Origin: Bacteroidota bacterium
Lineage (GTDB): Bacteria; Bacteroidota; Bacteroidia; J057
NCBI GenBank assembly: GCA_003696835.1
Contig: RFHT01000267.1
Coordinates: forward strand, 1-32,237
Reading direction: 5' to 3'
Length of the DNA stretch: 32,237 nucleotides
The notes under the pieces are model-generated. The model was not told the origin of the DNA. It searched no databases and saw only the letters and a list, made by a program, of their open reading frames with translations. Of this stretch, positions 1 through 32,237 are shown piece by piece. The stretch's first letter is position 1; every line of letters begins with the position of its first letter. Both the position numbers and the translations under genes were made by a program.

Positions 1-840
1 CAGCACAGGGTCTGGCTCATGGGCGTCGTGCACCAGTATGTCGTCTTCAGTAATGCCGTTTTCTCCCAGGGTAACCACCTCCAGTTTCAGCCCGTTGAGC
101 CGTATGCCTTTGTTTTTTTCTTTGCCAAAGATCATGGGTTGGCCGTGCTCGAGGTGGAGCTGGGTATCATCCTGGTGAGCGCGGTCTGTAATGTGGCCAA
201 ATGCATTGTCGTTAAAGATGACGCAATTTTGCAGCACTTCAATCAGGGAAGTTCCCTTGTGCTTAGAGGAGTCCACAAAAATTTGGGTCATGAGTTTGGG
301 ATTGGCGTCTATGGTGCGGGCAAAAAAGGTGGCCTGTGCACCCAGCGCCAGTTCACCAGCCACAAATGGCCGGTCCAGGGCCCCATAGGGAGTGGACTTG
401 GTGATTTGTCCCTGCCGGGAAGTAGGAGAATATTGGCCCTTGGTGAGGCCGTATATTTCATTGTTAAACAAAATGACGTTTACATTGACGTTGCGGCGCA
501 GCAGATGAATAAAATGGTTGCCTCCAATAGCCAGGCTGTCGCCATCACCGGTAATGATCCACACATCCAGCTCAGGGTTGCTGAGCTTGGTACCGGTAGC
601 TACAGCAGGGGCCCGCCCGTGTATGGTGTGAAAGCCATAGGTATCCATGTAATAGGGAAAACGTGCCGCACAGCCGATGCCGGAGATAAACACAAAATCT
701 TCTTTCTTTTTCCCCAACTGAGGCAGGGCATTTCTCACGGCATTGAGGATGGCGTAGTCGCCGCATCCCGGGCACCAGCGTACAGTTTGGTCGCTGGTAA
801 AGTCTTTTCGGGTGAGAGGAGGAACGATATGCTGAGACAT
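1..840 (-). CDS. korB: 2-oxoacid:ferredoxin oxidoreductase beta subunit (KorB), 3' partial
   Basis: This is the thiamine-diphosphate subunit of a 2-oxoacid:ferredoxin oxidoreductase, most likely for 2-oxoglutarate to succinyl-CoA with electrons passed to ferredoxin. I translated the minus strand from the ATG at 840; the frame stays open for 280 codons to the window edge, so the C-terminus is missing. Visible motifs are WCPGCGDYAIL near residue 22 (the conserved CPGCG), the TPP/Mg motif ITGDGDSLAIGGNH near residue 95, and NNEIYGLTKGQYSPTS near residue 126. The start lies 12 bases after the korA stop, so the two genes are surely co-transcribed and their products form one enzyme. Pyruvate or branched-chain 2-oxoacid specificity cannot be excluded from sequence alone, but this two-subunit arrangement is typical of KorAB in Bacteroidota. 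Confidence 0.93.
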   Translation of the reverse strand, partial: MSQHIVPPLTRKDFTSDQTVRWCPGCGDYAILNAVRNALPQLGKKKEDFVFISGIGCAARFPYYMDTYGFHTIHGRAPAVATGTKLSNPELDVWIITGDGDSLAIGGNHFIHLLRRNVNVNVILFNNEIYGLTKGQYSPTSRQGQITKSTPYGALDRPFVAGELALGAQATFFARTIDANPKLMTQIFVDSSKHKGTSLIEVLQNCVIFNDNAFGHITDRAHQDDTQLHLEHGQPMIFGKEKNKGIRLNGLKLEVVTLGENGITEDDILVHDAHEPDPVL

Positions 841-852
841 GATATTTGGCTG

Positions 853-2697
853 TTAAAGATGGTTGAGAATGGCAGTTTTGAGTTCCGACACAGTAAAGGG
901 AAGTCCCTGTACTTTGTTGTATTGCTCGAAGGTATATTCGGGAAACTGCATGCGGAAAATATTGACCAACTGGCCCAGGTTGAGCTCACATACGAGTATT
1001 TTGTTAAATTTTCCCAGTAACTCCCTGGTGTTCTTGGGGAAGGGGTTGAGGTAATTGAAATGGGCCAGGCTGAGGTCATTCCCCTGGGCCTGCAGCTCTT
1101 CAACGGCTGTGAGCAGGGCGCCATAAGTGCTTCCCCATCCTACCACCAGCAATTCTCCTTCATCCTTACCCACTACGCCCTGGGGAGGGATGTCATGGGC
1201 TACCCGGGCTACTTTTTCGGCCCGCAGGCGGGTCATTTCCTCGTGGTTAAGGGGGTCGTAGGAAACGTGGCCGGTAATAGCCGCTTTTTCCAGGCCACCT
1301 ATGCGGTGTTCTTTGCCCGGCATACCAGGCACTGCCCATTGGCGCGAAAGCCTGGCGGCTTCTCTGCGGTAGGGTTCATAAATTTGGCCGTTGGAATCTG
1401 CCCGGGGGTGTGGAGCATGAATGTCAGGCAGATCCGCCATCTTGGGAAACTTCCAGGGTTCAGAACCATTAGCCAGGTAAGCATCCGAAAGAAACATAAC
1501 TGGGGTCATGTGTTCAATGGAAAGGCGCACCGCTTCGAAGGCTAAATAAAAACAGCTGGCAGGTGTGTGGGGAGCCAGCACGATGGCCGGGCTTTCGCTG
1601 TTTCTGCCAAACATGGCCATGTACAGGTCGGCCTGCTCGGTTTTGGTTGGCAGCCCGGTGGAGGGCCCCCCCCGCTGAATGTCGAGCACTACCAGGGGCA
1701 GCTCTGTCATGATGGCCAGCCCAATGGCTTCTCCTTTGAGGGCTATGCCGGGCCCGGCCGAGGCGGTAATGCCGATATGGCCCGCATAGCTGGCGCCAAT
1801 GGCACTACATACGGCAGCGATTTCATCTTCGGCCTGCATGGTGATGACGCCCAGGTGTTTATGCTTTGCCAGCTCGTGTAATACATCCGAAGCCGGCGTG
1901 ATGGGGTAGGAGCCGTAAAAAAGGGTTTTGCCCAACTTTTCTCTTGCCGCCATGAGCCCCCAGGCTGTGGCTACATTGCCTGAAATGTGCCGGTAACGCC
2001 CCTTTTCCTGTCTGGCGGGCAGTATCTTATAGGCCGAAGGCAAAGCCTCAACGGTTTCGGCATAATAATAACCAGCCTCCAGGGCGCGTTTGTTGGCAGC
2101 CACAACTTCAGGGTGCTTGCCGAATTTTTGTTGCAGGGTATGAAGCGTATGCTCCATTTTACGGTCAAACAGCCAGTATATCATTCCCAGGACAAACATA
2201 TTGCGGCATCGCATCACCGACTTGTTGTCCAGGCCTGAATCTGCTAACGCTTTTTTGGTAAGTGATGAGATGGGAGCTGCAATCACCTTATACGCTTCCA
2301 GACTCCCGTCATCCAGGGGATTGGACTCGTAGCCGGCCTTGGCAATGCTGCGCTTGTCGAAGCTATCGGCATCAATAATGATGTTGCCTCCCTTGCGGAT
2401 CCACCTCATATTGCTTCGCAGGGCTGCCGGGTTCATAGCCACAAGAACATCGGCCTGGTCGCCGGGAGTAAAAATTTTGACGTGCCCGATTTGAATTTGA
2501 AATCCGGAAACGCCTTCAACCGTCCCTCTGGGGGCACGTATTTCGGCCGGAAAGTCCGGGAAGGTGGCCAGGTCATTGCCTTCCAGTGCAGCAGTGAAGG
2601 TAAATTCATTGCCCGTAAACTGCATGCCATCACCGGAGTCTCCTGCAAAACGAATCACGACCTTGTCGAGTTCGAGCGTTTGGTGGGTTTTTGACAT
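853..2697 (-). CDS. korA: 2-oxoacid:ferredoxin oxidoreductase alpha subunit with fused gamma domain (KorA)
   Basis: A 614-residue catalytic partner of KorB in the cytoplasmic, CoA-dependent oxidative decarboxylation of a 2-oxoacid (probably 2-oxoglutarate). The N-terminal ~190 residues are the gamma domain, starting with IRFAGDSGDGMQFTGN, followed by a linker and the alpha (PFOR pyrimidine-binding) domain with YPITPASDVLHEL near residue 265 and the family motif GGPSTGLPTKTEQADL. The length is normal for gamma-alpha fused KorA. The ATG at 2697 is placed directly before the gamma domain. korB follows after 12 bases. The gene is divergent from oadGAB, with 271 bases between start codons. I found no good TAnnTTTG box upstream on the minus strand. 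Confidence 0.95.
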   Translation of the reverse strand: MSKTHQTLELDKVVIRFAGDSGDGMQFTGNEFTFTAALEGNDLATFPDFPAEIRAPRGTVEGVSGFQIQIGHVKIFTPGDQADVLVAMNPAALRSNMRWIRKGGNIIIDADSFDKRSIAKAGYESNPLDDGSLEAYKVIAAPISSLTKKALADSGLDNKSVMRCRNMFVLGMIYWLFDRKMEHTLHTLQQKFGKHPEVVAANKRALEAGYYYAETVEALPSAYKILPARQEKGRYRHISGNVATAWGLMAAREKLGKTLFYGSYPITPASDVLHELAKHKHLGVITMQAEDEIAAVCSAIGASYAGHIGITASAGPGIALKGEAIGLAIMTELPLVVLDIQRGGPSTGLPTKTEQADLYMAMFGRNSESPAIVLAPHTPASCFYLAFEAVRLSIEHMTPVMFLSDAYLANGSEPWKFPKMADLPDIHAPHPRADSNGQIYEPYRREAARLSRQWAVPGMPGKEHRIGGLEKAAITGHVSYDPLNHEEMTRLRAEKVARVAHDIPPQGVVGKDEGELLVVGWGSTYGALLTAVEELQAQGNDLSLAHFNYLNPFPKNTRELLGKFNKILVCELNLGQLVNIFRMQFPEYTFEQYNKVQGLPFTVSELKTAILNHL

Positions 2698-2968
2698 AAA
2701 TCAGATGCTTGAATAACCCCAATATGAATTCTTATTACGAAAAGTAATCAAAAAGCATGAGACGAAAAAATTTCGCCTGCAAGTAAAACAAAAGTGGGGG
2801 ACTATGGCCAGAAAAACAAATATCATGAATTTTGCTTTGGGTATTAATTCCCCAAATGTCATGGAAAACGTTCGCATTCTATGAAAATCATTGACATAAG
2901 TATTGCAAATCCCTACCTTGTGGCAGACAAGGACTACACGCAGGCGACATAGATGCGCGCTAAAACGC
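2698..2968. other. divergent intergenic region between korA and oadG
   Basis: A 271-base A/T-rich spacer between the divergent korA and oadG starts. It carries one reasonable promoter candidate toward oadG (2891-2920) and a short A/T inverted repeat around 2763-2775 (CGAAA...TTTCG). Open frames that cross it look like translated non-coding sequence and resemble nothing I recognise. I see no RNA gene here. Confidence 0.6.
2891..2920 (+). promoter_or_regulatory. candidate promoter for oadGAB
   Basis: TTG at 2891-2893 is followed after 20 bases by TACCTTG at 2914-2920, one T short of the Bacteroidota -7 consensus TAnnTTTG. The same stretch also reads TTGACA-N17-TACCTT, a sigma70-like layout. 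It lies about 50 bases before the oadG start. The imperfect -7 box makes this a candidate only. Confidence 0.4.
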
Positions 2969-3295
2969 ATGTTTTTTATGCTGAACGAAAACTTTCAACT
3001 CGCATTAACGCTGCTGGCCGTGGGCATGAGTACCGTTTTTTTCATCCTGGGTATGGTGGTACTGGGCGGCCGTTTGCTTATTTTCGTTGTAAATTTCGGC
3101 GAAAAAAAGAGGCAGAAAAAGGGTATTACTCCGGCTGTTTACGGTCGTCATGTATGGGAAAACCCTCCAGAAACATCCAAAGAAAAAACGAACAATATTT
3201 CCCCCGAAAAGATTGCGGCCATCGTAGCCGCTGTGGAAATCTGGTCAGGTGGGCGCGCCCGTATTCAGCATATACGGGCACGCCCCTTTTCCTGA
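2969..3295 (+). CDS. oadG: OadG-type gamma subunit of a Na+-translocating decarboxylase
   Basis: A small 108-residue membrane subunit that holds the alpha (carboxyltransferase/biotin) and beta (Na+ channel) subunits together. It has one N-terminal membrane segment, roughly LALTLLAVGMSTVFFILGMV, then a basic charged stretch (GEKKRQKK) and a C-terminal helix reading PEKIAAIVAAVEIWSGG, as is usual for Bacteroidota OadG proteins. The start is either ATG 2969 or the in-frame ATG 2978; I chose the first. The gene is first in oadG-oadA-oadB, with 70 bases before oadA. The last ~15 codons overlap a strong inverted repeat (see 3251-3285). Confidence 0.85.
   Translation: MFFMLNENFQLALTLLAVGMSTVFFILGMVVLGGRLLIFVVNFGEKKRQKKGITPAVYGRHVWENPPETSKEKTNNISPEKIAAIVAAVEIWSGGRARIQHIRARPFS
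3251..3290 (+). terminator. terminator-like hairpin inside the 3' end of oadG
   Basis: A 14-base arm at 3251-3264 (GGGCGCGCCCGTAT) pairs with 3272-3285 with a single C/A mismatch around a 7-base loop, followed by CCTTTT. It looks like an intrinsic terminator or a processing/attenuation hairpin, but it lies inside coding sequence with the rest of the operon downstream. Function is inferred from structure only. Confidence 0.5.
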
Positions 3296-3305
3296 TCATA
3301 TCAGG
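3291..3305. repeat. short inverted repeat after oadG
   Basis: CCTGAT (3291-3296) and ATCAGG (3300-3305) form a perfect 6-base inverted repeat with a 3-base spacer immediately after the larger hairpin. It overlaps the oadG stop codon. It could be a second small stem in the oadG-oadA leader or an operator-like palindrome; nothing else identifies it. Confidence 0.4.
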
Positions 3306-3365
3306 CCATAATTCAACGCTATTCATTTCAAAAAGGACTACACCATCATCCAAACGAGATAACAA

Positions 3366-5255
3366 ATGGGAAAAACTATTCGCTTTTGTCTGGTTTACCG
3401 GGATATGTGGCAATCATCCGGCAAATACATGCCCAGGATGGACCAACTGGTCAAAGTAGCAGAGCCAATTATTGACATGGGGTGTTTTGCCCGGGTGGAA
3501 ACAAACGGAGGGGGCTTTGAACAAATCAACCTGCTGTTTGGGCAAAACCCCAATAAATCGGTCAGGGCATGGACCCGCCCCTTCCGTCAGGCAGGAATTC
3601 AAACGCAGATGCTGGAGCGTGGCCTCAATGGCATCAGAATGAGTCCGGTACCGGCCGACATCCGGCGTCTGATGTTTCAGGTCAAAAAGAAGCAAGGCAC
3701 TGATATTGCCCGTTCATTTGACGGGCTGAACGACCCCCGGAATCTGGCGCACTCCATTCGCTTTGCCAAAGAGGCAGGCATGGTTGCCCAGGCTGCCTTG
3801 TGCATTACGCATTCTGCTGTGCATACGGTGCCTTATTACATTGAGCTGGCCAGGGAACTCATCGGGATGGGAGCTGAAGAAATCTGTATCAAAGACATGG
3901 CGGGTATTGGCAGGCCGGTTTCATTGGGTAAAATGATTCGGGGTATTAAGGAACAATATCCCGAGATACTGATTCAGTACCATGGGCATTCCGCCCCGGG
4001 TTTTTCGGTGGCCTCCTCTCTGGAAGCCGCGCGCGCGGGAGCCGATATCATTGATGTGGGCATGGAGCCCCTTTCATGGGGCACGGGCCATGCCGACTTG
4101 CTCACCATTCATGCCATGCTGAAGGATGCAGGCTTTGAGCTGCCTGCTATCAACATGAAAGCCTATATGAAGGTGCGCAGTCTTACGCAGGAATTTATAG
4201 ATGATTTTCTGGGCTACTACATCAACCCCCGCAACCGCTACATGAATTCCCTGCTCATAGGACCCGGCCTGCCCGGCGGCATGATGGGCAGCCTCATGGC
4301 CGACCTGGAAAACAACCTGGCCAGCCTTAACAAATGGCTTGAAAAAAGAGGGAAATCCCCCCTCAGCCAGGATGAACTGCTCATCAAGCTGTTTCAGGAA
4401 GTGGAATACATCTGGCCCAAGATGGGCTACCCGCCTCTGGTGACGCCCTACAGCCAGTACGTAAAAAATGTGGCCCTGATGAACGTGATGCAAATGGAAA
4501 AGGGACGGGAGCGTTGGAGCATGATTGACAACAACACCTGGGACATGTTGTTGGGGAAATCCGGGCGTTTGCCCGCCCCCATAGCCGAAGAACTGAAGGA
4601 ACTGGCCATCAAGCAGGGGCGGAAGTTCTACACGGGCAATCCCCAGGACTTATACCCCGACAGCCTGGAGGTATTTCAGGAAGAAATGCACGAGAAAGGC
4701 TGGGATAGTGGGCAAGATGAGGAAGACCTGATGGAGCTTGCCATGCATCCTCAGCAGTTTCGGGCTTACAAATCGGGCAAGGCAGCCAAAGCATTTGAAG
4801 AAGACCTGGCCAGGCGAAAGCTCAGGAACAGCAACCCGCAGCCTACACCGGCCCCTCCGGGTCATGCTTCACTTCCCATGCCCAAAAAGCTAAAGGTAAG
4901 TGTCAACGGCGAACAGTTTGAGGTGGCGCTTTCCTACGAAGGAGAAGATCCCCTGCAAGAAGACAGGCCGGCACAAAGCCAGCAACACCAGCCAGAACAC
5001 AGAGACAACGGCCATGCGGGCCTACAACATATTCTGGCTCCTCTGGAGGGAAAATTTTATCTGACCAGGGAGCCGGGCGAAAAACCCCTGAAGGTGGGCG
5101 ATCAGATAAAGAAAGGCGATACGGTGGGCTATATAGAATCCATGAAGGTGGTCAATGCGATTTTTTCTGATGTGGAAGGAGAAGTAGTAGAGATCTGCTT
5201 TCAGGAGGATGAGCCGGTGCAGGAGGACGATGTACTCATAAAAGTAAAAGCATGA
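3366..5255 (+). CDS. oadA: OadA-like carboxyltransferase/biotinyl alpha subunit of a Na+-pumping decarboxylase
   Basis: A 629-residue protein with a carboxyltransferase TIM barrel (~1-270), a conserved carboxylase domain (~290-480), a Pro/Gln-rich linker and a C-terminal biotinyl domain (~555-629). The biotin lysine is K594 in ESMKVVN. Expected reaction: transfer of CO2 from oxaloacetate (or another carboxyl donor) to biotin, then decarboxylation at the beta subunit. The metal ligands are recognisable: R12-D13, K176 in CIKDMAG, and H206/H208 in YHGHS. The catalytic threonine aligns with T240. The surrounding signatures differ from the classical family: DTTLRDGHQS is replaced by CLVYRDMWQS, and the usual Asp after HxH is Ser. 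The stop overlaps the oadB start (ATGA). The substrate could therefore differ from oxaloacetate; membership in the biotin-dependent decarboxylase complex is secure. Confidence 0.88.
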   Translation: MGKTIRFCLVYRDMWQSSGKYMPRMDQLVKVAEPIIDMGCFARVETNGGGFEQINLLFGQNPNKSVRAWTRPFRQAGIQTQMLERGLNGIRMSPVPADIRRLMFQVKKKQGTDIARSFDGLNDPRNLAHSIRFAKEAGMVAQAALCITHSAVHTVPYYIELARELIGMGAEEICIKDMAGIGRPVSLGKMIRGIKEQYPEILIQYHGHSAPGFSVASSLEAARAGADIIDVGMEPLSWGTGHADLLTIHAMLKDAGFELPAINMKAYMKVRSLTQEFIDDFLGYYINPRNRYMNSLLIGPGLPGGMMGSLMADLENNLASLNKWLEKRGKSPLSQDELLIKLFQEVEYIWPKMGYPPLVTPYSQYVKNVALMNVMQMEKGRERWSMIDNNTWDMLLGKSGRLPAPIAEELKELAIKQGRKFYTGNPQDLYPDSLEVFQEEMHEKGWDSGQDEEDLMELAMHPQQFRAYKSGKAAKAFEEDLARRKLRNSNPQPTPAPPGHASLPMPKKLKVSVNGEQFEVALSYEGEDPLQEDRPAQSQQHQPEHRDNGHAGLQHILAPLEGKFYLTREPGEKPLKVGDQIKKGDTVGYIESMKVVNAIFSDVEGEVVEICFQEDEPVQEDDVLIKVKA

Positions 5256-6613
5256 AGCTGATTGAAAGTATATATGAGATGACGGCTCTGCAGGAACTCG
5301 GCCGGCATCCAACCATACTGCTGATGCTGGGCATGGCCTGTTTGTTGTTATACCTGGGTATTCACAAAAAATTTGAGCCGCTGTTGCTGGTGCCTATTGC
5401 CTTTGGGGTATTGCTGGCCAATTTTCCCGGAGGAAACATGGGGGTGATATCTGAAGATGAACTGGTGGCAAAGCTCCTGGCAGATGAGCATTTCCGGGGA
5501 ATGGTCGGTTCATACTTGCCTGGTGGACAACTGGAACAGGCTGCGCCGGATGCCGAGGGCCGAATCAGCTATGAGGCTGCCCTGGAAATGGCAGAAAACA
5601 TGGAGCCTGCAGCCAAAGAGGCTGTGATGGCAGGTACTTCTTTGCTCACCATTGCCAAAAAAGGGGGCATACTGAGTTTTTTGTACTATGCGTTGATCAA
5701 GACGGGTTTTTTGCCCCCCATTATTTTTATGGGAGTGGGAGCCCTGACCGATTTTGGCCCCATGCTGCGAAATTTGCGCCTGGCATTTTTTGGGGCTGCG
5801 GCTCAAATTGGCATTTTCGCCGTATTATTTGGGGCACTTTTTGCCGGATTTAGCATGCAGGAGGCCGCTGCCCTGGGCATTATTGGGGGTGCCGATGGGC
5901 CTACCGCAATTTACACCACCATTTTGCTTGCTCCTCACCTATTGGGGCCTATTGCCATAGCGGCCTATTCCTACATGGCCCTGGTGCCGGTGATCATTCC
6001 CTTTGTGGTAAAGTTTACCATGAACAAAGGAGAACTGGCCATTAACATGAAAAAAATGGATGAGCGTTACCCGCCGAAATTGCCCCTGAAAAATCCGCGA
6101 AAGGTGAAGCTCTTATTTCCCGTCTTACTGGGCATGCTGGTGGCACTCATGGTGCCTTCTTCTGTACCTCTGGTGGGCATGTTGCTTTTTGGCAACCTCA
6201 TCAAGGAAGCGGGCAGTATGACCGAAAGGCTCCACAGGGCTGCTTCAGGTCCTATTTTAAACGTGGCTACCATTTTTTTGGGCCTCACGGTAGGAGCTAC
6301 CATGACGGCAGATGCATTTGTCAACCCCAAAACCCTGATGATCGTCCTGGGAGGGTTTGTGGCATTTGCTATATCCATAGCCGGAGGTATTCTGGCAGTA
6401 AAAATCTACAACCTCTTTGCCCAGAAAAAGATCAACCCCCTCGTGGGGGCAACTGGTCTGAGTGCAGTGCCCATGGCCTCGCGTGTAGCCAACGAGCTGG
6501 CTCTGCGGCACGACCGCAGCAATCACATCCTGCAATATTGCATGGCCAGCAATATTTCTGGGGTAATCGGTTCGGCAGTTGCTGCCGGGGTACTCATTTC
6601 ATTTTTGAGCTGA
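5252..6613 (+). CDS. oadB: OadB-type beta subunit, Na+-translocating decarboxylase
   Basis: A 453-residue polytopic membrane protein that decarboxylates carboxybiotin and exports Na+. The family signature GGADGPTAIY is present near residue 212 (the Asp of this motif is essential in studied OadB proteins), together with LVGATGLSAVPMASRVAN and a C-terminal SGVIGSAVAAGV. About 75 polar residues are inserted between the second and third hydrophobic segments (~60-125), making it longer than short OadB proteins. The ATG at 5252 overlaps the oadA stop by 4 bases, implying translational coupling. The gene converges on the next minus-strand gene with 8 bases between stops and no obvious terminator. 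Confidence 0.93.
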   Translation: MKLIESIYEMTALQELGRHPTILLMLGMACLLLYLGIHKKFEPLLLVPIAFGVLLANFPGGNMGVISEDELVAKLLADEHFRGMVGSYLPGGQLEQAAPDAEGRISYEAALEMAENMEPAAKEAVMAGTSLLTIAKKGGILSFLYYALIKTGFLPPIIFMGVGALTDFGPMLRNLRLAFFGAAAQIGIFAVLFGALFAGFSMQEAAALGIIGGADGPTAIYTTILLAPHLLGPIAIAAYSYMALVPVIIPFVVKFTMNKGELAINMKKMDERYPPKLPLKNPRKVKLLFPVLLGMLVALMVPSSVPLVGMLLFGNLIKEAGSMTERLHRAASGPILNVATIFLGLTVGATMTADAFVNPKTLMIVLGGFVAFAISIAGGILAVKIYNLFAQKKINPLVGATGLSAVPMASRVANELALRHDRSNHILQYCMASNISGVIGSAVAAGVLISFLS

Positions 6614-6621
6614 TTGCCTGT

Positions 6622-7488
6622 TTAGCCAGCCATGACCTCCTGACAACAGTCGATGCCCTTCATGATAAAGCTTTCGGCTACTTGCTGCTGATGGGCAGGC
6701 GGATACTGGGCAAGGGTTTCGGCCTGCAACATCAGGCCTACCCAGGGAAAGGTAACCCATTGTCCGGGCCCTTCGAGATAGGGCAGGGTAGAGGTGTCGG
6801 GTTCCGGCCACATGGAGACAAAAAAGTAGGGCAGGGGATAGTCGGCATCTCCCAGTGAAAGTCCCAGGTGCAATTGGTGAAAATCGCGGGTTTCAATATT
6901 TACCTGAGTGGTCATTACACACAGGTAGTCGAGGGTTTCGGGTTTGCAGCCGGGAATTTCTGTATCGGGAAACTCTACGGCCAGGGGCCCCAGAATGAGG
7001 CTGCCGTTGTTGAAAGCAGCGCAGAAAAACTCCATGCAGTGGGGCTCGGGCAATTGGTAGCTGTCTTCGGCTGCCAGAGGAATGTAGGGCATGTCATAGG
7101 GCAGCTGAAGTTTCTTCAGGGGGCAACGGGTTTCATTGGACAGCCAGGCCAGGGCTTCAGCTTTTTTGGTGCCCTGCAGGGCCAGGCGGTTGATCACTTC
7201 ACCTTTTCTGTTGAAGCTTCTGAGTTCAAAACTGGGAAGGTGAAGCCCAATGTGGTGGGGCTGGTTGTACCCTATGGGCCTGCTGATGAGCTGTTGCTGC
7301 CCGGCCTCCCAATACAAGAATGCATGGCTGTCATCCTCCTCTTCGGGCAGAATGGCCCTGCTGAATGCCGAAACGAGCTGCACGCCTCTGTACAGCTGCT
7401 TTCTGGCCTCGCTCAGGCTTTCGGGGTCTATGAGGGTGTCAATAGGAGCCCACTGTGAGGGGCTTAAAGATAACTTAGGGGCTTGCAT
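6622..7488 (-). CDS. conserved-looking cytoplasmic protein of unknown function
   Basis: A 288-residue protein I do not recognise. It has no signal peptide and no convincing membrane segment. It is rich in Pro, Leu and aromatic residues, with a Cys-rich touch at the end (GIDCCQEV). The frame stays open upstream to 7566, but that extension is a run of Phe/Leu/Ser codons typical of translated A/T-rich spacer, so I place the start at ATG 7488 (MQAPKLSLS). It follows an NrtR-like regulator on the same strand after about 80 bases, so it could be controlled by it or co-transcribed with it. Coding is likely because composition matches neighbouring genes and the frame is long. Confidence 0.7.
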   Translation of the reverse strand: MQAPKLSLSPSQWAPIDTLIDPESLSEARKQLYRGVQLVSAFSRAILPEEEDDSHAFLYWEAGQQQLISRPIGYNQPHHIGLHLPSFELRSFNRKGEVINRLALQGTKKAEALAWLSNETRCPLKKLQLPYDMPYIPLAAEDSYQLPEPHCMEFFCAAFNNGSLILGPLAVEFPDTEIPGCKPETLDYLCVMTTQVNIETRDFHQLHLGLSLGDADYPLPYFFVSMWPEPDTSTLPYLEGPGQWVTFPWVGLMLQAETLAQYPPAHQQQVAESFIMKGIDCCQEVMAG

Positions 7489-7568
7489 CTTTAAAGCGGT
7501 TTGTTGAACGTAAAAAAGGGTACAGAATGAAAGGGAGAATATACGAAAAAAATAAAAAGACAGCAAGC

Positions 7569-8303
7569 TTATAAATCAAAATTAAAACCTTCTTTTTTCA
7601 GTCGTGAATAGTTGTCCTTGTCGAAACTATAAAGGCGGGCGGCGCGGTGTGCCACTCCCTGCTGTATTTCGTCCAGCCTGGTGAGAAGGTTCATCTTCAG
7701 CAGTTTTTTTCGAAAGTTTCGCTTGTCGAGTTCCCGGCCGAGTATGGTTTCGTACAACACCTGTATTTGGGTGAGGGTAAACTTTTCAGGCAACAGCTCA
7801 AAACCTATGGGTTCCTCCCTTACTTTTTTTCGGAGTCGTTTCAGACCGGCCTGGATGATTTCATGGTGATCATAAATCAGCTCCGGAAGTTCGTCCACAT
7901 TAAACCACTTCACATCGCGGCCTTTTACTCCGGGCCTGAGGTGGTACTGCTCCGGGCTAATGAGGGCATAATAGGCAATGGTAATGGCCCGGTGGCTAAG
8001 CACCCGGTTGGCTGCCCCAAAGGCATGGAGTTGTTCCATGTAGAGGTTGGATACCCCTGTGAGGTTTTCCAGCACGATATTGGCCGAGGCATCCAGGTCT
8101 ATACCTTTTTTTACATATCCACCGGGCAGGGCCCAGCGTTCTGCTTCTTCTCCTTCGGCATCCCACTTGACCAGCAAAACCTGTAGTTGGGCAGCTCTGA
8201 ATCCCAGAATTACACAGTCGAGCGTGAGCAGGGGTCGTTCATCCACCCGCTCGTCGTCCAGTGGAGGGATATTCTGCAAGTGATGGTTGGGTTTTGTAAT
8301 CAA
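7569..8303 (-). CDS. NrtR/AraR-like transcriptional regulator (Nudix domain plus winged helix)
   Basis: A 244-residue protein with a Nudix fold (LTLDCVILGF... RWALPGGYVKKG, ~25-150) and a C-terminal winged-helix region (~165-244, RNFRKKLLKMNLL). This architecture is that of the NrtR family, whose Nudix domains sense ADP-ribose-type or sugar effectors; AraR of Bacteroides is an example. The Nudix box is degenerate: the position of the catalytic RExxEE helix reads IVLENL, so hydrolysis is unlikely and ligand sensing likely. No ATG exists between the upstream in-frame stop (8370-8372) and the domain. The start must be TTG 8303, TTG 8279 or GTG 8246; I chose 8303 because a -7 box lies just upstream. 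Targets are unknown. Confidence 0.82.
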   Translation of the reverse strand: MITKPNHHLQNIPPLDDERVDERPLLTLDCVILGFRAAQLQVLLVKWDAEGEEAERWALPGGYVKKGIDLDASANIVLENLTGVSNLYMEQLHAFGAANRVLSHRAITIAYYALISPEQYHLRPGVKGRDVKWFNVDELPELIYDHHEIIQAGLKRLRKKVREEPIGFELLPEKFTLTQIQVLYETILGRELDKRNFRKKLLKMNLLTRLDEIQQGVAHRAARLYSFDKDNYSRLKKEGFNFDL

Positions 8304-8322
8304 GGCACTTAATTTTTGCCAG

Positions 8323-8330
8323 CAAAAATA
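8323..8330 (-). promoter_or_regulatory. TAnnTTTG -7 box before the NrtR-like gene
   Basis: The minus strand reads TATTTTTG at 8330-8323, an exact match to the Bacteroidota -7 consensus. The start site would fall around 8316, about 13 bases before the proposed TTG start at 8303. I found no TTG at the expected -33 distance, so confidence is moderate. Confidence 0.45.
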
Positions 8331-8415
8331 GAAAAATATCGTAATCTATGCCGAAATCTGCATTCTGTTCATATCAAATGGAAGTTTTCCTTCATAATTT
8401 TAGTCAAAAAATATC

Positions 8416-9132
8416 ATGAAAATTGTTGCATTTAACCCCCTTTTGGGTCTGCTGTTCTTTCTCTGGGCGATATGGCCAGGGCAATTAATTGCCCAAACGC
8501 AGGCGGAAAGCACCTACCAGCAAAAACTCCAGGCTGCGGAGTCCAGCCTGTACGCAATTGGCACCCCCATACCGCCTTCTTCCTATCGTTTTGGAACCGT
8601 GAGCGGCTCCCCCTACCTCTTTGAACAATGGTTGCCGGGCGACCTCAGGCTGGAAAGTGGCTTTGTGCACGAAGGGGTGGACCTCAAGCTGGATGTCTAT
8701 CATGACCTGATCCTGTTTCAGGGAGAAAAAGGCCTGGTTTCCCTGCACAAGGACTTTATTCATTCTTTTAATTTGTATCATGAGGAAGAGGTATTTAATT
8801 TTGTGAAAACCAGCCTGGAAGGAAAAAACGCTACCTTTTGTGAGTTGCTCTACGCTGGCCCCACCCGCCTGCTGAAATACTACCGCAAGGTGATTGTACA
8901 AACCAGAGAGTTACAGGGAACCCAATACCCGGATGCATTCGCCGACAAAGCCCGTTATTACCTCCAAAGGCAGCAAAGCCCTCCAGAGGAGGTAAAACTC
9001 AACAAAGCATCCGTGCTCAAAAGGCTGAACACCCAGGCCGAGGCCCTGCGGGCCTACCTGCGTGAAAACGAGCTGGACCTCCGAAGTGAGGAACAATTGC
9101 TTCAGCTGCTACGCTATTTTGATAGCCTGTAG
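8416..9132 (+). CDS. secreted protein of unknown function
   Basis: A 238-residue protein with a clear N-terminal signal peptide (hydrophobic LLGLLFFLWAIWPGQLIA followed by QTQA, cleavage expected near residue 26). The mature part is hydrophilic with no domain I can name: a region that may be beta-rich (~50-130) is followed by a charged helical C-terminal half (~140-238). It stands alone on the plus strand, divergent from the regulator at 7569-8303 with 112 bases between starts. Only a one-mismatch -7 box (TAATTTTA, near 8395) is visible upstream. Composition supports a real gene; the role is unknown. Confidence 0.7.
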   Translation: MKIVAFNPLLGLLFFLWAIWPGQLIAQTQAESTYQQKLQAAESSLYAIGTPIPPSSYRFGTVSGSPYLFEQWLPGDLRLESGFVHEGVDLKLDVYHDLILFQGEKGLVSLHKDFIHSFNLYHEEEVFNFVKTSLEGKNATFCELLYAGPTRLLKYYRKVIVQTRELQGTQYPDAFADKARYYLQRQQSPPEEVKLNKASVLKRLNTQAEALRAYLRENELDLRSEEQLLQLLRYFDSL

Positions 9133-9149
9133 GAGAGGGGGTATCTTTG
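9119..9149 (+). promoter_or_regulatory. promoter for the oxidoreductase-isomerase pair
   Basis: TTG at 9119-9121, a 20-base spacer and TATCTTTG at 9142-9149 match the Bacteroidota TTG-N17-23-TAnnTTTG promoter exactly. The TTG lies inside the last codons of the preceding gene. Transcription would start near 9156, giving a leader of about 85 bases before the ATG at 9241, in which I see no riboswitch-like structure. Confidence 0.6.
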
Positions 9150-9240
9150 AAAAAAAATCAGAATTTTTTATAACTTCGAACTCCCTAATAGTCTGTTTGA
9201 CAATAAGCAATCATCAGTTATTCCTCCAAACCAATCCATT

Positions 9241-10398
9241 ATGAACAGAAAAATGCGAATGGGCATGGTAGGCGGCGGAGAAGGTGCTTTTATTGGCGCT
9301 GTTCACCGTATGGCTGCTGCCCTTGATGGCGAAATTGAACTCGTGTGTGGTGCATTCAGCAGCAATCCGGAAAAATCAAAAAGATCGGGGGCTGCCCTCT
9401 TTTTGCCGGAGAACCGCGTATATGGCACCTACGAAGAGATGATCCTCAGGGAAAAGGAATTGCCCGAAGGCGAACGCATGGACTTTATTTCCATCGTGAC
9501 ACCCAACCACATGCACTTCCCTCCTGCCAAACTTGCCCTTGAAAATGGCTTCCACGTGGTGTGCGACAAACCGCTTGCCTTCTCGCTGGAGGAAGCCAAA
9601 GCGCTTCGCGATATCGTGAACCAAACGGGTTTGCTCTTTGCCCTCACCCACAACTACACGGGCTACCCCATGGTCAAGCAGGCCCGCTGCATGGTGCAAA
9701 ACGGCCAGTTGGGCAATATTCGCAAGGTGGTGGTGGAGTACCCCCAGGGCTGGCTTTCTACCAAACTGGAAGACAGCAACCAGAAGCAGGCAGCCTGGCG
9801 TACCGACCCCAAGCGTTCTGGCATAGCCGGCGCCATGGGCGATATAGGCACCCATGCCGAAAACCTGGCCGAATACATTACGGGTTTACAAATTGAGGAA
9901 ATGTGTGCCGACATTTCTACGCTGGTACCAGGCAGGTTGCTGGATGATGACGGCAATGTGTTGCTGCGCTTCAACAATGGTGCAAGAGGAGTGCTACATG
10001 CCAGCCAAATTTCAGCAGGGGAAGAAAACAACCTCAACATACGGGTGTATGGCGAAAAAGGAGGACTGGAATGGCATCAGATGGAGCCCAATTCCCTGAT
10101 TGTGAAATGGCTGGACAAATCCATGGAAGTGATGAGAACCTCGGTGGGCAACCTCTGCGAAAGTGCCCAGGCGCATACCCGCCTGCCTTCGGGCCACCCC
10201 GAAGGCTACCTGGAGGCTTTTGCCAATATCTACCGCAACTTTGCCAGGGCCCTGCGCAAGCGCCTGGCCGGAGAGCAACCCAGCGAAATTGATATGGACT
10301 TCCCCACCGTGGAAGACGGTGTAAGGGGAATGGCGTTTATCGAAAACGTAATAGCTTCCGGTAAAAGTGATCAGAAGTGGATAAAATTCACCATATAA
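9241..10398 (+). CDS. Gfo/Idh/MocA family NAD(P)-dependent oxidoreductase
   Basis: A 385-residue sugar or cyclitol dehydrogenase-type enzyme. The N-terminal Rossmann fold begins MGMVGGGEGAFIGAVH (residues ~7-22). The catalytic lysine sits in VVCDKPLAF near residue 108, where the family usually has EKP. The C-terminal substrate domain carries GDIGTHAENL near residue 200, supplying the Asp/His pair of the active site. The length is typical. A TIM-barrel isomerase gene starts 13 bases after the stop, a pairing common in catabolism of inositols and oxidised sugars, so the two likely act in one pathway. The exact substrate cannot be read from sequence. I see no signal peptide, so it should be cytoplasmic. 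Confidence 0.92.
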   Translation: MNRKMRMGMVGGGEGAFIGAVHRMAAALDGEIELVCGAFSSNPEKSKRSGAALFLPENRVYGTYEEMILREKELPEGERMDFISIVTPNHMHFPPAKLALENGFHVVCDKPLAFSLEEAKALRDIVNQTGLLFALTHNYTGYPMVKQARCMVQNGQLGNIRKVVVEYPQGWLSTKLEDSNQKQAAWRTDPKRSGIAGAMGDIGTHAENLAEYITGLQIEEMCADISTLVPGRLLDDDGNVLLRFNNGARGVLHASQISAGEENNLNIRVYGEKGGLEWHQMEPNSLIVKWLDKSMEVMRTSVGNLCESAQAHTRLPSGHPEGYLEAFANIYRNFARALRKRLAGEQPSEIDMDFPTVEDGVRGMAFIENVIASGKSDQKWIKFTI

Positions 10399-10411
10399 TC
10401 AACCCATACAC

Positions 10412-11470
10412 ATGAAAACAATAAAAGGCCCTGCCATATTTCTGGCTCAGTTTATGGGAGATGAGGCTCCCTTTAATTCCTTGAAAAGTATTTGTGAATG
10501 GGCTGCTGGCCTCGGTTTTAGGGGAGTGCAAATTCCCTCCTGGGACGGCCGCCTGATGGACCTGCAAAAGGCAGCTGAAAGCAAAACCTACGCCGACGAA
10601 ATTCAGGGTATCGTGCGCGATGCCGGCCTGGAAATCACGGAGTTGTCCACTCACCTGCAGGGGCAGCTGGTGGCCGTGCATCCCGCTTACGACGAAATGT
10701 TTGATGGTTTTGCCCCACCGGAGGTACACCGCAACCCCAAGGCACGCACTGAATGGGCTGTTCAGCAACTGCTATACGCTGCCAAAGCCAGTCAGAACTT
10801 CGGCCTGAAGGCCCACGCCACTTTTTCGGGAGCTCTGCTCTGGCCTTTTGTGTATCCCTTGCCGCAGCGCCCTGCCGGCCTGGTGGAAACGGGCTTTGCC
10901 GAGCTGGCCAAACGCTGGCTGCCCATCCTCAATGCCTTTGACGAAGCTGGTGTGGATGTGTGTTATGAAATTCACCCGGGCGAAGACCTGCACGACGGGG
11001 TTACTTTTGAGCGCTTTCTCGAAGCTACGGGCAACCACCCGCGTGTACACATGCTATACGACCCCAGTCATTACATTCTGCAGCAGCTCGACCACCTGGC
11101 CCATATCGACATTTACCACGAGCACCTCAAGATGTTTCACGTAAAAGATGCCGAGTTCAACCCTACCGGCAGGTCGGGCGTCTATGGCGGATACCAGGGC
11201 TGGGTGGAGCGCCCCGGCAGGTTCCGTTCCCTGGGCGACGGACAGGTGGACTTCAAGTCGGTATTTAGCAAGCTCACCCAATACGACTTTGATGGCTGGG
11301 CCGTCATGGAATGGGAGTGCTGCCTCAAACATCCCGAAGACGGTGCCCGCGAAGGAGCCAGGTTCATTGCCGACCACATCATACGGGTTACCGAAAAAGC
11401 CTTTGATGATTTTGCCGATGCCGGTACCGACGATGCAGCCAACCGCCGCATATTGGGGCTGGACAGATGA
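10412..11470 (+). CDS. sugar phosphate isomerase/epimerase-like TIM-barrel protein
   Basis: A 352-residue xylose-isomerase-like TIM barrel of the IolE/Hyi type. Likely divalent-metal ligands follow the family pattern: Glu in CYEIHPGE, Asp/His in YDPSHY, His in FHVKDAEF and Glu in VMEWECC. It would interconvert or dehydrate a keto sugar or inosose made by the neighbouring dehydrogenase (inference). It starts 13 bases after that gene and shares its promoter. A strong hairpin terminator follows at 11515-11546. The active-site loop is long, with GYQGWVERPGRFRSLGDG before the last metal ligand, as in many such Bacteroidota proteins. Confidence 0.9.
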   Translation: MKTIKGPAIFLAQFMGDEAPFNSLKSICEWAAGLGFRGVQIPSWDGRLMDLQKAAESKTYADEIQGIVRDAGLEITELSTHLQGQLVAVHPAYDEMFDGFAPPEVHRNPKARTEWAVQQLLYAAKASQNFGLKAHATFSGALLWPFVYPLPQRPAGLVETGFAELAKRWLPILNAFDEAGVDVCYEIHPGEDLHDGVTFERFLEATGNHPRVHMLYDPSHYILQQLDHLAHIDIYHEHLKMFHVKDAEFNPTGRSGVYGGYQGWVERPGRFRSLGDGQVDFKSVFSKLTQYDFDGWAVMEWECCLKHPEDGAREGARFIADHIIRVTEKAFDDFADAGTDDAANRRILGLDR

Positions 11471-11514
11471 TGCATGCCCGGGCGGCGCCTGTCGCCAACT
11501 TGGATACATACAAT

Positions 11515-11555
11515 AATTTCCCCCGCTGTTTCGGTTGGGGGAAATTTGATTTTTG
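11515..11555 (+). terminator. intrinsic terminator after the isomerase gene
   Basis: A perfect 10-base stem, AATTTCCCCC (11515-11524) with GGGGGAAATT (11537-11546), encloses a 12-base loop and is followed by TGATTTTTG. It sits 45 bases after the isomerase stop. The arms are symmetrical, but the T-rich run supports termination in the plus direction. Confidence 0.75.
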
Positions 11556-11610
11556 CCTGTAAAAAAACTTCTTTGCAGCCCCAGTGTTTATTTAACCAAA
11601 CTCACCGCTT

Positions 11611-12888
11611 ATGCCCTCACTCCCTTACCCCCATGTCTGCAAGTCCATCCGTGTGTTATTGGGTTGTCTGATGTTGTTGCTGGCCTGCAAGCCCAGCGTA
11701 CGCCAGGCTGCTCAGCGCACCAACCAGCAGGAAAGCCTGGGCAAACCCTACGTGGTGCTGGTATCTATTGATGGATTCCGGCATGATTATGTGCAGCAGC
11801 ATGAGCTGAAGCATTTTAAACAGATAGCAGCCGAAGGCGTAGCTGCCACGGCCATGGTCCCCGCCTTTCCTTCCAAAACCTTTCCCAACCATTACACCAT
11901 CGCGACGGGCTTGTACCCGGAGCATCACGGCATCGTGGCCAATACCTTTTATGACCCAGAAAAAGGACAGACCTACCGCATACGGGATCGCGAAAAGGTG
12001 GAGGACGGCAGCTGGTACGGGGGTACGCCTTTATGGGTACTTGCCGAGCAGCAGGGCATGCTGGCAGCCAGTTTTTTCTGGGTGGGATCTGAGGCCGATG
12101 TACAAGGTGTGCGCCCTACCTATTATTACAGGTATGATCAAAGCATTCCCAACGAAACCCGTGTGGATCAGGTGATTGACTGGCTGAAGATGGAGGAAAG
12201 CCAGCGGCCACACCTGATTACCCTGTATTTTTCCGACATCGACAGCAAAGGACACGATTTCGGCCCGGGTTCGCCAGAGCTTGCCGAAGCGCTGGAACGC
12301 ATGGACCGCCTGATTGCTGATCTGGATCAAAAACTGCAGGCCCTCGACCTGCCGGTAAATCTCATTGTGACCTCAGACCACGGCATGACCCTGGTGGATC
12401 AGAAACACCCCATACGGCTGAATGAAATGATAAAGCTGGACGATTTTCAGCCTGCGCCCAACGGGGCTATGTACATGCTGTATGCACAGGACCAGCAGAA
12501 AATTGAAACTGCATACCATCAGCTTCTGCCGCTGGCAGATCGTTTTGATGTGTACAAAAAAGAAGATATACCCGACTATTTGCACTTTCGGGCCAGCAAT
12601 CGCATAGGCGATCTGCTGCTCATTGCTCACCCGCCTTACATCATTACCGACCGGCCCGGTATATTTCCCAGAAGCAAAGGCGAACACGGATATGACCCTC
12701 ATGAGGTGGAGGATATGCATACGATTTTCTACGCCAAGGGCCCTGCATTTAAAAAAGGCATGCTGGTACCTGCCTTTGAAAATATTCACCTCTACCCCCT
12801 CATTGCTCACATCCTGCAACTTACCCCACCCCCAACAGACGGCAGGCTGGAAGTACTAAAACCAGTTTTGGCAGAGGAAAATGAGTAA
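11611..12888 (+). CDS. nucleotide pyrophosphatase/phosphodiesterase family lipoprotein (ENPP-like)
   Basis: A 425-residue enzyme of the alkaline phosphatase superfamily, closest to ectonucleotide pyrophosphatase/phosphodiesterases that cleave phosphodiester or pyrophosphate bonds. It has an N-terminal signal with lipobox LLAC (Cys26), so it is likely anchored in the periplasm or outer membrane. Two-zinc ligands and nucleophile are visible: D54 in SIDGF, T90 in SKTFPNH (nucleophile), Asp/His in SDIDSKGHDFGP, Asp-His in TSDHGM, and His in GEHGYDPH. The start ATG 11611 gives a slightly long n-region. It is preceded by a terminator and followed by a separate promoter element, so it is probably monocistronic. 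Substrate is unknown. Confidence 0.9.
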   Translation: MPSLPYPHVCKSIRVLLGCLMLLLACKPSVRQAAQRTNQQESLGKPYVVLVSIDGFRHDYVQQHELKHFKQIAAEGVAATAMVPAFPSKTFPNHYTIATGLYPEHHGIVANTFYDPEKGQTYRIRDREKVEDGSWYGGTPLWVLAEQQGMLAASFFWVGSEADVQGVRPTYYYRYDQSIPNETRVDQVIDWLKMEESQRPHLITLYFSDIDSKGHDFGPGSPELAEALERMDRLIADLDQKLQALDLPVNLIVTSDHGMTLVDQKHPIRLNEMIKLDDFQPAPNGAMYMLYAQDQQKIETAYHQLLPLADRFDVYKKEDIPDYLHFRASNRIGDLLLIAHPPYIITDRPGIFPRSKGEHGYDPHEVEDMHTIFYAKGPAFKKGMLVPAFENIHLYPLIAHILQLTPPPTDGRLEVLKPVLAEENE

Positions 12889-12905
12889 TTTAGGGTAGAA
12901 AACGG

Positions 12906-12913
12906 TAGTTTTG
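12906..12913 (+). promoter_or_regulatory. TAnnTTTG -7 box before the lipoprotein-Sco-cytochrome operon
   Basis: TAGTTTTG matches the Bacteroidota -7 consensus and lies 30 bases before the ATG at 12943. No TTG is found at the expected -33 position, so the promoter is plausible but incomplete. Confidence 0.45.
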
Positions 12914-12942
12914 CAGCCTGATTTTCTATTAACACATGAAAC

Positions 12943-13380
12943 ATGAAATATTTAATTCCGGTATTGGCCTTCATCCTGCTACATGGGTGTACCTCTTCAG
13001 CCAACAAAGAAAATGGGGAGGAGTTGTTTAAAACAGTCATGCACATTCACGATGAGGCCATGGCACAAATGGGTGAAATTCAGCTGCTGAAAAAGCAACT
13101 TTCCGATTACTCGGCCAAAGTGCTGGATGGGGAAGTGGAAGCTGGCCAAGAGGTGTTTAAAACCATTGGCCAATTGCAGTCGAAGCTTGAGCAGGCCGAT
13201 GACATGATGATGGACTGGATGCATAACTTTGACACCAAATGGAATGAGAAAGCCGAACAGGAAGGTATTGCCTACCTCAAGCAGGAGGAGAAGCGGATCA
13301 GGGAAGTGAAAAAAGCGATGGATGAAAGCATAGCAGCTGCACAACAATTTTTGCAAGACAGCAATCAAGACCATGAATAA
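12943..13380 (+). CDS. small helical lipoprotein of unknown function
   Basis: A 145-residue protein with a lipoprotein signal (ILLHGC, Cys16) and a mature part that is almost wholly charged helix, likely coiled coil, with many Met and His residues: HIHDEAMAQMGE near 33-44 and DDMMMDWMHNFD near 87-98. I do not recognise the family. Its stop codon overlaps the start of the Sco gene by 8 bases, and that gene overlaps a cytochrome c gene, so a role in copper handling or respiratory-chain assembly at the membrane is a reasonable inference. A structural envelope role is also possible. Confidence 0.8.
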   Translation: MKYLIPVLAFILLHGCTSSANKENGEELFKTVMHIHDEAMAQMGEIQLLKKQLSDYSAKVLDGEVEAGQEVFKTIGQLQSKLEQADDMMMDWMHNFDTKWNEKAEQEGIAYLKQEEKRIREVKKAMDESIAAAQQFLQDSNQDHE

Positions 13381-14020
13381 ACATTTTGTATTAGCAATTT
13401 TGAGCCTGGTACTGGGCATGCTGGCCTGCCAGACAAAGGAACAAAGGCAAGTAAAAATAAAAACGCAGCTTCCCGTACTGGGATTCAAGGACCTGAATGA
13501 GCAGGGTGATACCCTCTACCATACGATACCAGACTTTGCCTTTATGGATCAGGACAGCATGCTGGTGACGCCGGCTACCTTTGAAGGTAAGGTATATGTA
13601 GCTGATTTTTTCTTTACCTCCTGTCCCACCATTTGCCCCCGCATGAAAGCCCAGATGCTACGCCTCTATGAGCACTTCAAAGATGAGCCCCGGGTGGCCT
13701 TTCTTTCACATTCCATTGATCCTGAATACGACCAGGTGCCAGTGCTGAAGGCCTATGCTGAAAAGCTGGAAATATCTGCCTCCCGCTGGCATCTGGTTAC
13801 CGGAGACAAGACGGAAATATACAGCATAGCCAAAAGCTATTTCGAGAATGCGGCAGAGGATCCCAATGAGCCGGGTGGCTTTATCCACAGTGGGGCTTTT
13901 TACCTGGTGGATACACAGCGACGCATCAGGGGGTATTACAATGGGGTGGACCCTGCGGAAGTGGATCAGTTAATGGCCGATATACAAGTATTGCTCCATG
14001 AAGACCAAAGCGCCCAATAA
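13373..14020 (+). CDS. Sco1/SenC family copper-binding redox lipoprotein
   Basis: A 215-residue protein with a lipobox (GMLAC, Cys19) and a thioredoxin-like fold. The copper-binding and redox motif is CPTIC (Cys84 and Cys88 in FFTSCPTICPRM), with the distal ligand His172 in GGFIHSGAF, so all three Sco ligands are intact. Sco proteins deliver copper to, or reduce, the CuA site of cytochrome c oxidase on the outer face of the membrane. It overlaps the preceding lipoprotein gene by 8 bases and the following cytochrome gene by 23 bases, so translation of the three is probably coupled. No oxidase genes lie in this window. Confidence 0.93.
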   Translation: MNKHFVLAILSLVLGMLACQTKEQRQVKIKTQLPVLGFKDLNEQGDTLYHTIPDFAFMDQDSMLVTPATFEGKVYVADFFFTSCPTICPRMKAQMLRLYEHFKDEPRVAFLSHSIDPEYDQVPVLKAYAEKLEISASRWHLVTGDKTEIYSIAKSYFENAAEDPNEPGGFIHSGAFYLVDTQRRIRGYYNGVDPAEVDQLMADIQVLLHEDQSAQ

Positions 14021-14456
14021 GCATGTCAAAACGAGCCTGTATTTCGTATGGCCATTGGCCATATTGGGGTTGTTTTTGTTGCTGCGGGCGCTGCTGCAGG
14101 GAGGGAGCGGAGGAGGAGAAGTGGGGCAAAATTTGTATAATTTGCATTGTATGAATTGCCACCAGGAAGATGGAAAAGGCGTGAGGGGGCTGGTGCCTCC
14201 GCTGGCTGGGGCCGATTACCTTCAAACCCAACGGCAGGAGCTTCCCTGTATCATCAAATACGGCCTGAAAGGAAAAATTGTGGTAAATGGGCGCGAGTTT
14301 GACCATCCCATGCCGCCCAACCTCCAGTTGAGCGAGGCACAGGTCTATAATATTATCCGCTATATTCAAAACAGCTGGGGCAATGAAATGCAGGCAATGA
14401 GCCTGGCAGAAGTAAAGGCTGCCCTCAGGCAATGCGATCCTTCAGCAGCTAAATGA
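13998..14456 (+). CDS. membrane-anchored class I c-type cytochrome
   Basis: A 152-residue protein with an N-terminal membrane anchor (YFVWPLAILGLFLLLRALL, ~15-33) and a single haem-c domain. The haem site is CMNCH (Cys51, Cys54, His55), and the axial Met is probably M105 in DHPMPPN. It should face the periplasm and carry electrons, perhaps to a terminal oxidase. The start overlaps the Sco gene by 23 bases. One extra Cys (84, in ELPCIIKYG) and a Cys near the C-terminus (RQCDPSAAK) are not part of the haem motif. The following glgB has its own promoter, so the operon probably ends here. Confidence 0.92.
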   Translation: MKTKAPNKHVKTSLYFVWPLAILGLFLLLRALLQGGSGGGEVGQNLYNLHCMNCHQEDGKGVRGLVPPLAGADYLQTQRQELPCIIKYGLKGKIVVNGREFDHPMPPNLQLSEAQVYNIIRYIQNSWGNEMQAMSLAEVKAALRQCDPSAAK

Positions 14457-14462
14457 CATTTT

Positions 14463-14495
14463 TTGCTGAGCATGGATTTTCTTTTGCTATTTTTG
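14463..14495 (+). promoter_or_regulatory. promoter for glgB (and probably the glycogen synthase)
   Basis: TTG at 14463-14465, a 22-base spacer and TATTTTTG at 14488-14495 match the Bacteroidota promoter consensus. The expected start site near 14502 is about 20 bases before the ATG at 14523. This also argues against translation beginning further upstream at 14463. Confidence 0.6.
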
Positions 14496-14522
14496 CGCCA
14501 AAATCAGAAAAGGAATGCCAGT

Positions 14523-16631
14523 ATGAGCAAAACCCAATCCAAACACCCCATCGCCCTCATAGCTGACGACCCCTGGCTGGAGCCCTATGAAGAGGAAATA
14601 GCAGGACGGATACAGCGCTTTCAAAAGCGGCTGGCTGAAATTGAACGCGCTCATGGAACGCTACTGGATTTTGCCCATGCCTACCAATATTTCGGCATTA
14701 ACTACGACCCGCAGCAAAAAGGCTGGTGGTACCGGGAATGGGCACCGGCGGCGAAGGCCTTGTTTTTGACTGGCGACTTCAACCAATGGAACCGGAGCAG
14801 CCATCCTCTGGCAAGAAATGAAGCGGGTATTTGGGAGATATTCTTGTCCGAAGAACAATATGCTGAACGCTTTGTGCACGGCAGCCTGCTCAAGGTGCAT
14901 GTGGTAGCTGATAATGGGGCCCATGATCGCATTCCCGCCTATATCAGGCGGGTGGTGCAAAACCCCGAAACCCTGGACTTTGCCGGACAGCTATGGATGC
15001 CGCCCGATCCCTATCAATGGCAGGATCAGGGGTTTGATCCTGCCCGTATCCAAATTCCTTTTATCTATGAGAGCCATGTGGGGATGGCCCAGGAGAAAGA
15101 AGGCGTAGGTACTTACCGGGAGTTTGCCGACAATGTGCTCCCGCGCATAGCCAGGCTGGGATACAACTGCATACAGTTGATGGCCATTCACGAGCACCCC
15201 TATTACGGCTCTTTTGGGTACCACGTCTCTAACTTCTTTGCTCCCACTTCCCGCTTTGGCACGCCCGAAGACCTCAAATACCTCATAGATACCGCTCACC
15301 AGATGGGCATAGCCGTCATTATGGATGTGGTGCATTCGCATGCCGTCAAAAACTTTGCCGAGGGCCTGAATGATTTTGATGGCTCCGGAAATCAGTATTT
15401 CCACGAAGGGGGCAGAGGGTATCATGCCGCCTGGGATTCCAAACTGTTCAACTATGGAAAGTGGGAGGTGCAGCAGTTTTTGCTCTCTAACCTGGCCTAC
15501 TGGATGGAGGAATTTCACTTCGACGGCTTCCGCTTTGACGGCGTCACCTCCATGCTGTATTTCCACCATGGCGACCATATAACCTTTGACCATTACGACA
15601 AATACTTCAAAGAGGGCGTTGATTGGGATGCCATTACCTACCTGCAGCTGGCCAACGAGGTGATTCATCGCATTAAGCCCGCTGCCATCAGCATAGCCGA
15701 AGACATGAGTGGCATGCCGGGTACCTGCCGCAAAGTAGAGGAGGGCGGCCTGGGCTTTGACTACCGCCTGGGCATGGGCATACCCGATTACTGGATCAAA
15801 TTGCTCAAACACAGCCGTGATGAAGACTGGAATATACACGAAAGGTGGAATGTGATGACCAACAGGCGGTACAAGGAGAAAACCATCGCCTATGCCGAAT
15901 CACATGACCAGGCCCTGGTGGGGGATAAGACCATCGCTTTCTGGCTAATGGACAAGGAAATGTACTGGCACATGCAGGTGGACGACCCCCATCCGGTCAT
16001 TGACAGGGGCATTGCCCTTCACAAGCTCATCCGGTTCTTAACCCTTTCGCTGGGGGGCGAGGGCTACCTCAACTTTATGGGTAATGAGTTTGGACACCCC
16101 GAATGGATTGACTTCCCCCGCGAGGGCAACAACTGGAGCTACAAATATGCCCGCAGACAATGGTCGTTGGCAGAGCGGGAAGACCTCAAGTATAAATTTT
16201 TGCAGGCTTTTGACCAGGCCATGCTGGACCTGGCCAAATCGCATAACCTGCTCGCTTCCATGCCTGCCCGGCAGCTGAATATGGATGAGCAAAACCAGGT
16301 CATCATCTTCGAACGAAACCGCCTGGTATTTGTATTCAACTTTCACCCTACGCGCGCTATTCCCGACTACCGCTTTTATGCCCCGCAGGCAGGTACTTAT
16401 CAGATTGTGCTGAATTCCGATGCTCCCCAATTTGGGGGACATGACCGCATAGATGAATCCATACAGTATGAAACCGATGAGCTCGACCGGCTCAGTATTT
16501 ATTGTACCAACCGCACGGCATTGGTGTTGAAATGCATCAACCCCAGGCCCAGCTCGCTGCGAAAAGCGGAAAAAAGCAAAAAAATACCCACAAAATGGAT
16601 AAGACTTTCCAATAATTTTTTAATTTCTTGA
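14523..16631 (+). CDS. glgB: 1,4-alpha-glucan branching enzyme, eukaryote-like type (GH13_8)
   Basis: A 702-residue glycogen branching enzyme that makes alpha-1,6 branches. The N-terminal helix and CBM48 domain (ADDPWLEPYEEEI, then YREWAPAAKALFLTGDFNQWN, ~12-110) resemble eukaryotic branching enzymes more than the E. coli GlgB type. The catalytic barrel has D339 (nucleophile, DGFRFDGVTSM), E393 (acid/base, SIAEDMSGMPG) and D462 (AESHDQALVGDK), all intact. The start is ATG 14523, just after the promoter. After the usual end of the C-terminal beta domain (RTALVLKCI) there is a basic tail of about 28 residues. A GT3 glycogen synthase gene follows after 46 bases. Confidence 0.95.
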   Translation: MSKTQSKHPIALIADDPWLEPYEEEIAGRIQRFQKRLAEIERAHGTLLDFAHAYQYFGINYDPQQKGWWYREWAPAAKALFLTGDFNQWNRSSHPLARNEAGIWEIFLSEEQYAERFVHGSLLKVHVVADNGAHDRIPAYIRRVVQNPETLDFAGQLWMPPDPYQWQDQGFDPARIQIPFIYESHVGMAQEKEGVGTYREFADNVLPRIARLGYNCIQLMAIHEHPYYGSFGYHVSNFFAPTSRFGTPEDLKYLIDTAHQMGIAVIMDVVHSHAVKNFAEGLNDFDGSGNQYFHEGGRGYHAAWDSKLFNYGKWEVQQFLLSNLAYWMEEFHFDGFRFDGVTSMLYFHHGDHITFDHYDKYFKEGVDWDAITYLQLANEVIHRIKPAAISIAEDMSGMPGTCRKVEEGGLGFDYRLGMGIPDYWIKLLKHSRDEDWNIHERWNVMTNRRYKEKTIAYAESHDQALVGDKTIAFWLMDKEMYWHMQVDDPHPVIDRGIALHKLIRFLTLSLGGEGYLNFMGNEFGHPEWIDFPREGNNWSYKYARRQWSLAEREDLKYKFLQAFDQAMLDLAKSHNLLASMPARQLNMDEQNQVIIFERNRLVFVFNFHPTRAIPDYRFYAPQAGTYQIVLNSDAPQFGGHDRIDESIQYETDELDRLSIYCTNRTALVLKCINPRPSSLRKAEKSKKIPTKWIRLSNNFLIS

Positions 16632-16677
16632 ACCTTAACGAAAACAAGCCAGAATCCACTACCCTAAGTCCTGATGT

Positions 16678-18528
16678 ATGAGTACCCAAACAAGCAAGCC
16701 TGATACGATCAACTCTGCCCAGATAGCCACCTCGGCCCAGCCTTTACTCACCGAGATTGCCTACGAAGTGTGCAACCAGTTGGGAGGCATTTATACCGTT
16801 ATTCGCTCCAAAATACCCAGTATGAAAGAAAAATGGGGCGACCGATATTGCTGTATTGGCCCGTACATACACCCGGATGTAGAGGCAATTTTTGAGCACT
16901 CCGAGGATTATGACAACCCCTTTGGCCAGGCTGTACTGAAAATGCGGGAAATGGGGTATGAGGTGAAATACGGCCGCTGGATTACAGCGGGCAAGCCCTT
17001 TACGGTCTTGTTCAACCCCTACAGCGTGTATCACAAACTGGGCGAGATCAAATACCTGCTGTGGGAACATCACGGCATCAGCACACCGGGTGATGACGAC
17101 CTCATCAACCAGGTGGTGGCCTTTGGGCATTTGGTACAAACTTACCTTTCGGTGCTGAGTGAGGCAGGGATAAAAGGCGACCGCCCCCTTATAGCTCACA
17201 TGCACGAATGGATGGCCGGTACGGCCATACCGGGAATCAGACGCCTGGAACTCCCCATCAGGACGGTGTTTACCACCCATGCTACCCTGCTGGGCCGCTA
17301 CCTGGCCATGAACGACCCCGAGTTTTATGCTCACCTGCCTTTTTTCGACTGGCTGACTGAGGCCAGAAATTTCAATATTGAAACCCAGATACACATTGAG
17401 CGGGCAGCATCGCATGGCGCACATGTGCTCACCACAGTGAGTAAGGTTACAGCCCGGGAGTGCGAATACCTCATTGGCAGAAAACCCGAAGTGATCGTGC
17501 CCAATGGCCTCAACATTCAAAAGTTTTCAGTTTCCCACGAACTACAAAACGTACACCAGCGGGCTAAAGAGGAAATCCATCAATTTGTGATGGGACATTT
17601 TTTTCAGTCTTATGCCTTTGACCTGGACAATACCCTGTACTTTTTTACATCGGGCAGGTATGAATACCGCAACAAAGGCTTTGACCTTACCCTGGAGGCG
17701 CTGGCCCGCCTCAACTGGCGCATGAAACAGGCTGGCATAGATACAACTGTGGTGATGTTTTTTATCACCAAACGGCCCTACCAGAGCGTAAACCCCGACG
17801 TGCTGCAAAGTCGGACCCAAATGGAAAAAATCCGCCAAACCTGCGAGGCCATTCAGCGGCAGGTGGGCGAGCGCCTCTTTTATGCTGCCGCTACCAACCC
17901 GGAAATGAAGTTGCCCCTGCTCAACGACTATGTGGATGAATACTGGCAGGTGAGGCTCAGGCGAAATTTGCAGAGATGGAAAACCCACCGCCTGCCCAGC
18001 GTGATTACCCATAACCTCTATGACGATGCCAATGATGACATCCTCAATTTTCTCAGAAGCTCCAACCTCATCAACCACCACGATGACAGGGTGAAAATTG
18101 TCTATCATCCCGACTTTCTCTCCATCACCAACCCCATTTTTGCCATGGAATATGGCGATTTTGTGCGGGGTTGCCACCTGGGTATTTTTCCCAGCTATTA
18201 TGAACCCTGGGGCTACACCCCCCTGGAATGTCTGGCCAGTGGGGTGCCGGCCGTTACCAGCGACCTTTCGGGCTTTGGAGACTACGTGCTCAACAGCCCT
18301 GATTTCATTAACCCTGAAGACAGCGGGGTGTATATCGTAAACAGGAGCCGGGCCAGCATGGACCTGGCCGCAAACCAACTCACCGATTACCTCTTTAAGT
18401 TTGTACAATCCAGCCGCCGCTTCCGCATACAGCAGCGCTACGATGTGGAAAGTGCAGCTTCGCATTTCGACTGGAGCAACCTGCGCTCATTTTACGATCA
18501 GGCTCATGAAATGGTGCTGACTGGCTAA
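16678..18528 (+). CDS. glycogen synthase of the eukaryote-like GT3 family
   Basis: A 616-residue glycosyltransferase resembling animal and fungal glycogen synthase (GYS), not bacterial GlgA (GT5). Landmarks in order: AYEVCNQLGGIYTVI near residue 28, TTHATLLGRYLA, TTVSKVTAREC, VPNGLNI, the SGRYEYRNKGFD segment starting the C-terminal Rossmann domain, and GIFPSYYEPWGYTPLE carrying the conserved active-site glutamates. GT3 enzymes typically use UDP-glucose and are activated by glucose 6-phosphate. The C-terminal regulatory helix keeps SRRFRIQQR but has YDVES where eukaryotes have NRTER. It follows glgB by 46 bases without a clear promoter and ends before a hairpin terminator, so the two form one storage-glycogen unit. 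Confidence 0.95.
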   Translation: MSTQTSKPDTINSAQIATSAQPLLTEIAYEVCNQLGGIYTVIRSKIPSMKEKWGDRYCCIGPYIHPDVEAIFEHSEDYDNPFGQAVLKMREMGYEVKYGRWITAGKPFTVLFNPYSVYHKLGEIKYLLWEHHGISTPGDDDLINQVVAFGHLVQTYLSVLSEAGIKGDRPLIAHMHEWMAGTAIPGIRRLELPIRTVFTTHATLLGRYLAMNDPEFYAHLPFFDWLTEARNFNIETQIHIERAASHGAHVLTTVSKVTARECEYLIGRKPEVIVPNGLNIQKFSVSHELQNVHQRAKEEIHQFVMGHFFQSYAFDLDNTLYFFTSGRYEYRNKGFDLTLEALARLNWRMKQAGIDTTVVMFFITKRPYQSVNPDVLQSRTQMEKIRQTCEAIQRQVGERLFYAAATNPEMKLPLLNDYVDEYWQVRLRRNLQRWKTHRLPSVITHNLYDDANDDILNFLRSSNLINHHDDRVKIVYHPDFLSITNPIFAMEYGDFVRGCHLGIFPSYYEPWGYTPLECLASGVPAVTSDLSGFGDYVLNSPDFINPEDSGVYIVNRSRASMDLAANQLTDYLFKFVQSSRRFRIQQRYDVESAASHFDWSNLRSFYDQAHEMVLTG

Positions 18529-18565
18529 GGCATCTGAGGGAACAAATGGCAAAGAGAACTTTCCT

Positions 18566-18597
18566 GGCAGGCGACAAAGCCGCCTGCCTCATTTTTA
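18566..18597 (+). terminator. intrinsic terminator after the glycogen genes
   Basis: A perfect 8-base stem GGCAGGCG (18566-18573) / CGCCTGCC (18581-18588) with a 7-base loop is followed by TCATTTTTAT. It sits 37 bases after the glycogen synthase stop and just before the converging mqnA stop. The T run is on the plus-strand side only. Confidence 0.8.
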
Positions 18598-18604
18598 TCT
18601 CTTC

Positions 18605-19372
18605 TCAGGACATGACAAGCTGAGGCAATTCCTTCAACGCCCTGAGATACAGGCTAAGCGCCTGGTGTTTGGGAGCGTCAAAGTGAAAATCGATGCACTG
18701 TTCCAGGTACTTTTTTGCAAAAGGCCGGGGAATGCGGAAATAGTCTGCCCATTTTTCAGCACTTTTTCCTGCCTGTCCGATTCCCCATTGCATAGCCCGG
18801 TTTAAGCGCCCCAATTCTGCTTCACTCAACCCGGAGGGATGACAGCCCCATACGGCAAACACAAAGGGCAGCCCTGTAAGCATTTTCCAGTGCCAGGCCA
18901 GGTCGTAGTGGTAGCGGTATGCATGTCTGATCTTGATGGCTTTGTCCCCGATCACAACTCCGGCAGTTTTTTCTTTGATGAGGTGAAAATGTTTGTCGCT
19001 GGGGTACACAAAGTTCACCTCTCTCTTCCAGTAATGGTGCAACAGTATGCGTGCCAGGCCGTTGGAGCTACGAGAGTGACGGTCCAGGATGAGGGTATTG
19101 ACCTCTTCTATGGGACACTGGGATAAGATATAGACCGACTCCACCGGTCCATTGGCCCCAATGCAGTAGTCGGGCATGAGTTCAATTTGCTCAAAATCCG
19201 GTATGGCCCCTACGGGAATGAGTGCCAGCTGGGATTGCTTTTGGGCCAGGTGCACGGCACATTGGGCCGGTGGCAGTAAATGCAGGCTTACCTCCTCCGG
19301 GCCAAAGGCATGCTCAAAACCATCCATAAATGGGCGGGTATTGATATAGGAGACCAACGCAATGTGCAGCAT
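18605..19372 (-). CDS. mqnA: chorismate dehydratase, futalosine menaquinone pathway (MqnA)
   Basis: A 255-residue enzyme that dehydrates chorismate to 3-[(1-carboxyvinyl)oxy]benzoate, the first step of the futalosine route to menaquinone. It has a periplasmic-binding-protein-like fold but no signal peptide. The N-terminal signature VSYINTRPF (residues 7-15) matches MqnA (usually VSYLNTRP), and GDKAIKIRH and FAVWGCHP are further family segments. Length is normal. It is the last gene of mqnE-phosphatase-mqnA and starts 10 bases after the phosphatase stop. Its product feeds directly into MqnE, encoded two genes upstream. Confidence 0.9.
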   Translation of the reverse strand: MLHIALVSYINTRPFMDGFEHAFGPEEVSLHLLPPAQCAVHLAQKQSQLALIPVGAIPDFEQIELMPDYCIGANGPVESVYILSQCPIEEVNTLILDRHSRSSNGLARILLHHYWKREVNFVYPSDKHFHLIKEKTAGVVIGDKAIKIRHAYRYHYDLAWHWKMLTGLPFVFAVWGCHPSGLSEAELGRLNRAMQWGIGQAGKSAEKWADYFRIPRPFAKKYLEQCIDFHFDAPKHQALSLYLRALKELPQLVMS

Positions 19373-19382
19373 AATGAATGAG

Positions 19383-19994
19383 TTAGTTCAAATGTGTGGT
19401 ATCATTGAGTAGTTCGGCAAATGCCCGCCCGCTTTTGTACACATGCACAATGGACATGCCCGTATTGTGGCTGGAGAAAAGTTCCATGTAGGTGAGGCCA
19501 TATCCGAGCAGCATACTCAGCACAATGCGCATCTGCCTGCCGTGCGAACAAAGCAGCAGTTTGGTGCTGCCGTGTTGCCGGTACAGGCCAGAAAAAAACT
19601 TCTCTGCGCGCGCCCAGCCTTCCAGGGGAGATTCTCCTCCTTCAATTTTAGCTTCCAGTTCTCCCTTTTGCCAGCTACTGATCACCTGCCGGTAGGAGGC
19701 TTTGCCCGACTCCGTGGGTTTTCTCCCCTCCTGTATGCCCCAGCTCAATTCATTCAGTGCCGGGGTGGCAGTACAGCTATAGCCGGCCTGAATCCAGGGT
19801 TCCATACTTTGCCTGCTGCGCTGCAGGGTGCTGCAGTAGAGGGCCGAAAATTTGACGTCCGAATATGCCTCATACAACTGCCTGGCCTGCTTGTGGCCGG
19901 TTTCGTTCAAGGACGTATCCACGCCCCCTCCCTGAACAATTCCATTTAGGTTGTGGTCGGTCTCCCCATGCCTGAAAATGTACAAGCTCAACAT
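19383..19994 (-). CDS. histidine phosphatase superfamily protein
   Basis: A 203-residue phosphatase with the catalytic RHGE motif at residues 8-11 (phospho-acceptor His9), a conserved acidic region around ELSWGIQEG, and the second histidine in CSHGRQMR. All residues expected of an active branch-1 histidine phosphatase (phosphoglycerate-mutase-like) are present. The substrate cannot be deduced. It sits between mqnE (26 bases upstream) and mqnA (10 bases downstream) in one apparent operon, so a role tied to menaquinone or aminofutalosine metabolism is possible but unproven. Alternatives are general sugar or nucleotide phosphatase activity, or a CobC-like role. Confidence 0.9.
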   Translation of the reverse strand: MLSLYIFRHGETDHNLNGIVQGGGVDTSLNETGHKQARQLYEAYSDVKFSALYCSTLQRSRQSMEPWIQAGYSCTATPALNELSWGIQEGRKPTESGKASYRQVISSWQKGELEAKIEGGESPLEGWARAEKFFSGLYRQHGSTKLLLCSHGRQMRIVLSMLLGYGLTYMELFSSHNTGMSIVHVYKSGRAFAELLNDTTHLN

Positions 19995-20020
19995 GTATGC
20001 TCCGGTTTTATTAATTCGCT

Positions 20021-21169
20021 CTAAGAAACAGCGGCCTTCTGAGCTCCATAATCGTGCAACACCTCGTAAAGGGTGTCGCGCTCTAGTGCATGCCCGCCTG
20101 CCCTGCCGATGAGGTCCACCAGTTCCAGGGTACTCATGGCCGGATTTTGCTCCTCGCTGCCCGCCATGGAATATATTTTGGTGGTGTCATCTATGGTACC
20201 GTCAATGTCATTAACCCCAAAGGCCAGGGAAAGTTGGGCCGTGTCCCGCCCGATCATGGGCCAATAGGCCTTTAAGTGTGGGAAGTTGTCCAGATATATC
20301 CTGGCTACCGCATAATTTTTCAGGTCTTCTATGACTGAAACCTCCGGCAAATGAGAGAGTTCATTGTTTTTGTTGCGGAATTTGAGCGGAATAAAGGTGC
20401 GAAATCCGCCCGTTTTGTCCTGCAGCTCCCTCAGCTGTCGCATGTGGTCCACGCGGTGTTCGTATTGCTCTATATGCCCATATAGCATGGTGGCATTGGA
20501 GGGGATGCCCAATTCGTGGGCAATTTGGTGCAATTCCAGCCATTGGTCGCCGCTACATTTCCCACCAGCAATCTGATCTCTGATTTCAGGGTGGAAAATT
20601 TCCGCCCCTCCTCCGGGAATGGAATCCAGCCCGGCAGCTTTCAGCCGCATCAGTCCCTCCCGGTAGCTCAGCTTGTCCTTTTTGAAAATATAGTGAAACT
20701 CCACAGGCGTAAGGGCTTTGATGTGCAGCTCTGGCCGGTGGGCTTTGATTTTGCTAAAAAGAGCTTCGTAAAATGCCACATCATACTGAGGCAATACGCC
20801 GCCAACAATGTGCACCTCCGTAACGGGCTGCTCGTCGTAGCTTTTTACTACCTCCATCATTTCCTCCATGGTCAGCTCCCATCCATCTTCTCTTTTCTTG
20901 ATTTTGCGCGAATATGAACAAAAAGCACAACTATAAACGCATACGTTGGTAGGCTCAAGGTGAAAATTCCGGTTGAAATAGGTGCGGTTTTGGTGCAGCC
21001 GCTGCCGTATGTGGTTGGCCAGCATGCCCAGGGTAGGGAGGTCGTCAAGTTGGTAGAGATACAGGGCCTCCTGTTCTGTGATGCGCTCCTGGCCCAGAAC
21101 TTTCTTTGCAATGCGGTACAGCTGTTTATCGTGGTGGGTTTTGCTGAGAAGGAGATCGTTGGCATTCAT
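20021..21169 (-). CDS. mqnE: aminofutalosine synthase, radical SAM enzyme (MqnE)
   Basis: A 382-residue radical SAM enzyme that joins the MqnA product to SAM-derived adenosine, giving 6-amino-6-deoxyfutalosine. The [4Fe-4S] motif CxxxCxxC is C77, C81, C84 (NVCVYSCAFCSYSR). The segments VTEVHIVGGV, PGGGAEIFHPEIRDQI, NATMLYGHIE and FIPLKFRNKNN separate MqnE from the related MqnC. The start is ATG 21169 (MNANDLLL), or the in-frame ATG 21193, eight codons upstream; both lie downstream of a good promoter. It leads the operon mqnE-phosphatase-mqnA. Later pathway genes (mqnB, mqnC, mqnD) are not in the window. Confidence 0.93.
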   Translation of the reverse strand: MNANDLLLSKTHHDKQLYRIAKKVLGQERITEQEALYLYQLDDLPTLGMLANHIRQRLHQNRTYFNRNFHLEPTNVCVYSCAFCSYSRKIKKREDGWELTMEEMMEVVKSYDEQPVTEVHIVGGVLPQYDVAFYEALFSKIKAHRPELHIKALTPVEFHYIFKKDKLSYREGLMRLKAAGLDSIPGGGAEIFHPEIRDQIAGGKCSGDQWLELHQIAHELGIPSNATMLYGHIEQYEHRVDHMRQLRELQDKTGGFRTFIPLKFRNKNNELSHLPEVSVIEDLKNYAVARIYLDNFPHLKAYWPMIGRDTAQLSLAFGVNDIDGTIDDTTKIYSMAGSEEQNPAMSTLELVDLIGRAGGHALERDTLYEVLHDYGAQKAAVS

Positions 21170-21213
21170 ATTGTTATGCTTTGTTTCAATCATAATTAAC
21201 TCACAACTTGCTG

Positions 21214-21242
21214 CAAAGTTAAGGGAAACTATCAAAAGGCAA
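21214..21242 (-). promoter_or_regulatory. promoter for the mqnE operon
   Basis: On the minus strand TTG (21242-21240), an 18-base spacer and TAACTTTG (21221-21214) match TTG-N17-23-TAnnTTTG exactly. Transcription would start near 21207, giving a leader of about 14 or 38 bases depending on which mqnE ATG is used. Confidence 0.65.
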
Positions 21243-21271
21243 AGCAGCAACTATTTTGTATATTGAGCCAC

Positions 21272-22543
21272 ATGAATAAATGTAGGGTATGTACGTGCTT
21301 GTTGCTGGCAATTGTTGCGTTTCAATTGCAGGCACAGACCATTTCTGCCATCTATTTTAATGGCCTGAAAAAGACCCGTGTAGCCTATCTGTACCGCTTT
21401 ATTTCTTGCCGGGCAGGTATGGAGTACGATTCGCTGATGGTACAGCAGGATGTACAGGCCCTGCTGAATCTGCAAATATTTGAGCGAGTTGAGCCCCGGC
21501 TCAAGCCGGAGGCTGGCAAGCTTGAGCTGCATTTTGACTGCAAGGAGGTGATTACGCTGATTCCCTTTCTGGACTTTGGCGGAGTAAAGGGCAATCCCTA
21601 CTTCCAGGCCGGACTGATCGACTTCAACTGGCTGGGCCAGGGCAACCAACTGGGGGGCTTTTACCGCTACGACGGCAGATCGACGGTTCAGCTTTTTTTG
21701 AAAAAACCCTATTTGAAGGGTACCAACTGGGGGTTTTCGGTAAGTGCTTTGAGCTTATCTACCATTGAGCCTTTATTTTTTGGAAGTACAGGCCAGGGGT
21801 TTGAGCGGGTGAACTATTTTTACGACAATGTAAATGTAGAGCTACTGGGCCGCTATGAGTTTCGTTTCGGACATTTCATCCAGTTTGGAGGCGCCTATTT
21901 GTACGAGCAGTTTACGCCCAGAGACCAAACGCCCCCGGGCTTGGAAATTCCCGGCACATCCGCCCTACATAAAGGCATTGTCAAGTTTACCCATAGCCTG
22001 AAAAATATCAACTATTACTACCACTATCTGCAGGGCTTTTCAAACGAAACGCAGCTGGAGGGGGTGTTTACTCCGGGGGTGAATGAGGTGTTTTGGAAGG
22101 TGCTCAATGTGAGTAAGTATTTTCACCGAATAGGGCAGAAGGGAAACCTGGCCATGCGTTTACGGCTTGGGCTCTCGCCCGATTCCAACAGTCCCTTTGT
22201 ACCCTTTGTGCAGGACAGCTACATCAACATCCGCGGTTCCGGCAACCGGGTGGCCAGAGGAACAGCCGAAGTAGTGGTGAATGCCGAGTACCGGCACAGC
22301 CTTTACGAAAATTTCAACTGGGGAGCCCTGCAGGGAGTAGGCTTTGTGGATTTGGGCACCTGGCGGCTGCCCAAGCCGGGCAATGAATTTTTCAATCCTG
22401 AATATATGAGCTTGTTTTACGGCCTGGGGGTGCGGATATACTTTTCCAGGGCCTACAATTTCATTCTTCGAGCCGACTATGGCAGGAGCCTGCTAGGAGG
22501 TGAGCAGGAAGGCTTTGTACTGGGAGTTGGGCAATATTTTTAA
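21272..22543 (+). CDS. short Omp85-family outer-membrane protein (single POTRA plus beta barrel)
   Basis: A 423-residue protein with a signal peptide (CLLLAIVAFQLQAQ), one POTRA-like domain (~24-95: ISAIYFNGLKKTRVAYLYR, DVQALLNLQIFERV) and a predicted 16-strand beta barrel (~100-423). Near residue 320 it has NIRGSGNRVARGT, resembling the RG-containing motif of the Omp85 lid loop, and it ends in a terminal Phe (GVGQYF) as outer-membrane barrels do. BamA has five POTRA domains and TamA three, so this belongs to the short Omp85 proteins of Bacteroidota with unknown cargo. The start is ATG 21272. A near -7 box (TATTTTG, one T short, 21252-21258) lies just upstream. It overlaps the converging gene by 4 bases. 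Confidence 0.82.
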   Translation: MNKCRVCTCLLLAIVAFQLQAQTISAIYFNGLKKTRVAYLYRFISCRAGMEYDSLMVQQDVQALLNLQIFERVEPRLKPEAGKLELHFDCKEVITLIPFLDFGGVKGNPYFQAGLIDFNWLGQGNQLGGFYRYDGRSTVQLFLKKPYLKGTNWGFSVSALSLSTIEPLFFGSTGQGFERVNYFYDNVNVELLGRYEFRFGHFIQFGGAYLYEQFTPRDQTPPGLEIPGTSALHKGIVKFTHSLKNINYYYHYLQGFSNETQLEGVFTPGVNEVFWKVLNVSKYFHRIGQKGNLAMRLRLGLSPDSNSPFVPFVQDSYINIRGSGNRVARGTAEVVVNAEYRHSLYENFNWGALQGVGFVDLGTWRLPKPGNEFFNPEYMSLFYGLGVRIYFSRAYNFILRADYGRSLLGGEQEGFVLGVGQYF

Positions 22544-22998
22544 AAATCAATACCTTCATCCTCCTCATTAGCGGGGTCTTCACCCAGCAATTCTTGTTCT
22601 TCTTCCCGCTGCTGATAAACTCCCCTCAAAAATTGAAAAGCGCCCAGGCCCACGGTCATCCAGGCCAGGCCCTCAACAGGCCCCCCATTGGGGCTGATGG
22701 CGATGAGCAGGCCCACCATGCAGGCCACGCCCCCAAACAGCATCTTTCTCGCTCCGGGGGTATTTCCCTTCACAAAAGACTGGAGCTTTTCCTCTTGCGC
22801 CTGCAAATACACGTCTGCTGAGGTGGCATCCTCTGCTTTTACCAGCAGATGAATCCAGCCATTGGTACTGGTTAACCGCTCCTCGGGCGGAATTTCTTCA
22901 ATTCTGGATTCCAGCCCTATGGCATGAAGCCTGATTGCGTCTTCTTCGGCCCAGCTTTTGTCCTCATAATACCGAATAATCACCCAGTCTTGATTCAT
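22540..22998 (-). CDS. DUF2007-like putative signal-transducing membrane protein
   Basis: A 152-residue protein. The N-terminal ~70 residues (WVIIRYYEDKSWAEEDAIRL, then GWIHLLVKAEDATSADVYL) resemble the small DUF2007 domain, whose function is not established. Two hydrophobic segments follow (~90-107 and ~113-130), then a very acidic tail (EEEQELLGEDPANEEDEG). The start is ATG 22998; an in-frame GTG two codons upstream is possible. The stop overlaps the stop of the convergent Omp85 gene by 4 bases. It lies downstream of the flavoprotein at 23089-24651 with a 90-base gap, so it may be a separate unit. Confidence 0.72.
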   Translation of the reverse strand: MNQDWVIIRYYEDKSWAEEDAIRLHAIGLESRIEEIPPEERLTSTNGWIHLLVKAEDATSADVYLQAQEEKLQSFVKGNTPGARKMLFGGVACMVGLLIAISPNGGPVEGLAWMTVGLGAFQFLRGVYQQREEEQELLGEDPANEEDEGIDF

Positions 22999-23088
22999 GA
23001 TCACGTTGGTTTCTAAACAATGTAACGCATACCATCGCCTAATAGCGGCCCTGGCTGAAGAATCCTTACCTAATTCCCTCTGTCAACT

Positions 23089-24651
23089 TTAATTTACGAA
23101 AATTTTTCCTAAATGATTGCAGTTTTTCAGTTTTTCCATTCCTTCAAAAGGCACCGGAATTTTTTCATACTTGTAAGTTTCCTTGAGGGTTTTAGTGAAA
23201 TGATTGTCCCCCATGCCCATGTCAATGTCTTCCATGGTCATTTGACAGGGATGCTCATAGCCACAGGCATGTGTGATTTCAAGTAATTCTTTGCGGAAAG
23301 TTTTCACATAGTGATAAAACCGCTGTGATTTGAGCGCAACATCAATGCCAGACTGTAACCATTTGTTTTGGGTGGCCACCCCTGAAGGGCAGCGGTTGGT
23401 ATGGCATATCTGTGCCTGAATACAACCGATAGACATCATGGCCTCACGGGCCACATTGATGAGGTCGGCGCCCATGGAGAAGGCCATGAGGGCACTGGCG
23501 GGAAAGCCCAGTTTGCCTGAGCCAATGAAGGCAGTGCGGTGGGTGAGCTGGTAGCGGGCAAAAATTTTATACACATCTGTAAATGCATACATAAAGGGCA
23601 GGGCCACATGGTCGGCAAAAGCAGGCGGGGCAGCTCCTGTGCCTCCCTCTCCTCCGTCGATGGTGATGAAGTCGGGGCCGCGGCCGTCGGTGGCCATCAG
23701 CCGGGCCAGCTTTTCCCATTGCTCCAGTTTGCCTACGGCAGACTTGATGCCCACGGGCAGGCCGGTTTCGGCTGCTATGGCTTCGACCAACTCAATCAGC
23801 TCCTCTATGCTGGAGAAGGCAGTATGCCGTGCCGGAGAAATGACGTCCTGTCCGCGTGGTACTCCCCGGATGGCGGCAATCTCGCGGCTGATTTTGCGGG
23901 CGGGCAGCACGCCCCCCTTTCCGGGCTTGGCACCCTGCGAAAGTTTGATTTCTATGGCCCTGATAAAGGGATGTGTTTCCACCAGCGCTACCAATTTTTC
24001 CATAGAAAACCTCCCGGCCTCATCTCTGACGCCAAAATAGCCCGTGCCAAAATGGAACACTACATCGGCGCCGTGCTGGTGGTAGGGCGAGAGCCCCCCT
24101 TCTCCGGTGTTGTGGTAGCAGCCGGCCTTGAGGGCTCCCTTGTTGAGCGACTCCACAGCCCTGGCCGAGAGGGAGCCATAGCTCATAGCTGAAATATTGA
24201 TAACCGAGCGGGGGCGATACGGGCGCTTGCGTCCACTGGCCAGCCCCAATACCCTTGCACAGGGTAAAAAGCTCTTGTCCTCTGCATTGGGGTGGCCCTC
24301 AGGAGGCATATAGGGGATCATGGCCGGATTTACAAAAATATGCCCGGCACTGTGAATATCCTGGTCGGTGCCAAAACCCTGGTAGTTATTTTCCTTTTTG
24401 GAAGAGGCATAAATCCAGGAGCGCTGGCTGCGGTTAAAGGGCAGCTCTTCGCGGTTGTTGGCCACAATGTACTGCCGCAATTCGGGACCAATGCGCTCCA
24501 GCATATAGCGAAAATGCCCCACAAAGGGAAAGTTGTGCTGGATGGTGTGCTGGCGGTTGAAAAAAATATCGCGTATGATCACCAGTCCAATAAAGATGAG
24601 CACATAAGCCCACCAGGGAATCTGAACCAAAAAATCGCCAATGGGTTCCAT
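23089..24651 (-). CDS. membrane-anchored FMN-binding glutamate synthase-like protein
   Basis: A 520-residue protein with an N-terminal membrane segment (WWAYVLIFIGLVII, ~13-26) and the FMN/glutamate synthase central domain (PF01645-like, ~140-480). FMN and substrate segments INISAMSYGS, HNTGEGGLSPYH, EIKLSQGAKPGKGG and DGGEGGTGAAP are intact. The 3Fe-4S cluster motif C-x5-C-x4-C is C410, C416, C421 (CIQAQICHTNRC). The N-terminal glutamine amidotransferase domain of true GltB is absent, so it must obtain ammonia elsewhere or catalyse another flavin reaction. Its ATG is 1 base from the sppA stop, implying coupling. Such stand-alone proteins are widespread and mostly uncharacterised. Confidence 0.9.
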   Translation of the reverse strand: MEPIGDFLVQIPWWAYVLIFIGLVIIRDIFFNRQHTIQHNFPFVGHFRYMLERIGPELRQYIVANNREELPFNRSQRSWIYASSKKENNYQGFGTDQDIHSAGHIFVNPAMIPYMPPEGHPNAEDKSFLPCARVLGLASGRKRPYRPRSVINISAMSYGSLSARAVESLNKGALKAGCYHNTGEGGLSPYHQHGADVVFHFGTGYFGVRDEAGRFSMEKLVALVETHPFIRAIEIKLSQGAKPGKGGVLPARKISREIAAIRGVPRGQDVISPARHTAFSSIEELIELVEAIAAETGLPVGIKSAVGKLEQWEKLARLMATDGRGPDFITIDGGEGGTGAAPPAFADHVALPFMYAFTDVYKIFARYQLTHRTAFIGSGKLGFPASALMAFSMGADLINVAREAMMSIGCIQAQICHTNRCPSGVATQNKWLQSGIDVALKSQRFYHYVKTFRKELLEITHACGYEHPCQMTMEDIDMGMGDNHFTKTLKETYKYEKIPVPFEGMEKLKNCNHLGKIFVN

Positions 24652-24652
24652 C

Positions 24653-26437
24653 TCAGTGAATATCAGTGATAAAAGGCATGAGGGCGTAAGTGCCGCTGCG
24701 GGGAATATGTCGCTTGAGGGTTTCTATGGCCTTGAGCTCCTCGTGAAAAACCTGGCTGGAAGCCGAAACCTGGGTGAGCTGCTCGATCAGCTCTTCAAAG
24801 GCAGAGCGGGGGCGGGGCATCAGAATAAGCTGAAAGTCGTTCCCCAGTCCGGAAAGTCGGGCGGCCTCTTCTATGGCGTCATCCAGGTCGCCATATTGAT
24901 CGATCAGCCGGAGGTCCAGGGCTCTTTTTCCCGACCACACCCTGCCCTGAGCAATTTTATCTACCTCTTCGTTGGTTTCAAAATCGCGACCCTCCTTCAC
25001 CACCGTGAGAAACTTGTCGTAGCCACGTTCCACATTTCTTTGCATGAAGCGCTTTTCTTCGGGGGTCATGGGCAGGCCGGGGTTGCCAAATTCGGCATGT
25101 TCATGGGTTTCTACTGCGTCCATGGTAAGACCCAGTTTGTGGGCGAGCATGTTTTGGGCATTAAACAGAATGGCAAAGATGCCAATAGAACCTGTAAGGG
25201 TATTCTCCTGAGCGAAAATTTTATCGCATTTGGCAGAGATGTAATACCCCCCGGAGGCTGCATAGTCGCCCATAGAAGCAATAATGGGTTTTTCTTTGGC
25301 CACCCGCTCTACCTCCTGGGTGATGAGGTCGGAGGCAATGGCATTACCTCCCGGGCTGTTTACCCGCAGAACCACAGCCTTTACACTGCGGTCTTTACGG
25401 GCCTTGCGAAGGGCCTCTATCAGGGTTTCGGCACCCGCCGTGCCGTCGCCGCTTTTGCCCATCTGAATCACCCCGTCGGCAAAAATGACCGCTATGCGTT
25501 TGTCCCGGTATTTTTTTGCCTGCTGGGCTACCCGCAAATACCTTTTGAGCGGGATGGTGGGCACCTTTCTGTCTTCCTGCAGGTCGAGTTTGGCCCTCAT
25601 GATTCTTTCTACTTCTTCCTCGGACCCTATTTGGTCAATGAGGCCCCTTTCCAGTGCTTCGGGAGCTTCTCCAAAGATAAAATTGGAGGCAATTTCATTT
25701 ATCTGCTCTGGAGTAAGCTTGCGGGCAGTAGCTATATCATTGGCTGTAAGTTGCCATATATCGTTGAGGTAAATCTGGGTTTGCAGGCGGCTGGAGTCGC
25801 TCATTTTCTCTTGTATGTAGGGCTCCACGGCCGACTTGAAGGTACCTACCCGGAAAACCAGGGGCTCCACTTCCAGCTTTTTGAACAATCCGCTGTAAAA
25901 AATGGGGCTTACACTTAGTCCATTAAACTCCATCATGCCACTTTCGGGCATGAAAATGCTGTCGGCCACTGTACTGAGGTAGTAATTTTTTTCTGTAAAA
26001 ATTACGTTGTAGGCATAAATGAATTTGCCGCTCTGCTTAAATTCTTCCAAAGATTCCCGTATGCTGCGCAGGCTGCTCCAGCCTGCCATAATGGGATAAG
26101 ACAACTTGAGGTATATCCCCTCAATTTTGTCATCGGAGGCAGCGTGTTTGATGGCCTCATTGATTTGAAACAACCCCATTTTAGCGGTGGGTGGCTGAAT
26201 GGGAAGAGGCATCAGATCGCTCAGGTCCAGATCCAGCGGTTCTGTACTGGCATTTTCCACAATCTCAGCTTTCAGCTCCATAGTCAGGATGGTGTGGGAA
26301 TGTAAACTGGGAAGTTTGTCCCGTTCACCAGCTCCTATGATGATATTGCCAACAACAATGAGGAGGATGAGGATGGTCAGAAATGCCACCGCTCCTACAG
26401 CCAGGAAGCTGGCCAAAAATGTTTTGAAAAAATTCAT
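24653..26437 (-). CDS. sppA: signal peptide peptidase SppA, long (67K) type
   Basis: A 594-residue membrane-bound serine protease that degrades signal peptides after cleavage. It has an N-terminal membrane anchor (~8-36) and two tandem ClpP-like domains. The catalytic pair is split between them as in E. coli SppA: Lys201 in VGTFKSAVEPY in the first domain and Ser395 in GDYAASGGYY in the second, both present. Length agrees with the long type (E. coli 618). It is followed after 1 base by the flavoprotein gene. No clear TAnnTTTG box lies in the 29 bases before it, so it may be transcribed with the upstream cupin gene. Confidence 0.95.
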   Translation of the reverse strand: MNFFKTFLASFLAVGAVAFLTILILLIVVGNIIIGAGERDKLPSLHSHTILTMELKAEIVENASTEPLDLDLSDLMPLPIQPPTAKMGLFQINEAIKHAASDDKIEGIYLKLSYPIMAGWSSLRSIRESLEEFKQSGKFIYAYNVIFTEKNYYLSTVADSIFMPESGMMEFNGLSVSPIFYSGLFKKLEVEPLVFRVGTFKSAVEPYIQEKMSDSSRLQTQIYLNDIWQLTANDIATARKLTPEQINEIASNFIFGEAPEALERGLIDQIGSEEEVERIMRAKLDLQEDRKVPTIPLKRYLRVAQQAKKYRDKRIAVIFADGVIQMGKSGDGTAGAETLIEALRKARKDRSVKAVVLRVNSPGGNAIASDLITQEVERVAKEKPIIASMGDYAASGGYYISAKCDKIFAQENTLTGSIGIFAILFNAQNMLAHKLGLTMDAVETHEHAEFGNPGLPMTPEEKRFMQRNVERGYDKFLTVVKEGRDFETNEEVDKIAQGRVWSGKRALDLRLIDQYGDLDDAIEEAARLSGLGNDFQLILMPRPRSAFEELIEQLTQVSASSQVFHEELKAIETLKRHIPRSGTYALMPFITDIH

Positions 26438-26466
26438 ATTAAATGGTTCTTATATTCAATGGTACA

Positions 26467-27417
26467 TTATTTAATCACTGCCTGCTCAGAAGCCGCTTCG
26501 TGGTAGGGCAGGGCTTCCCCACCGGTGAGTCCCAAGCGTTCATTGATGGCCCGCAGGTGGTGGTCCAGGCCTATCTCCGATCCAGGAATGAATCCCGGTA
26601 CGGTGATCACCTGGGCCAGTACCCCGCCAACTCCCCGGTGCATGGTGCCTCTGGGTAAATAAACCAGGTCGCCCACGGAAAGTTCGGTGTACTGCAACAG
26701 GTTTTTGAGGTGCTTCTTTTTGATTTTTTCCGGATGCTCGATGAGGTCCACCCGTTCGCTGGTGATGAGTTTGGCGCCTGGCATGACCATTTGCACCAGG
26801 TAAAATTCGTCAAAGCCGTTTTTTTCCGGATGATAATGGCTGAAGGAATCCATGATACGCACCCGGTGAGCATTGAGCGAATGGTAGAGGTAGGGCCCCA
26901 CTTTGCCCAACCAGGTGAGCAAAATGCGCCTGTAGGCGCCGGTTTCGGTGGCACAGCCTCCCGGCGTGTCGGTAATACGTGGATCCCAGTCGGGGCGAAT
27001 AAAAGCCGGAAGGCTGTCGGGCCAGGCAGTTGGTACCACAAAAATGAGCATGCTCAGCAAGCTATCGGTTTGCATACCTGTACCGGCCTGTAGCAGTAGC
27101 AGATCGCCCACAGCTACTTTTGAGCTTTCTCCGGTAGAGAGGCTGGCCGTTCCTCCTCCCTTTTGCACAAATACCACCCTGGGCTGGCTGGCTGGCTGAA
27201 GTTGGTGGACCTCTGAGGCATAATCCAGTTCATAGCCCGGGTTGCGGGTCGAAAATGCCTGGCGTATGGCTTCCAGTCCCTCGTTTGTGGGGCTGTCTAG
27301 CTGGGCCACCAATACCCTGGGGCGCTCAGGTTTTGCCGCCATAAATGCCATCAGAAAGGGGGCAGCCATGAGCGGGCTGAGGAGGGTTAACCAAAGAAAT
27401 ATGGTGGTGGGCTTCAT
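26467..27417 (-). CDS. secreted protein with cupin-like domains, function unknown
   Basis: A 316-residue protein with an N-terminal signal or anchor (IFLWLTLLSPLMAAPFLMAFMAA). It appears to be bicupin-like: a first half with GGGTASLSTGESSKVAVGDL (~85-110), and a second half with HYHPEKNGFDEFYLVQ followed later by SVGDLVYLPRGTMHRGVG. The His-x-His...Glu...His set in the second half could bind a metal ion. I cannot name the reaction. The start is ATG 27417; the frame extends 10 codons upstream only with a TTG. It lies 29 bases before sppA on the same strand, so it may lead a cupin-sppA-flavoprotein transcript. Confidence 0.72.
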   Translation of the reverse strand: MKPTTIFLWLTLLSPLMAAPFLMAFMAAKPERPRVLVAQLDSPTNEGLEAIRQAFSTRNPGYELDYASEVHQLQPASQPRVVFVQKGGGTASLSTGESSKVAVGDLLLLQAGTGMQTDSLLSMLIFVVPTAWPDSLPAFIRPDWDPRITDTPGGCATETGAYRRILLTWLGKVGPYLYHSLNAHRVRIMDSFSHYHPEKNGFDEFYLVQMVMPGAKLITSERVDLIEHPEKIKKKHLKNLLQYTELSVGDLVYLPRGTMHRGVGGVLAQVITVPGFIPGSEIGLDHHLRAINERLGLTGGEALPYHEAASEQAVIK

Positions 27418-27521
27418 GTGCTTATAGTTTGGTTGACTATTAGACAAAACTCAACATTATCAGGAAGAAAAGCAATGGAAATGCCGCATGAATCGACCAA
27501 CTGCTGCCAGGAAGGGGCAAG

Positions 27522-28877
27522 CTATCGGATATATACCGTCTTGCGGTTTACAAACTCCAGTATGCCGTCTCTGGCCAACTCCCGCCCATAGCCGGATCGG
27601 TGGGTTCCGCCAAAGGGGAGCCGGGGGTCTGATTTCACCAATTCATTGACAAAAAAAGCACCATCTGGCATGTCGTCTATGTGTTTTTTGGCGCGTTCTA
27701 TATCCTGGGTGAGTACCATGACCCCCAGCCCGAAACGCGAATTCCGGGCCAAGTGGTAGGCAGCTCCGGCATCGGGTGCGTGTATAATGGCGGCCAGTGG
27801 GCCAAAGGTTTCTTCCTCAAAGACCGGCATGCCGGGTTGTACTTCTGTGAGTACAGCAGGCTCAAAGAAGCAGCCATCCAGCTTGCCTCCCAGCAGCAGC
27901 CTGGCTCCCAATTGTATGGATTGCTGCATTTGGCGGTGGAGGTTTTCGGCCAGGTCCCGCCTGGCAAGCGGGCCAATCTGGGTTTGCTCCTCCAGCGGGT
28001 TGCCGCACCTTAGTTGGCTGACCCTTTGGGCAAATGCATGCACAAAATCATCATATAGAGCCGCTTCAACGATGAAGCGCTTGGCGGCAATACAGCTTTG
28101 TCCGCTGTTTTGCATCCTGGCATTTACGGCAATATCCATACAAGTATCCAGGTCGGCATCGGCCAGTACAATGCAGGCATTGTTGCCGCCCAGCTCCAGC
28201 ACACTCTTTTTGATATATTTGCCTGCCAGGGCTGCCACGGCAGCACCGGCCCGCTCACTACCGGTGAGGGTTACGGCTTTGATGGCATCATGTGCAATTA
28301 CTTCTTCGGTTTGTTCGTGATGGATGATGAGATTTTGAAAAACCCCGGGCGGGAAACCCGCCTCTTCCAGCAATTGCTGTATATGCATGGCACAGCCAAA
28401 TACGTTGGGTGCATGTTTGAGTACCCCTGTATTGCCAGCCATAAGGTTGGGAGCAGCAAAGCGGAATACCTGCCAGAAGGGGAAATTCCAGGGCATAATG
28501 GCGAGAACAGGTCCCAGGGGGGCATGCCGTACAAAACTTTCACCCGCTTCAGTGGGGATCACCTCATCAGCCAGCATGCCTGCTGCCTCTTCGGCATAGT
28601 AGCGGCATACCCAAGCACATTTTTCAATTTCTCCCCTGGCCTCCCGGATGGGCTTTCCCATTTCGAGGGTCATGGTTCGGGCATAGTCTTCTTTATTGGC
28701 CAGTAGCAGCTGCCCCGCGCGCTGCAAACAGGCTGCACGTGCCTCAAAGGATTGCAACCTCCAGGCTTCAAAGGCTTGCGCTGCTCGCTGCAATACCTGC
28801 TCAATGGTGGCTGCATCATGCCCCTGGTAGCGCTGCAGCAGACTTCCGTCATAAGGGTTTACACTTTCAAATATCAT
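27522..28877 (-). CDS. NAD(P)-dependent aldehyde dehydrogenase, succinate-semialdehyde type
   Basis: A 451-residue aldehyde dehydrogenase resembling the Sad/YneI and GabD group that oxidises succinate semialdehyde to succinate. Catalytic residues are present: N131 in MPWNFPFW, E228 in LELGGNN and the nucleophile C262 in NSGQSCIAAKR. The C-terminal PFGGTHRSGYGRELA segment is also typical. The start is ATG 28877 (MIFESVNPYDG), directly before the usual N-terminus, although the frame is open 15 codons further upstream. If the substrate is succinate semialdehyde, it would link 2-oxoglutarate or GABA metabolism to succinate; the actual aldehyde is unproven. Confidence 0.9.
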   Translation of the reverse strand: MIFESVNPYDGSLLQRYQGHDAATIEQVLQRAAQAFEAWRLQSFEARAACLQRAGQLLLANKEDYARTMTLEMGKPIREARGEIEKCAWVCRYYAEEAAGMLADEVIPTEAGESFVRHAPLGPVLAIMPWNFPFWQVFRFAAPNLMAGNTGVLKHAPNVFGCAMHIQQLLEEAGFPPGVFQNLIIHHEQTEEVIAHDAIKAVTLTGSERAGAAVAALAGKYIKKSVLELGGNNACIVLADADLDTCMDIAVNARMQNSGQSCIAAKRFIVEAALYDDFVHAFAQRVSQLRCGNPLEEQTQIGPLARRDLAENLHRQMQQSIQLGARLLLGGKLDGCFFEPAVLTEVQPGMPVFEEETFGPLAAIIHAPDAGAAYHLARNSRFGLGVMVLTQDIERAKKHIDDMPDGAFFVNELVKSDPRLPFGGTHRSGYGRELARDGILEFVNRKTVYIR

Positions 28878-28969
28878 GATCGGGCTGTTTGAGATTTGAA
28901 GGTAAAGGTAGGAATTTCTCAAAGATTGTGCCCCCCCGGCCTGATACAGCCAGAGGGGACATGGGGGTT

Positions 28970-29683
28970 TTACAGCCCGATGGCATAAGCCGTGGGAAAA
29001 ATGCGCATCATGCGCTTTTCGATGTCGCTCACGCTTACGTAGCCGTCCTGGTTCTCATCCAGGCCTGCATTCTGGCGATACTGTTTAGAGGGTTTTCCAA
29101 ACAGTACGTAGCAAGCGTCCCGGCCAATGGCTTTGGGATAGAGTACAGCCAGGTAGAGGTCGGTGAGGGAGGTAAAGCTGCCATAGCGCCTGCGCACCTG
29201 CGCCAGGTATTTGTGCACGTACTGCAGTTGGTGCACCGGGTCCATGTTTCTGAGCAGGGCTGTGGTAATGCCCAACTCCCGGGCTGTAGCCGGCATGAAC
29301 TGTATCAACCCTACTGCCCCACTGCCCTTGAAGTTGACGGCCGATGCCCGGAAATTCGACTCGGCATACATCACGGCCATGAGCCACTCCGGAGGAATTT
29401 GCAGCCGCTTGGCTACCTGTTTTACTTCCTGCTCAAAGGTTTTAATATCAGCAATGTGCTGGCTGGCTTCATCCAGCAGGTACATGCGGGCCATGGATGG
29501 CGTGGGAGGCTGGCGGAAGTTGAGCCAGGAGAGCCAGGCATGGGTGAGCAGGTTGCTGCTTACCAGGAGAAAAAGGATGAACCGGGTTCGTTTGCCCATT
29601 TGGGGCAACAGATGCCGGAAGCTTTGCACGCGAAAAAAGTGCCTGCCACCGGGAAGCGGAAAAGAGCGTAAAGGCTTTTTCAT
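28970..29683 (-). CDS. lytic transglycosylase (SLT domain) with a C-terminal EF-hand-like loop
   Basis: A 237-residue peptidoglycan-cleaving enzyme. After a basic N-terminus comes a membrane or signal segment (FILFLLVSSNLLTHAWL, ~35-51), then an SLT domain (~85-195) with catalytic Glu108 in MYAESNF and the family segments GSGAVGLIQFMPATA and YLAVLYPKAIG. Residues 209-220 read DENQDGYVSVSD, a 12-residue EF-hand calcium loop with acidic or polar ligands at 1, 3, 5, 9 and 12 and Gly at 6. The start is ATG 29683; ATG 29596 just before the hydrophobic segment is an alternative that gives a more ordinary signal. It appears to be transcribed alone. Confidence 0.87.
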   Translation of the reverse strand: MKKPLRSFPLPGGRHFFRVQSFRHLLPQMGKRTRFILFLLVSSNLLTHAWLSWLNFRQPPTPSMARMYLLDEASQHIADIKTFEQEVKQVAKRLQIPPEWLMAVMYAESNFRASAVNFKGSGAVGLIQFMPATARELGITTALLRNMDPVHQLQYVHKYLAQVRRRYGSFTSLTDLYLAVLYPKAIGRDACYVLFGKPSKQYRQNAGLDENQDGYVSVSDIEKRMMRIFPTAYAIGL

Positions 29684-29946
29684 TGTATTGACGTTAATCT
29701 TAGATATACATAAAAGGCAAAGATGCCTGATTCTATACAAAGCTCCTGCCCCTGGGGCATCAGTTTATGTACTCAGCTCCTGCTTATCCTGTACTACTTG
29801 CTACTGCGAAATTGAAGTTCTGCTTCTGATGTCGTTCTTACCTAAAGTACGGGAAAAATTCAGAAAGCGTTGGGAGGCAAAAAGCCAAAAACCAGTTATC
29901 CACGCGGGAATAACTGGTTTTCAGGCAGAAAAAATTTATACACGAC
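29684..29946. other. intergenic region before the lytic transglycosylase gene
   Basis: A 263-base spacer between two minus-strand genes. It holds the terminator of the NTF2-like gene at 29879-29921. The remaining ~195 bases should contain the transglycosylase promoter, but I find no exact TAnnTTTG box on the minus strand. No convincing small gene or RNA is seen. Confidence 0.55.
29879..29921 (-). terminator. intrinsic terminator after the NTF2-like gene
   Basis: A perfect 12-base inverted repeat, AAAACCAGTTAT (29888-29899) and ATAACTGGTTTT (29910-29921), with a 10-base loop. Read on the minus strand it is followed by TGGCTTTTTGCC, a T-rich tail. It lies 26 bases after the stop of the minus-strand gene at 29947-30456. 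Confidence 0.7.
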
Positions 29947-30456
29947 TTATCCACCTGCGGGATAAGCATATTTATCGGGCAATGGGCAGGGACTTTGCCG
30001 GCGGGTATCCATGAGGTGAACGATTTTCCAGCCAGTATCAGAGTGAAATAACACAAAATTGTTAACACCGCAATGGCTAAACTGCTCCCCCCTGAAGAAG
30101 GCATATTTCATCCAGGCAGTGGCCATGTTGTCGTCCACGCGCACCTCCAGGTCCCATATTTTTTCGTCCCATACTTCCTCATGCGGGCTTCCTACTGCGC
30201 GTATGAAGTTTTCAATGTCGCCACTTCGCATTTGAGATTTGCCCTCACGCTCAAAACAACTGGCCAATATGACCCCTTGGGCAAAGAGGGGACGGATCAT
30301 GCTGCTGTCGCCGGCGCGCATGCCATCAAATAAGGTGTAAACCACTTGTTTTACCTGCTCTTCAGCCGTGTTGGTAGCCGAAGTTTGGGCATAGCCAGGT
30401 AGCTTGCTGCTAAAGATCAGCAGCAACAACAGCAAAAAGGAAAATGGGTGTGTCAT
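29947..30456 (-). CDS. secreted NTF2/SnoaL-like protein
   Basis: A 169-residue protein with a strong signal peptide (FLLLLLLIFSSKLPGYAQ, cleavage near residue 23). The mature part looks like an NTF2-like cone fold of the DUF4440/SnoaL kind: an N-terminal helix (EEQVKQVVYTLFDGMRAGD), then strands including DLEVRVDDNMATAWMKYAFF and HCGVNNFVLFHSDTGWKIVH. Such proteins are common in Bacteroidota, with roles ranging from small-molecule binding to enzymes. No catalytic residue can be assigned. It lies 12 bases after the small membrane protein gene on the same strand, and a terminator follows. Confidence 0.82.
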   Translation of the reverse strand: MTHPFSFLLLLLLIFSSKLPGYAQTSATNTAEEQVKQVVYTLFDGMRAGDSSMIRPLFAQGVILASCFEREGKSQMRSGDIENFIRAVGSPHEEVWDEKIWDLEVRVDDNMATAWMKYAFFRGEQFSHCGVNNFVLFHSDTGWKIVHLMDTRRQSPCPLPDKYAYPAGG

Positions 30457-30468
30457 GTTTGAAAGGCC

Positions 30469-30672
30469 TTATTCTTCGGTTGCAGGAGAAATAAAGAGGG
30501 CATAATCCTCCTCCTGTGAGGAGTTTACCAGACTGGCTGCAGGTTTCATGGAAAATGAATGCCTGATGCTTTTCCAGACGCCAATGGCAATGGCAGAAAA
30601 GAATGCCAGCCAGAACGTGATGATGACAGTTGCCAGAAGAATTTCGGAGATTGCGTAGAAGTTACTTCCCAT
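30469..30672 (-). CDS. small membrane protein of unknown function
   Basis: A 67-residue protein with one long hydrophobic segment (ILLATVIITFWLAFFSAIAIGVW, ~11-33), a short basic stretch (KSIRHSF) and a polar acidic C-terminus (NSSQEEDYALFISPATEE). I do not recognise it. The 12-base spacing to the following NTF2-like gene and the single-helix topology support a real gene, probably in the same transcript. No clear promoter is seen upstream. Confidence 0.6.
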   Translation of the reverse strand: MGSNFYAISEILLATVIITFWLAFFSAIAIGVWKSIRHSFSMKPAASLVNSSQEEDYALFISPATEE

Positions 30673-30736
30673 AGATAGATAAATCAGGTTTCGTATAATC
30701 TAATCAATGCAAGAAATGTTCCATTTATATCATAAT

Positions 30737-31390
30737 TTAGGAGGAATTTGTGTAAAAATCAAATTTTTTATACAATCTTGCCTCAACCATTCCGCCCATA
30801 TAGGAGGTTTTGTTCCTCAATTTTAGCTTGTGCAGTTCAAAAAAAGGCGCTACGCTGGGGAGCTTGGAGGCCTGAATGCCACAGCAAACCTTAAAAAAAA
30901 GGTACATACTTTGAATGAAAAGCCAGGCAGGCACTCTTTTGGGGCCTGTAGGCAGGCAAAAGTCGGTCCATAGCCAGTACCCTCCCGTCATCAGGGCGGG
31001 GCTGAGTTTTTGGAAAATGTTGTCCAATGTGCTTTCATGGAACAAGTCGAGCACAAAGGGAGTAAGAATTGCGTGAAAATGTTGGGAGGGAAATGGGGGG
31101 ATTTCTTTTTTGCAGAGGTAATGGATGCGGGTGGGGGTATGCGCATGCTGCATGTTTTGACGGGCAAGGGCGATCATTTTTTGTGAAGCTTCCAGGTAGT
31201 AAATTTCCTCGCACTCACATCTTTGGACGACATCAAGCAGTATTTGCCCGCTTCCCCCACCCATGATGAGTACGCGGGCAGCCGGGGGAATACGGGCCAG
31301 GTAGGTGTTTTGGGCCTCAATGAGACCCCTGCCAAAAATCAGCCTGGCCAGGGTATCATAGACGGGCGCTATGTAGTCAAAATTATTCAT
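30737..31390 (-). CDS. class I SAM-dependent methyltransferase
   Basis: A 217-residue protein with a Rossmann-type SAM-binding domain. Motif I is VLIMGGGSGQILLDV (~40-54), followed by an acidic residue in YYLEASQKMI and, further on, ILTPFVLDLF (post-motif). The N-terminus MNNFDYIAPVYDTLARL resembles UbiE/MenG-like methyltransferases (YDxxA pattern), but the substrate cannot be assigned. It lies 9 bases after the UbiA-like gene on the same strand, so the two are likely co-transcribed. A link to a prenylated quinone or lipid is possible but speculative. Confidence 0.82.
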   Translation of the reverse strand: MNNFDYIAPVYDTLARLIFGRGLIEAQNTYLARIPPAARVLIMGGGSGQILLDVVQRCECEEIYYLEASQKMIALARQNMQHAHTPTRIHYLCKKEIPPFPSQHFHAILTPFVLDLFHESTLDNIFQKLSPALMTGGYWLWTDFCLPTGPKRVPAWLFIQSMYLFFKVCCGIQASKLPSVAPFFELHKLKLRNKTSYMGGMVEARLYKKFDFYTNSS

Positions 31391-31399
31391 AAATAAAGG

Positions 31400-32215
31400 C
31401 TAGGCCAGGAGATATACCCATAGAGGAATGATAAAAATGGCATCCCCCAGCATGCGGTAGCGCTCCTGGCGGCCAAAATAAGATTTGCGGCAAATGATGA
31501 GCATGAGCAACCCCAGCATCAGCAAAAAAGTGAGTGCTGCCTTCCACAGGGCAGGCTGGCATATAAAGGTATAAATGCTGAGTAGCAAGGTAGTGGCAGC
31601 CAGCAGCCTGATGAGGTTCTCCGTGCCACTTTCTCCTATGGCCCTGGCAAATGAAGTGTGGCCATCCTGTTCATCCACCTGTATTTCAAACATGGCAAAC
31701 ATGAGCAGGTTGATGAGGGCCAAAAGGAAAAATTGGGCCCAAAGCAAGAGAGCGGGAAATGAACATGCCTTATCGGCATAAATGGCCGGACCACCCCATA
31801 CGCCCAGGCTATAAATAAGGGCTACGCCCAGCTCTTTATGGAAAAAATAAGAGACGCGATTGCCAATCCATTTATTGATACCCAGATGCATAAGCACCAG
31901 TATGCCCATGCCCATGCCGAAGTACCACAATTCCCGTGGTGCATAAAGGGGTATGACAGTGAGGCAGCATACAAGGGCGGTGGCCCAAAGGAGCAGTATG
32001 CTGCGAAAATACTGGTGGTGAAACAAATGCCGGGGTGTGTGCGCTTTATCTTTGAGACGGTACGCATCCAGCAGGTGATCTGTGGTATAAATCACCCAAA
32101 TACTGAGAGGCAGGGCCAGCCACCATACCGGTGGCACATCGGCATGCAGGACGCACACAAACATGGCCCCCGAGGCCAGGCCCCCTGCAGCTACGTCTAT
32201 GCTCAGATGTTGCAT
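31400..32215 (-). CDS. UbiA-like polytopic membrane protein, possibly 5' partial
   Basis: An integral membrane protein of at least 271 residues with about eight hydrophobic segments. It resembles the UbiA prenyltransferase superfamily: the first aspartate motif appears as TTDHLLDAYR (~44-53), but the usual Asn four residues before the first Asp is not seen. The second appears as VDEQDGHTSFARAIG (~180-195). The ATG at 32215 is the first in the window, but the frame remains open to the right edge (reading IARIYRL before the Met), so the true start may lie outside. A methyltransferase gene follows after 9 bases. It may be a prenyltransferase or an inactive relative. Confidence 0.65.
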   Translation of the reverse strand: MQHLSIDVAAGGLASGAMFVCVLHADVPPVWWLALPLSIWVIYTTDHLLDAYRLKDKAHTPRHLFHHQYFRSILLLWATALVCCLTVIPLYAPRELWYFGMGMGILVLMHLGINKWIGNRVSYFFHKELGVALIYSLGVWGGPAIYADKACSFPALLLWAQFFLLALINLLMFAMFEIQVDEQDGHTSFARAIGESGTENLIRLLAATTLLLSIYTFICQPALWKAALTFLLMLGLLMLIICRKSYFGRQERYRMLGDAIFIIPLWVYLLA

Positions 32216-32237
32216 GAGACGGTAAATGCGCGCTATG

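Follow-up and report, generated by a model that had tools for sequence, protein, structure and literature searches.

The open reading frame at 3366–5255 on the forward strand of the window (the whole stretch of 32,237 nucleotides that was analysed) probably encodes the alpha subunit, here called P0001, of a biotin-dependent Na+-translocating decarboxylase of the G-A-B type, belonging to a distinct family in Bacteroidota and with oxaloacetate as its likeliest substrate. The family is apparently a separate branch of the keto-acid-driven sodium-pump decarboxylases and, as the first-pass annotation of this DNA had supposed, it comes without an assay: none of any family member was found in the parts of the open PMC literature searched. 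The reading is built on the domains, the conserved gene order, the kept Na+-site, metal, 2-oxoacid, threonine and biotin positions and the carboxyltransferase (CT) fold, and it is further favoured by family modules at the carboxyl-loader position of three acyl-CoA carboxylase operons and by the window's own genome (89% complete), which has one OadB and a single other PF02436 match. Against it stand the replacement of biotin-side residues of pyruvate carboxylase (PC) and OadA, a glutamine at H208 in 7 of 89 A-type members and the weak OadG match. Gene order, domains, conserved residues and the separate clade are read from the sequences themselves.

The operon and its membrane partner

The window is part of a 6.19 Mb draft genome in 842 contigs, 89% complete, and the following features make up the operon:

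2969–3295, + strand, OadG-like gamma subunit (PF04277, E = 2.8e-7, 31.6 bits against a cut-off of 27)
3366–5255, + strand, alpha subunit P0001, 629 aa (Pfam HMGL-like, PYC_OADA and Biotin_lipoyl)
5085–5243, + strand, biotinyl (BCCP) domain, residues 574–626 (PF00364, E = 4.2e-12)
5145–5147, + strand, predicted biotin lysine K594 in ESMK (lysine in 89 of 89 A-type members)
5252–6613, + strand, OadB-like beta subunit, carboxybiotin decarboxylase/Na+ pump (PF03977, E = 2.1e-126)

P0001 consists of a TIM-barrel CT, a PYC_OADA domain and a C-terminal biotinyl domain. The OadG-like gene, with an ATG at 2969 and a second at 2978, lies on the same strand directly 5' of the alpha gene; its match is weak, the NCBIfam gamma score being 18 against a cut-off of 84 bits, and the start of the OadB gene overlaps the end of the P0001 gene. 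The G-A-B order of the Salmonella locus, the TIM-barrel CT, the PYC_OADA domain and the fused biotinyl domain are all shared with the OadGAB systems of Klebsiella, Salmonella and Vibrio, whereas the tail of the window's OadG is without the His cluster present in the Salmonella copy.

The neighbourhoods of 80 sources with a family ORF (79 of 80 loci and the window) were compared: 76 of these have an OadB-like gene 3' of it in the same orientation, with a median gap of 9 bases, and at least 58 an OadG-like gene upstream, the window's own OadG falling outside that cluster. OadB adjoins the family member in all 26 named genomes (coordinates compared by eye) and is the sole OAD_beta match in 6 of them, as it is in the window's genome at its 89% completeness, while 20 of the 26 hold at least one further PF03977 match, mostly open frames of about 390 aa, with one 63-residue piece and two parts of one split gene among them. 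The OadB of the window conserves D203, S382 and N412, which are Na+-site residues of the Salmonella pump, as well as Y229, N373, G377 and R389; the roles of these residues come from PMC7274780, in whose available text changes at R389 are described as causing no severe inhibition.

Two other neighbours were rejected as partners, an aspartate kinase gene, which occurs in 12 sources only and always on the opposite strand, and the gene at 853–2697, which is absent from the 30 commonest neighbour clusters. The latter is divergent from the operon, on the minus strand, and scores over the cut-off of TIGR03710; its product is the alpha subunit of a 2-oxoacid:acceptor oxidoreductase in fused form. In the available part of PMC7768429, oadB of Petrimonas mucosa and the neighbouring pycB are listed by annotation as oxaloacetate decarboxylase and pyruvate carboxylase, and their adjoining locus numbers suggest that they are a family pair. 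The Bacteroides strains studied in PMC6281302 are, in the text available, said to have no membrane subunit for a Na+ decarboxylase. In Bacteroides timonensis (L108, genome G323), which is not shown to be one of those strains, there are three OAD_beta matches, one of them beside a family member.

Pumps that decarboxylate acyl-CoA substrates use a crotonase-type CT (PF01039), and the window's genome has four such matches, separate from P0001. Since P0001 itself is a TIM barrel with its 2-oxoacid contacts kept, and further PF03977 matches are found in most of the named genomes, an acyl-CoA donor (methylmalonyl-, malonyl- or glutaconyl-CoA) is the least probable of the readings considered, even though similar pumps act on methylmalonyl-CoA and glutaconyl-CoA (PMC7274780, in the text available). 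The one further PF02436 match of the genome is a pyruvate carboxylase in an open frame of 1153 aa, and its four PF02785 matches are all on contigs other than that of P0001. Pump reversal is on record, reportedly through work of Dimroth and Hilpert in 1984, and the complex could thus run mainly backwards, Na+ influx driving biotin carboxylation and the anaplerotic conversion of pyruvate to oxaloacetate. With a pyruvate carboxylase already encoded, and decarboxylation strongly favoured (PMC8100219, in the text available), this is quite improbable as the main direction.

The active site of the alpha subunit

P0001 was aligned with PC, OadA, transcarboxylase 5S, PycB and more distant CTs, and residues were counted in 102 distinct family members, 89 of A-type and 13 of B-type, the B-type being those with SWG[KM]VHPD (one A-type row is without the first stretch). 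The positions concerned are:

3399–3416, + strand, RDMWQS, residues 12–17, holding R12, Q16, the metal ligand D13 and the H-to-W15 change (alignment)
3618–3620, + strand, R85, aligned with R621 of R. etli PC (arginine in 101 of 101 distinct members covering the site)
3639–3641, + strand, M92 replacing Tyr628 (methionine in 99 and leucine in 2 of 101 covering members)
3891–3893, + strand, K176, predicted metal-site lysine (alignment; kept in 102 of 102)
3981–3989, + strand, H206-G207-H208, predicted metal ligands (alignment and counts)
4083–4097, + strand, TGHAD, residues 240–244, a subtype marker that does not hold the catalytic Thr
4443–4445, + strand, T360, predicted catalytic threonine, aligned with Thr882 of R. 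etli PC

The frame and the three motifs on which the first-pass annotation had built were confirmed, with CLVYRDMWQS at residues 8–17, HGHSAPG at 206–212 and TGHAD at 240–244. In the 131 family ORFs (102 distinct) RDMWQS is present in 127 and both KDMAG and LVTP[FY]SQ in 131, so that chance or sequencing error does not explain the motifs of P0001. In the alignment the metal ligands of PC, OadA and 5S fall on D13, K176, H206 and H208, as had been proposed, and the equivalent of K176 is presumably carbamylated in the relatives. T360, K176 and H206 are conserved in 102/102 distinct members; R12, D13, Q16 and R85, like the changed positions W15 and E52, are constant wherever they are covered (101 members). 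H208 was rejected as an invariant ligand, being Gln in 7/89 A-type members (L056, L058, L065, L066, L073, L092 and L100). The HGQT found there in place of HGHS replaces one metal-ligand histidine and belongs to a block shared locally across several families.

R12, Q16 and R85 are the equivalents of R548, Q552 and R621 in R. etli PC, which we take to be contacts of the 2-oxoacid, while E52 and M92 stand at the places of D590 and Tyr628, presumably a biotin-side and a biotin-pocket residue. R548, Q552, D590, R621 and Y628 of R. etli PC each carry a number one above that of the aligned residue in S. meliloti PC. The same shift holds for Thr882, which falls in VTPSSK and is found at 881 in S. meliloti, and this agreement backs its mapping; the numbers taken for the metal histidines of PC do not fit this offset. 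Thr882 is essential in R. etli PC (PMC5895798, in the text available) and matches T360, within VTPxSQ, which is threonine in 89/89 A-type and 13/13 B-type members. T240, which the earlier annotation had named as the catalytic threonine, is K or M in 13/13 B-type members, and that assignment was wrong. The same annotation described a rewritten hallmark; the motifs do differ, but its yardsticks TSQPS and HTHDTSG are those of PC, and as Salmonella OadA has MSATYGH and HCHATTG, and thus is also without them, P0001 differs less from true OadA than was claimed.

Compared with OadGAB, the metal ligands, the T360 position and the Na+-site residues of OadB are the same by alignment, whereas P0001 has W15 for His, E52, M92, an SWGTGHAD loop and a 16-residue insert at about 317–332, and its CT is 24–26% identical to 2nx9. 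With the PC CT domain and PycB it shares the fold, the metal site, the R/Q/R contacts and VTPxS, and it differs from them by having OadB and not biotin carboxylase as partner and by being without TSQPS, HTHDTSG and VTPSSK. The best PDB sequence match of P0001 (159 bits) is transcarboxylase 5S of Propionibacterium (1rqb), which has the fold, metal site and KDM in common with it; 5S uses a separate carrier and has no membrane partner, while the carrier is fused in P0001.

An AlphaFold2 model of P0001, built from an alignment with 40 of the 80 loci, had a mean pLDDT of 80.7 and a pTM of 0.77, with pLDDT below 50 at residues 290–308, 357–361, 491–507, 512–514 and 522–550; T360 lies within the weakly modelled loop 357–361 and its assignment is alignment-based. 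The CT part matched PycB (Z 39.2, 438 residues, rmsd 2.6), the V. cholerae OadA CT (2nx9; Z 38.1, 435 residues, rmsd 2.6), 5S (1rqb; Z 37.7–38.0, 434 residues, rmsd 2.7) and the R. etli PC CT (Z 36.8, 440 residues, rmsd 2.7), the overall range being Z 36–39 over about 435–448 residues. A fold in common tells nothing of the substrate.

Judged by the alignment, the 2-oxoacid and metal side of the predicted site is largely kept and the adjoining loop and the biotin side differ. A change of carboxyl-donor specificity, as proposed in the first-pass annotation, finds no support in these residues; with the key catalytic residues intact, the usual substrate is probable. The donor, a beta-carboxylated 2-oxo-acid and most probably oxaloacetate, would bind the metal (held by D13, K176, H206 and H208) through its keto group and R85/R12/Q16 through its carboxylate. 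T360 would shuttle the proton as the biotin on K594 takes over the carboxyl group and pyruvate is left; OadG may tether alpha to OadB, which would decarboxylate the carboxybiotin and move Na+ out. W15, E52, M92 and the 237–244 loop would then form a rebuilt biotin side of the pocket, not a new donor site. Substrate, direction and pumping of the GAB complex are what we infer from these positions and partners.

The same machine might instead take another beta-carboxylated 2-oxo-acid, e.g. oxalosuccinate, the loops marking a true specificity change. The rewritten loops around the site, the long stem of the family and the divergent oxidoreductase alpha gene at 853–2697 would fit, and 2-oxoglutarate carboxylase is among the known relatives of CTs; with the 2-oxoacid contacts conserved and the oxidoreductase outside the commonest neighbour clusters such a donor is nevertheless unlikely.

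Position and distribution of the family

P0001 scored below the cut-offs of the models for OadA, 5S and PycB: 267.3 against 756.5 bits for TIGR01108 (OadA equivalog), 191 against 827 bits for NF008984 (transcarboxylase 5S), and 313 against 402 and 211 against 734 for the PycB models NF006761 and NF010644. Salmonella OadA gives 296 bits with a piece of S. aureus PC and 133 with P0001. For the phylogeny, distinct members (26 of A-type, 11 of B-type) were combined with references, among them only two OadA rows, to give 60 rows. In the resulting tree, whose root is not inferred, the family formed a single clade (100/100) with a stem measuring 3.0 changes per column; OadA, 5S, PycB, PC and further divergent rows fell on the far side of a 99/98 branch, and two other divergent CT types on the side of the family. 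AU tests rejected a grouping of the family with OadA (p = 0.00382) and with 5S (p = 0.028), and did not reject a grouping with PC (p = 0.115); the tree, for which the program warned of meeting long branches, thus fixes no single sister group. The subfamily status suggested earlier was borne out, the family being set apart from characterised OadA in the tree check that had been proposed for it. As P0001 lies outside the OadA clade and far below the TIGR01108 cut-off, its substrate is not transferable by orthology. The observed fold and partners would also suit an ordinary OadA that had diverged by neutral drift; as the changed positions W15 and E52 are fixed throughout the family and the grouping with OadA is rejected, this is highly improbable.

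At least 597 stretches of GTDB r220 contigs fit the family patterns and at least 587 were confirmed, in line with the earlier impression of an established subfamily; among the best 80 of these, which were retained, 77 of 78 distinct family rows are from Bacteroidota and one is given without phylum. The distribution is patchy, not universal: the family was found in 10/295 genomes of the class sample at E <= 1e-100 and in 6/22 genomes of its own order at E <= 1e-40. Bacteroides, Phocaeicola, Parabacteroides and Petrimonas are among the genera that have it. Viral carriage was rejected, as none of 36 pattern matches in viral contigs was confirmed.

Database annotations are vague or inherited in the records examined, a Parabacteroides copy being called just "biotin/lipoyl-containing protein". 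Pathway listings of gut Bacteroidota name oadA/oadB, OadA1 and PycB by annotation (PMC11238397 and PMC11304471, available text), and in the available text of PMC11405475 the gut Bacteroidota pathways leave oxaloacetate decarboxylase and OadA/PycB unnamed. The available parts of that paper and of PMC7568257, PMC11575231, PMC8473912 and PMC8931616 hold no assay of the family; PMC3199775, in its available text, excluded 'extremely divergent' homologues resembling transcarboxylases.

Further deeply divergent CT families were seen on long branches (L041, L042, L043 and L139–L142), with hosts from the same phylum sample or named Bacteroidota, and L041–L043 end in a biotinyl domain. A divergent CT on a Rhizobium leguminosarum plasmid (L134, 222–9381) stands beside a PEP-utilizing enzyme, a PEP/pyruvate-binding protein and a carrier, with biotin carboxylase and acetoacetate-CoA ligase adjoining; this cluster looks like a biotin-dependent ketone carboxylase.

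B-type paralogues and an apparently rearranged carboxylase operon

The B-type members form one clade nested inside the A-type (100/99). The biotin-lysine column is without lysine in 11/13 of them, L174 having one close by, and no obvious OadB gene was seen by eye in 12 B-type stretches. A carrier-like end without the biotin lysine (e.g. STPWGEYEK) is present in L133 (7974–9752), L005, L038, L166–L169, L173, L174, L176 and L178, and the B. finegoldii B-type copy is annotated 'hypothetical protein'. The genomes in which only B-type was found, G461, G487, G485, G510 and G230, have a single OadB on another contig or far away; in G588 (92% complete), with B-type and no A-type seen, there was no OadB match.

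Two of the B-type members, those of G487 (L177) and G461 (L175), and in addition a protein of G588 (L204) are fusions of 718–720 aa with a normal biotinyl domain at the end, an arrangement found in 3/12 genomes of that order. In L177 the fusion occupies 4257–6410 and its CT beta gene 1728–3332. Their operons, with the stretch used for comparison, are:

L177, 1728–9999, fusion operon
L175, 93–8705, fusion operon
L204, 675–8709, fusion operon
L198, 376–7641, operon for comparison, from a fourth relative with the biotin-carboxylase form

In front of the fusion are genes for a crotonase-type CT and for an enoyl-CoA hydratase; behind it come an acyl-CoA dehydrogenase and an HMG-CoA-lyase-like gene, with a 3-oxoacid CoA-transferase also present in the G487 operon, a layout resembling leucine degradation. 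Other ORFs interrupt the series: L177 has a secreted protein of rhodanese type, which inspection by eye also shows in L204, and such inspection gives an ORF resembling an ATPase in L175. Scans covered seven proteins of L177 and three of L175, the other genes being identified by eye; the CT scored 310 with mmdA against a curated cut-off of 999, the hydratase 244 with gamma-carboxygeranoyl-CoA hydratase against 426 and the lyase 185 against 246. As these NCBIfam matches fall below the cut-offs, the acyl-CoA substrate is deduced from gene order and might also be geranyl-CoA or a different one.

The fourth genome of family f109, G574, has at the equivalent place a 667-aa alpha subunit with a biotin carboxylase domain. 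Over their last 200 residues this subunit and the fusions are 37–39% identical (E = 8e-36 to 4e-32), whereas no significant similarity was found between the front halves; the CT beta subunits of G574 and the three fusion genomes are 76–78% identical. From this it appears that in the alpha subunit of an acyl-CoA carboxylase, probably one for methylcrotonyl-CoA, the biotin carboxylase half was swapped for a P0001-family CT. Among the systems compared, 3-methylcrotonyl-CoA carboxylase-like operons share with these f109 relatives, and with them only, the BT-BCCP end and the place of the alpha subunit, the difference being the replaced half. The main rival is a biotin carboxylase encoded elsewhere that could act on the fusion in trans, G461 and G487 having one PF02785 match each elsewhere, beside another CT gene; the one PF02785 match of G574 is the operon subunit itself.

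The reaction of the fusion would likely be oxaloacetate + 3-methylcrotonyl-CoA -> pyruvate + 3-methylglutaconyl-CoA, and the swapped operon supports a P0001-family CT that loads biotin from a soluble donor. Tentatively, the family CT may be a portable carboxyl loader, which with OadB makes a Na+ pump and as B-type an ATP-independent oxaloacetate:3-methylcrotonyl-CoA transcarboxylase of leucine degradation; the f109 relatives seem, by their gene content, rewired to feed another enzyme without ATP. We know of no natural biotin transcarboxylase besides that of Propionibacterium, and if the proposal is true this would be a second one; no methylcrotonyl-CoA transcarboxylase was found in the parts of the open PMC literature searched. 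The swapped operon would then show how the exchange of one domain can move a carboxylase from ATP to a keto acid as its source of energy. P0001 would belong to a sister of OadA that works like it, with oxaloacetate the likeliest donor, and the substrate of the family would tell whether these bacteria regain the energy of oxaloacetate decarboxylation as a sodium gradient.
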